Below, piece after piece: positions 1 to 64,000 of a DNA stretch of 64,000 bases (position 1 is the first letter of the stretch; each line of letters starts with the position of its first letter). This DNA is from Polyangia bacterium (GTDB lineage Bacteria > Myxococcota_A > Polyangia > Nannocystales > Nannocystaceae), in the NCBI GenBank assembly GCA_030429545.1, contig JAUIFF010000001.1:779599-843598 (forward strand). Reading direction: 5' to 3'. Below the pieces are notes generated by a model that made no database searches, had not been told where the DNA came from, and saw nothing but the letters and a program-made list of their open reading frames with translations. A program made the translations under genes and the position numbers.

Positions 1-136
1 CCCGCATCATGCAGCTTTGGCAGGTGCCGGCGCGGCACGAGTTGGGATAGTCGATTCCCGCGGATTCGAGGGTTTCGAGGACGGTTTTGCCGTCCTCGAC
101 ATTGAGGGTGTGCTCGCCGTAGCGCAGTGTCGGCAT
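1..136 (-). CDS. [2Fe-2S] ferredoxin, N-terminal part (runs off window)
   Basis: The minus strand from ATG at 136 reads MPTLRYGEHTLNVEDGKT and continues to a CRAGTCQSC motif, the C-x4-C-x2-C ligand cluster of plant-type [2Fe-2S] ferredoxins. The reading frame is open to the window edge, so the last ligand and C-terminus are missing. It starts 14 nt after the stop of the truncated haemoglobin gene, so the two are probably co-transcribed. A plausible role is electron delivery to the haemoglobin during NO dioxygenation or reduction. That role is inferred from the neighbour, not shown by the sequence. Confidence 0.8.
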   Translation of the reverse strand, partial: MPTLRYGEHTLNVEDGKTVLETLESAGIDYPNSCRAGTCQSCMMR

Positions 137-150
137 GGTGTGCCCCTCGT

Positions 151-531
151 TTAGTTGGCCGCGTCGCGGCACAGGACATCGTCGCGGACGCTCTCAGCCA
201 GCGCTGCGACCTGTTTGATCTGCTCCTCACCGACCCCGAGTTCAGCCAGGGTTTGTCCGAGGAGTTCGATGATGGCGTCGACGTGGGAGTCGTTGAGACC
301 GCGGGCGACCAGTTTGGCGTGGGCATCCCGCATGTTGCGACCCGTGTAGTTGTTGGGACCGCCGGTGACCATGGTCAAAAATCCCTTTTGTTTGGCGGCC
401 TGACGCTCCATGTCGACATCATCAAAAAACCCGCTCACGCGCTCGTCGCTGAGGACCTTGCGATAGAAGAGATCTACCGCAGCGTCCATGGCTGGGGCTC
501 CACCGATTTGCTCGTAGATGCTTTTGCTCAT
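151..531 (-). CDS. glbN: Truncated haemoglobin, group I (TrHbN)
   Basis: A 126-residue protein with the size and layout of a 2-on-2 haemoglobin. SIYEQIGGAPAMDAAVDLFY is the A/B helix region with the B10 tyrosine, and MRDAHAKL carries the proximal F8 histidine. A GG-rich pre-F segment (MVTGGPNNYTGR) is also present. Group I members oxidise NO to nitrate or bind O2. The start at 531 was chosen over upstream in-frame codons because family similarity begins at MSKSIYEQIGG and a GGAAA stretch precedes it. The gene lies just downstream of an 11-1-11 palindrome resembling an NsrR operator, and an NsrR-like regulator and NO reductase follow within 4 kb. A role in NO detoxification is therefore well supported by context. 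Confidence 0.9.
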   Translation of the reverse strand: MSKSIYEQIGGAPAMDAAVDLFYRKVLSDERVSGFFDDVDMERQAAKQKGFLTMVTGGPNNYTGRNMRDAHAKLVARGLNDSHVDAIIELLGQTLAELGVGEEQIKQVAALAESVRDDVLCRDAAN

Positions 532-552
532 GATATTTTCCGTTTCCGCGCC

Positions 553-579
553 AAAACTTGCATCTAAAATGCAAGTTTT
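553..579. promoter_or_regulatory. NsrR-like operator upstream of the truncated haemoglobin gene
   Basis: Perfect inverted repeat: AAAACTTGCAT (553-563), CTAAA, ATGCAAGTTTT (569-579). Read as 11-1-11 half-sites it keeps the TGCATnT-N-AnATGCA core of the proteobacterial NsrR site as I recall it. It sits 22-48 bp before the haemoglobin ATG, where a bound repressor would block a promoter. The predicted NsrR is encoded at 1289-1729. Binding is inferred. Confidence 0.7.
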
Positions 580-618
580 CAAGTGAAAAGATTTCCCATG
601 AGTCAGACTGCCGCATCA

Positions 619-1110
619 CTACACCTGTGGTCGTCCTCCATTGTCGGCGGTCTCGACAAAGCCGCGGACGAGGTCGATCACCGAGACAATACCGGCGAGT
701 AGGTGGCCTTCGTCGATGACGACAAGGCGGTGCACCCCGAGCCCAACCATCTTGCGACCGGCGGCGACGATCGAAGCACCCGCGGGAATGCTGAGGACGG
801 TCGGGGTCATGACATCGGCGACCGTGCCCTGTCGCCGCACCGTCGGGTCGCCGTGTTCATCGGCGAGGCCAGCTTGCAACGAGTAGTAAAGGCCGTCGCC
901 AATGTCTCCGCCACGCTCGCGGTCGGGATCGGCAAGGTCGGTGAGGCTGACAACGCCGACTAGCTCGCCGCTGTCCTCGACAACCGGGGCGCCACTCACC
1001 CGCTTTTGCGCGAACAGGCGAGCAGCGGTTTCGAGGCTTGTGTTGGGGCTGACAGCCAAGACCTTCTTTGTCATGACATCGGACACCAATGGATACGGTT
1101 TTTCGGCCAT
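619..1110 (-). CDS. Tandem CBS-domain protein
   Basis: This 163-residue protein is essentially two CBS motifs. The first (about residues 8-60) contains VSDVMTKKVLAVSPNTSLET and GVVSLTDLAD. The second (about 95-155) contains VADVMTPTVLSIPAGASI and GIVSVIDLVRGF. No other domain is present. Such stand-alone pairs usually bind adenine nucleotides and regulate partners. An excellent leaderless promoter is visible: TAACCT ends 6 nt before the ATG. The gene points toward the haemoglobin gene and is divergent from the NsrR-like gene, so it may belong to the NO-response set. The partner and ligand cannot be read from the sequence. Confidence 0.88.
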   Translation of the reverse strand: MAEKPYPLVSDVMTKKVLAVSPNTSLETAARLFAQKRVSGAPVVEDSGELVGVVSLTDLADPDRERGGDIGDGLYYSLQAGLADEHGDPTVRRQGTVADVMTPTVLSIPAGASIVAAGRKMVGLGVHRLVVIDEGHLLAGIVSVIDLVRGFVETADNGGRPQV

Positions 1111-1288
1111 GGGGACAGGTTAGGTGTCCCGCGATTTTTTCTGACGCAAACGCCACGCTTTTGCCAACGGTGGCCCTCTGTGCACAGTTGTTTACACTGC
1201 CAGGCGAGCTGCTACTCGGTCGCTCGAAAGTCGCTTTCGCAGCGGTCTGCCGCATGGCGAATCGGTGAAACGCGGTAGACTGGTGACG

Positions 1289-1729
1289 ATGCGCCTGACC
1301 AAGCACAGCGACTACGCCCTTCGAGTGCTGATGTTTGCGGCGACCCGCCGCGGGGAGTTGGTGTCGACCGAGGAAATCTCAAGCACGTTTGGCATCTCCG
1401 TGCATCACCTGGTCAAGATCATCAACAAACTGGGCAAGGCGGGGTTTTTAGATGTTCGGCGCGGACGCTCGGGAGGGCTGCGACTGGCCAAGCCGCCCGA
1501 GGAGATTTCGATCGGGGCAGTGGTTCGCTGCACCGAACCCGACTTCCACCTCGTCGAGTGTTTCGCCGATGCCGAGCGCTGCCCGATCACGCAAGCGTGT
1601 GGGTTGATCACGCCGCTAAGGCGCGCGACCACAGCATTTCTCGAGGTCCTCGACGGTTACACGCTCGCCGATGCGACCGGCACACCCAGGCAACGCCGTC
1701 ACCGTCGGCTGCTCGATCTGCTCGATTAA
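1289..1729 (+). CDS. nsrR: Rrf2-family NO-sensing repressor, NsrR-like
   Basis: The 146-residue protein opens with MRLTKHSDYALRVLMFAA, followed by a winged helix (HHLVKIINKLGKAGFLDVRR) and the GRSGGLRLAKP wing typical of Rrf2 proteins. The cysteine motif VECFADAERCPITQACGL supplies three cysteines spaced like the [4Fe-4S] ligands of NsrR, and the ending LDGYTLAD also matches NsrR. NsrR represses NO-detoxification genes until NO attacks its cluster. The targets are plausibly the flanking quinol NO reductase and truncated haemoglobin. The start at 1289 is preceded by a TAGACT box with 7 nt spacing, suggesting a leaderless mRNA. NsrR is preferred over IscR because of the qNOR and haemoglobin neighbours and the downstream motif. 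Confidence 0.87.
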   Translation: MRLTKHSDYALRVLMFAATRRGELVSTEEISSTFGISVHHLVKIINKLGKAGFLDVRRGRSGGLRLAKPPEEISIGAVVRCTEPDFHLVECFADAERCPITQACGLITPLRRATTAFLEVLDGYTLADATGTPRQRRHRRLLDLLD

Positions 1730-1736
1730 AAAATCA

Positions 1737-1768
1737 CCGGTTGCCCGGGTGGTGATCCGAGCAACCGG
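1737..1768 (-). terminator. Intrinsic terminator between nsrR and the NO reductase gene
   Basis: CCGGTTGC (1737-1744) pairs with GCAACCGG (1761-1768). A second pairing, ATCACC (1733-1738) with GGTGAT (1751-1756), is mutually exclusive with it. On the minus strand the hairpin is followed by a run of six T, as in an intrinsic terminator for the NO reductase transcript. It may also stop the converging nsrR transcript. Confidence 0.6.
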
Positions 1769-1791
1769 CGAATGTGTTGTCACGAGACCGA

Positions 1792-4071
1792 TTAGGTTTT
1801 TTGCCGCGACCAGCCAAAGTGGAGGCCGACGACAAACCAGCCAACGCCTATCAAACCGGCGGCAAACCCCGTGTCGCCGATAACCCGCAACCAGCGGAAG
1901 GTGTCGAGCGCAGGTGTCTGCATGAACTCGGCCGAGCGGGCATACCACATGCCGTGCTCAACACTCGCCCATGTCTGCATCAGACCAACGGGCAACAGGC
2001 TCAGCAAAACCATCAGGGCAAGCCCGATGTTGATCGCCCAAAACGACAGCCGCAGGGCTGCCACATCCCAGCGTACATGCCGATACAAGATTCGTAGGCT
2101 AAACAGCGACAGGCCAATGCCGAGCATCCCATAGACACCAAAAAGCGCGGTGTGCCCGTGGACCGAAGTCGTGTTGAGCCCCTGCATGTAGTAGAGCGCG
2201 ATCGGTGGGTTGATGAGGAAGCCGAACAGACCGGCGCCGACGAGGTTCCAAAATGCAACCGCGACAAAAAACAGCAGCGGCCAGCGATAGGCTCGCACCC
2301 AACCGGGGGCGCGGGCGAGGTTGAGGTTTTTGTGGGCCTCGTGACCGATCAACACCAGCGGCATCAGCTCGAGTGCACTAAAGGTGCCGCCCAACGCCAT
2401 CACCACCGTGCGGGTGCCGGTGAAGTAGAGATGGTGGAACATCCCAATGACGCCACCTAGCAGGTACAAAATCGCCGACACGAGCACGCCCGCGGTCGCC
2501 ACGCGCACGCGCACCAGGCCCATGCGGGTAAACAAAAATGCAATGACAACGGTGGCGAAGACCTCAAAAAAGCCCTCGACCCACAGGTGCACGACCCACC
2601 AGCGCCAGTACTCGGCGACGGCGAGATTGCTGCTGGGCCCGTACATCAAACCTGCCCCGTAGAACAGACCGATGGCGGCGGCCGACAACACAAACAACAG
2701 CAGTAGCTGACGATCGGCGCCCTTCGACGAGCGCAGGGCGGGAAGCAGGGCCCGAACCATCAGCCCGAGCCACAAAAACAAGCCGACAAACAAAAACACC
2801 TGCCAAAACCGCCCGAGGTCGACGTACTCAAACCCCTGGTGTCCAAGCCAAAACACGGTGCTGTCGGCGAGTTGCTGGTGAATCGCAAGCGCTTGCCCAA
2901 GCATGGAGCCGCCGACAATCACCAGCAGGCAGACAAACAGCAGGTTGACGCCCAGGCGTTGGTACTTCGGTTCATGTCCCGAAATTGCCGGTGCGAGCAG
3001 CAGGCCCGTGGCGAGCCACGAACTTGCGATCCAAAAGATCCCGAGTTGCGTGTGCCAGGTGCGAGCGAGTGAGTAGGGCAGCCAACGGTCGAGCGGGATG
3101 CCGTAAAATCCACCGCCTTCGACCCCGTAGTGGGCGGCGATGATCCCCGTGGCCATCTGTGCGATGATCAGGGCGCCGACCACCCAAAAGTACTTGAGGG
3201 TTGCCCGCATCGACGGTGTGACCGTGAGTTTGGCCAGCGGGTCCTCGGCCAGCGGTTTTGGATCTTCCTCGCGCCTGCGGGCCGCGAAAAACCACGACAC
3301 CGCGCCAATGCCCCCGAGCAGCAGCACCATGCTGGCGACCGACACGACAACCAACTCGCCCGAGGGGGTGTTGCCGACAAGTTCCTCCGGCGGCCAGTTG
3401 TGGGTGTAGCTCAGCTCCGAGCCGGGACGCTCCGTCACGCAGGCCCAGGTCGCCCAAAAGAAAAATGCGGTGAGGTCCTGCGCCCGCGCCCGCGTCGACA
3501 CGGTCCCGCGGGGCATCGCATAGTTCTCACGCAACTCGTCGAGTGCCGGGGCATCGGTGAACAGGTCGACGTAGTGGCTGGCAACCGCGGCGAGGGCCTG
3601 GGCGCGGATTGGCGAAATCGTGGCAACACCCGTTTCGGGGTTGTAGGTGTTCGCGCGCAGTTCACCCTTGAGGCGCTCGGTCAAGGCAGCTTGCAACTCG
3701 GGTGCGAGCCTGTCGAAGTCGGTACTGTGTTCGTGGCGCGACCACGCGTCGAGGATCCAACGCGCCTCGCGATGCAGCCAGTCGGCAGTCCAATCGGGCG
3801 CGGTGTAGGCCCCGTGCCCCCAAACCGAGCCGAGCTCTTGCCCGCCGATCGAGCGCCAGACTTCTTGCCCGCGCAGCACCGATTCGCGTGTGTGGACAAC
3901 CTCACCGCTGTCCGCCACGACAACCCGGTCGGGGATGGGCGGTGCACTCTCGTAAATGTCGCGGCCGAAGTACAGGATAACGGCGAATGAGGTAAACAAA
4001 ACGACGCCGAGGATGAGCCATAGGCGTCTCAGATTGGTAGCAGGAGGGGAATTTTCCGCATCTGGGTTCAT
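1792..4071 (-). CDS. norZ: Quinol-dependent nitric oxide reductase (qNOR)
   Basis: A 759-residue membrane protein of the haem-copper oxidase superfamily. It reduces two NO to N2O using quinol electrons. An N-terminal helix (LWLILGVVLFTSFAVILY) is followed by a soluble extension containing GQEVWRSIGGQELGSVWGHG, typical of qNOR and lacking a haem c motif. The C-terminal part is a NorB-type multi-helix domain. Histidines in RTWHTQLGIFW, WVVHLWVEGFFEVF, IGMFHHLYFTG and TTSVHGHTALFGVYG fit the haem b, b3 and FeB ligands. The start at 4071 has GGAG with good spacing; upstream in-frame codons are less likely. The NsrR-like gene converges on it, consistent with NO-responsive control. It is the main NO-removal enzyme of this cluster. 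Confidence 0.93.
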   Translation of the reverse strand: MNPDAENSPPATNLRRLWLILGVVLFTSFAVILYFGRDIYESAPPIPDRVVVADSGEVVHTRESVLRGQEVWRSIGGQELGSVWGHGAYTAPDWTADWLHREARWILDAWSRHEHSTDFDRLAPELQAALTERLKGELRANTYNPETGVATISPIRAQALAAVASHYVDLFTDAPALDELRENYAMPRGTVSTRARAQDLTAFFFWATWACVTERPGSELSYTHNWPPEELVGNTPSGELVVVSVASMVLLLGGIGAVSWFFAARRREEDPKPLAEDPLAKLTVTPSMRATLKYFWVVGALIIAQMATGIIAAHYGVEGGGFYGIPLDRWLPYSLARTWHTQLGIFWIASSWLATGLLLAPAISGHEPKYQRLGVNLLFVCLLVIVGGSMLGQALAIHQQLADSTVFWLGHQGFEYVDLGRFWQVFLFVGLFLWLGLMVRALLPALRSSKGADRQLLLLFVLSAAAIGLFYGAGLMYGPSSNLAVAEYWRWWVVHLWVEGFFEVFATVVIAFLFTRMGLVRVRVATAGVLVSAILYLLGGVIGMFHHLYFTGTRTVVMALGGTFSALELMPLVLIGHEAHKNLNLARAPGWVRAYRWPLLFFVAVAFWNLVGAGLFGFLINPPIALYYMQGLNTTSVHGHTALFGVYGMLGIGLSLFSLRILYRHVRWDVAALRLSFWAINIGLALMVLLSLLPVGLMQTWASVEHGMWYARSAEFMQTPALDTFRWLRVIGDTGFAAGLIGVGWFVVGLHFGWSRQKT

Positions 4072-4116
4072 GTCGTCTCCATGTTCGGCACCTCCTACCA
4101 TTGAAAAAACATCATT

Positions 4117-4134
4117 GTCACGACCAATCGTGAC
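4117..4134. promoter_or_regulatory. Inverted repeat upstream of the qNOR gene, candidate operator
   Basis: GTCACGA (4117-4123), CCAA, TCGTGAC (4128-4134) is a perfect 7-bp inverted repeat centred about 55 bp before the qNOR start. It does not match the NsrR-like palindrome at 553-579. Its 4-bp spacing is reminiscent of Crp/Fnr-type sites, but the half-site differs from TTGAT. The cognate regulator is unknown. Confidence 0.4.
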
Positions 4135-4519
4135 TGTTGCCAGAGAACGTGTATTTGAGCTACGCGCGACTATACGAGGTTTGATTGTATGGGGAAAAAT
4201 TCGCATCCACATCCGGGGTCGAACAGATATCGCTGGAGCGCCTAACACATTATTGATGTATACTCATAGAGATCGTAGTCGGCCTCGGTAGCCCGTGTGA
4301 CCGTTAGGTCCGTCAGTTGGGAGCATTTTGGGGGTGTTGGCGCCCCGGTTGCAATCGCGCCGCGCCAACGACCCGTCGAGCGGCGTCTACGAGTAGGCAC
4401 TGCTGCGACGTACACCAGAACGTTGAACCGATTGTGCGAATCGGCGCGTATGCCCACATTAACAATGTACTTCGTTGGCGTCGGGCGTATTCGCAGCAAC
4501 TTCTCAGATACTGTACGTC
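4135..4519. other. Intergenic region, qNOR to small membrane protein
   Basis: No gene is supported here. It contains the upstream region of the qNOR gene and a weak dyad near 4247-4260 (ACAT, TATTG, ATGT) that could be a degenerate regulator site. Open frames on both strands are short, overlap one another and show no family resemblance. Confidence 0.5.
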
Positions 4520-4927
4520 ATGGCTATTGTCGCAACTCTTTTGTCGGCTTCGCTGCTGGCGGGCTCGCTCCAACTCCCGGCAGCGCCGCTGGCAGAGCTT
4601 CCCGCCCACGTCCAGTCGAGCGTGAACTGGGAAATCGAGTACGACCGGCTGCGGCTGCACAACGGTTTGTCGTGGGGCTTTGCCGGGGCGATGATTGTCA
4701 CGGGTACGTTGCTGTTTGTCGTGCCGGGCAATTGCAGTAATCCCGACCCCGACTTTGGCTGCGGTGAGATCATTTTGCCGTTTATTTTTGGGATGGTGTT
4801 GCTCCCACTTGCGGCCATTCCAATCGGTACAGGTATCTATTGGAGTGTCCGTATTCGCCGGCACAAAAGGGCCCGACAGGTCGCGGTTTTTCGTCCGACC
4901 CTCGGTGGGTTTTCACTACAGTTTTAA
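4520..4927 (+). CDS. Hypothetical membrane protein
   Basis: The 135-residue protein begins with a signal-like segment (MAIVATLLSASLLAGSLQLPAA). Two hydrophobic helices follow: WGFAGAMIVTGTLLFVVPG and EIILPFIFGMVLLPLAAI. A basic stretch (RIRRHKRARQ) and a short tail ending GGFSLQF complete it. Cysteines in GNCSNPDPDFGCG lie between the helices and may form a disulfide outside the cytoplasm. This resembles a common type of small myxobacterial envelope protein, but I do not recognise a function. The start is the ATG at the beginning of the signal-like segment. Confidence 0.7.
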   Translation: MAIVATLLSASLLAGSLQLPAAPLAELPAHVQSSVNWEIEYDRLRLHNGLSWGFAGAMIVTGTLLFVVPGNCSNPDPDFGCGEIILPFIFGMVLLPLAAIPIGTGIYWSVRIRRHKRARQVAVFRPTLGGFSLQF

Positions 4928-5052
4928 CCGCATCACACGAGCAATTTGCCGTTTGTCGACCCTGCGAGTCTTGGCGCAGGTTGTTCCGGTCATCGATCAG
5001 CCAGTCCTCCTCGGCCGGCGGCACTTCGACGGTTCACCCTCCTCGCGCAAGA

Positions 5053-8000
5053 CTAGCCGCGCCCGCGTGCCCGCCACAGCAGGGTAAACAGGCTCGGGGT
5101 GAGGTACAGGGTGAGCACTGTTGAGAGGGTGAGCCCGCCCAAGACAACCGCTCCAACCCCGCGATAGAGCTCGGAGCCCGAACCGGGGAACAGCACCAGC
5201 GGCAACAGCCCGGCGAGCGAAGTTAGCGAGCTCATAAAGATCGGGCGCACCCGGGCTGCGACCGCCTCGGGCACGGCGGTGGCGAGCGACTCACCCTGGC
5301 GAATGCGTGTGAGCGCGCCGTCGACCACCAAAATCGCGTTGTTGACGACGACACCAAGGAGAATCAAAAACCCGAGCGCGGTCATCATGTCGAGGGGCTG
5401 CGGCCCTAAGTTGGCATCGACAATCCGCAGGCCTAGCACGCCGCCCGCGGCTGCCAGGGGCACGGTGACAAGCACGGCGATCGGGGCGATGAAATCCTCG
5501 AACAGGGCGGACAGCAGGAGGTACGAGATGACAATGGCGAGCAGCAAGACATCGCCAAACCGGGCCTTGGCGGCTTCGAGCTGGCCAGCGGTACCGCTGA
5601 GCGTGACATCGATGCCCTCGGGGACTTCGCCGCGTGCGCGCATGCCCTCGACGATGTCCTCGCGGATCTTGGCCATGGCATCTTCGAGGGCCAGGTCGAC
5701 CGGCGGCGAAACTTGGAGGGTGATGGCGCGTCGGCGTTCGATCCGTTGAATCAGCGAGGGGCCGGGGCGCTCATCGAGTTTGGCAAGGGTCGACAGCGGA
5801 ACCACCTCACCGCCGGGGGTGGCCACCGGGGCCGTGACCAACGCACTCGGGGTGGCGACCGCGAGTTGACTGGCGTCGCTCGGCCGAGCTGCCCGAAGGG
5901 TCACGTCGATTTTGGGGGCACCGTCCTGGCCAAACTCGCCGATGATCGCCCCGTCGACAAGGGCGTCGACCACCAATCCGAGTTCACGACCGCCGATCCC
6001 GAGGGCCGCGGCCTGGTCGCGCAGTGGAAGCACGCGAATCTCCGGCGCACCGAGGTCGAGGGAGGGAATTGGGCGCACCTGGGCATTGGGAATCGCCCCC
6101 TTGATCGAGCCGAGAAGTCGGCCACCAAAGCCCACCAAGTCGTCGAGATCGGCGCCCGCGAGTTCAACCTCGACCGCCCGACCACCGCCGATGCTGCGGC
6201 CAAACAGCGAGGCCTGGGTGGCGACCGCAAACACCCCAGGAACCCCGGCTTCGAGCTCGCGGTAGTAGTTGAGAATGTCGCCGACGCGTTCGGGATCGGT
6301 GGCGACTGCCCCCATAAACACCTGGTTGGGGTCGCCCACAAAAAAAGCGCGCTCGATCGAGGGGACGCCGTCTTTTTCAACCCCCATGTGGTCGGCAACC
6401 TGTCCCTGAATACCTTCGCCAATCCGCTCCATTTCATCGACGGAGTAGCCGGGCGGCGGGATCAAAATGCCAAACACGAGGTTGCGGTTGCCGGTGGGCA
6501 GGTACTCCATCGGCGGCAGCAGGGTCCACGCGGTCCACCCCGATAACCCCACGCCGAGCAGGACGATCGCCAGGGCCCGCGGCACGCTGGCCGAGATAAA
6601 CGCGACCTGGCGACCGACGCTATCCCGCAACCTGGCGGCAAGGCCAGGTCTTTGTGGCGTGTTGTCCTGTTGCTGCTTGCGCGCCCGCAACAACCGCGCC
6701 GAAAAACTCGGGATCGCCAGCACCGAGACCAGTAGCGAGAACCCCACGGCGAGGGAAATCGCAACCGCGACGTCGCGCAACAGCTCGCCGACTTCGTCTT
6801 GCCAGGTAATGATCGGGACAAACACGATGGCGGTGGTGAGTGTCGAGGCAACGATCGCCCCGCCGACCTCGCGTACACCGAGTAGGGCCGCAGCGGCGAC
6901 GTTGTCGACCCGTACCCGCCAGGTCTCGATGCTCTCGAGCACCACGATCGCGTTGTCGACGACCATGCCCACGGCAAAGGCCATGCCGGCGAGCGAGACC
7001 ACGTTGACGGTACGCCCGAGCAGCGACATCCCGAGGATCGTGCCGACCACACAAATCGGGATCGAGATGGCGATCAAGGCCGAGGCACTGACGCTGCGCA
7101 AAAACAACAACAGCACGAGGATCGCCAGGGCGCCGCCCAGGATGAGGTTTTGCCGGACGAGCCCGAGGGCGGCGTGGATGTAGCCGGTTTGGTCGGAGAT
7201 CAGGCGGATCTCGAGGCCCTCTTGCTCAAAGTGCTGGGCCTGCAGCTCGGCGACCGTCGATTTGATGCGTTCGGTGACTTCGAGGACGTTGGTGCCCGAC
7301 TCCCGCCACAGCAGCAGGACCATCGACGGGGCGTCGTCACTCATCGCCATCGCGGTGCGCTTGCGCAGGCCGATTTTTACCTCGGCGACATCACCCAACA
7401 GGATTGGCGTGCCGTCTTCGGCCGACCCGAGCACGACTTTTTCGAGGTCTTCGGGGGCATCGGGCGCGACCGGTGTGCGCACCAGGTAGCGGCGCTTGCC
7501 GAGGGTGAGGTCGCCTCCGGATATGTCTCGAAGTTCAGCTTGGATCGCCGACCCGACCTGCGAAACCGTCAGGCCGCGGGCGGCCAGGGCCTTGGGGTCG
7601 AAGTCGACGTGCAACTCGCTGTCGCGGCCGCCGATCAGGCGAATCCCGGCGACCCCCGGAATGCGTTCGAGTTGCGGCAAAATGCGGTTGTCGAGCCAGG
7701 TGCGGTAGGCGTCGACATTGCTGCCGTCACTGGCCCGGATGGTAATGACGGCCAGCGGAGGGCCGGCGCTGTTCGAGGTTGCAATCGCCGGCTCGCGGGC
7801 GGCTTCCGGGTAACTCGGCACCTGCGACAGGCTGTTGGACGCCCGCACCAGGGCCTCCTCGATCGGTGTGCCAACCTCAAACTCGAGGGTGATTTCCCCG
7901 CGATCGCTACGGGCCGTCGACGTCATCTTGACCAGCCCCGGCACACTCTTGAGCGCGTCTTCCTGGGCCTCGAGGATCTCCATCTCAACTTCGGTTGGCG

Positions 8001-8196
8001 CCGAGCCGGGCCACTCGGTGGTGACCGTGAGCGTGGGGACGGCGATGTCCGGCGTGAGTTGGATCGGCAGCGAGAGCACCGACAGGGCGCCTAGGAGCAA
8101 CAACAGCAGGACACAGGCGAGCACCGTGGCCGGTCGCCGGATGACCGTTGCCAACAAGCCAGGTTCGTTTGCCGGGTCGACGGCGGGTTCGTTCAC
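5053..8196 (-). CDS. RND-family efflux transporter permease
   Basis: A 1047-residue inner-membrane proton-driven pump with the full RND layout. TM1 (VLACVLLLLLLGALSVLSL) is followed by a large periplasmic loop, the central TM2-6 bundle, a second periplasmic loop and TM8-12. TM4 reads GMAFAVGMVVDNAIVVLES, the usual place of the proton-relay acidic residue. TM10-11 contain LGFLILLGVVVNNAILVVD. The sequence is of the hydrophobic/amphiphilic type (AcrB/MdtB-like), not the metal-exporting CzcA type, although the substrate cannot be read. It overlaps the upstream adaptor gene by 4 bp. An outer-membrane channel gene is not present in the window. Confidence 0.93.
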   Translation of the reverse strand: MNEPAVDPANEPGLLATVIRRPATVLACVLLLLLLGALSVLSLPIQLTPDIAVPTLTVTTEWPGSAPTEVEMEILEAQEDALKSVPGLVKMTSTARSDRGEITLEFEVGTPIEEALVRASNSLSQVPSYPEAAREPAIATSNSAGPPLAVITIRASDGSNVDAYRTWLDNRILPQLERIPGVAGIRLIGGRDSELHVDFDPKALAARGLTVSQVGSAIQAELRDISGGDLTLGKRRYLVRTPVAPDAPEDLEKVVLGSAEDGTPILLGDVAEVKIGLRKRTAMAMSDDAPSMVLLLWRESGTNVLEVTERIKSTVAELQAQHFEQEGLEIRLISDQTGYIHAALGLVRQNLILGGALAILVLLLFLRSVSASALIAISIPICVVGTILGMSLLGRTVNVVSLAGMAFAVGMVVDNAIVVLESIETWRVRVDNVAAAALLGVREVGGAIVASTLTTAIVFVPIITWQDEVGELLRDVAVAISLAVGFSLLVSVLAIPSFSARLLRARKQQQDNTPQRPGLAARLRDSVGRQVAFISASVPRALAIVLLGVGLSGWTAWTLLPPMEYLPTGNRNLVFGILIPPPGYSVDEMERIGEGIQGQVADHMGVEKDGVPSIERAFFVGDPNQVFMGAVATDPERVGDILNYYRELEAGVPGVFAVATQASLFGRSIGGGRAVEVELAGADLDDLVGFGGRLLGSIKGAIPNAQVRPIPSLDLGAPEIRVLPLRDQAAALGIGGRELGLVVDALVDGAIIGEFGQDGAPKIDVTLRAARPSDASQLAVATPSALVTAPVATPGGEVVPLSTLAKLDERPGPSLIQRIERRRAITLQVSPPVDLALEDAMAKIREDIVEGMRARGEVPEGIDVTLSGTAGQLEAAKARFGDVLLLAIVISYLLLSALFEDFIAPIAVLVTVPLAAAGGVLGLRIVDANLGPQPLDMMTALGFLILLGVVVNNAILVVDGALTRIRQGESLATAVPEAVAARVRPIFMSSLTSLAGLLPLVLFPGSGSELYRGVGAVVLGGLTLSTVLTLYLTPSLFTLLWRARGRG

Positions 8197-9329
8197 TTGG
8201 CCGGCTCCTGGGGCTCGGCGAGTTTGAGGGGTTGGCCGGGGCGCAGGCGTTCGTTGCCGCGGGTCACCACACGGTCGTCGGGCGAGAGCCCTTCGGCGCG
8301 GACCAACGCTTCGTCACCCGAGCTGGCCACAACTTCGACGACAACCGGCTTGGCGGCGCCATCGACCATCACAAACACCCGGGTCTCGGTGACACCCGAG
8401 ACCAGCGCATCGCGTGGGACGAGCAACCCTTCGCCGGCCCGCCGCACATAAAACGCGACATCGACGGCCGCTCCCGGAAGCAGCCACGGGGGAATCTCCC
8501 GCGGGGTAAGTCGCACCCGCGCCGTTCGGGTTTTACTGTCGAGCGCACGGACAATTCCGACGATCTCGGCTTCGACCTTCGCACCCTCGGGGCCATGCAA
8601 CGTCGCGCTGTCACCCTCGGCGATGTACGCGAGCAGGGCAGGGGTCACGCCCACCAAAACCTCGACCTTGTCGGTGGCGACAATATCCAAAACCTGCTGC
8701 CCCGAACGCACCCAGTCGCCGGGATCGATCGTGCGGGCTGCGACCACGCCATCAAATGGCGCCTCGACGCGGTGGCGTTGCAACTCGGCCTCGGCCTGGC
8801 GAGCTTGGGCACTGAGCCCACGAACCTCGGCCTGCAATGCTTTTTTTGTTGTCCGCTCACGCTCGATCTCGGCCTGCGGAATGATCCCCGAGCCAAGCGT
8901 GGTCGCCCGGTTGGCATCGCGGGTGGCCTGCTTGAGCTGGGTCGAGCCGCGGCGTTTGGAGGCCTGCAGCGAGCGCAGCCGGGCTGTCACCAACGAGGTG
9001 TCAATCGCGACGAGTAAGGTGCCCTGTGCGACCCGGTCGCCCTCGCGGACAGTGACCGTCTCGACCGCCCCCTCTGCCCCAACGGCCAGCTCGGCCCGCA
9101 GGTGGGCCCGAACTTCGCCCAAAAAGCGCATTTGGTCGCGAAAGTCACCGCTGCGAACGGGTGCGACCTCGACAAGTGCCGGCGGTGGGGCCTTGGGCCC
9201 CGGCTGTTCCGCGGCGGCGACGTTGTTCGCATTGTCGCATGCGGTCAGCGCCAAGCCAGTGGCGAGGACCAAGCCAGCAAGTAGCTGGTTCGAAAAGACC
9301 AGGCGCGGTCGAAGCAGGCCACGGGACAT
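8193..9329 (-). CDS. RND efflux periplasmic adaptor (membrane fusion) lipoprotein
   Basis: A 378-residue protein with a lipoprotein signal ending GLALTAC, then a barrel-sandwich half-motif (AVGAEGAVETVTVREGDRVA), an alpha-helical hairpin rich in Gln, Arg and Glu, the second lipoyl half (VEAPFDGVVAARTIDPGDWV) and a membrane-proximal beta domain. It links the permease encoded immediately downstream (4-bp overlap) to an outer-membrane channel. The ATG at 9329 gives a proper signal peptide. An upstream TTG is possible but would add a polar extension. A weak TTGACC box lies about 35 bp before the start. Confidence 0.9.
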   Translation of the reverse strand: MSRGLLRPRLVFSNQLLAGLVLATGLALTACDNANNVAAAEQPGPKAPPPALVEVAPVRSGDFRDQMRFLGEVRAHLRAELAVGAEGAVETVTVREGDRVAQGTLLVAIDTSLVTARLRSLQASKRRGSTQLKQATRDANRATTLGSGIIPQAEIERERTTKKALQAEVRGLSAQARQAEAELQRHRVEAPFDGVVAARTIDPGDWVRSGQQVLDIVATDKVEVLVGVTPALLAYIAEGDSATLHGPEGAKVEAEIVGIVRALDSKTRTARVRLTPREIPPWLLPGAAVDVAFYVRRAGEGLLVPRDALVSGVTETRVFVMVDGAAKPVVVEVVASSGDEALVRAEGLSPDDRVVTRGNERLRPGQPLKLAEPQEPAK

Positions 9330-9627
9330 TGTTCGCGCATACTTTCCTCGACAACTCACCAAAGGTCAACCGCGGCCCATGTCGGTTATCTTTCACCACA
9401 GTGTTTCGGCGCTCAGTGCGGATAGTTGTGGCTCACATTACTGACGTTGCAGTTGCACGAAATGCGAGCTATCGACCACGCGTCGCACGGTCGCGGTTGT
9501 TGCCTCACGAGTGGGTCTTTTTGCGACACGTGGCCAGGCTTCGACACGACGGCGCTCGGTCGCCACGCCAAATACACAAGGCTGCGCGAGAAATCATCAT
9601 AGTATTCAAGGTAGTTTTTCGGTCGAG
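9330..9627. other. Intergenic region between adaptor and P-loop kinase genes
   Basis: No coding frame here is convincing. It presumably carries the promoter of the minus-strand RND pair and the 3' end of the P-loop kinase transcript. No strong hairpin was noticed. Confidence 0.5.
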
Positions 9628-10164
9628 TTAATACAGCCAGCACAGACCGTCGGGCCCCTGAACGCCCTCAACCCAACTCACAGCATATTGCGCGCGCTCG
9701 TCCGCATCAGGTGATTGCCACAGGTCACTCGATAGCTCAAACACATCCATCGGGACATGCATGGCAAACGTATCCCCCTGTTCGCGGTTGCGTCGCTCGA
9801 CCCGCGCGCGCCGTTGTTCGCGGGGGGCTTCGAGGCAATACACCCGCATCGCAATTTCACTGGCTGCCACCCGCTTGTAAAACTGCAATCGCCGGTCGCG
9901 TTGGACCAGCCCGGGCTCGAGCACCACTGAGGTGCCGGCGGCAATGATAGCCGTTGTGACCTGCCAAATTTGCTCGAGGCACCGCGCCCGGCGTTCGAGG
10001 TACCAGGCGACCTTACCCTCGGCCGGGCGCTCGTCGTCGCCGTACAACCTCGCCATCCAGGCATCGAGGTTGATCCCGACGGCCTCTTGCTGCTCGCACA
10101 GGTGGCCCAAAAATGTAGACTTACCGGCGCCGACCGGTCCGATGATGAGGTGTAGTTGGCTCAT
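9628..10164 (-). CDS. P-loop kinase-like NTPase (AAA_33 / zeta-like fold)
   Basis: The 178-residue protein starts with MSQLHLIIGPVGAGKSTFLG, a Walker A motif (GPVGAGKST) directly after strand beta1. A DAW motif and an LE-containing strand (TSVVLEPGLVQRDRRL) match small-molecule or RNA-repair kinases of the AAA_33 class. CLEAPREQRRARVERRNREQG is an Arg-rich lid segment. It probably phosphorylates a small molecule or nucleic-acid end. The substrate is unknown and the gene stands alone. No antitoxin-like gene is adjacent, so a zeta-toxin role is unlikely. Confidence 0.8.
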   Translation of the reverse strand: MSQLHLIIGPVGAGKSTFLGHLCEQQEAVGINLDAWMARLYGDDERPAEGKVAWYLERRARCLEQIWQVTTAIIAAGTSVVLEPGLVQRDRRLQFYKRVAASEIAMRVYCLEAPREQRRARVERRNREQGDTFAMHVPMDVFELSSDLWQSPDADERAQYAVSWVEGVQGPDGLCWLY

Positions 10165-10438
10165 GGGGCGGGTGATTGTCTGGCAAAGCCTACCTCACGC
10201 CAATTTTGTCGAGGTTGGGTCCCGCGAATCTTCCAGTAGCCCACGACTCTGAAGGTGCGCGAAAATGCCGACGAACACGTGATTCTTGATGTTTATGCCT
10301 GAGCCGGGGTCGATCCGTGGCCAGTAGCGCTACATCGAACCCCGGTACGGTCATCGCTTCTGGCCGAGTCGACGACCGAGCGGATTTTCCGCCACGGAAA
10401 TTACGTTTGTCATTGTGAATTTGTTTTGCGCACAAAGG
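10165..10438. other. Intergenic region upstream of hairpin and histidine kinase
   Basis: Nothing coding is recognisable. Several short overlapping frames exist on both strands without family resemblance. Confidence 0.45.
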
Positions 10439-10476
10439 GGCTCGTGTCCGTCCATGCCCGTGGACGGACACGAGCC
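10439..10476. other. Perfect 16-bp inverted repeat (very stable hairpin)
   Basis: GGCTCGTGTCCGTCCA (10439-10454) is exactly complementary to TGGACGGACACGAGCC (10461-10476) across a 6-nt loop TGCCCG. No T-run follows on either strand, so it is not a classic intrinsic terminator. It lies about 60 bp before the preferred start of the histidine kinase gene and could be a regulatory RNA structure, an operator or the remnant of a small mobile repeat. Confidence 0.75.
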
Positions 10477-10536
10477 GGACCTTGGGGATGCAGGATTGCG
10501 GGCCCAGCCGGCCAGGTCCTGTGCGACAATCGCCCT

Positions 10537-11835
10537 GTGTCACGGACTGGCAGGGCTGTCGATCATACCGCGTTTTATCGCGGTACGATCATCTTCAGCT
10601 CGCTCGCAGTCCCAGCCTTCGGCCTCTTGGAGTGGGGGCCCGGTTACAACCCCTTCAGTATACGTTTGTTGTTCGCAGCTGTAGGGATGTTCTCGGTATT
10701 GGCGTCCTATCGCTGGGAAGTCGTCCGTCGCAACATGCGGACAGTGGTCCTCATCAACTTCTCGTTGTTGTTCTTGTGGTTTTCGTACATTGCGCTGCGT
10801 CACAATATGGGTGCAAAGGACCTGGTTGGGCTACTGCCGATTGTGATTGCTCTCGGGATTGCCACCCACCACCTGCGGGAGCTCATTGGGTCGCTCGTCT
10901 TCATCCTTACGACCGTCGTTATCTGCTACAGCTACATGGCGTCCCCGGATCTCGACATCAGTGTGACAGCTGGCGTTTTGTGCGTGTTCACAGGGGTGCT
11001 TGGGGCGATGAGTATTTGGCGCAACCGCCTCGAGACCGAGCTACAAGTCGCCAATGAAACCCTCGAGGAGCGGGTTCGGGAGCGAACCGCCCGACTCGAG
11101 CGCGAAGTCGCCGAACGGGCCCGTGCACAGCAACAAGCAAATGTCGCCAACGAGGCTAAATCGCGGTTTCTCGCCAACATGAGTCATGAGCTACGCACTC
11201 CGCTCAACGCCGTGATAGGCTATACTGAGTTGGTCGAGGAGGAGCTCGCATCGACCCAGGAAGCCCACCTGTGTGAGGATCTCGGGCGCGTGGGTCAGGC
11301 GGCGACCCACCTTCTGGGCATCATCAATGACATTCTCGACCTCTCTCAGGTCGAGTCCGGCCAGCTCGAAATCCGGCGCGAGCCTGTCGATCTACGGGCC
11401 GCGGTCGACGAGGCACTTTTGCTGGTGAAGCCGGTGCTGGCCCACAATCAAAACCGCTTGCTCGTCAACATCCCCGAGGAGCAAAAAGTCGTTGCGCAGC
11501 ACCAGTTGCTCGTCCGGGTACTCGTCCACCTGCTCGACAATGCCGCCCAGTTTACAAAGCAAGGCGAAGTCGAGGTTTGTGCGACACTGAGTGGTAAGTG
11601 GGTCGAGTTATCTGTGCGCGATACGGGCATCGGGATTCCCGAAGTGGCGAAGGCCGAACTCTTTGATCGCTTCACCCAGGTCGACACAAGCGCGACCCGG
11701 GTTCACGATGGGCTCGGTCTTGGGCTCGCGTTTTGCCGCGAGTTGGTCGCTCGGTTTGGTGGCTCGATCTCTGTCACCAGCACCGTTGGCGAGGGCAGCG
11801 TGTTTACGATTCGGCTCGCGGCGGTAGCAGCTTAA
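10537..11835 (+). CDS. Membrane-bound sensor histidine kinase
   Basis: About 432 residues. The N-terminal part has four or five hydrophobic helices (for example LLFAAVGMFSVLAS, VVLINFSLLFLWFSYIAL, LVFILTTVVICYSYM) and forms the sensor. A coiled-coil linker (TLEERVRERTARLEREVAER) joins it to the HisKA domain with FLANMSHELRTPLNAVIGYT, where H217 is the phospho-acceptor. The HATPase domain has N (LLDNAAQFT), G1 (DTGIG) and G2 (GLGLGLAF) boxes. No receiver domain is fused and no response-regulator gene is adjacent. The GTG at 10537 is preferred because GACAAT lies 6 nt upstream. The frame is open back to 10426, but that would run translation through a perfect hairpin. Confidence 0.88.
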   Translation: MSRTGRAVDHTAFYRGTIIFSSLAVPAFGLLEWGPGYNPFSIRLLFAAVGMFSVLASYRWEVVRRNMRTVVLINFSLLFLWFSYIALRHNMGAKDLVGLLPIVIALGIATHHLRELIGSLVFILTTVVICYSYMASPDLDISVTAGVLCVFTGVLGAMSIWRNRLETELQVANETLEERVRERTARLEREVAERARAQQQANVANEAKSRFLANMSHELRTPLNAVIGYTELVEEELASTQEAHLCEDLGRVGQAATHLLGIINDILDLSQVESGQLEIRREPVDLRAAVDEALLLVKPVLAHNQNRLLVNIPEEQKVVAQHQLLVRVLVHLLDNAAQFTKQGEVEVCATLSGKWVELSVRDTGIGIPEVAKAELFDRFTQVDTSATRVHDGLGLGLAFCRELVARFGGSISVTSTVGEGSVFTIRLAAVAA

Positions 11836-11993
11836 GAGCCCGAGGCGCGCAATGGGGACGGTCTACTACGAAAAGGGCAACGAGCCCGATGCGGTGAAGA
11901 AAGTCAAGGCCTAGCCGGGCGAGAGCCTCGTCGGTGTTCACCCTACATCGAGGGCTCCCTGTTCACCGCGCCGCAAATGAATTAGAAACGGGT

Positions 11994-12986
11994 ATGAAGT
12001 CCTTCGTTGTTCAGTCTGAGAACACCCGTCAATTTCAAGTCGTTGACCAGCCGGTTCCGGAGCCTTTAGAGCACGACCTTCGCGTTCGCGTGGAGGCAAT
12101 CTCCCTCAACCCCATCGACACCAAGGTGCGGGCTGGGCGTGCGGGTCAGGTTCTCGGTTGGGATGCCTCGGGCGTCGTCGAGGCAGTGGGTAAGTCCGTC
12201 ACCGGCTTCAAAGTTGGCGACAGCGTGTACTACGCGGGGGACATCACGCGTCCGGGCTGCAACGCCGAATTTCATCTGGTCGATGCGCGGATTGCCGCCC
12301 ACAAACCAAAGTCGCTCGACCACCTCCACGCCGCGGCCATTCCCCTAACGGCCTTGACCGCGTGGGAAGGTCTTTATGAACAGCTCGAAGTCAAACAGGG
12401 GCGTAGCCTCCTGGTGATCAACAGCGCGGGCGGGGTTGGTTCCCTGGTCTTACAAATGGCCAAGAAGCTCTCGGGTATGACCGTGATTGGTACGGCTTCG
12501 CGGGACGAAAGTCGTGCGTGGTCGAAGGCCATGGGTGCGGACCATATCATCAATCACCGCGAGGACATGCCCGCCCAGCTCGAAGCCCTGGGCATCCCGC
12601 ATGTCGACTACATCTATTGTTGCTACGCAACCGAACCCCATTTTCCGGCAATGGTGAAAATGATTGCGCCGGAGGGGCGTATCGTCGCTATTGTCGGGGC
12701 CGAGAGCCCACTCCCAGTAGGTGACCTGTTTCGTAAAAAAGCATCTTTTTCGTGGGAGCTCATGTTCGCGAAGGCGATGTTCCAAACCCCGACGCTGGCC
12801 TCGCAAGGGGAGATCCTGAGCAAGGTAGCGACGTCCCTCGATGCGGGGACCTTGCGCCATACTCTCAACAAAGCGGGTGGCGTACTTACGGCCAATACAC
12901 TCGCCGAAGCCCATGCATTTCAGGAGTCCGGTCGGGCGATTGGGAAACAGGCTTTTTGGATGCGTGAGCCATCATCCGCGACTTGA
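11994..12986 (+). CDS. Zinc-independent quinone oxidoreductase-like MDR dehydrogenase
   Basis: The 330-residue protein is a medium-chain dehydrogenase/reductase. A GroES-like domain (residues 1-120) contains LNPIDTKVRAG and WDASGVVEAVG. A Rossmann domain follows with the nucleotide loop INSAGGVGSLVLQMAKKLSG. The structural-zinc cysteines are missing, as in the zinc-binding-alcohol-dehydrogenase-like ZADH/quinone reductase subgroup, so an NADPH-dependent quinone or enone reductase is most likely. The ATG at 11994 matches the usual N-terminus (MKSFVV). It stands apart from its neighbours, with its own upstream region. Confidence 0.88.
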   Translation: MKSFVVQSENTRQFQVVDQPVPEPLEHDLRVRVEAISLNPIDTKVRAGRAGQVLGWDASGVVEAVGKSVTGFKVGDSVYYAGDITRPGCNAEFHLVDARIAAHKPKSLDHLHAAAIPLTALTAWEGLYEQLEVKQGRSLLVINSAGGVGSLVLQMAKKLSGMTVIGTASRDESRAWSKAMGADHIINHREDMPAQLEALGIPHVDYIYCCYATEPHFPAMVKMIAPEGRIVAIVGAESPLPVGDLFRKKASFSWELMFAKAMFQTPTLASQGEILSKVATSLDAGTLRHTLNKAGGVLTANTLAEAHAFQESGRAIGKQAFWMREPSSAT

Positions 12987-13011
12987 CCTATAGGACATGT
13001 CCGTAAGACTT

Positions 13012-13045
13012 CCTCGCGGGACCTCGCAAGAAGTCATCCGCGAGG
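13012..13045. terminator. Hairpin downstream of the MDR dehydrogenase gene, possible terminator
   Basis: CCTCGCGG (13012-13019) pairs with CCGCGAGG (13038-13045). An overlapping alternative pairs GACTTC (13007-13012) with GAAGTC (13030-13035). No clear T-run follows. The position 25-60 bp after the stop suggests transcription termination or attenuation. Confidence 0.35.
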
Positions 13046-13176
13046 GGACGTTCAACATCGCTATCCCACACTGTGGTTGCGTGCCTGCTCGGTTGTAGAT
13101 TTCCCGTAGCTTCACGGGGTGTTGCGCGGTTTTAGGTATTCGTGTTGGCCCCCTTGTCGGGTACCCTTGGGGCCCT

Positions 13177-16100
13177 GTGTGTGCAGCAACGGTAGTCGAG
13201 TTACTGCATGCTTCAACGCTGTGGCGTCTCGAACGTAGCTCGAGCCGTGACGGGGGAACGAAGTTCCTCGTTCGACGGCCGCGAAGTGACAGTGCGGCTC
13301 GGCGGGCTGAGTTGCGTCATGAGTTCGGGATCCGTGGGCGGCTACCGCAGGGGGTCGCCCTGTATCCCCGGGCTATCGAGCGTCGTGATGCGGGGATTGT
13401 GCTGCTCTACGACGACTTTCCCGGCCAGCCATTGGCTGCCCGCAAGACCCTGCGATGGCAACCGGACGCGGTTGAAGCATTCGCCCGCAATGCCGCTGAA
13501 GCACTCGCTACGCTTCACCACGCAGGGGTGATCCACGGCGGTCTGTACCCGGGTTCGATCCTCGTTGCTGACGACGGTGCGATTCGATTTACCGAGTTCA
13601 CTGCCGCCGGTGTCGTTAGCCAGGCGACGGTTGTCGATGAGACGTCGCGGATTGGTGCTGAACTCGCCTATGTCGCACCGGAGCAGACGGGGCGGATGAA
13701 TCGTCCGATCGACCAAAGGTGCGATCTCTATGCCCTCGGTGTGATTCTCTACGAGCTGCTCAGTGGCGCCCCTCCGTTTGTCAGCGCCGACCCGCTCGAA
13801 CTCATCCATTCGCACATGACCGCCAAGCCGCCCCCGTTGCATGGGGACAATACGCGTAGCCGGCGACTCATCGCGGTCATCCAGCGCCTGCTCGCCAAGG
13901 AGCCCGCCGACCGCTTCGCGGATGCCAACCAGCTTCTCGCCGCCCTAAGCGACGGGGAACAAATCCACGACGCCACGGCAACACTGCGGTTACCGGGAAC
14001 ACTCTACGGTCGTGAGCAGGAAAAAATCCAGCTTCGTGACGCCTTTGCACAGGTCTCCAACGGAGTCTGTGTACTTGCACTGGTATCGGGAAGCGCTGGC
14101 GCCGGGAAGTCGTCGTTGGTGTTTGAAACCCTGCGCCCGGTGGGTGCGGTAGAGGGGCTGTTTGTCGCCGGTACCTGCGATCCCCTCCGGCGAGGTGCAC
14201 CCTTTGCCGCGATTTTTGATGTCGCACGCGGTCTCATCCAGTACGTACTCACACTCGACAATACCGACGTCGAACAATGGCGTACGCGGATGGAGCAAGG
14301 GATGGGTCCTTTTCTCCCTGTGCTGACCACCGTGGTGGTCGATGCAATTGCACTGTTTGGTGAACTCGAGGAGCCCCCTCCCTTACCGCCGGCTGACGCC
14401 CAGCGTCGACTCGAACGTACACTGCAGCGGTTCATCACCGCGTTCGCCAGGGCCCAGCGACCACTGATTGTGTTTCTCGATGACATGCAGTGGGTCGATG
14501 CCGCGTCTTTGCGCCTGATCGAGTCACTGCTCTACGACGCGGCCGGTCTCCATCTCTTGATCGTCGGTGCCTATCGCAACGAAGCGGTCGCGCCGAGGCA
14601 CCGGCTGACAGCATTTATTGAGCGCAGCCAACAACTACCCACAACTCCGATTGAAGTCCGGCTCGGGCCACTCGATGAGGTGAACATTCGCGCGTTGCTG
14701 CATGATACCCTCGGGTTTGGCAAGGTCGATAGCCTCGTCGATGAACTTGTCCTGCGCACCGGGGGCAATCCCCTGTTTGTCCGCGAGTTCCTGCGGTTTC
14801 TCGATCGCCAACGCCTGCTGCATTACGACACCCGTCGCGCGGCTTGGGAGCTACGCAGTCTTTCGAGTGCCGTGTTGCCGGATAGTGTTGCCGAGCTTCT
14901 CGGTGCCGAGTTACGCCAACTGCCGGTGCAGACCCAACGGGTCCTGCAACATGCAGCTTGTATCGGCATGTACTTTGACACCCAAGCCCTGGCCGAACTC
15001 GTGGGTTGGTCGACAGCCGAGTTGCGTGATGCCCTTGCCCCGGCTCTCGAGCTTGATCTTCTCGTTGCCGAGGACCCGGGGCATTTGGGGTCGAACCTCC
15101 GCTTTCTCCACGACCGAATCCGGCAGGAGGCCTTTGCCCCCCTCGATCACGCGGATCGTGGGAAGATCCATGCTGCGATTGGCCGTCGCCTACTTGCGCA
15201 TTCCGGCGACTACGCGAGCTTGGACGATGCGGCGTTGTTCGACCTAGTCGATCATCTGAACTCCGGGGCGGGGTACCTAGATGAGCAGGAGCGACAATTG
15301 CTGATTCGCCTCAACCTCGCGGCGGCTCGGCGAGCGAAGGCGAGCGCAACGTATCAGGTTGCACGGGCGTTGTTACGTATCGCCTGCAAACTCGCAGACG
15401 GTGCGAAACCGGTGGGTACAAACTTTGACGTTCGTGCGGAACTGATCGAGTGTGAGCACCTCGCCGGGGACAACGCCCACGCGTTACAACTTCTCGACGC
15501 CTTTGAGCCCGAGGTCGAAGACCTGGTTGCGCGACTTCGTCTCGCCGATTTGCGGGTGATTTTGGGGGTGAGTGCCGGCGAGACCGATCGCGCCCTCGCG
15601 GCCGGGCGGCGGGCCCTTGCAGCGGCGGGTGTACACATACCCGAAAGCGCCGAAGCCTGCCGGCTTGCAGTTGCCAAAGAGTTGGCAACGATTGAGGCAT
15701 TTCTCGAGCGCGTGCCCCTCCAGGAACGAATTTCCGCGCCAGCGGTCGCCAACCCTGTCATCCGGGCAACGCTCACCCTCTTGGCCGACATGCTTGCGCC
15801 TGCAAACATGTTGCACCCACAACTATACTCGCTGATCAATACAACCCAGATTCGGCTCTCGATCGAGCATGGCCATACCGATGTTTCGGCCTACACCTAT
15901 GCTGTGTTTGGCTATTTTCTGGCCACGGCGATGGGGCGCTACGAGCAGGCCGAGGCCTTTGGCCGGTTTGCCCTCGAGCTCAACGAGGCGTTGGCGAATG
16001 CGGCGGCCCGTTGCCGGATTCGCTTTGTTTTTGCCACCTATGCCCATTTCTTCCGCCCGCTATCAGCTGTACTCAACGATCTGAATGTCGCGTTGGCGGA

Positions 16101-18240
16101 CGGACTCGAGTCGGGTGACTACATCTACTTATCCTCGGCATGCTCGCATATTCTGATCATTCGATTAAGCCTCGGCGACCCCCTTGATGCGCTCTCCGAC
16201 CAGGCTGATGAGTTTCTCGAGCTCATGGAACGTACCCGGGTTGCCTCATCCATTGCCTCCCAACGGGTCGCAAGGCAACTGATTGCAGCACTTCGTGGCA
16301 AGACCCTTGCCCCCCATCGCCTCGCCGATGAATCATTCGACGAGGATGTATTTATCGCTACCTGTGAAGCGAAAGGGCGGACCTTCGCGCTGCATTGGTA
16401 TGCGACCGTCTCCCTGTACTTGGCCGTGTTGTATGGTCGGCTCGATCGGGCGCGGGAGCTTCTCGACCGTTTTGGTGACGCGATTCGCGGTAACTACGTA
16501 TTTTACTTTGCCACCGAGTTTGCCACCTACGCCTGCCTCGCCCTATTTGACCTCGCTACTGCCGCCACTTCGGCCGACGAGCGGGAGGCTTTACTTGTCC
16601 AAATCGATGTCTACCGCCGGCAGGTCGAGCATTGGGCGGAAGCTTGCGAGGCGAACTACGGTTCCATGGCCCAACTTCTCGCCGCTGAAATGGCCAGTGT
16701 TCGTGGTGACGAGTCGGATGCGCTTGCTGGCTACGATGCCGCCCTTGCCAGCGCGCGGGCCCAGGGCCTGAGCTCGCGCGAAGCCCTGATTTGCGAGCGT
16801 GCAGCTGCGTACCATCAACGTCGTCATCGCAACCAGCTCGCCCAAGTACTCCGCCGCGAAGCCTCCGATGCTTACCAGCTTTGGGGGGCAAGTCGCCGTG
16901 TCGCCGTACTCCAAGAATCCCTGGCTAGGCGCGAAGCTCCCCCCAAGATCACCGACGTTACGACCGCAGACCTCGATCTTCGCAGCATTCTTCAGGCATC
17001 ACAGGTACTGTCATCGACCCTGCGATTTGAAGACTTGCTGCGCACGGTGATGCGGATCGTCGCCCTGACCGGGTCGGCAACCCGGGCCGCGCTGATCCTC
17101 GATGACGAGGACCAGGGTCTGCACGTTGCCGCCACCTCCCAGGCGCAAGGGCCCCTGGAGGCGGGGCCCAAGCACCACCGCCTCGACTCCGAGGCCGACA
17201 CCCCGGTAACCGCGATTCGACTCGCCTTTCGGACTCGTCGCCAAATTGTCCTTGATGCGCGCGAGCACGGGCAGTTACGCGACCATGACACCTATCTTGC
17301 GAGGGTGCAGCCGCGCTCCGCACTGTGTGTACCTTTGGTGTTTCAAAGCCGTGTACTCGGCGTTTTGTACCTCGAGCATCGGACCACCACGGGGGTTTTT
17401 ACACCCACGCGCCGCGAGGCTCTCGAGATGCTCGCATCCCAGATTGCAATCTCCCTGGAGCACGCCAACATGTACGCGAATGTCGAGCGTGCGCGCGAGC
17501 AAGCAGAAGCCGCCAACCGGGCCAAGAGTACCTTCCTCGCAACCATGAGCCACGAGCTGCGAACGCCTTTGAACTCGATTCTCGGCTACACAGAGCTCAT
17601 CCTAGAGGAGTCGGCGGAGCGTGGTGAAACCGAGTCCCACGAAGATCTTAACCGGGTCCTTCGGGCAGGTGAACACCTGCTCGAAGTTATTAGTGACATT
17701 CTCGACCTCTCAAAGATCGAGGCGGAGCGGATCGAGTTGATGGTCGCCGAGTTCTCGGTGCGCGACCTGCTTGAAGGCGTGGTCGAGGCGACCGCTCCGG
17801 CGGTTTCTGGCAATGGCAACACCTTTATCTTTGATCCGCCAGCTGATCTTGGCACCATGCATTCAGACCAGCTACGCCTGCGCCAAATCCTGCTTAACCT
17901 CCTGAGTAACGCCGCGAAGTTTACCCGTCATGGCACCATCACCCTCGGTGCAGCCCGGGTTGGCCAACGCATCCGCTTTGTTGTGCAGGATACAGGCATT
18001 GGTATCACCGCCGTGGACCTCGAACGAATTTTCGATGCATTTGCACAGGTTGATGGGTCTGCGACCCGCCGATTTGGTGGCACCGGGCTCGGGCTCACCA
18101 TCAGCCAGAGGCTCGCCATGCTCATGGGTGGGGGCATCACTGTCGACAGCAAGCTCGGAAAGGGGTCCCGGTTTACGGTTGAGCTCCCCACCCAAATTCC
18201 ATCTACTCACCAGGAACAATCGGAGAAGCAGCAGTCATGA
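13177..18240 (+). CDS. Hybrid pseudokinase / AAA ATPase / GAF / histidine kinase
   Basis: A 1687-residue cytoplasmic signalling protein. Residues 1-270 have a Ser/Thr kinase fold, but the catalytic loop is HGGLYPGS (residues 120-127) instead of HRDxKxxN, the DFG position reads TEF (139-141), and the VAIK lysine appears to be Arg. The domain is therefore probably a pseudokinase. Residues 280-600 form an AAA/STAND-like ATPase (Walker A GSAGAGKSS near 304-312; Walker B FLDDMQW). About 600-1260 is a helical TPR-like region, about 1265-1430 a GAF domain, then a coiled coil, HisKA with H1459 in MSHELRTPL, and HATPase (NAAKFT, DTGIG, GGTGLGL). No receiver domain is fused. The stop overlaps the GST start (ATGA). 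The layout matches large hybrid kinases of myxobacteria and cyanobacteria. Confidence 0.9.
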   Translation: MCAATVVELLHASTLWRLERSSSRDGGTKFLVRRPRSDSAARRAELRHEFGIRGRLPQGVALYPRAIERRDAGIVLLYDDFPGQPLAARKTLRWQPDAVEAFARNAAEALATLHHAGVIHGGLYPGSILVADDGAIRFTEFTAAGVVSQATVVDETSRIGAELAYVAPEQTGRMNRPIDQRCDLYALGVILYELLSGAPPFVSADPLELIHSHMTAKPPPLHGDNTRSRRLIAVIQRLLAKEPADRFADANQLLAALSDGEQIHDATATLRLPGTLYGREQEKIQLRDAFAQVSNGVCVLALVSGSAGAGKSSLVFETLRPVGAVEGLFVAGTCDPLRRGAPFAAIFDVARGLIQYVLTLDNTDVEQWRTRMEQGMGPFLPVLTTVVVDAIALFGELEEPPPLPPADAQRRLERTLQRFITAFARAQRPLIVFLDDMQWVDAASLRLIESLLYDAAGLHLLIVGAYRNEAVAPRHRLTAFIERSQQLPTTPIEVRLGPLDEVNIRALLHDTLGFGKVDSLVDELVLRTGGNPLFVREFLRFLDRQRLLHYDTRRAAWELRSLSSAVLPDSVAELLGAELRQLPVQTQRVLQHAACIGMYFDTQALAELVGWSTAELRDALAPALELDLLVAEDPGHLGSNLRFLHDRIRQEAFAPLDHADRGKIHAAIGRRLLAHSGDYASLDDAALFDLVDHLNSGAGYLDEQERQLLIRLNLAAARRAKASATYQVARALLRIACKLADGAKPVGTNFDVRAELIECEHLAGDNAHALQLLDAFEPEVEDLVARLRLADLRVILGVSAGETDRALAAGRRALAAAGVHIPESAEACRLAVAKELATIEAFLERVPLQERISAPAVANPVIRATLTLLADMLAPANMLHPQLYSLINTTQIRLSIEHGHTDVSAYTYAVFGYFLATAMGRYEQAEAFGRFALELNEALANAAARCRIRFVFATYAHFFRPLSAVLNDLNVALADGLESGDYIYLSSACSHILIIRLSLGDPLDALSDQADEFLELMERTRVASSIASQRVARQLIAALRGKTLAPHRLADESFDEDVFIATCEAKGRTFALHWYATVSLYLAVLYGRLDRARELLDRFGDAIRGNYVFYFATEFATYACLALFDLATAATSADEREALLVQIDVYRRQVEHWAEACEANYGSMAQLLAAEMASVRGDESDALAGYDAALASARAQGLSSREALICERAAAYHQRRHRNQLAQVLRREASDAYQLWGASRRVAVLQESLARREAPPKITDVTTADLDLRSILQASQVLSSTLRFEDLLRTVMRIVALTGSATRAALILDDEDQGLHVAATSQAQGPLEAGPKHHRLDSEADTPVTAIRLAFRTRRQIVLDAREHGQLRDHDTYLARVQPRSALCVPLVFQSRVLGVLYLEHRTTTGVFTPTRREALEMLASQIAISLEHANMYANVERAREQAEAANRAKSTFLATMSHELRTPLNSILGYTELILEESAERGETESHEDLNRVLRAGEHLLEVISDILDLSKIEAERIELMVAEFSVRDLLEGVVEATAPAVSGNGNTFIFDPPADLGTMHSDQLRLRQILLNLLSNAAKFTRHGTITLGAARVGQRIRFVVQDTGIGITAVDLERIFDAFAQVDGSATRRFGGTGLGLTISQRLAMLMGGGITVDSKLGKGSRFTVELPTQIPSTHQEQSEKQQS

Positions 18241-18854
18241 CCAAACTTTACTATGCACCCAAAACTTCTGCCTTTCGTTGTCGCTGGATGCTCGAAGAGC
18301 TCGGCACCGAGTTTGAGCTAGTGACAATCGACCTCGCCAAGGGCGAGCACAAAGCCCCCGAGTACATTGCAAATGTCCATCCCTGTGGCCAGGTTCCGGC
18401 GCTGGTGGTCGAAGGTGCAACCTACATTGAGTCGGCCGCGATTGTCCTGTTTCTCGCCGACCGTGACCCTGAAGCTCGGTTTTCGCCCCAACTCACGGAC
18501 CCCGCCCGCGGGAACTACCTACAATGGAGTTTCTTCTCCATGACCGACCTCTATAACTCGGTTCACCCGATCTATGTTCGCCATTTTTTCGGCGGCGCGG
18601 CAGCGAGTGACGAGGAACGGGCGGCGTTTGAGAAGGTCGTTGGACTTACCGACGACACCCTTCGCAAGGGCCCGTTCCTGCTTGGTGAGCGCTTCTCCGC
18701 GGCCGACGTGATTTTCGGTGGTGTTTTAGTTTGGGCCGAGGATTGTGGTCTGTTGCGGGACCGTCAACCGCAGGCTGCCTACCTCGCCCGTCTGCGTGCG
18801 CGACCCGCATTTGCCCGCGCGCACGGCGTTGAAGCCCCCGAAGCCGCGTCCTAG
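18237..18854 (+). CDS. Glutathione S-transferase
   Basis: The 205-residue protein has an N-terminal thioredoxin-fold domain (KLYYAPKTSAFRCRWMLEELG, then cis-Pro in GQVPALVVEG and the ESAAI glutathione-binding turn) and an all-helical C-terminal domain containing GERFSAADVIFGG. It conjugates or reduces electrophiles with glutathione in the cytoplasm. Its ATG overlaps the stop of the giant hybrid kinase by 4 bp, so the two are translationally coupled, an unusual pairing that may link the sensor to redox or electrophile stress. Confidence 0.92.
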   Translation: MTKLYYAPKTSAFRCRWMLEELGTEFELVTIDLAKGEHKAPEYIANVHPCGQVPALVVEGATYIESAAIVLFLADRDPEARFSPQLTDPARGNYLQWSFFSMTDLYNSVHPIYVRHFFGGAAASDEERAAFEKVVGLTDDTLRKGPFLLGERFSAADVIFGGVLVWAEDCGLLRDRQPQAAYLARLRARPAFARAHGVEAPEAAS

Positions 18855-18937
18855 TTCGTTTCGCCCGTAGACCACACCCATCCCCCCGACGCCGAGTGCC
18901 TGCCTTGCGATCGGGGTTGAGAGTTCGCCCGGTGGTA
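18855..18937 (-). pseudogene. Possible remnant of a Ser/Thr kinase glycine loop
   Basis: On the minus strand a short stretch reads LPPGELSTPIARQALGVGGM followed by GVVYG. LGxGGMGVVY is the glycine-rich loop of myxobacterial Ser/Thr kinases. Nothing kinase-like continues downstream, where the frame enters the antisense of the GST gene. It is best explained as a decayed fragment, though chance similarity cannot be excluded for so short a match. Confidence 0.35.
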
Positions 18938-19158
18938 AAGTGGGGCCATCACGGCGAGGCCCCGACCAGCGCGGCGGTAAAATCCGATCAAAAAGTAGGC
19001 TGCCAGGCCCGAGGTTGTGCCCCGCGACGGCTCCTGTACGGTTGGTTTTAGCCCAGTAGAGCCCGAGCGGGGCAGGGGGCAAGGCACGAAGCGCCCTGCA
19101 CCTGTGATTGTGCTCGAACCTCGAATTCCTGCGGTGTTCGTGCCAAGCTGGCGACGGC

Positions 19159-20436
19159 ATGGATCGGATCGAACGCCTGACCAACTGGGACCGGCGCCTC
19201 GTGGAGGCGGCCAAGGATGTCAAAGTACTCAGCGCGATAGCCTGGCCCGAAGGTCTGGTCGAACGCTTTGTCGCGGGTGCGGAGCGCGGGGAGCCGCAGC
19301 TGCCACAGCCTCCGCAACCCACAAAGTCGTTGCTCTCACAGCAGCAAGCACTCGAGCAACTCGCCCGCGAGATCGATCGCGGCGATCCGGCCGGTCGCTT
19401 TTTGGCCGACACCGCCGAGAGCTATGCCCTGGCGGCGCGGTTGCTGTCGTCTGCGGGCACACCCGAGTTTCGCGCGGTGTCACTGGCCCTTTACGGTGCA
19501 CCCAAGGATGTTCCCGTTGGACAGTCGCTGTGTCCGCTCGAGGCAGCCGGCGACCTCATTGCCCAAAGCGAGGCTCTCAAGGCCGCAGGCGCCGTGTTGG
19601 ACAAGGATGTGTGCCTGACACCAGAGTATGTGCGTGACGAGCTCTCCCGGCGCTTTGGCGGGTTTTTTGCGGCCGAAGACAACGTCGCCGTGGAGATTGA
19701 TCCCGGACTTGCGTCGAAGGCCGCGGCAGGTGCCCGACGGGTGAGGATCCGTGCTGCAACCTGTTTTAGTGACGCCGACGTCGAGCAGCTGGTGCAGCAC
19801 GAGGGGTTTGTCCACTCGGCCACGGCGCTCAACGGCAGGCGACAACCGGTGCTCACGGCTCTGGGGTTGAGCTCGCCACGCACAACCTTCACCCAGGAGG
19901 GGATTGCGACCTTTGCCGAACTCGCCACGCGGGCGATCGACCTCGACCGTCTGCGGCGGATTGCGATTCGCATCGAGGCGGTCGAGCTGGCGTTGTCGGG
20001 GGCCGACTACATCGAGGTTTACCGGCATGTGCAAAGTCGCGGCCAGTCACCCATCGAAAGTGCTCAAACTGCCATGCGAGTGTTTCGCGGAGGCGATGTT
20101 CGGGGCGGCGTGGCGTTTACCAAAGATGTTGTCTACCTCAACGGATTACTTGCTGTGTCAACGTTTTTACGTGCCGCGGTTCGTGAGCATCGAGTCGACT
20201 TGATCGACATGTTGTTTATCGGTCGACTGACCCTCGGCGATACGATTGCCCTCGAAGAGCCGCGTGCCCAGGGGTTGGTCGCGCCTGCGCGGTATGTACC
20301 GGCATGGGCACGCAATCTGCCGACATTGACTGCATACCTCGCGTTTGGTCTGATCGCCGCACGGATCGATATGGATACCGTGAGTGTCGAAGCACTCGCC
20401 AGCGGCACCGAGCGTTCGGCGCACGGAGCTACGTGA
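19159..20436 (+). CDS. DUF1704 / QEGLA-motif putative metallopeptidase (MATCAP family)
   Basis: The 425-residue protein carries the two signatures of DUF1704. The first is an HExxxH zinc motif (HEGFVH, residues 214-219) followed by SATALNGRRQP. The second is a TQEGIA motif (245-250) matching the QEGLA glutamate. The mid region also contains LGLSSPRTTFT before QEG. Bacterial members are annotated only as flavohaemoglobin expression-modulating QEGLA proteins. Animal members (MATCAP) are zinc peptidases that remove the C-terminal tyrosine of alpha-tubulin, as I recall. Tubulin-like genes lie about 7 kb downstream, but neither product ends in Tyr, so a functional link is only a hypothesis. It converges on the serine hydrolase gene with 12 bp between stops. 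Confidence 0.85.
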   Translation: MDRIERLTNWDRRLVEAAKDVKVLSAIAWPEGLVERFVAGAERGEPQLPQPPQPTKSLLSQQQALEQLAREIDRGDPAGRFLADTAESYALAARLLSSAGTPEFRAVSLALYGAPKDVPVGQSLCPLEAAGDLIAQSEALKAAGAVLDKDVCLTPEYVRDELSRRFGGFFAAEDNVAVEIDPGLASKAAAGARRVRIRAATCFSDADVEQLVQHEGFVHSATALNGRRQPVLTALGLSSPRTTFTQEGIATFAELATRAIDLDRLRRIAIRIEAVELALSGADYIEVYRHVQSRGQSPIESAQTAMRVFRGGDVRGGVAFTKDVVYLNGLLAVSTFLRAAVREHRVDLIDMLFIGRLTLGDTIALEEPRAQGLVAPARYVPAWARNLPTLTAYLAFGLIAARIDMDTVSVEALASGTERSAHGAT

Positions 20437-20448
20437 CCTGTCGACGGC

Positions 20449-21882
20449 TCAGACCGACGGTTGGTCGCGCACGTCGACAACCTTTCGGCCCGTATATGCA
20501 ATGGCGAGGCGAACCACAGCCCAAACGACACCGGTCACAGCCGAGGCGACCATCACCCCGGCGAGGTCTGGCGAAAAGCGGTACAGCGTGTGGAGCGAAA
20601 CACCAAAAAGCTGCGGCATCAAGTCAAAAAATACCCAGGCCATCCCAAGGGTTGTGCACAGTGGAAACCACAGGCTAAACAGGCCAAAGGCACCCGATTT
20701 GGCACGCAACCTCGCCCGCTGCCGCCACGCCCAATAGGTGCTGAACACGAACACCAGCGGCAACAAACACAGGCTCACGAACAGGAGTTTTTGCGACCAC
20801 CGGCTGCCCTCACCCGTGTACTCGCGGCCGAGCGCTTGGGCGGTGATGGCATTGCGCAACTGTAGGGTTTCGCCAAACCCAATGCCACTACCCGCATTGG
20901 CCAAGACAACCACGCCCCGGCGCTCACCTGGAATCATGGTAGCGAGCGTCTCAAACCCCGGGCTGGCCCCGGCGTGCCACACACTTTGCTCGTCACGATC
21001 GATAAACCAGCCAAACCCATAAAACGGCGAGGAGGTGCTGGCGGGGCGGAACATCAAAGCCTTGCCCTCGGCGCTGAGAATGTCATCCTCACCGTTGCAC
21101 ATCACCGACATATAGCGGGCGAGGTCGGGTGCACTGGCGACGATGCCCCCCTGGGGGGCAGTGCCGCGATCGGTCCGGTTGTGTGGCAGGGGCCGCTTGC
21201 CGCCAAACCACGGCAGGTGGCCGGTCGCCATTGCCGGGTGTTGTTGGCCATCGGCGACAAAACTGTGACCCATGCCCACTGGCTCGAGAATGTTGCGGGT
21301 GACATAGGTCTGATAGGATTGCCCGCTCAAAACCTCGATGAGACGGCCGAGAATTTCGTAGTTGGTATTGGAGTATTCCCACCGCGACCCGGGTGTATAT
21401 GCAGGTTTTAGTTTGGCTATCCGGTCGAGCCCGCGTGCGAGTACGTCCCCGTCGGCAAACATCTCGCGCGCCGCGTTGCCCTGACGGGTCGAAAAACCGC
21501 TGGTGTGGCTCAACAATTGACGGACTGTGATCGCGCCAGCGGGCCGATCTACGAGGATTTTGAGGTACTGTGAGATGTCGCTGTCGAGCTCGACCAACCC
21601 CGCCTCCACCAACTGCATCACGGCCAGGGCGGTAAAGCTTTTAGAGATCGAACCGGTCAAAAATGGCGTGTCGTCGGTGACCGGGTTGTCGCTGCCGAGC
21701 CGCACAACACCGCGTGAGCCGACCTGTGTAACCTTGCCATCGGTCACCACAGCATAGGCCAGGCCTGGCACCCCGGAGGTTGACATTTCGCGGGCAATCA
21801 AGCTTTCGAGCGAGTTCGCGGGCGCAGCCGCGTACAGAGTTGAGCTGAGTCCGAGGACCAAAAACGCTGAAAGTCGCTGCAC
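20449..21882 (-). CDS. Serine beta-lactamase-like hydrolase with C-terminal membrane domain
   Basis: About 477 residues. A signal peptide (LSAFLVLGLSSTLYAAA) is followed by a class C beta-lactamase/esterase fold. Catalytic motifs are SISK in FLTGSISKSFTA, YSN in WEYSNTNY, and HAG in VWHAGASPGF. The last 130 residues contain four hydrophobic helices, so the hydrolase domain is anchored outside the cytoplasmic membrane. Such proteins act as D-aminopeptidases, esterases or penicillin-binding-like enzymes; the substrate is unclear. The GTG at 21882 gives a normal signal peptide. The frame is open upstream, but that part has no signal or similarity. Confidence 0.85.
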   Translation of the reverse strand: MQRLSAFLVLGLSSTLYAAAPANSLESLIAREMSTSGVPGLAYAVVTDGKVTQVGSRGVVRLGSDNPVTDDTPFLTGSISKSFTALAVMQLVEAGLVELDSDISQYLKILVDRPAGAITVRQLLSHTSGFSTRQGNAAREMFADGDVLARGLDRIAKLKPAYTPGSRWEYSNTNYEILGRLIEVLSGQSYQTYVTRNILEPVGMGHSFVADGQQHPAMATGHLPWFGGKRPLPHNRTDRGTAPQGGIVASAPDLARYMSVMCNGEDDILSAEGKALMFRPASTSSPFYGFGWFIDRDEQSVWHAGASPGFETLATMIPGERRGVVVLANAGSGIGFGETLQLRNAITAQALGREYTGEGSRWSQKLLFVSLCLLPLVFVFSTYWAWRQRARLRAKSGAFGLFSLWFPLCTTLGMAWVFFDLMPQLFGVSLHTLYRFSPDLAGVMVASAVTGVVWAVVRLAIAYTGRKVVDVRDQPSV

Positions 21883-22166
21883 ATGACCCGGTACCACGAG
21901 CGGGCGAGATTGTGCACATAAATCTCGACCCTGGCACCTGGCGATCTCTCTGGGCCTAGCTAGCGCTGTACCATGAACGTACCGATGGTGCGGCCAACCT
22001 CTCGTTGGCGACGCTTCGGGGGGCAGGGTTATCCGGAGTTGTGCGGTGTCGTGGTGGTCATCGGAGTTGCGCACGACGCTGGTACTGAATGTCCTCAGTG
22101 CGATGGCTTGCGTGGTCCTCTCTCCATCTCATGGTGCACTTGCTGGCGAGCGCGAGTTTGATATCG
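21883..22166. other. Intergenic region between divergent hydrolase and VWA lipoprotein genes
   Basis: No gene is supported here. It should carry divergent promoters. A palindrome at 22167-22184 is listed separately. Confidence 0.45.
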
Positions 22167-22184
22167 ACCACCGATATCGGTGGT
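22167..22184. promoter_or_regulatory. 18-bp perfect palindrome, candidate operator
   Basis: ACCACCGATATCGGTGGT is a perfect uninterrupted 18-bp palindrome about 100 bp before the VWA lipoprotein start. The symmetry suits a homodimeric regulator. No regulator gene is adjacent. Confidence 0.45.
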
Positions 22185-22280
22185 GGCTTGGTCTCCGCAG
22201 TTTCGCAATTTGCTGTTGTTGCCTCTACCCGGTAACTCATTTAACATGACCTTTTGAACATGTTTGAATATGGGGGCAAG

Positions 22281-23570
22281 ATGCGACAGGTTAGCTGGTT
22301 TGCGACGGGAACAATTACGTTGATGATGCTTGGCTGCGGCGGTGGTCAGTCACCGGCGACCGAAACTGGTTCAGACACGGGGACGGGTACCGGGACGACG
22401 ACCGAAGGGACAGACTCAACAGGCACCGCTTCGGACAGCTCATCGAGCGACAGCACAGCGGGGTCCGAGAGCAACTCCGAAACCGGGACGGTGACTACAG
22501 ATCCGACGACGGAGGGGCCAACGACGGAGGAGCCAACGACAGAAGAGCCTACCACAGAAACCACCGAAGGTTCGTGCCTAGGAGGAATGGGCAACTTCGA
22601 ATTCGACGTTGAGGTCATTCCCAGCAATGTCGTGCTCATTGTCGACAAGTCGGGCTCGATGGTCAATCCCGATAACAACTGGGATCACGACGGCGACGAT
22701 GCCGACGACGACGGCTTCAACGATGAGATACCCAATCAGATGGCGACCCCCAAGGTTTCGCGATGGTTTAGTGTTCACGGGACTGTCAACTCGATCGCGG
22801 CAACGTTCGAGGCGACTATGAAAATCGGTGTACAACTGTTTCCTTCCGTCGATGCAATCACAGTTCTCGGTGCCGAGGCATGTTTGGTCGATAGCCCCCC
22901 CGAGGTCCCGGCGGAGTTGTTTAATACCCAGACAATCCTCAATACGATCCCTGCTGCCGACGATACCAGTATGGAAGGGGCAACACCGATGCGTGAGGCG
23001 GTGATCAGCGCCCACGACTACCTAGGCTCCCTTGAGATGAGTGGTGCCGATGCAATGATCTTGATTACCGATGGCGCGCCCAACTGCTCGCCCGATGCAG
23101 AGACCGACATGGACCTGCTCTACTACGATGAGGGAGTCGTGACCGCGGTCGCCAATGCCCACGCCGACGGTGTTACGACCTTCGTCGTCGGCGTGGATAT
23201 CAAAAACGAAGTGGATAACAACGGGATCAATCCCTACGAGGTTTGCAACGATCTTGCCGTCGCCGGCGGCACGCCCCTGGAGGGGGTTGAGAAGTTTTAC
23301 AACACACAAAACCAAAACGAGCTGACCCAGGCGCTCGAGGGAATTTCCGGGCAGTTGGTTGACTGTACATTACACTTGGATGAGCCGCCGCCTGCCGACG
23401 TGCTGATCGAAGTCACGGTCGACAATGTCGAGTTTGGGGAGGTGGTCGATTGCGACAACGGCAACGGCTGGCAGCTGTCCCCCGACATGTTGGACCTTGA
23501 GCTGTGCGGCGAGGCCTGTACGGCATTTCAACAAAATGGCGCTGCGAACATCAACTACGTGTGCGAGTAG
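22281..23570 (+). CDS. VWA-domain lipoprotein with Ser/Thr-rich linker
   Basis: The 429-residue protein has a lipobox signal (FATGTITLMMLGC), a roughly 80-residue linker almost entirely of Ser, Thr, Gly and Glu including TTEEP repeats, and then a von Willebrand factor A domain. The MIDAS motif DKSGSM (DxSxS) is intact, with MEGATPM and LITDGAPNC completing the metal site. An acidic insertion DHDGDDADDDGFND may bind calcium. It is predicted to sit on the outer surface and bind a protein ligand in a metal-dependent way. The ATG at 22281 has a GGGGGCAAG ribosome-binding stretch. Such proteins are typical of Nannocystineae. Confidence 0.87.
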   Translation: MRQVSWFATGTITLMMLGCGGGQSPATETGSDTGTGTGTTTEGTDSTGTASDSSSSDSTAGSESNSETGTVTTDPTTEGPTTEEPTTEEPTTETTEGSCLGGMGNFEFDVEVIPSNVVLIVDKSGSMVNPDNNWDHDGDDADDDGFNDEIPNQMATPKVSRWFSVHGTVNSIAATFEATMKIGVQLFPSVDAITVLGAEACLVDSPPEVPAELFNTQTILNTIPAADDTSMEGATPMREAVISAHDYLGSLEMSGADAMILITDGAPNCSPDAETDMDLLYYDEGVVTAVANAHADGVTTFVVGVDIKNEVDNNGINPYEVCNDLAVAGGTPLEGVEKFYNTQNQNELTQALEGISGQLVDCTLHLDEPPPADVLIEVTVDNVEFGEVVDCDNGNGWQLSPDMLDLELCGEACTAFQQNGAANINYVCE

Positions 23571-23615
23571 ACTGCCGACGTCGCGTCACCGGGGGCGTGT
23601 GCATACGCCTGTGGT

Positions 23616-23975
23616 TTAGCGCATCACCTCGCCCTGCAGCGGTTGTGGAGCATATCGCGGCATTTTTGTAGGTCGCCCTTGTCGGGGGTTGCCGTAGAGG
23701 GTTTGCTGATGCGTGTTCAGATTTTGTTGCATACGCATGTAGTGCTCTAGGATTGCACCGTAGAGCCGTTGCACAAGTTGTGGATCAACTCAGCGCGGTG
23801 TGCTGCTTCGGTGAGCTTGTCGAGCAACTGCCGCTCGCGTTCGGGGTCGTGTACGCCCGCGCCGCTTGTGAGCACCGACCTCCCGCACGAGGGCGAGACG
23901 GTATGCGAGTGCGAGTACGATCTTTTGGTCGAGGGTATCGAGTTGGGTGCGAATATCCTGAAGTTGTAGCTGCAT
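23616..23975 (-). pseudogene. Chorismate mutase (AroQ-type) disrupted by two frameshifts
   Basis: Three consecutive segments on the minus strand reconstruct one AroQ-fold chorismate mutase of about 119 residues. Frame 1, from ATG 23975: QDIRTQLDTLDQKIVLALAY and LVREVGAHK. Frame 2: GAGVHDPERERQLLDKL. Frame 1 again, directly after a TGA: VDPQLVQRLYGAILEHYMRM. A one-base insertion near 23868 and a one-base deletion near 23790 explain this, and they cancel. With the two bases corrected the product has the usual Arg/Lys active-site positions and a Pro/Gln-rich tail ending at TAA 23616. It is either a recent pseudogene or has two sequencing errors. Confidence 0.75.
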
Positions 23976-24242
23976 GGATCTGTCCGTCGCGAATCGGCGA
24001 CGACCCAAACCACGCGATGTCTGTCTGCCACTTGGCAGATGGGAAATGCTGCGCCCCGCGTGTGCGCAAATAGATGGGCGACGAGGCGCAGATAAACGGC
24101 ACAAACAGGGACAGCAACCGGTCAGTCACCGGGGAGCCAACCTGGAGGAGATGACGAGTGCTTCGACATGGTCTCGTCGCGTCGTTCGCGGACCACGACA
24201 GGGTGAGGTCGGGCAACATTTCGTCAACATCGTATTTGCGCG
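23976..24242. other. Intergenic region upstream of the AT-rich block
   Basis: Divergent spacer between the chorismate mutase remnant and the Cys-rich lipoprotein gene. The frames here are antisense or out-of-frame extensions without family resemblance. Confidence 0.4.
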
Positions 24243-24335
24243 ATTTTAATACATTGTGTCGAAAGTGAGCTTTAAAATAAATATTATAAATTTTAAAACT
24301 AAAATTTTTTGTTCGTTATGTTATTTAATTTGTGG
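24243..24335 (+). promoter_or_regulatory. Very AT-rich promoter region of the Cys-rich lipoprotein gene
   Basis: In an otherwise GC-rich sequence this roughly 90-bp block is almost entirely A/T, with runs such as AAATAAATATTATAAATTTT. It ends 10 bp before the lipoprotein ATG (GGAG ribosome-binding site at 24334-24337). It probably acts as an UP-element or H-NS-like silencer target and core promoter. Confidence 0.55.
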
Positions 24336-24345
24336 AGATGGACCT

Positions 24346-25272
24346 ATGAGGAGACAGGTCATCATCGCAGTGGTTTGCATGGGCGCATCTGCATGCGCGT
24401 TGGAGAAGGTTGGGGTGTCCTCGGAGTCGACAACCACGTCGACCGGGACGACAAGCTCGTCCGCTTCGGTCAGCGAAACCTCGATCGCGCCGACGACGTT
24501 GAGCACCACGACAACGTCGAGCACGAGTTCAACGTCCGAAGGTTCCTCGACGGGCAGCATGACCTCCGAGACGACGGGCGACTGTGCATTCATTGGTTGT
24601 CACGACCTGCCGCCACCTTCGTGTAGTGCCTTTGAGCAAGATTGTCCCAAAGGCTACAAGTGTACGATTTGGGCATCAGATGGGGGCAGTGGTTGGGACG
24701 ATACCCGGTGTGTCATGGTCGATCCAAACCCCAAGCCGCCCGGTGAGGTCTGTGTCGCGCTCGACGGGCTGACGGGTATCGACAACTGCGAGCTTGGGGC
24801 CTATTGCTGGGATGTCGATCCCCAGACCCACGAGGGAACATGCATCAGTTTTTGTGCAGGTACCAGCGACGAGCCTATTTGCGAAGCTGGGTACGCGTGC
24901 ATTTCACTGCAGCGCGGAGGCGCCGACGCCGGTATTTGTTTGCCCGGCTGTCATCCGCTCGAGTACGACTGTGCAGCCGATGAGCTGTGTGTGTCGACTT
25001 GGGGTGGATGGCAGTGTGCACCGGATAGCTCCGGTGATGCGGGGGCCTATGGTGATTTGTGCGAGTTTATTAATGCCTGTGATCCGGGGTTGGTATGTTT
25101 TGGTGCCGAGTATATTCCCGGGTGCGAGGGATCAGGCTGTTGTACCCCACTTTGCCAACTCGGAGCACCGAATACGTGCCCCGGTGAGAATCAGGTGTGC
25201 ATCCCGTGGTACGACGATGGGGAGGCGCCGGAGGGATACGAAGATGTCGGTGTCTGTGGAATTCCAAACTAA
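24346..25272 (+). CDS. Cysteine-rich secreted lipoprotein
   Basis: The 308-residue protein has a lipoprotein signal (VIIAVVCMGASAC), a Ser/Thr-rich linker, and a C-terminal half with more than 20 cysteines in short repeats (for example DNCELGAYCWDVDPQTHEGT, AGYACISLQ, CDPGLVCFG, GCCTPLCQLG). This is a common myxobacterial surface lipoprotein type of unknown function; disulfide-rich EGF-like or knottin-like modules are likely. The start at 24346 has GGAG with suitable spacing, whereas the upstream in-frame ATG would lie inside the AT-rich promoter. A homologous C-terminal fragment occurs at 31308-31595 on the opposite strand. Confidence 0.85.
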   Translation: MRRQVIIAVVCMGASACALEKVGVSSESTTTSTGTTSSSASVSETSIAPTTLSTTTTSSTSSTSEGSSTGSMTSETTGDCAFIGCHDLPPPSCSAFEQDCPKGYKCTIWASDGGSGWDDTRCVMVDPNPKPPGEVCVALDGLTGIDNCELGAYCWDVDPQTHEGTCISFCAGTSDEPICEAGYACISLQRGGADAGICLPGCHPLEYDCAADELCVSTWGGWQCAPDSSGDAGAYGDLCEFINACDPGLVCFGAEYIPGCEGSGCCTPLCQLGAPNTCPGENQVCIPWYDDGEAPEGYEDVGVCGIPN

Positions 25273-25284
25273 GTAGAACCGCAC

Positions 25285-26523
25285 ATGCACTTTGCACGCT
25301 ATCGTCATGGACAGCGCTGTCTGGGTGGGGCAGGGGCCCTACCTGTGGAGTCTGTTAACAGTGTAGGTTGTGTGTTTGCAATTTCCTGGATGTTTGTTGC
25401 GGCTTGTCTTGGTCTGGGTGGGTGTGCCAATCCGAGTGAAGAGCCGGACACTGGCTCGCAGCCCTTACAACCCGTATCTGCCCGGGGAACCGAGCACAAC
25501 AAACACGGCTCGGCGCCAGCGAAAACCCCGGCATTGAGTCGACAAAACATGCCCCATCCGGCGCCTCAAAATCGTCGTGGGGACCCTGCTGCGCGCAATG
25601 CTGAGTGCGAGGCCTGTCATCCCCAGGTTGCCGAGCAGTGGCGCAATTCACTTCATGCTCGGGCCTTTACGGTGCCGGAGTTTCGCCGCGCGTTTCGGCT
25701 CGAGCCGTTGGGGTTTTGCCGTGGTTGCCATGCGCCCGAGGCGGGTCCGCGGCCGGATGAAACGGGCGAATCAATCGGCGTCGCCTGTATCACATGCCAC
25801 CTCGTCGATGATGAGCTGGTGCTGACTGGTCCTGTACGTGCTGGCAGTGATGTCGCAGAGCCACCACACCCGTTGCGCCGCGAAGCCCGGTTTGGATCGT
25901 CCGACGCGTGCGCGGGCTGTCATGAGTTTGCGTTTCCTGGGCGAGCCGCCGGGGACGAGCGCATGCAGACGACGGTTTCTGAGCACCGGGATTCGCAGCA
26001 GGCCGACCGCTCCTGCGCCGACTGTCACATGCCCCAAGGTGCCAGCGGGGAGCGCTCCCATGGGTTTCACGCCTCGCGTGACAGTGCATGGATGCAAAGC
26101 GTCGTCGATGTGCAGGCCACCCGCCCGCGCGGCGACAAGCTGGTGATTACGCTCGAGCTCGACAAAGCCGCGATCGGCCATGCGCTGCCAACCGGAGACC
26201 TGTTTCGCAGGATCGCGGTTGAGGCCATCAGCACTCGCAAACAGGTCAGGCCGACCACCAAGCGAAGGATCTTGGCCCGGCATTGGGCCCCTCGCACGGG
26301 CGGGCAGCCGAGCGAATACACCGTGGTTGCCGATGACCGGCTGGGGGTTGGCGACAATCCGCGTGTCGTCCATCTGTCCTTAGAGCCAGAGGACGAAGCG
26401 TTGCCCGTCCGCTGGAAGGTCCGATACGAGCGGGTGGAGGCCATGCTGCTCGGGGCGACCGACGAGGGGATGGTCGTTGGCGGTGTGTTGTTGGCCGAGG
26501 GGGTGTTAAACCCACCAGCGTAG
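25285..26523 (+). CDS. Multihaem c-type cytochrome lipoprotein
   Basis: About 412 residues. A hydrophobic lipoprotein-type segment (VFAISWMFVAACLGLGGC) is followed by five CxxCH haem c attachment motifs: CEACH, CRGCH, CITCH, CAGCH and CADCH, all in the N-terminal two-thirds. Spacing and the LHARAF and CHMPQG contexts resemble the cytochrome c554/NrfB-like multihaem family, which passes electrons in the periplasm. The C-terminal third is a beta-rich domain without haem motifs. A TAGAAC box 5 nt before the ATG suggests a leaderless mRNA, so 25285 is used, but a later start nearer the signal peptide is possible. No partner reductase is adjacent. Confidence 0.85.
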   Translation: MHFARYRHGQRCLGGAGALPVESVNSVGCVFAISWMFVAACLGLGGCANPSEEPDTGSQPLQPVSARGTEHNKHGSAPAKTPALSRQNMPHPAPQNRRGDPAARNAECEACHPQVAEQWRNSLHARAFTVPEFRRAFRLEPLGFCRGCHAPEAGPRPDETGESIGVACITCHLVDDELVLTGPVRAGSDVAEPPHPLRREARFGSSDACAGCHEFAFPGRAAGDERMQTTVSEHRDSQQADRSCADCHMPQGASGERSHGFHASRDSAWMQSVVDVQATRPRGDKLVITLELDKAAIGHALPTGDLFRRIAVEAISTRKQVRPTTKRRILARHWAPRTGGQPSEYTVVADDRLGVGDNPRVVHLSLEPEDEALPVRWKVRYERVEAMLLGATDEGMVVGGVLLAEGVLNPPA

Positions 26524-26570
26524 GTCGGTGCGCCTTGTTTGGGCCACGATGGGATGTTAGCGTGGAGCCC

Positions 26571-26939
26571 ATGGCCATTCGGGTTTTGTCATTCGGGTTT
26601 AAGTATCCGTCCGACATTCCGCAGGCTGATCTGTGTATCGACCTGCGCCGGCGTCTGGCCAATCCCCGCAATCACTTACCGAAGGGAGCGATCGGTACAG
26701 ATGCCATTGTCCGGGAAACCGTATTGGCTTCCGATAGCAACCGCAGGGTGTTGACCTCGTGCTTCGAGCGTGTCCGCAAGGTCTTGCGGACGCAACCTGA
26801 GGCCGTGATTGCGTTTGGCTGTAAAAGTGGCATCCATCGCTCGGTCGTGTTTGCCGAGGAAATAGCGAGTCACCTACGGAAACAGGCCCACGCGGTCGAA
26901 GTCAAACACATTCATCTGCGTGAGCGCCCGCGGTTGTGA
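26571..26939 (+). CDS. RapZ C-terminal-domain-like protein
   Basis: A 122-residue protein resembling only the C-terminal domain of the RNase adaptor RapZ. It starts MAIRVLSFGFKYP, then ADLCIDLRRRLANPRNHL, and near the end has AFGCKSGIHRSVVFAEEIAS, matching the GCTGGQHRSV phosphate-binding turn of RapZ. The N-terminal P-loop kinase domain is absent. In enterobacteria this RapZ domain binds GlcNAc6P and RNA; stand-alone versions are not characterised to my knowledge. The start at 26571 follows GGAG closely. It lies 330 bp upstream of the tubulin genes, which have their own promoter, so no link is implied. Confidence 0.75.
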   Translation: MAIRVLSFGFKYPSDIPQADLCIDLRRRLANPRNHLPKGAIGTDAIVRETVLASDSNRRVLTSCFERVRKVLRTQPEAVIAFGCKSGIHRSVVFAEEIASHLRKQAHAVEVKHIHLRERPRL

Positions 26940-27205
26940 CCGGTCCGGAGTGCTCAACACAAAAGCTTTTAAGCCATCGTCGGCGAGCGTACCTGAAAAC
27001 TCTCTGGTGGCAGGATTGACAGGCCGAGCAGCCAGACGGGCGACGCCATTTCATTTTGTACTTTGCACAATCGCTCGCGGGCGGTCAAGGCTCGCTTGTG
27101 TTGGGTGTTTCACCAAGAATATGCAGATACATAGGCGCTTCGGTTCGCTCGAATATCGACCTGGTGTTTGCGACATCAAGGGCGTTCGTGTCCATAGGAG
27201 AGCCG
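26940..27205. other. Intergenic region upstream of the tubulin promoter
   Basis: No gene is recognised in this spacer. It carries upstream control sequence for the tubulin promoter at 27206-27235. Confidence 0.45.
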
Positions 27206-27235
27206 TTGACCGCTCGTGGGTTCTTAGCGTAGGAT
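27206..27235 (+). promoter_or_regulatory. Sigma-70-type promoter of the tubulin operon
   Basis: TTGACC (27206-27211), an 18-nt spacer, and TAGGAT (27230-27235). An ATG lies 6 nt after the -10 box, the spacing seen at many leaderless starts in this window. The promoter feeds the short leader frame at 27242 and then both tubulin genes. Confidence 0.65.
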
Positions 27236-27241
27236 CTGCGA

Positions 27242-27274
27242 ATGCTGTATCCGCTTGGCGAGAATCGGGTTTGA
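27242..27274 (+). CDS. Candidate 10-residue leader peptide before the tubulin genes
   Basis: ATG at 27242 encodes MLYPLGENRV and stops with TGA at 27272-27274. The beta-like tubulin ATG begins only one base later (27276) in another frame, and that start has no good ribosome-binding site of its own. The position 6 nt after TAGGAT suggests a leaderless leader peptide that hands ribosomes to the tubulin start by coupling. No experimental evidence exists. The alternative is that the tubulin ATG is used directly from a 5' leader of about 40 nt. Confidence 0.4.
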   Translation: MLYPLGENRV

Positions 27275-27275
27275 A

Positions 27276-28607
27276 ATGGGCCAGGAAATAATCTGCATAC
27301 AGGTGGGGCAGTGCGGCAATCAAATCGGCGCCAACTTCTGGCAGGCCATAGCTGAGGAGCAGGGACTCGACACATCGGGCAAGTTTGTTCGCACAAACAA
27401 AACGGTCGACGCCCGCCGGCGAGCCAAGGCCGAAGTCTTTTTTCGCCAGGTCGGGGCCGACCGATTTGTGCCCCGCGCGGTGCTCGTAGACCTCGAGCCA
27501 GGGACGCTGGATGTTATCAAAGCGAGCCCGATGGGCACGATGTTCAAGCCCGACAACTTTGTGTTCGGCAACTCGGGGGCCGGGAACAACTGGGCCAAGG
27601 GCCACTACACTGAGGGGGCTGAGCTCATCGATCAGGTGCTCGATGCTGTCCGCCGAGAGGTTGACAGCTGTCGCTCGTTGCAGGGTTTTATGTTGTTCCA
27701 CTCGCTAGGTGGCGGGACCGGTTCGGGGCTCGGCACCCTGATCTTGCGCAAGCTCAAAGACCTGTATCCAAAGCAACTTTGTGTGACGTTTTCGGTGGCA
27801 CCTTCGGCCAAAGTTAGCGACGTGGCTGTCGAGCCCTACAATGCCGTGTTGTCCCTGCATCAGTTGATCGAAAATTCGGATCTAACTTTTTTGGTCGACA
27901 ACGAAGGTCTACTCAATATTGCCCGCAATACACTCAAACAAAAGACGCCAAAGTACCCCGATTTAAACTGGGTGCTGTCGCACGCAGTCACCGGCGCCAC
28001 GGCATCGTTGCGGTTCGCTAGCCGGGCACTGGGCGATCTGCGAAGCTTGGTGATGAACTTGGCTCCGTATCCGAGGTTGCACTTTGTCACGCTGGCCCAT
28101 GCGCCCATGTATGCCGCGGGGTCGCAGCCCCGGGTAAAGCTGTCCGCTTCCCAGGTGACCGCCGAGGTGTGGAAGCCTCGCAGCTGGCTAGCGAGTTTCC
28201 GAGCCGATGCGAAAATTGTCGCTGCCGCGCTGACATATCGCGGAAACCCGACGGCCCGCGAGCTCGATCAGGTCGCTACCGACAACCTCGCCAACCCCAG
28301 CAGGTTTGTCGAGGCGTTCACCAACGGTGCAGTGGTGTCGGCACCCTCCACACCCAAACCTCCAGTCAAAATCACCGCCACCATCGCGGCCAACACTACC
28401 GGTGTCACCGGCATGCTCCAACGGATCAATAGCGAGTTTGCAAACCTGTACAAGCGCAAAGCATTTTTGCATTGGTACAAAGGCGAAGGCATGGATGAGC
28501 AGGAGTTTCAAGAAGCGCATCGAAATGTCAGGGATCTAATCAGTGCTTATGAGAGCCTCGAACAAGGTATCTACACAGGCCTAAGTGGCGTCCTCGGGGA
28601 GAACTAG
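27276..28607 (+). CDS. Eukaryote-like tubulin, beta-like subunit
   Basis: The 443-residue protein aligns over its whole length with eukaryotic beta-tubulin from memory. QVGQCGNQIG (9-18) is the first nucleotide loop. SGAGNNWAKGHYTEGAEL (100-117) is identical to beta-tubulin. HSLGGGTGSG (142-151) is the tubulin signature. FSVAPSAKVSDVAVEPYNA, the T7 region GDLRSL (D254), PYPRLHF and RKAFLHWYKGEGMDEQEF also match. The S9-S10 loop (about 351-371) is short, as in beta. It should bind GTP and polymerise with the product of the next gene. It lacks the acidic C-terminal tail and ends GVLGEN. FtsZ is far more divergent and is ruled out. The closest known bacterial counterparts are BtubA/BtubB of Prosthecobacter. 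GC appears somewhat lower than in the flanks, suggesting horizontal acquisition. Confidence 0.95.
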   Translation: MGQEIICIQVGQCGNQIGANFWQAIAEEQGLDTSGKFVRTNKTVDARRRAKAEVFFRQVGADRFVPRAVLVDLEPGTLDVIKASPMGTMFKPDNFVFGNSGAGNNWAKGHYTEGAELIDQVLDAVRREVDSCRSLQGFMLFHSLGGGTGSGLGTLILRKLKDLYPKQLCVTFSVAPSAKVSDVAVEPYNAVLSLHQLIENSDLTFLVDNEGLLNIARNTLKQKTPKYPDLNWVLSHAVTGATASLRFASRALGDLRSLVMNLAPYPRLHFVTLAHAPMYAAGSQPRVKLSASQVTAEVWKPRSWLASFRADAKIVAAALTYRGNPTARELDQVATDNLANPSRFVEAFTNGAVVSAPSTPKPPVKITATIAANTTGVTGMLQRINSEFANLYKRKAFLHWYKGEGMDEQEFQEAHRNVRDLISAYESLEQGIYTGLSGVLGEN

Positions 28608-28630
28608 CCACAGCAAGGGAGGTAAGACCG

Positions 28631-29905
28631 GTGCGCGAAATCATAACAATCGGCATTGGCGGTGCAGGGTGCTCGATGGCCCATCAATTTTGGCGTCGAG
28701 TGATGCGCGAGCACACCATCGACAACAGTGGTAGGCGGACCCACGACGACGGCCGTGGGCAGGCTTTTTTTGAGAAGTCCTCGAGCAATCGGTTTACGCC
28801 CCGGGCGCTATTCGTCGACCTAGACCCGGCGTCCATCAAACAGCTTCGAGGTTCCGGCATCAAGGTTTATCACTCCGACTTTATGCTCAGTGGCGATGCC
28901 GGCACAGGTGGAAACTTTGCCCGCGGTCGCTACGCGGCAGGAAGCAAGTTGATTGCCAAGGTCGAGGACCGGTTGCAAAAACTCGTCGACCAGACAAAAA
29001 ATCTTCAGGGTTTTTTGATCTTCATGGCCTTGGGTGGGGGAACCGGCTCGGGCCTTGGAGCCCTCGTTCTAGAGCGGTTGACAGCCAAGTACCGCAAAAA
29101 ATCAAAGGTGGTGTTTGGCCTGTTTCCAGCACAGACCCTGCGCTCATCGCTCGTTGAGCACCACAACGCAGTGCTCACAGTTCCGACGTTGCTCGACCAC
29201 AGTGACATCACCTTTGTGTGCGACAACGACACGCTACGCCGGACTTGCACCGCGAACCTAAACATCAAATATCCTACGTACGACGACATCAACGAGCTCA
29301 TCTCGCGGGCAGCAGCAGACATCACCGCCGGCATCCGATTTGAGACCGGCGACCTCGCCGACCTAGCGAGCTTGCAGACCAAATTAATCCCGAGCCCAAG
29401 ACTACAGTTTGTCACAATGTCGACTGCTCCCATCACCACCAAGGCGAAGGTGGGGACCGCAGACACCAACATCCAATCGATGATGGTCAAGGCCGTACAA
29501 GACGAGCCGGTCGGCGACAATACGGCAAAATACCTGTCAGCAGCGCTTGTCTGCCGCGGGCCAATTGCCGTGAAAGAGATCAACGCCGCGGTCTCTTGGA
29601 TCACCTCCCAAAACATACTGACATTCGCGCCAAATATGCCAACCGGCCTGTCACAAAGCCTCGTCGAGACCCCAACTGGTAGCCTGAGTGATGACAATGC
29701 CGGGGCCGTGGGCCGAACTGTTACCCTGCTGAGCAACACCACCGGCATTGCCAAATACCTGCGTGAACACGTCACCGATAGGTTCGATCAAATGTTCGCA
29801 GCAGAAGCGTTTGTACATGCATGCGTGGGTGCAGGGCTCGAGCCCGCAGCGTTCGTGCAGGCGCGGGACAACCTGAGTTTGTTGGCCAATGACTATGAGA
29901 TCTAG
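28631..29905 (+). CDS. Eukaryote-like tubulin, alpha-like subunit
   Basis: A 424-residue tubulin starting at GTG 28631 behind a strong AGGGAGGT site, 23 bp after the beta-like gene. It resembles alpha-tubulin specifically: MREI N-terminus, NLQGFLIFMALGGGTGSG (124-141), LERLTAKYRKKSK, the HSD and DNDTL segments, YPTYDDINELISR, ITAGIRF, PSPRLQF and LLSNTTGIAKY, ending in NDYEI. The stretch between MPTG (336-339) and LSNTT (367-371) is 27 residues, the long alpha-type S9-S10 loop. The T7 loop keeps the aspartate (D244), but the alpha-specific catalytic Glu254 position reads Ser (S247). The first loop is IGGAGCSM, shorter and less conserved than in the beta-like partner. It is predicted to form a heterodimer with the preceding gene product. 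Confidence 0.94.
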   Translation: MREIITIGIGGAGCSMAHQFWRRVMREHTIDNSGRRTHDDGRGQAFFEKSSSNRFTPRALFVDLDPASIKQLRGSGIKVYHSDFMLSGDAGTGGNFARGRYAAGSKLIAKVEDRLQKLVDQTKNLQGFLIFMALGGGTGSGLGALVLERLTAKYRKKSKVVFGLFPAQTLRSSLVEHHNAVLTVPTLLDHSDITFVCDNDTLRRTCTANLNIKYPTYDDINELISRAAADITAGIRFETGDLADLASLQTKLIPSPRLQFVTMSTAPITTKAKVGTADTNIQSMMVKAVQDEPVGDNTAKYLSAALVCRGPIAVKEINAAVSWITSQNILTFAPNMPTGLSQSLVETPTGSLSDDNAGAVGRTVTLLSNTTGIAKYLREHVTDRFDQMFAAEAFVHACVGAGLEPAAFVQARDNLSLLANDYEI

Positions 29906-30078
29906 TGCGTGTGCGTTCGCCTCGCGTTGAGCCGGCGCACGTTACAGCATCGGTGTGTCACTCAAGTCACCAACATGTATCGCCCGCCAGCCAAACGCCT
30001 GCTCGCAAGTTCTCCGACGTGAGGAAGACCAACACGTCCGGGTGATGGTCGAGCAGCGCGATCGAGTACCATCGCCGC

Positions 30079-31317
30079 GTGCTACGTCAAACGTTGTTCG
30101 CTCTTGTATTTTTGTCTTTCGCGGCCGCAGCCTGCGGCGATGATTCGACTGGAGTCACCGGGACTGAGGGGCCAGGTAGCGATACGCAAGACGACGCGAC
30201 CAGCGATATGTCGGAAAGTACAGAAATGAGTAGTACGGGCGATGGCGATGGCGACGGGGACGGAGATGGCGATGGGGACGGCGATGGGGACGGCGATGGC
30301 GACGGAGATGGGGACGGAGATGGCGATGGGGACGGAGATGGCGATGGGGACGGAGATGGCGATGGGGACGGAGATGGCGATGGGGACGGAGATGGAGACG
30401 GCGATGGCGATAGTTGCCTCGACCCCGGTGAAGTTGGAGCACTCAATTTCACAACTGTCGATTCGACCATAAGTGAGTTCTTTACTGAGTCTAACTTAGC
30501 GACTGTGTTGGCCAGCGACGAAGCCTACAGCGACTTTTTTGACGGAACCCCCCCGCTTGATTTTGCCTCTGAGTGGCTCGTGCTCGTCCACCCGAACCGT
30601 CGTCCATTTGGTACGCATTATGAGATTGTCGGCCTAGAAAATGACGGGTCGTGTGGTCTCGACGTGCAATACTCCGTACAAGCGCTTGGCGATAACTGTG
30701 CGAACTTTGAGTATACCCGGCCTGGGCCGGCGCTCGTGCGTACAGACATTGCCTTTACTCCTCCCCCTGTCGACGCGCCCACGCTCACGCCAGCTCCAGG
30801 GCAGGCGTTTGACTGCGAGTCCTTGGGCGCGCTCGAGTTTGAGGTTTGTAGCGAAGAGCACTGGTGTGCACCGGGGTTGATTTGCGCGGGGATTACCCGG
30901 AGCGATAGCGGACTGTGTATGGACGCAAGTTTGCGGGGGACATTTGCAAGTCCCCAGCTCGACCTCGAGATTCTCGCGGGCGAAACCCTGGTCGAACCTA
31001 TCATTGTCGACGGTCTCGCCAGCGTTGATATGGACGTGATTGTTGCCGTGAATGTGGAGCATCCAGATCCGGCTGTACTGACGATTACACTGACCAACCC
31101 AGACACCAACGAGGTGCTTGTTTGGGATCAGGAGCCGAGCCCCTATACTGCCTCGTGGTACCCTGATCCAGGTTTGCTGCCGATCTGGCGAGTTCCCGTT
31201 GGTTTTTCTGGCGATGAGTCGGTCAACGGAGAGTGGCGACTCAAGATTACGAACGCAGGTGAAGACTCCGGAGTGTTAATCGACTGGAGTATCGAGATTA
31301 TGAGCCGTTACGACTGA
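30079..31317 (+). CDS. Lipoprotein with (Asp-Gly)n repeat and C-terminal P-domain-like module
   Basis: The 412-residue protein has a lipobox signal ([13 protein letters not shown]), a linker, about 29 tandem Asp-Gly dipeptides (roughly residues 54-111), and a globular part with several cysteines. The last 120 residues ([20 protein letters not shown] to [10 protein letters not shown]) match the jelly-roll P/Homo B domain of proprotein convertases, with [16 protein letters not shown] near the end. The acidic repeat probably acts as an extended calcium-binding spacer displaying the P-domain-like module at the surface. TACCAT 6 nt before the GTG fits a leaderless transcript. It is downstream of the tubulin genes but has its own promoter. 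Confidence 0.85.
30239..30412 (+). repeat. Tandem GAYGGN hexanucleotide repeat encoding (Asp-Gly)n
   Basis: About 29 copies of a 6-bp unit run in frame through the lipoprotein gene, with an 18-bp higher-order unit (GATGGCGATGGGGACGGA) repeated about five times from about 30305. The array is likely to change length by slippage or recombination. Confidence 0.9.
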
Positions 31318-31595
31318 TTGTCGCCTAACTGGGACCTCGAATCATGTGCTGCACGCCAGACAACGCAAAAGCCCGTATCCGGATAGTCCAAATTGTCATC
31401 GTAGACAGCGATAAACGCGGTCTCGGGGGTTGGACATGGGTCTTGCGCGGTGAGGTCACACAACGGTGTGCAGCACTTAAAGTCCATACAGTCGAGTAGC
31501 TGCTCGGGTACCTGCGCGATTGCCCTCGCTCGCTGAGGACAATCACAGGCTCCCATTTCTGGGCGGTTGTACCAAAAACCACCCATCTCACATAT
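31308..31595 (-). pseudogene. C-terminal fragment of a Cys-rich lipoprotein
   Basis: The minus strand encodes about 90 residues including LDCMDFKCCTPLCDL, DPCPTPETAFIAVYDDN and YPDTGFCV. This parallels the C-terminus of the Cys-rich lipoprotein at 24346-25272 (SGCCTPLCQL, CIPWYDDG, EDVGVCG). There is no signal peptide or N-terminal half, and the frame starts just after the stop of the next lipoprotein gene. It is most likely the remains of a truncated paralogue. Confidence 0.55.
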
Positions 31596-31597
31596 GC

Positions 31598-32452
31598 TCA
31601 CAGGCTCGGCCAATCGAGCGACTCGAAACTGGTCAGCTCGACGCTGAGCTCGGTGGCGAGGTCGTCGGGGGTGGGTTTGTAGGCGTCCGACTGCGAAATG
31701 CATGGGGGGTCGCCTGGTTGTGGCATGACTTCGCCACAGTCGAGCCCGGGGACGACTTCGACGATGTGGTAACCGACCTCATAGGCTCCGCCGAGAAACT
31801 GTCCCCAGTTGGAGTCGGCCGGGATCGGATCGGCGGCATACACGAGTACGTGGGTGCCAGTACCTCCGATGATCCCCGACGGCGGGGGCTCGTTCACAGC
31901 AAAGGTGACAGTCTCGACGTTGGGGTCGGCGACGATAAACCACCCGTATGCGACCCGCAGACCGTCGTCGTCGGTGATCAAGGCGTCGGCGGGCGGCGGT
32001 TGATATAGGGTGAGCGTGAACGCAGCCGGGAACTCGCCAGTGACCGAGACCCGCTCACCGGAGGCCCCGTCGACACATAGCGACCAGTCGATGCTGAATC
32101 CGGCCCACCACCCACACTGCTCGAGGCAGGCTTGGTAGGGCGCCTGCATCTGTGCGTTACAGATATCTGGCTCGGGTCCGCAGGCCTCGACACAGGCGAG
32201 AGACATCGGGTCAGCGGGTCCACCACCACCACCGGAACAGCCGACGTTGGGCCCACTACACGTGTCGGAGCTGGTGGAGAACCACAGGACCGCGACGTCG
32301 GCTGAACTCGCTTGGTTGGCGGACGACACCGACCCGCGGATCAGGGCGAGTGGCTCGCCTGAGTAGTTGTTGTCGACTTGGGCATCGCAGGCGAGCGCGG
32401 GTGCGAGGGCGAATACAATCGAGAGGAGGGGGGCGGAGGTTTTTGCGTGCAT
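31598..32452 (-). CDS. Hypothetical lipoprotein
   Basis: The 284-residue protein begins with a lipoprotein signal (SAPLLSIVFALAPALAC) at ATG 32452. Eight or more cysteines sit in the middle region (CSGPNVGCSGG, LACVEACGPEPDICN, CLEQCGWW), followed by a beta-rich domain. It resembles other secreted cysteine-containing lipoproteins of this lineage, but I recognise no domain with a known function. It is divergent from the ECF sigma gene and followed by a gene fragment on the same strand. Confidence 0.75.
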   Translation of the reverse strand: MHAKTSAPLLSIVFALAPALACDAQVDNNYSGEPLALIRGSVSSANQASSADVAVLWFSTSSDTCSGPNVGCSGGGGGPADPMSLACVEACGPEPDICNAQMQAPYQACLEQCGWWAGFSIDWSLCVDGASGERVSVTGEFPAAFTLTLYQPPPADALITDDDGLRVAYGWFIVADPNVETVTFAVNEPPPSGIIGGTGTHVLVYAADPIPADSNWGQFLGGAYEVGYHIVEVVPGLDCGEVMPQPGDPPCISQSDAYKPTPDDLATELSVELTSFESLDWPSL

Positions 32453-32745
32453 CGTGGTGAGAAGGACCGCGAACATCCGGATTTGGGCACGGTGGCGGAC
32501 AAATTTTTTCGTCGTTCAGCTCGTTGTATATACGCAGCGAACTGCGCGCGCGTCGCAGCGGTCAAAAAAGCTCCAGTGTTGGCCGGCTCAAAAAAATCTT
32601 TTTCCCGTTCCCAAAAACATGGCTCCGCGGTCCTTTGAAGAGACGACCATTTCCCAGAACTGTATGCCCATGATTGTACGCCAATTGCCGTTCGCTGCGC
32701 GCGTGCTTGTTGTCCGCGTTGGCGGGGTGAGCAGATAGGTCGACG
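32453..32745. other. Divergent promoter region, lipoprotein / ECF sigma operon
   Basis: This 293-bp spacer has no supported gene. An ATAGGT box 5 nt before the sigma-factor GTG suggests a leaderless start on the plus strand. Several A/T-rich stretches near 32500-32600 may belong to either promoter. Confidence 0.45.
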
Positions 32746-33219
32746 GTGCGCCGAGCCATTGAAGCTGCCTACCGGACGCAGGGGCCTATCGTACTACGAC
32801 GTGCGCGCAGTCTTCTGGGCAACGACGCCGACGCGCGCGAAGTGGTGCAGGAGGTCTTTACCTCGCTGCTCGCGCGCCCGGAGCAGTACTCGGGGGCCGG
32901 CTCGCTGATGGCTTTTTTGTATCGGGCGACGACAAACCGCTGCCTGAACCGGATCCGCAACCGCAAGACGCGTGCGCGTTTGTTGCGCAATCAAGGGCCC
33001 CCGCTGGCGGTCGCGCCTGCCCGTGCTGAAACGTGCTCGGTCGTTCGCGAGCTACTCGAGCGACTGCCCGAACAACAGGCTGCGGTCGCAGTTTACTACT
33101 ACATCGATGGCATGACCCAGGTCGAGATCGCCGGCATGCTCGGCTGTTCTCGGCGACATGTCGGAAACTTGCTGACACGTCTGCGCGGACGCGTGAGTCG
33201 TGACGAGGTGACACCGTGA
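32746..33219 (+). CDS. ECF-family RNA polymerase sigma factor
   Basis: The 157-residue protein has region 2 (ADAREVVQEVFTSLLARPEQ, then LYRATTNRCLNRIRNRKTRA) and region 4 (LPEQQAAVAVYYYIDGMTQV, EIAGMLGCSRRHVGNLLTRL), with no N-terminal extension. It directs RNA polymerase to stress promoters, probably including its own operon. Its stop overlaps the GTG of the anti-sigma gene (GTGA). A zinc-finger anti-sigma factor and a caspase-like protein follow, so release of the sigma factor may be tied to an envelope or protease signal. The start is the GTG at 32746. Confidence 0.9.
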   Translation: MRRAIEAAYRTQGPIVLRRARSLLGNDADAREVVQEVFTSLLARPEQYSGAGSLMAFLYRATTNRCLNRIRNRKTRARLLRNQGPPLAVAPARAETCSVVRELLERLPEQQAAVAVYYYIDGMTQVEIAGMLGCSRRHVGNLLTRLRGRVSRDEVTP

Positions 33220-33968
33220 CCATTCGTGAACAACACATCCCCGATGACTGCCTTTCGGATTTTGTGCTCGACGCGTTGCGGATAGGTGCACTCGACCCAT
33301 CTCGCGGCCCGGAAGTCCGCAGGCATCTGCTTTCGTGTCGGCGCTGTCGGGCGCGGCAGCAACAGCTCGACGCCGATGCCGAGGCGAGCGAGTTGCCACC
33401 ACTGCCAGCCTCGCCACTGCCATTTCGCCGGCGTCTGCGAACGATCACGCTGTATACTGCGGCAGTTGCAGCACTGATTGTTTTTGTGGTGATAGGCGTC
33501 GAGACACAGCCGGAGTTGATCGAGAAATCACCCGACACTGGCGACTATGTGAGTACCCGCGTGAAGGGGACTGCAAGGTTGCTGTTTCATGTGCGGCGAG
33601 ACGAACGTGTATTCGAAGGTGGACCCGGCGAGGTGCTGTACCCCGGCGATACTGTACGGTTTGCCTACTCTTGGTCCCAAGGTGGCACGATAGCCGTGCT
33701 CAGCCGCGATGGTGCCGGGGTCTTAAGTGTGTACTTCCCAGCGACAGACGCGATGCATGAAATCACGGCCGGCCATGCTATCAGTTTGCCGGGCGCGGTG
33801 CTGCTCGATGATACGACCGGGGCGGAGATTTTTTACGGGGTGTTTTGCACGCGGCGCGTGCCGGTGGAGCGCCTTCGTCAGGCGGTCGCGCAACATCCAC
33901 AGGATCCGCGTCCACCGAGCGGATGTACGATCGACCAGATACGCGTGCGCAAGGAGGCGAGAGACTGA
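33216..33968 (+). CDS. Zinc-finger anti-sigma factor with DUF4384-like domain
   Basis: The 250-residue membrane protein has an N-terminal zf-HC2 motif (RRHLLSCRRCRARQQ), one transmembrane helix (LYTAAVAALIVFVVIGV) and an extracytoplasmic beta-rich domain like DUF4384 (FEGGPGEVLYPGDTVRFAYS and SVYFPATD). The cytoplasmic zinc finger should sequester the ECF sigma factor encoded immediately upstream. The outer domain is the presumed sensor. DUF4384 is often found with caspase-family proteins, which fits the next gene. Its stop overlaps the next ATG (TGATG). Confidence 0.85.
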   Translation: MTIREQHIPDDCLSDFVLDALRIGALDPSRGPEVRRHLLSCRRCRARQQQLDADAEASELPPLPASPLPFRRRLRTITLYTAAVAALIVFVVIGVETQPELIEKSPDTGDYVSTRVKGTARLLFHVRRDERVFEGGPGEVLYPGDTVRFAYSWSQGGTIAVLSRDGAGVLSVYFPATDAMHEITAGHAISLPGAVLLDDTTGAEIFYGVFCTRRVPVERLRQAVAQHPQDPRPPSGCTIDQIRVRKEARD

Positions 33969-35545
33969 TGTGTTGGCGGGCCCTGTTTTTGCTCGTCGTT
34001 GTGATGGGCGTGTGGCTTGCCCCGCGTGTGTCGTGGGCACAGGTTGTCCGCTATGCGGTACTGATAGGTAACAACGAGGGCGACGCCGACGAGGTCAGCC
34101 TGCGCTACGCCGAGCGCGATGCCACCCGCGTCTATGATGTTCTGCGCAACCTAGGAGGATTTCACGAGGAGAATCTCGTGGTTTTGCACGGGCGCGACCG
34201 CGAAACCGTGCAGCGCGTTTTGATCTCGACTAATGCCAGGATCCGCAGCGTCACGGGTCGCGGCGATCAGGCTGTGTTGTTTGTGTATTACTCAGGCCAC
34301 GCAGATGCAGATGCACTTCACCTCGGTGGCGAGCGGCTTGCCGTGTCGAGTCTGCAACAACTGCTGCGGGGTTCTCCGGCTGATTTTCGCATGCTCTTGC
34401 TCGATTCGTGTCGATCTGGTGCCGTCACCCGGGTCAAGGGGGGGAAACAGGCTCCGGCGTTTAAGGTCGCCTTCGATGAACGACTAGCGGGCGAAGGCCT
34501 GGTGTTTTTGACCTCGAGTGCGACCAACGAGGATGCGCAGGAGTCCGACCAGCTGCGCGGATCGTTTTTTACCCACTACTTTGTGTCGGGTTTAGTCGGG
34601 GCGGCGGATCTCGATGGCGACGGCGACATCACGCTCGCCGAGGCCTACGGATATGCCTATGATCATACGATTCGGGCCACCAGCGCGACCCTTTATGGGA
34701 CCCAGCACCCGACATTTCAATTCGATGTTCGCGGCCAGGGTGGGATTGTGCTGACGCGTGTCCGCGAGGTTGCCCGGGGTCATGCTCGCCTGCGCTTTCC
34801 GCCAGGTCGCACCTATCTCGTGTTTTCGGACGGGCCCCAGGGGGCTGTTGTTGCCGAGGTCGGGATCCACGATACGACGCGGACGATCACCGTTCGATCC
34901 GGCAAGTACTTTGTCCGCGGGCGTACCCGCGATCACTTACTCGAGGGACATATCAACGTTCGTGAACGGACGACACTCGATGTCAGCGACAACAACCTCA
35001 AGCGAGTGGAGTACGCCCGGTTGGTGCGCAAAGGCGGGGGCGGGTCGACCCTCGCCCACGGCCCGCTCGTCGGGTACCAGTTTCGCACGCCGCTATGGCC
35101 CCGGACAGGGCTCTGTCACGGTGTGCGGGTCGGGTATCCGGTTGATACCAGGTGGGTGAGTGTGGCCACGAGCTTTGGGTTTTGTCGCGCCGGTTTTGCA
35201 GCGAATCAGCTGACTGTGCAGGCCGATCATTACGACCTTGAACTAGTGGCTGCATATGTTTTTGATCTACCCGTTGTCAGCTTGGTACTCGGCCTTGGTG
35301 GTGGTGTCAGTCTGTTGCACCAGACGTTTGAGACCCAGGGGATCGCACCGCCTCGAAACACCGTTGGGGGCTATGCCGAGGCCCTTACAATGGCTCGAAT
35401 AACCCTTCCACGGGGCTTTTACCTCGCCGCCAGCGTCGCTGCGCAGGTCCAGGTTTTCTCTCAGCAAATCGCCGATCAAGATGTGGCGACAACACGTGCA
35501 GCTTTTACCGCACGGCCCACATTTGGGGTGGGGAAGTGGTTTTAG
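33968..35545 (+). CDS. Secreted caspase-family (C14) peptidase with C-terminal beta domain
   Basis: The 525-residue protein starts with a signal peptide (ALFLLVVVMGVWLAPRVSWA) behind a strong AAGGAGG site. A caspase-like domain follows with VLIGNNEGDADEVSLRYAER and the catalytic dyad H111 (YYSGHADAD) and C148 (LLLDSCRSG). The calcium-loop-like DLDGDGDITLAEAYGY lies in the middle. After about residue 270 come a beta-rich domain and a C-terminal region with outer-membrane-protein-like strands. Translation is coupled to the anti-sigma gene. A periplasmic caspase in an ECF operon may sense or execute proteolytic stress, but its substrate is unknown. The signal peptide makes a cytoplasmic death effector unlikely. 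Confidence 0.87.
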   Translation: MCWRALFLLVVVMGVWLAPRVSWAQVVRYAVLIGNNEGDADEVSLRYAERDATRVYDVLRNLGGFHEENLVVLHGRDRETVQRVLISTNARIRSVTGRGDQAVLFVYYSGHADADALHLGGERLAVSSLQQLLRGSPADFRMLLLDSCRSGAVTRVKGGKQAPAFKVAFDERLAGEGLVFLTSSATNEDAQESDQLRGSFFTHYFVSGLVGAADLDGDGDITLAEAYGYAYDHTIRATSATLYGTQHPTFQFDVRGQGGIVLTRVREVARGHARLRFPPGRTYLVFSDGPQGAVVAEVGIHDTTRTITVRSGKYFVRGRTRDHLLEGHINVRERTTLDVSDNNLKRVEYARLVRKGGGGSTLAHGPLVGYQFRTPLWPRTGLCHGVRVGYPVDTRWVSVATSFGFCRAGFAANQLTVQADHYDLELVAAYVFDLPVVSLVLGLGGGVSLLHQTFETQGIAPPRNTVGGYAEALTMARITLPRGFYLAASVAAQVQVFSQQIADQDVATTRAAFTARPTFGVGKWF

Positions 35546-35639
35546 CTGCTCGGTTTTGGCGTTCGAAATGCTTGATCGATGACGGTTTCTTCGCTGCGAA
35601 GCGGCGACGATCTCTGGTACGATAGAGGATAGTGTTTGA

Positions 35640-36170
35640 CTCGCCGTGGGGATCGACCGACTGATGTCGGGAATGAGTACATATCCGGAGTTCGTCCAGG
35701 CCGTAATCGACAGTATGGCGGACCCGATTTTCGTGCCTCGCGTTATTTCAACCCGTTGTCTGTTCTCCGTGTGGTACCCCTCGGTGCCGGGCCTGACCAA
35801 TACCGGGTGGAGCTCGACCTCACACCTGAAATGCAGTTCGTTGTGGTGTTCCCCGGCGACGAGCTGATTGTTTCGACCCGCGACGGTGGTCGAACAAGTA
35901 TCAATTCACTTTGAGGGGGATATGGTTGAGCAGGTCACTCGGAGCCGGTTCGTCATTTGGAACGCAGGAAAATCCGCCGCGTTGGTGTTGGCGGGCCCAG
36001 GCTTGGGCGAGCAGAGCCTTGAGTTGGACGACCATGTCTCGCACTTGGTTCGCCTCGATAAACCTTTGGTGCACTTGTGCTTGTCTGGTCTCGATCTGAT
36101 GGTTTCGCTGCCCCATAGTGCCCTGTCGGACCATACCAGACGAGGTGGTCGTCGGCCGATTTGGCACGGT
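35640..36170 (+). pseudogene. Possible frameshifted hypothetical gene
   Basis: Two overlapping plus-strand frames look like parts of one gene. One contains VVPLGAGPDQYRVELDLTPE and FPGDELIVSTRDGG. The other, shifted by one base near 35890, contains VSIHFEGDMVEQVTRSRFVI followed by WNAG. This order (a strand ending in an I-S/T segment, then IHFEG, then WNxG) resembles a family of bacterial hypothetical membrane-associated proteins. No clear start or membrane helix is seen, and the C-terminal side degenerates after about 36000. The case rests on codon context and is weak. Confidence 0.3.
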
Positions 36171-36364
36171 TGTGTTACCGATCTCCTAGGGTGCATGTCT
36201 AACTCCTATTGCTCGCCGATTTGCGATCTCAATGCTGCCCCGAGGTTTCAGCCACCTGAATGCCAGCTGCGTCATTATCGACCACCTGCGAAAAACCACA
36301 CATCGTCAACGCAGCGTGACGTGTACAATATCTCCTCCGCGCTAGGCAACGCCGAGGAGAAGTC
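36171..36364 (+). promoter_or_regulatory. Upstream region of the profilin-like gene
   Basis: Contains a TACAAT box (36324-36329) about 35 bp before the ATG and a GAGGAG ribosome-binding site 5 nt before it. Unlike many genes here the profilin-like gene thus appears to have a conventional leader. The rest of the spacer has no recognised feature. Confidence 0.45.
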
Positions 36365-36781
36365 ATGTCCTGGGACCAATACATCGACTACCTGATCGAG
36401 AAAACCACCGACAGCTCTGGCACAGTTCACTGCAACCGCATGTGCATCATTGGGATCAGCGACGGCAATCCATGGAACACCACGCTGCATCCCAAAGTCC
36501 TGTTACCAACTGCTAACGAGCGCGTGCGAATTTCCCAGGCCTATCAATCTGAAAACATGCAGTCTTTCCAGAGCGGCGGCATTTATATCGAGAAAACCCG
36601 ATTTCAGTACATCAACTATAGTATTGGACGGTTACTCGGAAAAGCCAAGAAAAAGTGTATCGTAATGTTCCCAAGCAAATCGGCAATCCTCATTGCTCGC
36701 ACAACAAAAAACGGCGACCCGGGCCTTGTCGCCGATGAGCTCGTTGCGCTTGCCAAGTATCTCGAGTCGTTGGGGTATTAG
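36365..36781 (+). CDS. Profilin-like protein (eukaryote-type actin-binding fold)
   Basis: A 138-residue protein with profilin length and strand order. The N-terminus is MSWDQYIDYLIEK, then MCIIGISDGNPW, SGGIYIEKTRFQYI, the basic GRLLGKAKKKCIVMFPSK, SAILIARTT and the C-terminal helix LVALAKYLESLGY. The residues that bind poly-proline in eukaryotic profilins have counterparts: W3, Y6, W37, Y132 and the terminal Y138. Actin contacts cannot be judged by eye. Eukaryotic profilins bind actin monomers, poly-proline proteins and phosphoinositides. I know of Asgard archaeal profilins but of no characterised bacterial one. Codon and base composition look less GC-rich than the neighbours. No actin gene is present in the window; eukaryote-like tubulins lie 6.5 kb upstream. 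Confidence 0.85.
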   Translation: MSWDQYIDYLIEKTTDSSGTVHCNRMCIIGISDGNPWNTTLHPKVLLPTANERVRISQAYQSENMQSFQSGGIYIEKTRFQYINYSIGRLLGKAKKKCIVMFPSKSAILIARTTKNGDPGLVADELVALAKYLESLGY

Positions 36782-37024
36782 CAGCTCGGAGGTTGAGCGA
36801 CCGGTTTCGGGCGCGAGGTGGGCCTGAGAAGTCAACGCCACCACCTCCCGGCCCATCGCCCAAACGTCATGATATTCGCTCTGAGTGTGCCCCCCGGTTT
36901 TTCGCAAATTTTGGTCGAGACCCGAACCGGCATCGTACGTATGCACAGATTCCCGAACAGGCGGGCCTCCAGGTATGGCTCGCTTCCAGTTTTTATCACC
37001 GCCGACTTGTCATCGGCCTGAGCG
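36782..37024. other. Spacer between profilin-like gene and next gene
   Basis: Open frames here (for example near 36868, MIFALSVPPGFSQIL) could be an N-terminal part of the next gene displaced by a frameshift. No feature is firmly supported. Confidence 0.3.
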
Positions 37025-37951
37025 ATGACAATCATGACCGTGGCTCCAACCGTTCGTTACCCTATTGAGCAACGCAGCCGGGGGTGTTACCGCGCCACCA
37101 TGCTCGACGTTGAGACCGGCAAGGTGGTGCGGCGGCAAGTGATCGATACAGAGAACTCTGTGCCCAAACGTCAGGAGTTCGAGAACCTCCAATATTTCGA
37201 GCACCAAGGCGCGCGCTACCTGTGGCTCTCCAACAGAAATTCGATCTACTATCTTCTGCGCGTCGACGACCTCGAGCTTATCCTGTCCACTGCTCGGGAT
37301 GCGTGGGCTCGCGACTACCCCAAACTTGAGGACAAGATCCGGATTGCCTCCAACGGGATGGATGTGTGGGTCTACACCGCAGATGGCTTCAAATGGTTTG
37401 TGGAACCGCTGGCAAAGGCTGTCACCAAGCTTCCTCCTTCCGAGATGTATCCTGAGGGCCATCCGCTCGCCGGGAAAAACGACGAGAAGTTGTCGGTCGA
37501 CGCGGAGATACCCTGTTTGGGAACCGTTGCCTTTGAGTTTAAGCAGGTACAACAGCATCCGCGAGCAGGCACTCGGTTTTCGAGCATCGAGTGTCCCCGA
37601 TGTCGATTGCAGTGGCCTGGTGATCCTCCTGATGCTTTCACCAAAGAAGTGTTTTTGGAGCCTTCGGTGGCGAAGGCCTACGACCCAGAGTGCACCCGCA
37701 AAGTTATGGGCACAGATATCGTGCCAAAACTCGTGCTCCATCGGAAGTCGCTAAAACACGATGCCGATTACTTGCTCTCTGGTTTGACGGACGATGGCAG
37801 TGTCAAGTGGAAGCGTCGATACACTTATAATGTCGAGGGGGTTCACTTGACACCGGAACTCCTCATTTTGAACGTCGGCGACGATTACCTAGAAGCGCTC
37901 GACCTCGCTACTGGGGAGACGCGCTGGGTGTATCCTCCTCCGCGAAGTTGA
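37025..37951 (+). CDS. Hypothetical beta-propeller-like protein (PA2928-like)
   Basis: The 308-residue protein contains repeated strand-turn phrases typical of PQQ/propeller proteins: TMLDVETGKVVRRQVID near the start and EALDLATGETRWVYPPP at the end, with LSNRNSIYYLLRVDDLEL in between. A CPRC motif and a further cysteine occur in the middle. There is no signal peptide at the annotated start, and an upstream frameshifted N-terminus is possible. It resembles PA2928-family proteins of unknown function. It lies 243 bp after the profilin-like gene on the same strand. Confidence 0.6.
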   Translation: MTIMTVAPTVRYPIEQRSRGCYRATMLDVETGKVVRRQVIDTENSVPKRQEFENLQYFEHQGARYLWLSNRNSIYYLLRVDDLELILSTARDAWARDYPKLEDKIRIASNGMDVWVYTADGFKWFVEPLAKAVTKLPPSEMYPEGHPLAGKNDEKLSVDAEIPCLGTVAFEFKQVQQHPRAGTRFSSIECPRCRLQWPGDPPDAFTKEVFLEPSVAKAYDPECTRKVMGTDIVPKLVLHRKSLKHDADYLLSGLTDDGSVKWKRRYTYNVEGVHLTPELLILNVGDDYLEALDLATGETRWVYPPPRS

Positions 37952-38189
37952 GGATAGCCCACAGCAGTGTCGACCCGATTTTTCGCTAGTCAATGGGCAG
38001 TCATTCGTCGCTCACTCGAACACGGTTTGGCCGCTTTAGGAGCGGATGCTCAAACTCGAAGGTGCCGATCGGATAAAAGCACTTTGTAACTTATTTGAGC
38101 GTTCTTGCTTCCTTTGCGACGGTTCGCGGCCAATAATCGCTGCCGTAGGTGGTTGAAGTAGCGAGGGGCTGCTGCGAGATATAACAAAA
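37952..38189. other. Convergent spacer before the mscS terminator
   Basis: No gene is recognised. It lies between the ends of two converging genes. Confidence 0.45.
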
Positions 38190-38209
38190 AGCCCCGCGGG
38201 TGCGGGGCT
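38190..38209 (-). terminator. Rho-independent terminator of the MscS gene
   Basis: AGCCCCGC (38190-38197), a 4-nt loop, GCGGGGCT (38202-38209). Read on the minus strand the perfect 8-bp stem is followed by TTTTTG, 25-45 bp after the mscS stop. This is a textbook intrinsic terminator. Confidence 0.85.
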
Positions 38210-38233
38210 AGGAAGCTGAGTAAACTGCGTGGG

Positions 38234-39046
38234 TCAGGCGACCTTGTCGAGGTGAACATCCATTTGCGGGAACGGAATCGGGATGTTGGCGTTGTCGAGG
38301 CTGACCTTGACAATTTCCGTTCCGGCATCCCACACCGCCCAGTAGTGCTCAGGCTTGGCCCACACCCGCACCTGGAAGTTGACCGACGAATCCCCGAGCG
38401 ATTCGAGGAAAATGTCGTGGCCTCGTTTCGGGTCGCGGTGGGGAACTGTTGCCGCTGCGGCGTCGAGAACCTTGCGAACCTCGGCGAGATTGCTGCCGTA
38501 GTCCACGCCAACACAGATGTCGACGCGCCGCAACTCGTTGGCGGTGTAGTTCTCGATGGCCCCACTGGTGATCGTGCTGTTGGGCACCACCAAGCGCCGG
38601 TTGTCGAGCGTGTTGAGTGCACATACAAACAGGTTGATTTCGGCAACCGTGCCCTCAAGGTCTCCGACCTTGATGTAGTCGCCCACCGTAAACGGACGAA
38701 ACACCAACACCATGACGCCTGCTGAGAAGTTGGACAGGGTGCCCTGAAATGCCAAACCGATGGCCAAGCCGGCAGCACCGAGGATCGCGGCAAAGCTGGT
38801 GGTTTCGATACCAAACAGACCCAAGCAGGCGAGAATCGCCGCAATCAGGACGAGGTAACGGGCGAGGTTGCCAAAAAAGATCGACAACGTCTTGTCGAAC
38901 TTCCGGGCGCTGAGGCCCCGGGTGATTTTTTGCTGAAACCAGCTCGAGATTCGAAACGAGATCCACAGGGCCACAAGGGCACCCAAGACTCGAACTCCGT
39001 AACCAACGAGGAGGGGGGTGAGGTCCTTCAATAGATTCTCTGGCAT
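38234..39046 (-). CDS. mscS: Small-conductance mechanosensitive channel (MscS family)
   Basis: The 270-residue protein has three transmembrane helices. TM3 is the pore helix, containing GAAGLAIGLAFQGTLSNFSA, where the Gly/Ala packing and LAFQ turn are characteristic. The MscS beta domain follows (FTVGDYIKVGDLEGTVAEIN, then TLDNRRLVVPNSTI) and a C-terminal alpha/beta domain ends the protein. It opens on membrane tension to release solutes during hypo-osmotic shock. It has the length of the E. coli MscS prototype and ends before a strong intrinsic terminator. Confidence 0.95.
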   Translation of the reverse strand: MPENLLKDLTPLLVGYGVRVLGALVALWISFRISSWFQQKITRGLSARKFDKTLSIFFGNLARYLVLIAAILACLGLFGIETTSFAAILGAAGLAIGLAFQGTLSNFSAGVMVLVFRPFTVGDYIKVGDLEGTVAEINLFVCALNTLDNRRLVVPNSTITSGAIENYTANELRRVDICVGVDYGSNLAEVRKVLDAAAATVPHRDPKRGHDIFLESLGDSSVNFQVRVWAKPEHYWAVWDAGTEIVKVSLDNANIPIPFPQMDVHLDKVA

Positions 39047-39099
39047 GGCCGGCCGGTGTTATCGCGGGTTGATTGACTGTGCAACCACTTTATGGAGTG

Positions 39100-39378
39100 T
39101 CACTCTTGAGCGAACACGCCCCCTACATAGGCCCATATGGCGAGAATCGTGCTCCACGCGAAGTGACCGACAAGCCAGGCGACCAAGATCGCCAAACCTG
39201 ACGAATACTTTGCGTAGGCAAGCGCCATCGCTATCAGGGTGAGGGCAACAGCCAACAGGTTGATGCTAACAAAGCGGGGTGAAAAACGAGTTTTCACTAT
39301 AGACTTGAGTAGCGGTGCATGGCCTAGAAAACCCAGTATGGCGAGTGTTGTCCGCGAGTAACTTGCTGCGCGCTTCAC
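39100..39378 (-). CDS. Small hypothetical membrane protein
   Basis: A 92-residue protein with two or three hydrophobic helices (FVSINLLAVALTLIAMALAY and LAILVAWLVGHFAWSTILAI) and a basic N-terminus (KRAASYSRT). The GTG at 39378 lies 6 nt after a TATCGT box, the leaderless arrangement common here; another GTG two codons earlier is possible. No family is recognised. It ends 53 bp upstream of the mscS start on the same strand. Confidence 0.6.
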   Translation of the reverse strand: MKRAASYSRTTLAILGFLGHAPLLKSIVKTRFSPRFVSINLLAVALTLIAMALAYAKYSSGLAILVAWLVGHFAWSTILAIWAYVGGVFAQE

Positions 39379-39473
39379 CTGCACACGATAGCCGAGCTGG
39401 CTTGGCAGTCGATAGGTTTTCTCGGCTCGGGTGACGCACGAGCCAGTGGGTGCTTACACAACAAGCCTGCCGA

Positions 39474-40673
39474 CTAGTTGGCCACACGCTTGATCGTCAA
39501 CTCATAGGGCGTGCACTGCCCAGGGTTGTGCACTCGGAATACGCGAATAAATACGAGATCGGGCCAGGCGATATTGTCGACGTAGTGGGCGTTGTCGTCG
39601 TGGTTGTCCTCAAACCACCATTCGAGTGCGGGCTCGATGTCTCCGCTGTGCTCAGTGGCGAGGCCATCGGCAAAGGCCTGGCCATCGCAGGTTCGAAACA
39701 CCTCAAATCGATAGTCGGGGTCATCGGGATTTCCCGAGTTTTCGCTAAAGCTAACCTGGACCGAGCCGGCGTTTGGCCGGGCTCCGTTGGCGTTGTTGAC
39801 ATCAAACCCAACGTGAAACCAGTCTTCGGCCTCCAAGTTGGGTATGACTCCGGCAACTGGCGGTAGCGTTTCGCCCTCGCCAACGTCACCCAAAAACCCC
39901 TGTGGGGACTGGGAACAGCTGGCCAAGCTTTTGTCTCGGTCTGTCCCGACGCACTCGCAACCATCGGCCGGTACTTGGTTGGCGTCGTAGAATCCGACCT
40001 CGCAGTTGGCGATTTCGCAGCCGTCAACTCCGATTTGCGTTACGTTGCATATCCAACCATTTTCGCCGGCTACATTCGGGGCTTCACCACCGCCGGACGG
40101 ACACATTTCGTCGGCGGGCAAGGGATCGATTTCACCGGCACAGTTCTCGGCGATCCCGTTGCACATCTCGACCTCGTCGCCAGCTCCCACCCCAACGTTG
40201 CTGTCGTCGCAATCGGGCCCGGGCTTGTTGTCATCGTAGGCATCGCAGTTGACCCAGGCGTTGTCCTCATCGTTGTCGATACAATTTTCGCACCCCTCGG
40301 GCGTGTAGTTATTGGGGTCGTTGTCGTCGCAGTCGGGGCCGAGCTCGCAGTCTTCGCCGTAACCGTCCATATCCATGTCGACACAAACGGGCCCGGTGGT
40401 GGGGTCGGAGGTCGAGGTTGTGTCGGGGTCGGTGGTCGAGGTTGAGTCGCTGTCGGTCGGCCCCTCGCTCGTGGCGTCGGACTCGGACATGCCCTCGGTC
40501 GACTCGGACCCACTCATCTCGCTACTCGAGCTTGTGGTGGTGGTCTCACCGGTGGCGGTTGTTGTGCCGGTTGTCGTTGAGCCGCTGGCCGACACTTGCT
40601 CGCCCGAGGCACACCCACACAGGAAAAGTACAACTACCAATGGGGAACGGGCACACAACATCGCAGGACTCAC
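39474..40673 (-). CDS. Lipoprotein with MopE-like metal-binding repeats
   Basis: The 399-residue protein has a lipobox signal (SPLVVVLFLCGC), a 70-residue Ser/Thr-rich linker, and DMDMDGYGEDC, GPDCDDNDPNN and GPDCDDSNVG motifs matching the DxDxDG/CDDxD repeats of MopE-like surface proteins, which bind calcium or copper. The C-terminal 170 residues form a beta-rich domain (EDWFHVGFDVNNANG, FVAN-like strands) resembling a pre-peptidase-type module. It is probably surface exposed. TAAGAT with 6 nt spacing precedes the GTG start. Confidence 0.85.
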   Translation of the reverse strand: MSPAMLCARSPLVVVLFLCGCASGEQVSASGSTTTGTTTATGETTTTSSSSEMSGSESTEGMSESDATSEGPTDSDSTSTTDPDTTSTSDPTTGPVCVDMDMDGYGEDCELGPDCDDNDPNNYTPEGCENCIDNDEDNAWVNCDAYDDNKPGPDCDDSNVGVGAGDEVEMCNGIAENCAGEIDPLPADEMCPSGGGEAPNVAGENGWICNVTQIGVDGCEIANCEVGFYDANQVPADGCECVGTDRDKSLASCSQSPQGFLGDVGEGETLPPVAGVIPNLEAEDWFHVGFDVNNANGARPNAGSVQVSFSENSGNPDDPDYRFEVFRTCDGQAFADGLATEHSGDIEPALEWWFEDNHDDNAHYVDNIAWPDLVFIRVFRVHNPGQCTPYELTIKRVAN

Positions 40674-40823
40674 ACCCTAATCTTAGAACATGTCTTATCG
40701 GAAATGTTGACGCGATGCCGCGATGAGCTGTAGCCAACTGACGCATCTGCAAACGCTAAGGCCGGCGAGCTGCGATGACAAAAGCGTGCAAATGCAACCT
40801 GGTGTTCCTGGTAGGATGCGCCC

Positions 40824-41750
40824 GTGTCCGGCCTCCTCGACATGATCCTCGGCTATGACTGTAATGTCGCCTGCGACTATTGCACCATTACACCGGCGAT
40901 GCGCCAGCGCTCGCTCTCGACCGCCGAAGTTGTGCGTCACTTACAAATCGGTCGGCAGCGGGACTACGACAGCGTGTCGTTTACGGGGGGTGAGCCCACG
41001 ATTCGCAGGGACTTGATCGGGCTGGTCCGCTGCGCGCACAAGCTCGGGTACAAGGGCATCAAGTTGCAGTCCAACGGGCTCATTTTTGCCCAGTCGGAGA
41101 ATGTCGAGCGCCTAGTCGCGGCCGGCGTAAATCTGTTTCACATCTCGATCCATACCCATGTCGAAGCCGCCTATGAGCAGCTGGTTCGTCGGCAGGGGAC
41201 CTACCCCGCAATGGTTGCCGGCCTCGACAACGTGATTGCCAGCGGGACCGAGCTCGTTATCGATGTGATCCTCAAAACCGATACCTACCGCCGGCTACCC
41301 GAGGCGATCGCCTGGCTGCACGCCCGCGGGGCTCGGCAGGTCGATCTTTGGTTTGTCTCGCTGTCCGATGGCAACCGCGACAACTTCGCGTCGATGCCAA
41401 AAATGACTGAAGTCATTGGCCAGGTGCGAGAGGCCTGTGCGTTTGCCCGCAGCCACGGGATGCGAGTACGCTCGTTGCATATACCACGGTGTTTGCTGGG
41501 TTCTGACCATGTGCATGTACATGATCCGGGGGCTGCACGGGTGATGGTGGTTACGCCCGAGGCGGCATTTGAGCTCAAGGACAGCAAGCTGACCGGACAA
41601 CGTCACGTACCTGCCTGCCGCGGATGCGAGTTTGAAGCCCGCTGCCCGGGTATTCGCCCAGATTACCTCGAACGCTACGGCGACGCTGAGTTTGCGGCGG
41701 CCCGGGGGCAACAGCCCCAGGTTCCGGCGGTGCGATTGCCGGTAGTTTAA
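40824..41750 (+). CDS. Radical SAM protein
   Basis: The 308-residue protein has the radical SAM cluster motif CNVACDYC (residues 14-21), the GGEP SAM-binding motif in SFTGGEPTIRRDL, and a C-terminal CRGCEFEARCPG cluster-like motif, as in SPASM/twitch auxiliary iron-sulfur domains. A TIM-barrel of about 220 residues lies between. It generates a 5'-deoxyadenosyl radical; the substrate is unknown. TAGGAT 6 nt before the GTG indicates a leaderless mRNA. Two more radical SAM genes follow, the next in convergent orientation, suggesting a shared modification pathway. Confidence 0.9.
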   Translation: MSGLLDMILGYDCNVACDYCTITPAMRQRSLSTAEVVRHLQIGRQRDYDSVSFTGGEPTIRRDLIGLVRCAHKLGYKGIKLQSNGLIFAQSENVERLVAAGVNLFHISIHTHVEAAYEQLVRRQGTYPAMVAGLDNVIASGTELVIDVILKTDTYRRLPEAIAWLHARGARQVDLWFVSLSDGNRDNFASMPKMTEVIGQVREACAFARSHGMRVRSLHIPRCLLGSDHVHVHDPGAARVMVVTPEAAFELKDSKLTGQRHVPACRGCEFEARCPGIRPDYLERYGDAEFAAARGQQPQVPAVRLPVV

Positions 41751-41805
41751 AGGCGCAAGCCGTACACGGCCACAGCAGCGAAGTGCACACTAGTTGCAGA
41801 TGCAC

Positions 41806-44235
41806 CTAGGATGCGTCGGACGGACTTTTGGTGGCGAGGCGGCGAGCGACATTCTCGTGGAATCCGGCCGGCACAGACTCGTGGCGCCGGGGGTTGTCGA
41901 TCGATCGCAAAAGGTCCTCGGGCGCGATTAGCCAGGGGGGCTCGGGGACCTCATCCATTTCGTAAAACCCGCCGCAGAAGCACGCGTGTGGGCAGGTAAA
42001 GCACTGGGGTTTTCGCGTGCGGCGGGCGGCGAGGTACTCCGACAGGTTGACCGTCTCGTTGTTGACAAACACCATGTGGCGCTCGAGCTTGGCGAGGTCG
42101 CCCTGCATGTGCTGTTCGTAGCCCGGCATAAAGCAAAACGGCAGGTTGATGACCTGAAACTTCATGCGGTCACCCCAGTTGTCCATGACCGACATCGCGA
42201 TATCAGCCGCGTGTTGGGTGTCTGGGGCGACCCACGACGTCGCCCGGCCAAACGGCGTCAAAAATTGTAGGTTCAACCATTTGAGCCCCAAGTCCCAGCA
42301 AAGTTGGGCAACCTCGGGCAACAGCTCGTGGTTTTGCTTGGTGATGGTGATGTTCATGCCGAGCTCAACCCCGGGCCGCGCAGCGGCGAGACAGTTGCGG
42401 ATCCCCTCGGTCGTTTGGGCAAATGCCTCGGCAACCCCCACGTGCTGGGCATGGACCTTGGGGTTGGGGCCGTGGACCGAAAACAACAGGGTTGTGAGGC
42501 CAGAGTTGGTCAGGGCCGTGGCAAATTTGGGGTAGACGCAGCGTCGCCCGTTGGTGGTGACGTTGACCCGTGTATAGCCAATCTTACGGGCATAGCGGAT
42601 CAACGGGATGAGCTCGGGGTTGAGGGTTGGCTCGCCGCCATCAAAGTCGACCATGTGTACGCCGAGCTTGCGGTACTTGACGAGCTGTTCGCGCTGACGG
42701 GTGGGGTGACCATCGATTTGTGTGCGCGTACCGGTTGCACAAAAAGTACAGTGATTGTTGCACACATAGGTCACATTCATGACCAGCTTTTTGGGGCCCC
42801 GCGAGGCGTCGAGGCGCTTGCGAAATGTCCACATAAATTGGCGCAAATGCTCGGTGGGTACCTGCGAAGAAAGTGATGGGGCCTGCTGAAAGTAGGGGCC
42901 CCAATCGTCGACAATCGGCAGGGAATTGTGGGGGAGTTTTTGCGCTGCCTGGGCCAGTGGTGTGCCGGGCAGGGGGGTGGCGTATTGCACGGCAGGATAG
43001 GCGCCAAACCGGTCCCAGAGGTCGAGCGCAAAGTTGAGGGTTTCGTTGATCTGCTCGGCAGTCTCCCCGGGAAAGCCGATGATGTAATGGACCAAACACG
43101 AGACCTCGGCCCGGTGGGCGGCCTCGGTCGCGTCGACGATTGACTGGAGGTCGAGCCGCTTGCGGACGATTGTGTCGAGTACTTCCTGGCAACCCGACTC
43201 GGCAGAGATCGAAAGTGTTGTCATTCTTCCCCGCATGTGCGCGAGGTGGCGGGGTTCGACATAGTCGGCACGCATGCCGTTGGGCACCTCGAACTTGAGG
43301 TCGAGCTCGGCAATTGTCGCCAAGAACGTGTCGAAGTGGCGCTCGTTGACGTTGATCAACTCGTCGAGCGCGTGCAACTTGGGCGGGGAGAACTCGGCCA
43401 GGTAACGGAGGTATTGCTGCAGGCGCTCGGGCGAGTACCGTCGCTGGGTTTTGGGCTTACCAGCGGGGGTATCGGGGTTTGACGAGCAGTGGATGCAGGT
43501 AAACGGACACCCGCGCGAGGTCACCAGCGGCAGCGAGCCCCCGGAAATGGGAAACGCCCACTGCGGGCGCCCGAGGTTTTGCACAACCCGGTCGTGAAAG
43601 CGAAAGTAGGCGGGGAGGTCGATCCGGTGCCAGGCGGGAAAGGGCAGAGCGTCGAGGTTTTGCGGTTGTTCGCCTCGAATCACCCCGTGCGGTCGAGCAC
43701 CGGTTTCTCGATATGCAGATACAAGTTTTGCGAGGGTGACCTCAGCTTCGTACTTGAGGTAGGCATCGACCTCGGGGTAGGCCGCGATGACGCCTTCGCC
43801 AGCCTCGATGTAGTGCTGCCCGGATTGGTAGGCATCGGCCAGCACGACGGGCGCATCGGGCCAGCGCCGGCGCACGTATGCGAGCAACTCGGCGAGTAGA
43901 TCGTCTCGGTTTGGTGGGCGGTGAAACGGTGTGTAGGCGACCACGACAAAGTCGATGTCGCTGTCGCCAACGCCGTGTTCGATCGCCGCTACAACATCGG
44001 CAAGTGGGGCGCCGAGCAGTCCACGGCCGTCGCTGCGATCGAACGTCAGCGACGAGCTCGGGAGCGCAAACGCGTCGACGTAGACCGTCGAGTCGGTTTG
44101 CGAGCTGACCGCGGGAACAGTTTCGAGCACGGCCACGAGCTGCACGGAACCGAGGTTGGCGAGGTACGGGTAGTCGATAAAGTCGCGGGCGATCGACACC
44201 GGCGGATGCACAACCAAAGTACGTGCGGCGCACAT
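41806..44235 (-). CDS. Tandem double radical SAM protein with B12-binding-like N-terminus
   Basis: The 809-residue protein joins two complete radical SAM modules. Residues 1-230 resemble a B12-binding-type Rossmann domain (TLVVHPPVSIARDFIDYPYL, VVAYTPFH, VVLADAY). The first cluster motif is CPFTCIHC (about 241-248), in a HemN/MiaB-like domain that contains YIIGFPGETAEQI. The second is CNNHCTFC (about 491-498) with FDGGEPTLNPELIP. The C-terminus carries CFTCPHACFCGG, an auxiliary-cluster-like motif. The fusion implies two successive radical steps on one substrate or on neighbouring sites. The ATG at 44235 follows TACCCT with 8 nt spacing. It is divergent from the third radical SAM gene. Confidence 0.87.
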   Translation of the reverse strand: MCAARTLVVHPPVSIARDFIDYPYLANLGSVQLVAVLETVPAVSSQTDSTVYVDAFALPSSSLTFDRSDGRGLLGAPLADVVAAIEHGVGDSDIDFVVVAYTPFHRPPNRDDLLAELLAYVRRRWPDAPVVLADAYQSGQHYIEAGEGVIAAYPEVDAYLKYEAEVTLAKLVSAYRETGARPHGVIRGEQPQNLDALPFPAWHRIDLPAYFRFHDRVVQNLGRPQWAFPISGGSLPLVTSRGCPFTCIHCSSNPDTPAGKPKTQRRYSPERLQQYLRYLAEFSPPKLHALDELINVNERHFDTFLATIAELDLKFEVPNGMRADYVEPRHLAHMRGRMTTLSISAESGCQEVLDTIVRKRLDLQSIVDATEAAHRAEVSCLVHYIIGFPGETAEQINETLNFALDLWDRFGAYPAVQYATPLPGTPLAQAAQKLPHNSLPIVDDWGPYFQQAPSLSSQVPTEHLRQFMWTFRKRLDASRGPKKLVMNVTYVCNNHCTFCATGTRTQIDGHPTRQREQLVKYRKLGVHMVDFDGGEPTLNPELIPLIRYARKIGYTRVNVTTNGRRCVYPKFATALTNSGLTTLLFSVHGPNPKVHAQHVGVAEAFAQTTEGIRNCLAAARPGVELGMNITITKQNHELLPEVAQLCWDLGLKWLNLQFLTPFGRATSWVAPDTQHAADIAMSVMDNWGDRMKFQVINLPFCFMPGYEQHMQGDLAKLERHMVFVNNETVNLSEYLAARRTRKPQCFTCPHACFCGGFYEMDEVPEPPWLIAPEDLLRSIDNPRRHESVPAGFHENVARRLATKSPSDAS

Positions 44236-44413
44236 AGGCGAGGAGGGTAACACTTCTGCGAGAGGTTCCGGCGTTCGTGGATGTGAGCCCACAAAGCGCC
44301 GTACCAACCTTCTTTGTCGATGTGAGCTGTCCCGGGGCGCGGTGGCGCCGAAGTTGCACGAGACCGTCCTTATCGGAGGAATCGACGTGCTGGTTTTGCT
44401 ACGATGCCGGGCG

Positions 44414-46249
44414 ATGAGCACGACCGCAGGGGATCAGCAACAGGTCAAAATCGAGGAGCACGAACAGGCTGCCCACCAAAAGCGCAACTGGGTTCGGCTG
44501 ACCTACGACTGCAACGACCACTGCGTGTTTTGCCTCGATGCCCACGCGCACAACGGCACCAACCGCGACCGCAACGAGATCAAAGAGCAGATTTTGGATG
44601 GTCGGCGCAAGGGTGCCCAGCGCCTGATCCTGTCTGGGGGCGAGCCGACGATCCATCCAAACTACGTCGACTTTATTCGTCTCGGGGCGATGGCCGGGTA
44701 CGAAAAGATCCAAACGGTGACCAACGGGCGAATGTTTGCCTACCGCGAGTTTCTCACCCGCTGCCTCGACGCTGGTCTCGGTGAAATCACGTTCTCGATC
44801 CATGGCCCGAACGCCAAGATCCATGACGCGCTCGTGGGTACCAAGGGAGCTTTTGAGCAGGAGGTCAAGGGCCTCAAGTACGCGCTCGAAGATGGCCGTC
44901 CGATCATCAACATCGATGTCTGTGTCAACCGCGGAAACGTCAAACAGCTCCCGGCGCTGCTCAAAAAGTTCACCGACATGGGGGTGCTCGAGTACGACCT
45001 GTTGCACGTGATTCCGTTTGGCAACGCCTACACCGAGGGCAAGGAGACGCTATTTTACGACCTCGAGAAGATGCGCCCGTACCTCCTCGAGGCATTTGCA
45101 TATTCAAAAAAACCGGGGATCCACATCTGGCTCAACCGGTTTCCGCCCCAGCACCTAGAGGGCTACGAGCACCTCATCCAAGATCCGTACAAGCTCAACG
45201 ACGAGGTGCGCGGGCGCAAGGAGGAGTACAAACTCCTGCTCGAAGAGGGCGAGCCGCTCGATTGCCGGGCGCCGCACCGCTGTGGCTTTTGTTATATGGA
45301 GCCGCTGTGCGACACCCTCGATGAGGTCCGCGGCACGGTCAACGAGCGGGCGTTTGAGGTGGTTCGGGTCGATACCGCGTTTGAGGCCAAACTCCCCGAG
45401 GTCTACGGCGGCGACCCGGCCTCGCGCAAGCGTTCGCAGTCCCGCAAGTCGCAAGAAGAGCAGGAGGCCGAAGCGTTTCAACAGGCGGCAAAAAACTCGC
45501 GGGTACGTTTGCCAATGTTTCGCGCCGGGCAAAAACCGAACTATGCACCCCCACCGCAGCTGGCTGAGGACGCCGGTGCGCAAACGCTGTGGGTGATTGC
45601 TGAAAACGTTGCAAGTGCATCGAAGACGATCGCCGAGTTTCTGTCGATCCCTGCCGTCGACCTCGAAATCGCCGACATCGACTCGCTCGTCGCCGTCTTG
45701 GAGCCGGGGGGCAAACCCGGCGAGGCAACCGTGGGAGGGCGAAAAGTCCAGCGTATACGCGTGCGTACCCCAGAGGCTGCAAAACGGCTACTGGCCGATG
45801 ACTTCGACTACGAGGTTTTGGTCGAGCTGTCCAAGCACACCGCAACATGGCTGCTTTCACTCGCCACGGCCCCGCCCCGGTTGGCGATCATCGCTCCGAC
45901 CTATGAACGATTGACGGAGTCGCAGCAGCACGACATCGATGTACAGGCATTCTTCTCGAAGTTTCGCCATCACCAGGTGCCCGTGGAGGGCGTGCCCAAT
46001 TGCGTGCTCGGCCGTGAGGGGCGACCCCGACCGACCATGCTCGACACCTCGATGATGGACCAAAACGGCCATCTCGAGATTTTCCGCTACGCCAAGCGTT
46101 ACATCGTCGATCGGTTTTGGACCAAGTCGCTTCGCTGTAAAAAATGCGTATACAATGAGTCCTGCCGGGGTATGCACATCAACTACGTGCGTGCCCATGG
46201 GTATGGACAGATGCAACCGGTTGTACCGGCGCCGGCACAGGTGGGCTGA
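44414..46249 (+). CDS. Radical SAM protein with C-terminal auxiliary cluster region
   Basis: The 611-residue protein has CNDHCVFC (residues 33-40) and SGGEPTIHPNYVDF, then a SPASM-like CRAPHRCGFCYMEPLC motif near residue 285. The extra 200-residue C-terminal domain is unusual and ends with a second cysteine cluster, CKKCVYNESCRG. A Lys/Glu-rich linker (SRKRSQSRKSQEEQEAEAF) joins the parts. TACGAT lies 8 nt before the ATG, again a leaderless start. Its stop is directly followed by the GTG of the HEAT-repeat gene, so the two are co-translated. The product may modify a peptide or cofactor; no precursor peptide was recognised nearby. Confidence 0.87.
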   Translation: MSTTAGDQQQVKIEEHEQAAHQKRNWVRLTYDCNDHCVFCLDAHAHNGTNRDRNEIKEQILDGRRKGAQRLILSGGEPTIHPNYVDFIRLGAMAGYEKIQTVTNGRMFAYREFLTRCLDAGLGEITFSIHGPNAKIHDALVGTKGAFEQEVKGLKYALEDGRPIINIDVCVNRGNVKQLPALLKKFTDMGVLEYDLLHVIPFGNAYTEGKETLFYDLEKMRPYLLEAFAYSKKPGIHIWLNRFPPQHLEGYEHLIQDPYKLNDEVRGRKEEYKLLLEEGEPLDCRAPHRCGFCYMEPLCDTLDEVRGTVNERAFEVVRVDTAFEAKLPEVYGGDPASRKRSQSRKSQEEQEAEAFQQAAKNSRVRLPMFRAGQKPNYAPPPQLAEDAGAQTLWVIAENVASASKTIAEFLSIPAVDLEIADIDSLVAVLEPGGKPGEATVGGRKVQRIRVRTPEAAKRLLADDFDYEVLVELSKHTATWLLSLATAPPRLAIIAPTYERLTESQQHDIDVQAFFSKFRHHQVPVEGVPNCVLGREGRPRPTMLDTSMMDQNGHLEIFRYAKRYIVDRFWTKSLRCKKCVYNESCRGMHINYVRAHGYGQMQPVVPAPAQVG

Positions 46250-49200
46250 GTGGACATTGCACACTGTTTAGAGGTCGCGGCAAGCCTTCGGGGCGGGCTC
46301 GCGGTTCCGACGTACCTCCTGTCGTGCCTGCGCGACGGCGAGGCCACACGCACACTGGCCTTGGAGCATCTCACCGAGTGGCTCTCCCCAGATCCAAGTT
46401 CGCCGCTTGCCCAGCTTTCGGCGGATGGTGAGATATGGCCAGGGAAACAGGTTGTCGACGAGGTGTCGGCTTTGGTCCCGCAAGACCATGAGCAGGCGTT
46501 GTTGTTGGCACGTCTACATCTCGCGTTTTGCCATCGCTACGGCGTCCAAACCTCGCCCGATTGGCGGGCCTGGAAGTTTGAAGACGGCCTGCCGGCTCAG
46601 GTCATGCTCGCCTGGCGGCGAACGGAGTTGCTGGCAAACCCCGAGCAGCTTGCATCCTGCGAGGTCGACGAACTGTTGCTGCAGGCGGTGTCTGGCGTTG
46701 ATTTGGGCGATGCCCTGTCGCCGGAACGGCTGGTTGCGCAGTTGTTGCAACACGGCGATCACCGGCTGGTCCGGACCGGTCTTTCGCTTGTTGAACACGG
46801 ACTACTCGCAGGAATCCTGGTCCCGGCCTGGGCCCACGAACAGGTTCTTGCACTTTTGGGGAAGGTCGAACAACCCGCCCTGCTGGCCCAGGCCTACACA
46901 CTGCTCGCGCAGCCGTGGGCCCAGGTTGTCCAGCCCGAGCTTGCGCTGCCCAAGCTCGGTACCGGTGATGCCGACGAACAGCCGGTCGTAGCGATGGCCC
47001 GCCTGCAGTTGGCCGGGGTCTATCGCCATGCGGGAATTCTGTGTGCATGCATCGAAAATAGCGATCGGCCGCTCCCCCAGCGACAGGTCGCCATTGCGTT
47101 TTTGGCGGCATTTTGCGGGCGTGAGCACCTCGATCGGATTCTCCCGCTCGGGGCCGAAGACCCGATGTTGTTCGGCGGCGAGGCGATGTCGTTTACCCGG
47201 GTGTTGCACCGTCGAGGGCTGTTTGTCGGGCCGCAACACTTGGCGTTTTTAGTTCCGATCTATCAGGGCAACTACCGGGTGATGGCGGCGGAGGTGGCCG
47301 CCCTGACGTTTACGGTGCGCCGGGCGTTTGTCTCGCTGCTGTGCGAGTGGTGGACGCAGACTGCCCCCGACCCACGAACGCTCGAACTCGCAGTGGAAAT
47401 TGCGCGGATCGGCGAGGAGGAGCTTGGGCGAGACCTGAGTTTGGCGTTGACCGATGTACTTGCACGGGAGCCAGAACCGGAAGTCGTGCGCGCCATCCTG
47501 CGGACCTTGGCACTCCTGGGTAGTAGCGAAGCCGAGCCGGCGGTCCTCGACCAGCTGTTTGCCCACCCGGGTGATGCGCTCGACTGTCTGCGAGCTGTCG
47601 GTGGCGAACAAACGATCGCCTGTATGACAGGGCTACTCGCCCTCGAGTCAGATGTACATGCACCGGCAATGGCCGACCCGCGGATCATCCCGTGGCGACG
47701 CAAGGCGTTGTTGTTGCTGTGGGGTTTGGCCGCAACCGACGCTCCCTTGCGCGGGCGGTTGGTGGCCCGGCTCGACCCGAGTGCGATACCGCGGGAGATC
47801 GCCGCGGGACTGGCCTGTTTTCATCACAGCGAAGAATGGGCGCTGCTCGATCTCAGCCGCAGGTTGGGGGCCTGGGACCGACTGAGCTACCTGCGAGCGG
47901 TGGCCGAGCGTGGGGTCGATGCCGATGGGCGCAGTTCGTGGGAGACGATGGCCGGGTTGTTGCGCGGAGTGGTGGCCGATGTCGCGACCGGTGAGCTCGT
48001 CAACACCGCCCGACGGGGAGAGGAGCAACAAACCGTCCCCGAGCAGGCTCTCGCCGCGCTTCGTGTTTTTGGCGAGCGTTTGTTTGAGACCGGTCGCCTG
48101 CGCCCGATTTGCCTGATTCGCGCCACGTCTACCCGCGATGCCGGCGTTCGTATGGAGCGGTGGCTGGCGCTGCATGTCATGCGTACGGCAACGTTGCATG
48201 TTCAAGAACTTCAGGTGGTATTGCGCCTGTTGTTGGACCATGCCCGTGCACATACAAGTTTGGGCGCTGCCCTGCGCGGGCCCGAACTTCTCGGGTTGTT
48301 ACGCCACGACAGCCCAGACATTCGCAAGCTAGCGATCGCTCTCATCCGCGAAACCAGGGGAGAGGACCTCTCGATCAATCTGATTCGCGCGCTCGACCAC
48401 AACGACATTCAGACGATTCGCCAGGCGCTTGACGCCCTGGGTAGCTTGGCCGCCAAGTGGGCGAGCGTTGCAATTGCGCAAAAGCTCGACCACCCGAACA
48501 TGAACGTTAAGAAGTCTGCCGCCCTGGCGCTGGCGAGTGCCGGTACCCCGGCGGCAGTTCCAAAGCTGCTTTATTGGCTCGGCCAGCACGACAATAGCGG
48601 TTTTCGCCAGCACCTCACCGAAGCACTCAAGTCGATCTTGGGTCGCGGGTTTACGGCGGTGTGTTTGGCAGCGCTGCAGGTTGCCCGGGCGGCGGTGGGC
48701 CCAAATGGGCGTCGGGCCGAATTGCTGGCCCAGGTCGAGACCGACGTGTCGGCTCGCGCTTGGCGAAAGTTGGTGCCGGAGTCGCGTCCGCAGCCGGGGG
48801 AGCAACACCCAGACATGCCAGCAACACGCCAGCAGTCACCGGTTGAGCAGGCAATTGCGTTCCTCGCACACACGGGTTGGTCGCGTGCCAGCGCCGAAGT
48901 TGTACTGACAGCAATTTGTGATGGATATACACTTACTTCGAGCGACCGCACGCACCTGCAGTCGCGGTTTCGCAATTGGGTCGAGCTGTCCCGCGACAGC
49001 GCCCTGCGGGGCCCGGCGCTCGCGGTCGCCTGTGAACTCGTTGGCGACGGAGGCTGGCGTGGCGACCAACTAGGGGTTTGGGAGCATCACCTCGCCGTCG
49101 TGCTCGAACACCTACCGATCGCTGGGGCCACGTTGGGGCAGGGACTCCTCGGTGTCTTGGATGCCCTGCGGCCGCGGCTGTCCGCACAGGTATGTCGGGT

Positions 49201-50830
49201 TGTGGTGACGTGCCTGCGAGCGTGCAATTTGCCAAGTACGCAGGGCTGCACCCATATTGCCCGCCTGCGGGCGTTTGGCGCCAAGCTGTGCCGCTCAGAT
49301 CTCGAGCGCGCACTGCAAATTGCCGGGCAGGCCGGGAACCCGTGGCAGGTACAAAAGTTGTTATTACAACAAACGTTTGGGGTCAATCGCCGGCGACATC
49401 GCTTGGGTGAGGAGGCGAGCCAGCGACTTGAAGGGGCAATCCGGGCAGAGCAAACCGGGACGGTGACCGCCCTACGTGCAACCTGGAACGAAGGCTCGCG
49501 GCCAACCTTGGCAACGCTGTGCGAAGTCTACCCCCAGGCGGCAGCACAGCACCGGCTGGAACTACTATCCTGGATGGTTTCCCTGCAGCCCCTCAACACG
49601 CCGGCGTGGACCCTGGGTGAGGCGCCTGGGGAAGCGAAACGACGGGGGACAGGCACGCTCGATGTCCTCGATATGCCGCGCTCGAGTGCGGTACAGGCCG
49701 AGTTTGTTGAAATGTTGTCCCGCGACCCGGACCTGGGCCGACGGCGTCGGGCGGCGGAGCTGCTGCTGCTGTGGCCGGAGCTTCCCTGTCATGTCGAGGT
49801 GCTCGAGGCCTGGCTTGGGGGACACCTCAAAATGCCACCCCAACTGCAACTGCGCCTGGCCTGGCCGGCGATGGCAAAACAACGTCGCCGCCGTTGGTGC
49901 GCAACCGCAATCGATCAGCCAGACGTGGCCGAGCGGTTGGTGGAGTTGTTGACGCGGGTCGAGCCCAAGTACCTCGAGGACGACCTTGGCGACCTGGTGG
50001 CACTTTGGGCGCACCAAACCGGGGATGCCCTGCGGCTGAAGATCGAGGGGATTGTGCGTCGGGCCGATGTCGATAAACTTGTCTATACAATATCACCGCG
50101 GCTAGAGGCGGGCGAGCTCGGTTGCCTGCGCCTGCTTGGCGGGCGAGTTGAGGCGACGCCCCTGCTGTTGCGCCTGCGCGAACAGGTGACCGACGACGTT
50201 ACCCAGGCATCGCTATTTGACACGATCGAGCTTCAGTCCTCGCCGATCCGAACCGCCGCCGCGCAGACGAACCGCGAGCGGCTTCAGGCCCTGCGCGAGC
50301 AACGACCGACGGTGGCCGAGCCCGAGGTTCCGGAACGTGCTGATTTAGTTGCGCATGCAAAATCTCTGAATGTCGCGGTGGATGTTCAAGCCGCGCGCCG
50401 GGCCCTGTCGGCGCTTGCTCGGCTTGGCCGCGACGACCGAGAAATTGTCGAGATCCTTGTGCACGCGGTGCGGGAGGGACACCCGCGTGTTCGCGTGCAT
50501 GCCCACCGGCTGTTGCGGACCGCGGCGCCGCGCGATGTCTATCTCGAAACCACGCGATGTCTCTTGAGTGACCGCCGGGCGGAGGTTCGCCGTTCGGCTG
50601 CCCGCACCCTTGGATTTGGCCGCCACCTTCCTGCCGCTGGAGAGCTCGTTGGCCTGCTTGGCGACCACTCGCCAAGGGTACGCGAGTCGGCGAGGGAAGC
50701 ACTGCAGCACCTCGGTCGTCCAGCGCTCAAGGTCCTGCACCGGGCCCGTTCCAAGGTGCGCCCAAACCTGCGCGAGCGGGTCGATGCGGTCATTCAGGCA
50801 ATCGAGCAGGCCGCCGACCTGCCAAGCTAG
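46250..50830 (+). CDS. Very large HEAT-repeat protein
   Basis: A 1526-residue protein almost wholly of alpha-helical HEAT-like repeats. Clear examples are HDSPDIRKLAIALIRET, LDHPNMNVKKSAALALAS, DRRAEVRRSAARTLGFG and LGDHSPRVRESAREALQHLG. There is no signal peptide or catalytic motif. It should be a long curved solenoid scaffold for protein-protein contacts. The GTG directly abuts the stop of the preceding radical SAM gene, so the scaffold and enzyme are likely partners. It converges on the Ser/Thr kinase gene. Confidence 0.85.
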   Translation: MDIAHCLEVAASLRGGLAVPTYLLSCLRDGEATRTLALEHLTEWLSPDPSSPLAQLSADGEIWPGKQVVDEVSALVPQDHEQALLLARLHLAFCHRYGVQTSPDWRAWKFEDGLPAQVMLAWRRTELLANPEQLASCEVDELLLQAVSGVDLGDALSPERLVAQLLQHGDHRLVRTGLSLVEHGLLAGILVPAWAHEQVLALLGKVEQPALLAQAYTLLAQPWAQVVQPELALPKLGTGDADEQPVVAMARLQLAGVYRHAGILCACIENSDRPLPQRQVAIAFLAAFCGREHLDRILPLGAEDPMLFGGEAMSFTRVLHRRGLFVGPQHLAFLVPIYQGNYRVMAAEVAALTFTVRRAFVSLLCEWWTQTAPDPRTLELAVEIARIGEEELGRDLSLALTDVLAREPEPEVVRAILRTLALLGSSEAEPAVLDQLFAHPGDALDCLRAVGGEQTIACMTGLLALESDVHAPAMADPRIIPWRRKALLLLWGLAATDAPLRGRLVARLDPSAIPREIAAGLACFHHSEEWALLDLSRRLGAWDRLSYLRAVAERGVDADGRSSWETMAGLLRGVVADVATGELVNTARRGEEQQTVPEQALAALRVFGERLFETGRLRPICLIRATSTRDAGVRMERWLALHVMRTATLHVQELQVVLRLLLDHARAHTSLGAALRGPELLGLLRHDSPDIRKLAIALIRETRGEDLSINLIRALDHNDIQTIRQALDALGSLAAKWASVAIAQKLDHPNMNVKKSAALALASAGTPAAVPKLLYWLGQHDNSGFRQHLTEALKSILGRGFTAVCLAALQVARAAVGPNGRRAELLAQVETDVSARAWRKLVPESRPQPGEQHPDMPATRQQSPVEQAIAFLAHTGWSRASAEVVLTAICDGYTLTSSDRTHLQSRFRNWVELSRDSALRGPALAVACELVGDGGWRGDQLGVWEHHLAVVLEHLPIAGATLGQGLLGVLDALRPRLSAQVCRVVVTCLRACNLPSTQGCTHIARLRAFGAKLCRSDLERALQIAGQAGNPWQVQKLLLQQTFGVNRRRHRLGEEASQRLEGAIRAEQTGTVTALRATWNEGSRPTLATLCEVYPQAAAQHRLELLSWMVSLQPLNTPAWTLGEAPGEAKRRGTGTLDVLDMPRSSAVQAEFVEMLSRDPDLGRRRRAAELLLLWPELPCHVEVLEAWLGGHLKMPPQLQLRLAWPAMAKQRRRRWCATAIDQPDVAERLVELLTRVEPKYLEDDLGDLVALWAHQTGDALRLKIEGIVRRADVDKLVYTISPRLEAGELGCLRLLGGRVEATPLLLRLREQVTDDVTQASLFDTIELQSSPIRTAAAQTNRERLQALREQRPTVAEPEVPERADLVAHAKSLNVAVDVQAARRALSALARLGRDDREIVEILVHAVREGHPRVRVHAHRLLRTAAPRDVYLETTRCLLSDRRAEVRRSAARTLGFGRHLPAAGELVGLLGDHSPRVRESAREALQHLGRPALKVLHRARSKVRPNLRERVDAVIQAIEQAADLPS

Positions 50831-50859
50831 GTGTATCAGCAATCAAAATGCGACATCAG

Positions 50860-53778
50860 CTAGGGGGCCGGTAGGGGATGTTCGGCGAGCCAGGTGGTTA
50901 CCCGCTCGCCTAGCAACTCTGGAAGCTTGCGTGTGCGGCATGCTTGGACAAGCGAACGGGCTTCGGAGCGCGCGGCTAGGTCGCGCCACATCAGCTCAGC
51001 TTGGGCCAGGTCGACTTCGCAGCGAATGTCTCCTTTAACCCCCGTTTGGTGCTTTTCCATCAATCCCCGTGCCTGCGAGATCCAGGCTGTTGCCCGCTCG
51101 AAGTTGCCGAGCTTGAGCTCGGTCGTACCGAGGTTGGCGAGCACTTGCACAAGGCTGGGGTGGTCGGTGCCGTGGGTTTTTTTGGTCAGTTCGTAGGCCT
51201 GCTGGTGCCAGCTCAGCGCCTGCTCAAACTGTCCCCGCAGAAACTCGATTTCGCCGAGGTAGCCGTAGGTTTCGGCCAGCAAGATATGGTCCTTGCCGAG
51301 GGCCTTGAGTTTGATTTGACGTGCCCGCTCGAGGTTGTCGGAGGCGGGGGAAAGCTCGCCAACTTTGATCTGCGCCGCGCCGAGGTTGTTGAGTGAGTTG
51401 GCAACCGAGGGGTGGTCTGGGCCGAGTGCATCGATTTTGATCTTGAGCGCCCGCTGATGGTGCTCAATCGCCTGCGGGTAGTCGCCCTGGTCAAACGCAA
51501 TCGCCCCGAGGTTGTTGAGGGAAATCGCCACATGGGGGTGCTTGCCTCCGAGTTCGCGTTCAAAGATTGCGAGCGCACGGCGGTAGTGCACGCGTGCCTG
51601 CCCGGGATTACCCGAGTCGGCAACCGTATCGCCGAGGTTGATAAGCACCGCAGCGACCTCGAGACTGTCACCCCCGCTGACCTGCTCCAAGATTCGCAGG
51701 GCTTTGTTTTGGCGTTCGAGTGCTTCTTGGTAGCGCCCTTCGAAGTAGTGGACGATGCCTTCGCGGTCGAGCAGCCGCCCGTGCAGTTCTTTGCCGCGCT
51801 CGCCGAGTCGGCGGGTGACCGCATGGGCGTGGCGGCTCCACTCGAGCGCGTGTTTCGGCTGGGCGAGTCGCAGGCCGAGCGTGCTGACGAGTTCCTTCGC
51901 AGCATTGCCGGCGAGTGGGTCGTAGGAGCACGAAAGAGCTGTCCAGTAGGCTTCTTGGAGGGCGTGGCGCGACTCCTCGCTACGGCCTAGGCGGTCGTAA
52001 AAAATGCCCGCGAGAAAACTTGTATCCGCTTCGGTACGGCACCAGCTCACATCCTCAAGCAGGGTTTGGGCGGCCTCGACGAACTCCATACCCGTTGCAT
52101 AATCACCGACATCGAAGTGGGCTCGGGCACGGGCGAGTTGTTGTTCGGTTTGGGCGATATTCTTCCGAATTTCGGGATCGTTTGGCAGGTGCTCCCCGGC
52201 CGTGAGGTCCTCTAGGTCAGCACACCCGGCCAGCGGCGTGAGGCGGGCCGAGGCGGTCACCGCCCGGGAGATCAGGCTGTCATTTGCATTTGCAAAGAGA
52301 TCGACAAGTGAGCGTACCTCGGTCAGGCGCGAGTCGAGGCAGGCCATCCGCCGGTCCATGAGTTCGACCGACTGTTCGCCGCTCACCCGGGTCGCTTCGC
52401 AGGTTTGCCTGTGCATATCGACCCAACGGGCGGTGTAGATATCGATTTTTGCCGAGGCCCCCTGCCATGCATCCTCCGCGAACGGTAGCGCCGAGGCCAA
52501 AAACCGCGATTGAATTGCCGCCTTCACCTCGTCATCCCAGACGTCGTCGAGCTTGCGTTCGGAACCTCCGCAGAGTGCTTGGGCGGTAGGTGGTGGCGTG
52601 TCGAGGAGGTTGTTGACACCCATGGCCCCGGCCGAGCCGACCGCGACAACGAGGGTGAGCAGCCGTAGTCGCCGACGCCGGACCCGTGTCGGATCGCGGC
52701 CGAGGGCAGCCAGCAACGCGTCCATCGAGGCAAAGCGTTCGGAGCGTTGAATGCTGAGGCCCTTGCGAAGGATCCGGTTGATCCACGCCGGCACCTCGGA
52801 GTCTCGCGGAGGCTCGCGCAGCTTGCCCTGGGTGATGTTCATGACCAGGTTTGCCGCCGATTCGCCGCGAAATGGTTTTGTTCCGTACAGCGATTCCCAC
52901 AGCGCTACGCAAAATGCGAACTGATCACTTCGTGCATCTGCAAGTTGTCCGAGGTGTTGTTCCGGGGCCATGTACGCCGGAGTTCCGACGATTGCACCTT
53001 CCTGGGTGAGTTCAACCGAAAGGCCCGAAAGTAGGGCGAGGCCCGAGTGCTCACCCGAGAACGAACCGGAGTACGAATGCTCAACCGAGGCCTCCTCGGT
53101 CGAGCCCGAGGCGCCTACCCACGATGACTCGAGACCAGGTTGGGAGCTGCCGGCATCCTCAGATGAGCGGGCGAGACCAAAGTCGAGAACGCGTACACGT
53201 CCGTCGAGGCCGACAAGCACATTCTCTGGCTTGAAGTCCCGGTGGACCAGGCCAGCTTGGTGGGCAGCGGCGAGTCCCTCACCAGCTTTTGTATATACTT
53301 CTAAAATCTCCTTGCAGCTGTGTTTGGCCTCCTCGCACCAGGCTCGCAGCGTCGCGCCCTCGACATACTCCATGGCGATAAACACGTGGTTGTCGACCGC
53401 ACCAACATCGTGAACCGTGATCACGCCTGGGTGGTTGAGTCGCGCGAGGGCCTTGGCCTCACGCAGCAGTCTCGCTGCACTCATCGGCTTTTGCGCGTGC
53501 CGATGGATCAAGAACTTGATGGCAACTTTTCGATCGAGTTCGGGATCGTAGGCGGCGTAGACAACCCCCATGCCGCCGGCACCGACGCGGTCGAGCAGCA
53601 TGTAGCGGCCAAACTGTTCACCGGGAGCAAGCTTGCGCCGGCGTTTTCGCGGTTTAGCGAGCTCGTTTTCCTCGGGGCGTGGGGTTGGGTTGTCCTCGAC
53701 TAAGATCGTATCGCCGGCGGCGATATGGGCCGGGTCGGCTCGCCACCCGTCATCAAACCGTTGACCCTTGTCACCCAC
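50860..53778 (-). CDS. Ser/Thr protein kinase with C-terminal TPR repeats
   Basis: The 972-residue protein has an N-terminal basic region, then a Hanks-type kinase: GAGGMGVVYAAYDPELDRKV, VAIKF lysine, HRDFKPEN catalytic loop, DFGLARS and APEQ segments are all intact. A transmembrane helix (LLTLVVAVGSAGAMGV, about 385-400) and an extracytoplasmic helical region follow. The last 400 residues contain at least eight TPRs typified by LNNLGAIAFDQGDYPQAIEH and SLVQVLANLGTTELKLGNF. The receptor-like layout is typical of myxobacterial kinases. The GTG start lies 8 nt after a perfect TATAAT. Confidence 0.93.
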   Translation of the reverse strand: MGDKGQRFDDGWRADPAHIAAGDTILVEDNPTPRPEENELAKPRKRRRKLAPGEQFGRYMLLDRVGAGGMGVVYAAYDPELDRKVAIKFLIHRHAQKPMSAARLLREAKALARLNHPGVITVHDVGAVDNHVFIAMEYVEGATLRAWCEEAKHSCKEILEVYTKAGEGLAAAHQAGLVHRDFKPENVLVGLDGRVRVLDFGLARSSEDAGSSQPGLESSWVGASGSTEEASVEHSYSGSFSGEHSGLALLSGLSVELTQEGAIVGTPAYMAPEQHLGQLADARSDQFAFCVALWESLYGTKPFRGESAANLVMNITQGKLREPPRDSEVPAWINRILRKGLSIQRSERFASMDALLAALGRDPTRVRRRRLRLLTLVVAVGSAGAMGVNNLLDTPPPTAQALCGGSERKLDDVWDDEVKAAIQSRFLASALPFAEDAWQGASAKIDIYTARWVDMHRQTCEATRVSGEQSVELMDRRMACLDSRLTEVRSLVDLFANANDSLISRAVTASARLTPLAGCADLEDLTAGEHLPNDPEIRKNIAQTEQQLARARAHFDVGDYATGMEFVEAAQTLLEDVSWCRTEADTSFLAGIFYDRLGRSEESRHALQEAYWTALSCSYDPLAGNAAKELVSTLGLRLAQPKHALEWSRHAHAVTRRLGERGKELHGRLLDREGIVHYFEGRYQEALERQNKALRILEQVSGGDSLEVAAVLINLGDTVADSGNPGQARVHYRRALAIFERELGGKHPHVAISLNNLGAIAFDQGDYPQAIEHHQRALKIKIDALGPDHPSVANSLNNLGAAQIKVGELSPASDNLERARQIKLKALGKDHILLAETYGYLGEIEFLRGQFEQALSWHQQAYELTKKTHGTDHPSLVQVLANLGTTELKLGNFERATAWISQARGLMEKHQTGVKGDIRCEVDLAQAELMWRDLAARSEARSLVQACRTRKLPELLGERVTTWLAEHPLPAP

Positions 53779-53786
53779 AAGTTCCC

Positions 53787-53792
53787 ATTATA
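53787..53792 (-). promoter_or_regulatory. -10 box of the Ser/Thr kinase gene
   Basis: TATAAT on the minus strand, 8 nt before the GTG start. A recognisable -35 is not obvious; TTGACC lies only a few bases upstream and is too close. This is the best -10 match among the leaderless-type starts in the window. Confidence 0.6.
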
Positions 53793-53952
53793 GCGGGTCA
53801 AATGAAATTTTTGGTCAGGTCGAATCAAACAGGTTCTTAGGGCTATGTCTTGGCTGTCGGTGGTTGCCAAACGAATTGGGCGGGACAACGAATGCCGGCG
53901 AAACGGGCGGGAACGGGCACGAGTGACGCGTTTTGGTGCAGGTACACGCGCC

Positions 53953-55164
53953 TTAGGAGGTCGGGCCTGTAGCGAAGTCGAGGCCGATAGGTGCCATCAG
54001 CTCGCGCGCCAGTGCCGTTGGGCTGTCAGCGCCCTGCAAGAGGTTGAGCGATGCCAAGGTGTAGGCCGTGGCCGTCGCACATGTGCGTTGCGACGCCTGG
54101 GGGTCGAGCGAAAGCCCCGGCGCGAGCTCGACAACGTCCGCCCCGAACACTTCGATACCGTCGGCTGCGAGGCGATCTAAGATCGCAAATACCATCGCCG
54201 GGGACAGGCCAGCTGGCTCGGGCGTTCCGCAGGCACTCGCCCAATAGGCGTCGGTTCCGTCGATATCGTGGGTCACGTACACCCGACGCAGGTTGTGTTG
54301 TTGGAGGTGTTGAGAGATTGTATCAGCAAGTTTTTCGGGGCCGAGTTCACGGGCGACGTCGGCCCAGATCTGGCGCACGCCGAGGGTTTGCTCCCAGTGT
54401 TCACAGGGGTAACCGGATGCGCGGATGCCAATTTGGACCATCCGATTGCCGCGGCCGAGCTGCTCGTTGATATGGTAGGCCCAGGTTGCAAAGCAGATGT
54501 TGATCCCGAGTCGGTGGGGTAGCAAATCTGTATGTGCATCAAAATGGACAATGCCGATGTCGTCGCAGTTTGTCGCAGCTGCGAGCAGGGTGGTGAGCGC
54601 TGGCCAGGTTACGGTATGGTCGCCCCCGAGCAGCAGGGGGCGAATCCCCGGGCAACCGGCGAGCAACAATTGATAGACACGGGCCGTACACGACACTGGC
54701 GAAACGGGTAGGGTGCGGCGGCGAGAAACTTCGACCTGCGGGTACAGGGCATCCTGCGTGCGTGCGAGCTGGGCCGGCGAGTGCATGTCGTCCGCCAGCA
54801 GCTGCGGAACCGTAAAAACATCGCCAAAGTCGGCGACAGGAGCGTGCTTTAGGTGTTTGCGAATCGCCGCAGGGCCCCAGCTCGCGCCGCGAACAATGCC
54901 GCACCCGGTATCGGACGGCAGGGCGAGCATCGCCACCCGAGGCGACGTGTCGGGGAGGTTTCGCAGGGCCGTGAGCTGTGCTTCGATCTGCTGTTTCCAC
55001 GGGGTCGCCGGGTCCCAATTTTGCCCGAGGTACGTTTGGGCGTTGCGCAACACAACGTCGCGTCCGGTTGAGACAGCGTGGATACCGAGCCCCGGCGGAC
55101 GCAGGTACAGGGCGAGTTCGTCGATGATCTCGGCAACAGAAAGGTCGGCGGCAGGGCTGTGCAT
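53953..55164 (-). CDS. Arginase/agmatinase-family ureohydrolase
   Basis: The 403-residue protein has the dinuclear manganese motifs of the ureohydrolase family: LLLGGDHTVTWPAL, VHFDAHTDLL and THDIDGTDAYWAS. It hydrolyses a guanidino compound to urea plus an amine or amino acid. The roughly 100-residue N-terminal extension and the extra loop around RRRTLPVSPV make it longer than typical arginases (about 300). The exact substrate (arginine, agmatine, formiminoglutamate) cannot be told from the sequence. It is divergent from engB. Confidence 0.9.
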   Translation of the reverse strand: MHSPAADLSVAEIIDELALYLRPPGLGIHAVSTGRDVVLRNAQTYLGQNWDPATPWKQQIEAQLTALRNLPDTSPRVAMLALPSDTGCGIVRGASWGPAAIRKHLKHAPVADFGDVFTVPQLLADDMHSPAQLARTQDALYPQVEVSRRRTLPVSPVSCTARVYQLLLAGCPGIRPLLLGGDHTVTWPALTTLLAAATNCDDIGIVHFDAHTDLLPHRLGINICFATWAYHINEQLGRGNRMVQIGIRASGYPCEHWEQTLGVRQIWADVARELGPEKLADTISQHLQQHNLRRVYVTHDIDGTDAYWASACGTPEPAGLSPAMVFAILDRLAADGIEVFGADVVELAPGLSLDPQASQRTCATATAYTLASLNLLQGADSPTALARELMAPIGLDFATGPTS

Positions 55165-55268
55165 GGTGTCGCCGGCGATGCTAACCCGCTAGCTCGCCAC
55201 GGCGAAACTCCGTGTGTCATCACGTGTTTGCAGCCCTTTCGTGGGGTTGGCGAAATCTGGGTTTGGCG

Positions 55269-55274
55269 TATAGT
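55269..55274 (+). promoter_or_regulatory. -10 box of engB
   Basis: TATAGT 7 nt before the engB ATG, with TTGGCG 15 nt further upstream. The short distance to the start predicts a leaderless mRNA. Confidence 0.55.
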
Positions 55275-55281
55275 GCCGGCC

Positions 55282-55959
55282 ATGTCCTCGGCAAAAAATC
55301 GCGGGTGGCGGGTTGTCTCGGCGGAGTTTGACCGCAGTGCCCCGAAACTCGCAGCATGTCCACCCGAGCAACTTCCCGAAGTCGCGGTGGCGGGTCGCTC
55401 GAACGTCGGCAAGTCGAGCCTCCTCAATGCATTCGCCGGTCAACGCGGTCTCGCTCGCGTCAGTCGCACCCCCGGGCGCACCCAGTTGCTCAACTTCTTT
55501 CGGATAGGGCTGCGCCACCCTGGCCACGGCGACCGCACTATCGGTTGGGTCGACTTGCCGGGTTATGGCTACGCCGCGGCTCCGAGGTCGATTCGCGAGG
55601 GATTTGGCCCAATGATCGAGCGCTACCTGACCGAGCGAACAGCTCTAAGGGCATTGATTTTATTGATCGATAGCCGCCGTCAAATCGCCGACTCCGACCT
55701 GCAGTTGATCGAGGCGATGAGTGCCCGCAGGCTGCCGACACTGGTGGTGGCGACCAAGGCCGACAAACTCAGCAAGTCAGAGCGCGGGCTGGTGACCAAA
55801 AACTTTGCCGAGGTGTTGGGCGCCTCCCCGCGCGACATTTTGCTGACGAGCGCCAGCACAGGCCTCGGCCTCGGGGATGAGCCGCGCACGGGCGGATTGG
55901 CCTACGAGGTTGCACAGCTGACGGCTCCCGGCGAAGCGACCACAAGTAGCTCGGTGTAG
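55282..55959 (+). CDS. engB: Ribosome biogenesis GTPase EngB (YihA/YsxC)
   Basis: The 225-residue protein has the TrmE-Era-EngA-EngB GTPase motifs: G1 VAVAGRSNVGKSSLLNAF, G2 region RVSRTPGRTQLLNFF, G3 DLPGYGYA and G4 ATKADKLSKSE. It helps assemble the large ribosomal subunit. The start at 55282 gives the usual family N-terminus. Its TAG overlaps the GTG of rimI by one base, so the two are translated together. Confidence 0.96.
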   Translation: MSSAKNRGWRVVSAEFDRSAPKLAACPPEQLPEVAVAGRSNVGKSSLLNAFAGQRGLARVSRTPGRTQLLNFFRIGLRHPGHGDRTIGWVDLPGYGYAAAPRSIREGFGPMIERYLTERTALRALILLIDSRRQIADSDLQLIEAMSARRLPTLVVATKADKLSKSERGLVTKNFAEVLGASPRDILLTSASTGLGLGDEPRTGGLAYEVAQLTAPGEATTSSSV

Positions 55960-56405
55960 TGGCACGCGTTTGTCGAGTTGATGCATCTACACTGAAGATG
56001 CTGGTGGCACTCGATGGCGAGTGCTTTGCCGAACCGTGGACGCAACAGATGTGGCACGATGAGCTCGAACGGCCGTTTTGCGAGTTGTGGGGGGCGTTTG
56101 CCGAGACCGGAGGACTCGCCGGGTACTGCTGCGTGTGGTTTTTGGCGGGCGAGGCCCACCTCCTACGGATCGCAACCGCCAGCGAGTTTCGACGGCGCGG
56201 TATCGGCCAGTTGCTGATGGACAAGATCCGGCAACGCGCCCTCCAGACATCCTGTGAGCAAGTTCAACTCGAAGTCGCCAGTCGCAATGTCGCCGCGATT
56301 GGCCTGTATCAGCGGTTCGGGTTTGAGGTGGTTGGTCGGCGGCCCGGCTACTACCGCAACCCAAACGACGATGCCGTGCTGATGACCTACGAGCTACGGG
56401 GCTGA
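55959..56405 (+). CDS. rimI: Ribosomal protein S18-alanine N-acetyltransferase-like GNAT (RimI)
   Basis: A 148-residue GNAT. Features are LDGECFAEPWTQQMWHDEL, the acetyl-CoA loop RRRGIGQLLMDKI, EVASRNVAAIGLYQRFGFE and the YY near GRRPGYYRNPNDDAVLM, all typical of RimI. RimI acetylates the N-terminal alanine of ribosomal protein S18. Overlap with engB supports a ribosome-linked operon, though related acetyltransferases cannot be excluded. Confidence 0.88.
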   Translation: MARVCRVDASTLKMLVALDGECFAEPWTQQMWHDELERPFCELWGAFAETGGLAGYCCVWFLAGEAHLLRIATASEFRRRGIGQLLMDKIRQRALQTSCEQVQLEVASRNVAAIGLYQRFGFEVVGRRPGYYRNPNDDAVLMTYELRG

Positions 56406-56465
56406 GGCGACACACGCCGGGCTTCGCGGTTTTGCGGGGAAGGGCGAGTTTACTCAGGGCTGCCC

Positions 56466-57290
56466 ATGGCCTATGAAGCCGGCGTGTCTGCGACAGCTTT
56501 CACCGCTCACGTCGAACGCAATCGACCACTCGGTGCAGGCTATTTCGTGCTCGAGTTTGCCGCTACCTGCGAAACCGGGGTCGCCGATGTGGTGCCCGGA
56601 CAGTTTGCGATGGTCCGTGGCGACTGGGGGCGAGACCTGCTCAATCCGCGTGCATTTTCTGTGTTCGAGGCCGCCGATTCGCGGCATTTTTCAATTTTGG
56701 GGAAGGTCTTTGGGCGCGGGACCAAGCGCCTAGCGGCAGCGGTACCGGGCGAAAAAATGACGATCCTCGCCCCCCTTGGCGTCGGTTTTCGACCTGCGCG
56801 CGCAGGCGTCACCCAACTGCTTGTGGCCGGGGGAGTCGGCTTACCTCCGTTGCATCTACAAGCAAAACGCAACGCGGCAGCGGTTGGCCCAAACGCGGTC
56901 GAAGTGTTCTATGGCGGTCGCACACGCGACGACTTGTTGTTGCTCGAAGACTTTGAGGCATGGGGCGTGAAGACCCATCTCGCCACCGAGGATGGCTCGT
57001 TGGGCACCCGGGGCTATGTCACCAAACCACTCGTCTCACGTGTGCGCGAGGCGGCCCAACGCGGCGAATCTGTGGAGCTCCTCGCATGTGGCCCAACAGG
57101 CATGTTGCAGGCGGTACGCAAACTCGGTCTCGACCATGGGGTACCCACCCAGCTGTGTCTCGAAGAACATATGGCCTGCGGGTTTGGTGTCTGCCTCGGG
57201 TGCGCCGTGCCAGTTTATGGCGAGAAGCCGTACCGTTACTGCTGTAGCGATGGCCCGGTGTTTGATGCCCAGGAAGTGAGGTGGTCATGA
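56466..57290 (+). CDS. pyrK: Dihydroorotate dehydrogenase electron-transfer subunit
   Basis: The 274-residue protein has an FAD-binding beta-barrel (PRAFSVFEA, residue about 60), an NAD-binding Rossmann domain (LLVAGGVGLPPLHL) and a C-terminal [2Fe-2S] site with CLEEHMACGFGVCLGCAV and a final CC. This is the PyrK architecture. It passes electrons from PyrD (class 1B) to NAD+. The stop overlaps the pyrD ATG by 4 bp (ATGA). Confidence 0.95.
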   Translation: MAYEAGVSATAFTAHVERNRPLGAGYFVLEFAATCETGVADVVPGQFAMVRGDWGRDLLNPRAFSVFEAADSRHFSILGKVFGRGTKRLAAAVPGEKMTILAPLGVGFRPARAGVTQLLVAGGVGLPPLHLQAKRNAAAVGPNAVEVFYGGRTRDDLLLLEDFEAWGVKTHLATEDGSLGTRGYVTKPLVSRVREAAQRGESVELLACGPTGMLQAVRKLGLDHGVPTQLCLEEHMACGFGVCLGCAVPVYGEKPYRYCCSDGPVFDAQEVRWS

Positions 57291-58240
57291 ACACGTCTGC
57301 CGTTGATTTGGCGACGACATTCGGCCCTGTTGGGTTGTCGACCCCGTTCATCGCCGCCTCGGGTTGTTTTGCCTACGGCGAGCAATTTGCGGCGTTTACC
57401 GACCTCTCGCTACTCGGGGGCATTTCGACCAAGGGCATCTCCCCGCTGCCGCGCTACGGCAACCCGGTCCCGCGCATCTGCGAGACCGCGTCGGGCATGC
57501 TCAACTCGATCGGTCTCGAGAATGTCGGGCTCGAAGTTTTCCTGAGCGAGAAGCTGCCGTTTTTGCGGGAACAGGGCCTGAGCGTTTGGGTCAACTTTTT
57601 TGGTACGGATTTCGAGACCTATATCGAATGTGCGCGCGGGCTCAATCGCGGCCAGGGGATCGATGTGCTCGAGATGAACATCTCGTGCCCCAACATCAAA
57701 AAAGGTGGCATCGAATTCGGCACGGTCCCCGAGGTTGCGCACCGGCTGACCAAGGCCTGTGTCGAGGTTTCTGAAATCCCGATCGTGGTCAAACTCAGCC
57801 CGAATGCAGGCGATATCGTGGGGATGGCCCAGGCCGTCAAAGAGGCTGGGGCCATGGGTGTGTCCCTCATCAACACGATCACCGGCATGGCAATTGATGT
57901 GCATACACAAATGCCGCGGATCGCCACGACCTATGGCGGGCTTTCGGGCCCGGCGATCAAGCCGATCGCCCTGCGAATGGTGCACCAGGTCGCGCGCGCA
58001 TTGCCCGGATTTCCGATCTGCGGGATGGGGGGGATTTCGAACGGTGAGGATGCACTCGAATTCCTGTTGGCGGGCGCACATTGCCTACAGGTTGGTACAG
58101 CGTGTTTCGCCGAACCGGGAGCGATAGTGCGGATCACCGATGAGCTGCGAAACTTGCTGCACCGCGTCGGGTTTTCCACACCAAGCGAAGCTGTGGGTAA
58201 GCTCAAGACACGTCCGCAAGAGCCCGCCTGGTCGGCCTGA
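57287..58240 (+). CDS. pyrD: Dihydroorotate dehydrogenase, class 1B catalytic subunit
   Basis: The 317-residue TIM-barrel flavoprotein has ISTKGISPLPRYGNPVPRI, the catalytic cysteine in MNISCPNIKKGG (class 1, Cys base), TGMAIDVHT and GMGGISNGEDALEFLLAG at the FMN phosphate site. It oxidises dihydroorotate in pyrimidine synthesis. It pairs with PyrK upstream, confirming class 1B. The start at 57287 is preferred over the GTG two codons earlier because of the ATGA overlap. Confidence 0.96.
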   Translation: MNTSAVDLATTFGPVGLSTPFIAASGCFAYGEQFAAFTDLSLLGGISTKGISPLPRYGNPVPRICETASGMLNSIGLENVGLEVFLSEKLPFLREQGLSVWVNFFGTDFETYIECARGLNRGQGIDVLEMNISCPNIKKGGIEFGTVPEVAHRLTKACVEVSEIPIVVKLSPNAGDIVGMAQAVKEAGAMGVSLINTITGMAIDVHTQMPRIATTYGGLSGPAIKPIALRMVHQVARALPGFPICGMGGISNGEDALEFLLAGAHCLQVGTACFAEPGAIVRITDELRNLLHRVGFSTPSEAVGKLKTRPQEPAWSA

Positions 58241-58263
58241 GGCCAACGAGGTTGTTGTACCCA

Positions 58264-58293
58264 CAGGTTGGGGGTCTTCTCCCCCAAAACCTG
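58264..58293 (+). terminator. Strong GC-rich hairpin after pyrD
   Basis: CAGGTT-GGGGG (58264-58274), TCTTCT, CCCCC-AA-AACCTG (58281-58293). The stem has 11 pairs with a two-base bulge. No T-run follows. It may terminate or attenuate transcription between pyrD and psd. Confidence 0.5.
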
Positions 58294-58365
58294 CGGGGCG
58301 CGGAGCTCGAACCCACGCATGCGGAGCGCTCTAAACCATTGCGACTTCCAACGCTTGCGACACGC

Positions 58366-59274
58366 ATGAGCGCTGGATTAGGCTGTTCGACGCGAATGCC
58401 CGAGAGTGCAGTTTCCTGGAAAGCTCGTGTCGCTGCGGCGATGGTCGACCTGGCCCCGGATTGGGGGTCGCTTCTCGCCAGTCAGGCGATCGGAGCCGCA
58501 TCGCGGACTCCGATTCCTCGGCCGTTAAGTCGGGCGTTTATCCGCGGTTACGTGCGGGTATTTGGCGTCGAGCTCGACGACGTCGACGCCCTGCGTCACG
58601 CCGAGGGCTACGCCTGCTTCGACGAGTTTTTTACCCGTCGGCTCAAGCCCGGCGCCCGGCCGATTGCACGTGCAAGTAAGGTCCTGGCATCGCCCTGCGA
58701 CGGTCTGTTGCGGTCGGTCGTCCCGGTCGAGCGTTCGACCGAAATCTTGGCAAAGGGCCATCGCTACAGCGTTGCTGAGCTCCTCGCCGACAGTGAGTTG
58801 GCCACTGAGTTCGAGGGGGGAAGTGCCGCCACCATCTACCTCCACCCGCGCGACTATCACCGTGTACATACACCGTGTGATGCGTTGATCGAGTCGGTGC
58901 GCCTGGTGCCGGGCAGGTTGCTGCCGGTGACCGATGCCGCACTCAAACGCGAGCCGCGGTTATTCGCCCTCAACGAGCGACTGATTCACGTGCTCGACAC
59001 AGCCCATGGCAAAATGGCGGTGGTGATGATCGCCGCTTTCGGTGTCGGACATATGACCTGTTCTTACCGACATCTCGCACCACATCCGCGGTCGATCGTG
59101 CAAGTCGCCTGTGATCCTCCTGCGCGGCTGCGCAAGGGCGATGAACTCGGAGTGTTTCATCTGGGGAGCACAGTCGTTATGGTCATGCAGGCAGGTATGG
59201 CGCCAGTCGTTTCGGCGATGCCGAGCAAGGTAAGAATGGGCCAAGCGTTATTTGAAGGGGAGGGTGAGCGATGA
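58366..59274 (+). CDS. psd: Phosphatidylserine decarboxylase proenzyme
   Basis: About 302 residues. The pyruvoyl autocleavage motif LGST is present in FHLGSTVVMVMQ. The conserved SPCDGLL and IYLHPRDYHRVHTPCD, whose histidines and Asp support cleavage and decarboxylation, are intact. It makes phosphatidylethanolamine in the inner membrane. It is a long type like that of E. coli. The start at 58366 is uncertain; an ATG at 58396 is also possible. Its TGA overlaps the methyltransferase start by 4 bp. Confidence 0.94.
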   Translation: MSAGLGCSTRMPESAVSWKARVAAAMVDLAPDWGSLLASQAIGAASRTPIPRPLSRAFIRGYVRVFGVELDDVDALRHAEGYACFDEFFTRRLKPGARPIARASKVLASPCDGLLRSVVPVERSTEILAKGHRYSVAELLADSELATEFEGGSAATIYLHPRDYHRVHTPCDALIESVRLVPGRLLPVTDAALKREPRLFALNERLIHVLDTAHGKMAVVMIAAFGVGHMTCSYRHLAPHPRSIVQVACDPPARLRKGDELGVFHLGSTVVMVMQAGMAPVVSAMPSKVRMGQALFEGEGER

Positions 59275-61208
59275 GCTGGAATGTCGACGCCAAGCAGTGG
59301 CTCGAGGATTTTACTTCGGTCGCCCGTCAATCTCCGCAATCAGAGTCGTTCGACGATGTCGACGATCGGGTCCGCCGTGCGCTGGGCGATGATCCTGCGG
59401 CCCCGCCATCTCCCCCGGCATCGCGCCCACAGTCGGGACCCCAGCCGGCACTTGTGATCCCGGCTATGGTCGCGACAGGTGCAGGTACAACAAATACGGG
59501 GACAGCCGGTGGGAACATTCCCCGGTTGACGACCCGCGGTCGGGAGCCGAGCGGCGGCAACCCGGCACCGCCAAAGATTCCGCCGATGACCCGCGCCGCC
59601 GCCCAGAAAAAGGCCAAGTCGGGCGAGCTGCGGAGCTCCTCCGCCAGCGCGTCGCAAAGCGGTGTGATCTCAGGCGAGCTGGGAGGAAGTGAGCCCAGTG
59701 CCTCCCAAAGTGGTGTGCTCTCCGGCGAGATCGGTGGGCCTAAAGTACGGGTGCGCGCGAGCGATAGCATCTCCGGCGAGATCGGGGCGATCAGCGAGCC
59801 TGCGCCCCGAAAACCATCGGGCCCAAAGGCCAGCTCATCGGTCATTATTCCGTCGCTCACACGACACGATGACGAGCCCGAAAAGCCGACTCCGGTCGAG
59901 GCTGCCCCCACAACGATTGTTCCAGCACCGTCGGAGCCACGCCCGGCAGCGAAGTCGCCAACATTTATCGACTCGATCTTTGATGAAGACGAAGACGAAG
60001 ATGAGGACGAGGGAACCGAGTCGGAGGCCGACGTCGATTCCGACGACGTGCACATCGAGCAGCCGGATGATGGGGAGGATGTTCCAACCACGACCGCACC
60101 ACGGCCGCCCTCGACACCGCCCGTCGAACTTGCGCCCGTCCTTGATGACGACGACGACGACGAGCCCGAATCCCTCGACTCAGAAGCATCTGGCGAGACC
60201 CTATTGCTCGAGTCGGTTGACACAGAAGATGTAGATGCATCCGAAGTGTCGGGATCGATTTTGATCGAGCCGAGCGTGGAGATCGAGGAGGCCAAACCGC
60301 CTCCGCCAGCGGCTCCACCTTCACCACCTCCGCGGGCCAAAGCCCCCAAGACAGCTCCGCCAGCGCCCCCAAAGCGACCCAAGTCGCCACCTCCGCCCGC
60401 CCGAGCCAAGGCTCCGCCCCCGCAGCGACCAAAGCGTGCTGAGCCGAAGCCCCCGCGCAAGCCGTGGTACGAGGAAGCTTTCACCGAACACTACGCAGCG
60501 ATCGAGCCGCTCGACCACGACATCAGCGCAGAGATCGATGTCGAGTTCATGATTGAATCGGCTCGCCTGTCCCCACAGATGTCGGTTCTCGACGTCGCCT
60601 GCGGCAATGGTCACCACCTCTGTATGCTGCGCAAGCGCGGCTTCACCGACCTGCACGGTGTCGACATGTCGCTGACCCAGGTCCTTCGGGCCTCGCAAAA
60701 AGCCGAAAAAGTTGGAGGCGGTATCAACCTGTTTCAGGGGGATATGCGGGCGTTACCAACGGATCGCACCTACGATGCAGTGTTGTGCTTGGGCACCTCG
60801 TTTGGCTACTTCGACGACGAGGTCAATCGCCAAGTGTTGGTCGGGTTGCGTGAGCAATTGGCCCCCGGCGGGCGACTGGTGTTGCAGGTGATGAACGGAG
60901 CGTACTGCACCAACATTTTGCCGTGTCGCTCGTGGTGGCAGGGCCGGGCGTGCCTGGTCCTCGATGTCGCCGACATGAACCCGTTTCAAAGTCGTATGCA
61001 GGTACATCGAACTGTGGTGTTCGAAGACGGTCGGCAGTTCGAGTATCGAATGTCGATCCGCGCCTACTCCCTGCATGAACTCGGGCGCATGATTTCGGCT
61101 GCAGGGCTCAAAATCGTGGAGCTATCCGGTAGCCGAAATACACGGGGCCGCTTTTACAGTGTGTCCTCTCCAAATATCTGGATCGTCGCCGAGCGCCGGG
61201 GCGAGTAG
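59271..61208 (+). CDS. SAM-dependent methyltransferase with very long disordered N-terminus
   Basis: The 645-residue protein ends in a class I methyltransferase (about 400-640) with motif I MSVLDVACGNGHHLCML, an acidic HGVDMSLTQV and LCLGTSFGYFDD. The first 395 residues are low-complexity: near-identical blocks SASQSGVISGELGG and SASQSGVLSGEIGG, two acidic runs (DEDEDEDEDE and DDDDDDE) and a proline-rich stretch with many PPP, PPAPP and PPPP runs. The start overlaps psd. The methyltransferase most resembles enzymes acting on small molecules or lipids. The acidic and proline-rich leader is unusual and may bind proteins with SH3- or profilin-like pockets, which is conjecture. Confidence 0.85.
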   Translation: MSWNVDAKQWLEDFTSVARQSPQSESFDDVDDRVRRALGDDPAAPPSPPASRPQSGPQPALVIPAMVATGAGTTNTGTAGGNIPRLTTRGREPSGGNPAPPKIPPMTRAAAQKKAKSGELRSSSASASQSGVISGELGGSEPSASQSGVLSGEIGGPKVRVRASDSISGEIGAISEPAPRKPSGPKASSSVIIPSLTRHDDEPEKPTPVEAAPTTIVPAPSEPRPAAKSPTFIDSIFDEDEDEDEDEGTESEADVDSDDVHIEQPDDGEDVPTTTAPRPPSTPPVELAPVLDDDDDDEPESLDSEASGETLLLESVDTEDVDASEVSGSILIEPSVEIEEAKPPPPAAPPSPPPRAKAPKTAPPAPPKRPKSPPPPARAKAPPPQRPKRAEPKPPRKPWYEEAFTEHYAAIEPLDHDISAEIDVEFMIESARLSPQMSVLDVACGNGHHLCMLRKRGFTDLHGVDMSLTQVLRASQKAEKVGGGINLFQGDMRALPTDRTYDAVLCLGTSFGYFDDEVNRQVLVGLREQLAPGGRLVLQVMNGAYCTNILPCRSWWQGRACLVLDVADMNPFQSRMQVHRTVVFEDGRQFEYRMSIRAYSLHELGRMISAAGLKIVELSGSRNTRGRFYSVSSPNIWIVAERRGE

Positions 61209-61360
61209 GCCGGCTGCGGTACTGACGTCCGTAGTCGTCGCGGTGGGGCGTCCATATATGGCTCTGCGACGCCAAGCCCGGCCGCAGCCTCTCGGATGTA
61301 GCGACACTTTGTTCGACGCTAAACTTGGGGGGAGCGGCGCAGTGAGGCCTTATTCGCCGC
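61209..61360. other. Spacer after the methyltransferase gene
   Basis: GGCTGCGG (61212-61219) and CCGCAGCC (61282-61289) form a long-range inverted repeat that may contribute to termination. No gene is seen. Confidence 0.4.
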
Positions 61361-62010
61361 TGAGGTGGCTATGTTTGCGGGAATCGTCGTCGAGCGTACC
61401 ACCTTGTCGTCACCGAGCTGGCTAAGTGTGCGGGCCACCACCCTTGCTCATCGCCGAGGTGGCTAAGTTTGCGGGCACCTGATTTGTCGCGAGCTAGGCA
61501 GTTCTGCGTAGCGACCCCTAATTCACCGCCGAGCTGGGCAGGTTTGCGGGCGTTTGCGGGAATCGTCGTCGAGCTCACCACCTTGCTCGTCGCCGAGCGG
61601 GCTAAGGTTGCGAGCTGATTTGTAGCGAGCTGCCGAGTTGGGCAGGTCTGCGGGGCAGCGAGACCCTCTTTGTCGCTGAGCTAGGCAGGTGCGTAGCGAC
61701 CCCTTATTCGCTGCCGAGTTGGGCAGGTCTGCGGGGCAGCGAGACCCCTTGGTCGCTGAGCTAGGCAGGTGCGTAGCGACCCTTTATTCGCTGCCGAACT
61801 GCAGGTCTGCGGGGCAGCGAGACCCCTTGGTCGCCGAGGTAGGCAGGTTTGCTGAGGCGGCGACGCTTATTCGCCGCCGAACTGCAGGTCTGTGGGCAGC
61901 GAGACCCTCTTCCTCGCCGAGGAAGGCTTTTGGGCGGACCCCTTATTCCCGCCGAGCTGGGAAGGTCTACGGGGCAGCGAGACCCTCTTCGTCGCCGAGG
62001 ACGACCCCTT
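61361..62010. repeat. Array of about 40-bp hairpin-forming degenerate repeats
   Basis: At least 15 copies of a GCCGAGNTGGGCAGGTNTGC-like core recur about every 40 bp, and adjacent copies alternate to give an 80-bp higher-order unit (for example starts at 61632, 61713, 61793, 61876, 61951). The two half-units end in different inverted repeats: TCGCTGCC with GGCAGCGA, and GGTCGCT with AGCGACC, so each copy can fold into a hairpin. The left end (61361-61610) is more diverged. No long reading frame runs through the array and there is no CRISPR-type identity or unique spacers. Confidence 0.8.
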
Positions 62011-62675
62011 ATTCTGGCGTTGCCAACCGATTCTTGTCGGCAGGGCATATTCGCGTGTGGTCTGGGTAGCAAGTGTACGGCGCTAGGTGGCGATTGGTCC
62101 CGTCGGCCGGACAACATTGGTCCTAGTCGAGCGTCGGTGTATTTGCATGTAAAAAAACTGCAAAGGGCTCGGCAAAAATGGCTCGATCTGGAATCGAACG
62201 CCGGGATCTCCTGTTACCGGTATTGTGTGTTCGTGTAACCGCGACGTGGATGTCGCAGTCTGTCCCGGCTGCCGCGACCTGTCCCGCCTGTTGGCCAGGG
62301 ATCCGGACGCCGCGTCGCAAAAAGCTTCAGCGGTGTGTGACCGAGGACACCAGGTCGCAGGGGTTGCCGTTTCAGAAATCCGCCCAATCTTGGGTCTAAT
62401 TGGAACGAAACCCTTGCGTAGTGGGTCGAATCCAACCAGATGCCACACCGTTGAAACATTTTCCACGGAAAAACGTATCTCGAAGGGAGTCAGATGTCAG
62501 GTCGGCTTCGGATTTGCATAACTAGTCAATGCGGCGCTGACCACCGTGCGAGCTTTCATCAGAACCAAAACATGTCTAAACGTCATTCGGATGGTGTTCC
62601 ATCGTTTTTGTTTGATTTGCGAGCCTGGTCATCTGCAAACGTCAGCAAGGAGCTGACAAGGAAGTGAGAAAACCT
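62011..62675. other. Intergenic region before the sigma factor gene
   Basis: Apart from the tRNA-like fragment at about 62178-62215, no gene is recognised. The last 60 bp before the sigma gene carry AAGGAG and AAGGAA purine stretches serving as ribosome-binding sites. Confidence 0.45.
62178..62215 (-). other. tRNA 3'-end-like remnant
   Basis: On the minus strand this stretch reads like the T arm and acceptor of a tRNA (GCGTTCGATTCCAGATCGAG followed by CCA and a T-run). The T stem does not pair and no matching 5' half lies upstream, so it is not a functional tRNA. It could be a pseudo-tRNA or an attachment-site relic. Confidence 0.3.
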
Positions 62676-63986
62676 ATGTCACGTCGAAAAGTAACTCGAG
62701 GATCTCCACCACGGATCGCACGCTCGCGCAATCGAACGTGGCCCAAGGGCTCTGAGAAGACACGCCGTGCTCGTTCGCGCAAGGACGGCGACGATGATCC
62801 AACAAACTTTCTCGGAGTCTACTTTCGGGAAATGTCGGACATCGGGGTGATGACTCCCGAGGAGGAACTCGCTTCCGCGATTCGGATTGTTCGCGCTCGC
62901 GAGGAGCACTGGAAGGCGCTCCTGAGTTATCCGCCATTCATCGATGCCATCGTCGCCATCATCGAGGACAAGATCGATGCCGAGGATGTACCAACAGCCG
63001 AACTCAAGGCTGTCCGCAAAACGTCGCGTCAGCTGCGAGACCGCGAAACCAAAAAGCATAAACTCGCTTTTGAGGCCGCAAAGAATGTACTTGCAGAGAA
63101 AATGCGCGACCTCGATGTCGACGGGATTGTCTCCGAGCTAGTGACCAGTGACATCCGCAAGATCCTTGTCAATGATCGCGAGGGATTGTCGTTGGCGGTC
63201 AACTTCCCCCGCCAGGGAAGCCGTCCGTTCAAGGCCTACTCGACCGGAGTCTTTACAACCCACGAGGTCCTCAAGATTGCCAAGAATCGGTTCGTCAAAG
63301 CCAACCTGCGGCTTGTGGTGTCGATCGCCCGGCGCTTCAACCACGGACGGATGCCGCTGCAAGACCTGATTCAAGAGGGCAACCTCGGATTGCTCAAGGC
63401 TGTCGACCGGTTTGACTACCGCAAGGGATTTCGGTTCTCGACCTACGGTAGCTGGTGGATTCGCCACGCGATTAGTCGGGCTATTGCCGACAAGGGTCGC
63501 GCCGTTCGTTTGCCTGTACACATGATCGATGCCCAGCACAAGCTGACGAAGGCTCGCCGCGAACTTGAGTTGCTCAACGGGCGTGATGCCTCAGTTGAGG
63601 AACTGTCGGCGCAAACCGGGCTTTCGGTCGCAAAGATCGAAAAAATGGACGGTCTGCTGCTCGACCAGGCGATCAGTCTCGATCGCCCGGTTTCCAAGGA
63701 CGACGGACGTCGGGTGGTTGACTTCCTCGAGGATGAGGATGCTGAGCTGCCGGGTGAAGCACTCGAAATCTCCTCGCTCAACGAGCAGGTGCGTCAGTGC
63801 ATCATGGCCCTTCGTCCAATCGAGGCCGACATCCTGCGCAAGCGCTTTGGTCTCGGGGAGTCTAGCGAGCAGACGCTCAAGCAGATTGGCGAACAATACT
63901 CGCTCTCGCGCGAGCGCATTCGGCAACTTCAAGAGCAGGCCCTCGGCAAGATTCGTCGGGAGCTCAAGCGCCGCGAAGCTGTCTAA
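62676..63986 (+). CDS. Sigma-70 family RNA polymerase sigma factor (group 2, RpoD/RpoS-like)
   Basis: The 436-residue protein has region 1.2 ([20 protein letters not shown]), region 2 ([37 protein letters not shown] and [18 protein letters not shown]), region 3 (AVRLPVHM onward) and region 4 ([40 protein letters not shown]). A roughly 115-residue charged insert lies between 1.2 and 2, as in non-primary RpoD relatives of myxobacteria. Its Arg/Lys-rich N-terminus lacks region 1.1. The start is either ATG 62676 or GTG 62664. It likely serves stationary phase, stress or development. The downstream end lies 14 bp before the window edge. Confidence 0.92.
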
Positions 63987-64000
63987 GTTCACACGCCCCG
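63987..64000. other. Window end after sigma gene
   Basis: Only 14 bases remain after the stop codon, so no feature can be called. Confidence 0.5.

What the first reader, a model, noticed from the sequence alone, without database searches (positions are those of the whole stretch)
27206..29905. Operon of two eukaryote-like tubulins with beta-like and alpha-like partners in a myxobacterium
Both proteins are full-length tubulins rather than FtsZ. The first shares long near-identical stretches with eukaryotic beta-tubulin (for example SGAGNNWAKGHYTEGAEL and RKAFLHWYKGEGMDEQEF). The second matches alpha-tubulin (for example ERLTAKYRKKSK and LLSNTTGIAKY). They are 23 bp apart behind one promoter. 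The bacterial tubulins I know, BtubA/BtubB, come from Prosthecobacter (Verrucomicrobia) and each mixes alpha and beta traits. A clean alpha/beta split in a Myxococcota-like genome would be new to me and relevant to tubulin origin or transfer.
Basis: partly seen in the sequence, partly recalled or inferred. Interest (0 to 1): 0.98.

Follow-up and report, generated by a model that had tools for sequence, protein, structure and literature searches.

The report
Foraminifer-type tubulin pair in a myxobacterium
A bacterium from a myxobacterial family carries side-by-side genes for full-length beta- and alpha-tubulin, the building blocks of microtubules; the beta chain groups with that of the foraminifer Ammonia and similar sequences, and the alpha chain lacks the glutamate that normally splits GTP, so the pair was likely taken from a single-celled eukaryote and is predicted to build unusually stable filaments.

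Summary
In detail: two intact eukaryote-type tubulin genes, beta (ATG 27276-28607) then alpha (GTG 28631-29905), 23 bp apart, on a 1.55 Mb bacterial contig. Five of 317 class genomes searched have such a pair, all in the window's family. The alpha/beta split is clean, and they are not BtubA/B, FtsZ or TubZ. In trees the beta chain, seven similar rows (three from named bacterial records, one of them gammaproteobacterial) and 23 divergent eukaryotic rows including the foraminifer Ammonia share a branch (100/100) apart from canonical beta. Nesting inside that eukaryotic group is borderline (AU p 0.058-0.127). Alpha joins unnamed divergent eukaryotic alphas (100/97-99), but site counts and identities are ambiguous. 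Catalytic Glu254 is missing in 7 of 7 alphas of the group and present in 14 of 14 alpha2-like and 24 of 24 canonical eukaryotic rows; the matching beta lysine is lost in 7 of 8. Best reading: an acquired tubulin pair predicted to form GTP-locked, non-dynamic filaments. Assembly and role are untested. One Methylococcaceae MAG has a second, separately acquired pair.

The parts
27276..28607 (+). beta-tubulin gene (443 aa, ATG), foraminifer-type (beta2-like)
28631..29905 (+). alpha-tubulin gene (424 aa, GTG), without catalytic Glu254
28608..28630 (+). 23-bp spacer with SD-like AGGGAGG before the alpha GTG
27708..27728 (+). beta T4 GTP-binding loop GGGTGSG
28044..28046 (+). beta T7/H8 Ser where eukaryotic beta has Lys (alpha-254 equivalent)
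29033..29053 (+). alpha T4 GTP-binding loop GGGTGSG
29369..29371 (+). alpha T7/H8 Ser in place of the catalytic Glu254
29669..29713 (+). alpha S9-S10 loop with the alpha-type 8-residue insert, absent from the window's beta

Best explanation
Window 27276-29905 is an intact two-gene unit encoding full-length beta- and alpha-tubulin in a bacterial chromosome, likely acquired from a eukaryote with foraminifer-type tubulins and predicted to assemble as an alpha/beta heterodimer into filaments that would stay GTP-bound because the alpha chain lacks the catalytic glutamate. Shown by sequence: both genes are open; beta keeps the nucleotide-contact positions checked (Q11, E71, N101, D179, E183, N206, N228 in alpha numbering); alpha keeps the T4 loop and D251 but has Ser at 254; beta has Ser at the matching position. 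Inferred: beta GTP exchanges and drives head-to-tail assembly as in other tubulins; with no acid at either T7 interface, hydrolysis on assembly would be slow or absent and the polymer would behave like human E254A microtubules (hyper-stable, no catastrophe). Untested: assembly itself, protofilament number, regulation and cellular role; my guess is a stable internal scaffold beside the cell's own FtsZ.
For: Host genome; own FtsZ on contig C12. Beta origin: with 7 similar rows and 23 eukaryotic beta2-like rows including Ammonia P0084 it forms one side of a branch at 100/100 or 99/100. At 55 sites that separate 17 core beta2 rows from 7 canonical betas, window beta has 28 beta2-type, 3 canonical and 24 other residues, P0090 41/5/9, P0038 32/3/20, P0004 21/7/27, whereas the Methylococcaceae-type controls have 7/34/14 and 6/34/15. 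Identity is 54.6% to beta2 P0040 against 46.8% to human TUBB. Alpha: 21-row clade with 14 alpha2-like rows at 100/97 and 100/99. Catalysis: Glu254 in 0 of 7 alphas of the group, 14 of 14 alpha2-like, 24 of 24 canonical, 4 of 4 Methylococcaceae-type and 12 of 12 Btub rows counted (12 of the 17 Btub rows held); beta Lys lost in 7 of 8 but kept in 30 of 31 rows labelled eukaryotic. Human E254A microtubules are hyper-stable without catastrophes (PMC7018511 passages) and E254A/N are hydrolysis-deficient (PMC8764682 passages). Constraint: YN00 dN, dS 0.084, 1.079 (beta) and 0.098, 0.821 (alpha) between L014 and L015. Fold.
Against: AU tests do not reject the 23 beta2 eukaryotes as a clade of their own (p 0.127 with an alpha outgroup; 0.058 without), nor all eukaryotic betas as one clade without the bacteria (p 0.342); only the test that holds 18 of the 23 together rejected, at 0.044. 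The more divergent G009/G017-type betas are weaker in the site count (15-18 beta2-type, 8-10 canonical of 55), and with all 23 beta2 rows as donor the window has 20/4 of 47 and P0253 10/10. Few beta sites showed a derived beta2 residue by outgroup (6 of 55; window 3 beta2-type, 1 canonical). Alpha is ambiguous: window 11 alpha2-type, 13 canonical, 23 other of 47 sites, and of 9 such polarised sites 1 against 4; identity is 36-40% to alpha2-like rows and 34-37% to canonical ones. Only Ammonia is a named beta2 row in the trees; no alpha2-like row is named, and a passage of PMC4990898 says foraminiferal alpha differs little from other alpha, so a foraminiferal label for alpha is an inference. Four of the 8 beta rows and four of the 7 alpha rows of the group come from unnamed contigs. 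Alpha also lost Q11, D98 and N101 and has Asp for E71, so its own nucleotide site may be altered. NG86 dN/dS is 0.43 and 0.49, much weaker than YN00. No dimer model or assay was run.
Confidence: 0.55

Rival explanations
1. The pair is a eukaryote-derived tubulin operon that still makes dynamic, GTP-hydrolysing microtubule-like filaments, with another residue doing the work of Glu254.
For: D251 is kept in 7 of 7 alphas of the group and the beta nucleotide contacts checked are intact in the window; dN is below dS between L014 and L015.
Against: Glu254 is lost in all 7 alphas to three different residues and no acid stands at the matching beta position in any of the 8 betas; E254A and E254N human tubulins are hydrolysis-deficient (PMC8764682).
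Confidence: 0.2
2. The pair is an old prokaryotic or Asgard-derived tubulin (Btub/Atub kin) that only resembles eukaryotic alpha and beta.
For: An Asgard origin is proposed for BtubA/B (PMC13394414, part 1 of Results); AU with an alpha outgroup does not fix where the root joins the beta tree (p 0.342).
Against: Btub and Atub rows form other clades; beta2-type residues 28 against 3 canonical; alpha has the S9-S10 insert that the Btub, Atub and Odin rows shown lack.
Confidence: 0.08
3. The genes are acquired and conserved but no longer make polymers; they act as GTP-binding heterodimers or are decaying, as the much more divergent pairs in G001 and G018 may suggest.
For: Nucleotide-site losses in alpha; very divergent pairs in G001 and G018, 46 and 45% identical to each other; matches in only 5 of 317 genomes of the class.
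Against: No stop inside the matches in the five genomes; beta-then-alpha order in 5 of 5; dN below dS; full-length fold models of good confidence.
Confidence: 0.15
4. The window pair is eukaryotic contamination or a misassembly.
For: Such contaminants exist in bins: L058 is an intron-split eukaryotic beta in a gammaproteobacterial bin.
Against: 1.55 Mb contig with bacterial neighbours, intronless genes, SD-like site, matching GC, pairs in four other genomes of the family, and a protein cluster for the window's beta that stands for three contigs.
Confidence: 0.02

Closest known systems
Foraminiferal/Retaria beta-tubulin type 2 (Ammonia P0084; the name beta2 is recalled from Habura 2005 and Hou 2013, Hou seen only as a cited reference in PMC4990898)
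   Same: Shared branch at 100/100, 28 beta2-type against 3 canonical of 55 sites, longer H1-S2 loop, KGEGMDE motif
   Different: In a bacterium, next to an alpha gene; long acidic tail absent (kept in P0090); Ser for Lys at T7
Divergent unnamed eukaryotic alphas (P0124-P0131, P0133-P0137, P0148), here called alpha2-like
   Same: Shared branch 100/97-99; YRKKSK; one extra residue just after NTTGIAKY
   Different: Only 36-40% identical; Glu254, Q11 and N101 lost in the bacterial alphas
BtubA/BtubB of Prosthecobacter and kin
   Same: Bacterial two-gene tubulin unit
   Different: Different clades (with AtubA/AtubB), no alpha S9-S10 insert in the rows shown, Glu at the 254 position in both subunits in the 12 rows counted
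Methylococcaceae bin_45 pair (L016) with unnamed P0265, P0143, P0149
   Same: Bacterial pair with alpha/beta split and eukaryotic affinity
   Different: Canonical-type beta and alpha, order alpha-beta, acid at T7 in both subunits; separate acquisition
Asgard AtubA/B and Heim alpha/beta tubulins (PMC13394414, PMC13371889)
   Same: Prokaryotic tandem tubulin genes
   Different: In another clade than the window pair; dynamic instability reported in those papers

Membership tests
Eukaryote-type tubulin | Tubulin GTPase domain plus Tubulin_C domain over curated cut-off | tested here: met
   both proteins
Beta-tubulin | Groups with eukaryotic beta, no alpha S9-S10 insert | tested here: met
Foraminifer-type beta2 | Shares a branch with Ammonia-type betas apart from canonical beta | tested here: met
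   100/100; 28 against 3 sites
Foraminifer-type beta2 | Nested inside the eukaryotic beta2 rows | tested here: inconclusive
   support 97-100/89-99 but AU p 0.058-0.127
Alpha-tubulin | Groups with eukaryotic alpha, has the 8-residue S9-S10 insert | tested here: met
Retaria alpha2 | Groups with named Retaria alpha2 | not testable with these tools
   no alpha2-like row is named; clade 100/97-99 with unnamed rows; sites ambiguous
GTPase-competent dynamic alpha/beta-tubulin | Catalytic Glu254 in alpha | tested here: not met
   Ser in the window, 0 of 7 in the group
GTPase-competent dynamic alpha/beta-tubulin | Polymerises and hydrolyses GTP | not testable with these tools
   needs protein
BtubA/BtubB | Clusters with BtubA and BtubB | tested here: not met
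BtubA/BtubB | Third gene bklc (TPR) beside the pair | tested here: not met
   no third gene beside the pair is shared between loci; of 10 window ORFs scanned, including the nearest annotated on each side, none hits a TPR model
FtsZ / TubZ | FtsZ_C domain or best match to FtsZ/TubZ | tested here: not met
   the genome's FtsZ_C match lies on contig C12

The most novel reading that the evidence does not exclude
A third, independent bacterial tubulin cytoskeleton: a foraminifer-type alpha2/beta2 pair captured by a family of myxobacteria (and related to a gammaproteobacterial beta), stripped of the catalytic Glu and its partner Lys so that the cell builds naturally GTP-locked, non-dynamic microtubule-like polymers.
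Probability: 0.43. Interest if true: 0.93.

Novelty: new variant of a known kind. Interest (0 to 1): 0.87.

Why it matters
The bacterial tubulins named in the papers read here are the verrucomicrobial BtubA/B, for which an Asgard origin is now proposed. A pair acquired from a derived eukaryote, with a clean alpha/beta split, would show that a eukaryotic heterodimer can be moved into bacteria and kept. It would also give a natural Glu254-less tubulin to test whether hydrolysis is needed for a useful tubulin polymer, and perhaps a tractable relative of foraminiferal helical-filament tubulin. The two bacterial lineages here (myxobacterial and Methylococcaceae-type) changed the T7 site in opposite ways (no acid in either subunit, acid in both), which makes the question directly testable in E. 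coli.

Tried and rejected
Rejected: FtsZ/TubZ; BtubA/B kin; contamination; phage carriage (one viral scan, none confirmed); a conserved third gene; a kinesin motor in the own genome (PF00225, no match); a real promoter at 27206. The empty-site comparison was left unfinished: the two flanking-gene searches gave dispersed homologues (RapZ_C gene at most 44% identical outside the genome; cytochrome up to E 2.5e-71), on different contigs in most genomes; I did not read those loci for synteny. NCBIfam gave no hit. Paper searches with little or no yield. The divergent pairs in G001 and G018 could not be placed.

Rows dropped before counts or trees: five partial beta rows (P0079, P0115, P0117, P0257, P0259) from the beta trees; human gamma from the beta trees after because it attached by a long branch; L016 beta, P0265, P0269 and L016 alpha, and those plus all other alpha rows; eight alpha-side rows plus beta and Atub outgroups; P0142, P0159 and P0166 from the alpha site count. 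P0269 is counted as eukaryotic but is unnamed, is the nearest row to the Methylococcaceae betas and may be bacterial. P0004, P0038, P0247, P0253 and P0122, P0123, P0132, P0138 are unnamed; I call them bacterial because they fall in the window group and each of these betas has an alpha whose longest contig has the same length. No alpha partner of P0090 was found in the listed hits.

Not-in-print claim rests on the held library only and on word searches inside PMC13394414 and PMC13371889; NCBI already labels P0244 'tubulin beta chain [Myxococcales bacterium]'.
Full report

WHERE IT LIVES. The window is part of a 1,548,822-bp contig of an unnamed 8.6 Mb genome, 94.8% complete and 2.2% contaminated. 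Neighbouring ORFs encode a multihaem cytochrome, a RapZ C-terminal domain protein and a P-domain protein (6 of 10 ORFs scanned had a Pfam hit). GC of the pair fits its surroundings. FtsZ is encoded elsewhere. With a profile search, 5 of 317 genomes of the class have matches, all in the window's family; the first search had found the same 5 of 39. The Tubulin_C Pfam model alone finds 3 of 29 family genomes, missing the two most divergent pairs. Among 12-47 kb of the window and five other loci (7-21 kb each), ORFs of 90 aa or more at E 1e-8 share only the tubulins (and frames overlapping them), apart from kinase-protein matches (35% over 229 aa and 29% over 234 aa) between window 13-18 kb and the G001 locus.

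WIDER SEARCH. A scan of GTDB r220 contigs gave 45 loci, mostly verrucomicrobial Btub genes, plus the two myxobacterial loci, a Heimdallarchaeota pair, a Methylococcaceae pair and a few odd bins. One scan of viral contigs confirmed none. Nearest rows to window beta that I treat as bacterial are P0004 (77%), P0038 (56%), P0244 (55%), P0253 (54%), P0090 (53%) and P0247 (52%); eukaryotic beta2-like rows such as P0035 (56%) and P0040 (55%) are as near. Of these, P0244 is named Myxococcales and P0090 Gammaproteobacteria (longest contig 1.2 Mb); the others are unnamed. The nearest alphas are P0122 (68%), P0123, P0132 and P0138, all unnamed (the 99% entry P0121 aside). In the Methylococcaceae order 1 of 251 sampled genomes has a pair.

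PHYLOGENY. In an 89-row tree the window-group betas sit inside a eukaryotic beta group with Ammonia, while BtubA/B sit with AtubA/AtubB as PMC13394414 reports, and the Methylococcaceae pair sits near canonical alpha and beta. Careful beta trees keep the 8 window-group rows plus 23 beta2-like rows together at 99-100/100. Two more splits at 97-100/89-99 place the bacterial rows inside beta2. The AU test is borderline on that nesting (p 0.127 with and 0.058 without an alpha outgroup; 0.044 for a related constraint) and with an alpha outgroup cannot fix where the root joins the beta tree (p 0.342). A tree-free count agrees on the donor type: at 55 diagnostic sites the window has 28 beta2-type against 3 canonical residues, P0090 41/5, P0038 32/3, P0004 21/7, and the four G009/G017-type rows 15-18 against 8-10, while the Methylococcaceae-type controls have 7/34 and 6/34. 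With all 23 beta2 rows as the donor group (47 sites) the window has 20/4 and P0253 10/10. Few sites could be polarised. For alpha, seven bacterial rows join 14 divergent eukaryotic rows at 100/97 and 100/99, but the site count is mixed (window 11 against 13 of 47; P0123 16/13; Methylococcaceae-type controls 3-5 against 22-29) and identities to alpha2-like and canonical rows overlap (36-40% and 34-37%), so the alpha donor is uncertain. The alpha-type S9-S10 insert is present in window alpha and absent from window beta and from the Btub, Atub and Odin rows shown.

CATALYTIC SITE. Alpha Glu254 is replaced by Ser, Ala or Thr in 7 of 7 window-group alphas; it is Glu in 14 of 14 alpha2-like, 24 of 24 canonical, 4 of 4 Methylococcaceae-type alphas and the 12 Btub rows counted (of 17 held). 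The matching beta Lys is lost in 7 of 8 window-group betas; P0090 keeps it, as do 30 of 31 rows labelled eukaryotic, the exception being unnamed P0269. Window beta keeps the other nucleotide contacts checked; window alpha has lost Q11, D98 and N101 and has Asp for E71, Ala for S140 and Ser for T179, but keeps the T4 loop, E183, N206, N228 and D251. Human tubulin with alpha E254A forms microtubules that nucleate strongly and show no catastrophes, and E254A/N microtubules are hydrolysis-deficient (passages of PMC7018511 and PMC8764682). Hence the prediction of GTP-locked filaments. Between L014 and L015, YN00 gives dN/dS near 0.1, NG86 0.43 and 0.49, so genes are constrained but the strength depends on the method.

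LITERATURE. PMC9871819 (2023; passages, including part of the abstract) limits prokaryotic tubulins to Odinarchaeota and Prosthecobacter. PMC13394414 (2026; passages and part 1 of 3 of Results) adds Asgard AtubA/B/C and more Verrucomicrobia; the words Myxococc-, Proteobacteria and Foraminifera do not occur in its held text. PMC13371889 (passages) names Prosthecobacter among bacteria and does not contain Myxococc-. PMC4990898 (outline, section 10, passages) describes foraminiferal helical filaments and a divergent Reticulomyxa beta (45% to bovine), with alpha at 82%; a passage says foraminiferal alpha differs little from other alpha, which does not support an alpha2 label. The names beta2 and alpha2 are recalled (Habura 2005, Hou 2013, Krabberod 2017; Hou and Krabberod were looked up by DOI and are not held; Habura was not looked up).

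VERDICT. Real, bacterial, eukaryote-derived and not described in the papers searched. Membership by descent in alpha- and beta-tubulin is met. Membership among dynamic GTPase tubulins is not claimed, because the catalytic residue is absent. Function is inferred from residues and precedent only.

Noticed in passing
L112:9071-11932 (G001) and L113:14074-16706 (G018): Very divergent beta-then-alpha pairs in the same family; their beta has Glu at the 254-equivalent (2 of 2), their alpha lacks it (2 of 2) and also lacks the S9-S10 insert. The AU test does not oppose placing these betas with the window group.
   Followed up: partly
L016:8598-11311 (Methylococcaceae bin_45): Alpha-then-beta pair of canonical eukaryotic type with acidic residues at T7 in both subunits; a separate acquisition.
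   Followed up: partly
L056 (Verrucomicrobia MAG-135), ORF from about 8297: One 921-aa open frame with two tubulin domains, a fused Btub-type pair.
   Followed up: no
L051 (Planktothrix sp. UBA8402): Methylococcaceae-type alpha-tubulin on a 15 kb contig of a cyanobacterial bin; the bin label may be wrong.
   Followed up: no
L058; L019 and L050: L058 is an intron-split eukaryotic beta in a gammaproteobacterial bin; L019/L050 carry canonical eukaryotic-type alpha in a Verrucomicrobiaceae bin. Both look like contaminants.
   Followed up: partly
P0090: Gammaproteobacterial beta with a long acidic tail ending EEEEEEDY, like the EEDF/EEEF tails of several foraminifer-type betas.
   Followed up: no
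window 33845-35545: Caspase-domain (Peptidase_C14) protein, 566 aa.
   Followed up: no
window 13177-18240: 1687-aa kinase-AAA-GAF-histidine kinase protein.
   Followed up: no
window 30240-30405: Long Gly-Asp repeat in an ORF with a proprotein-convertase P-domain.
   Followed up: no
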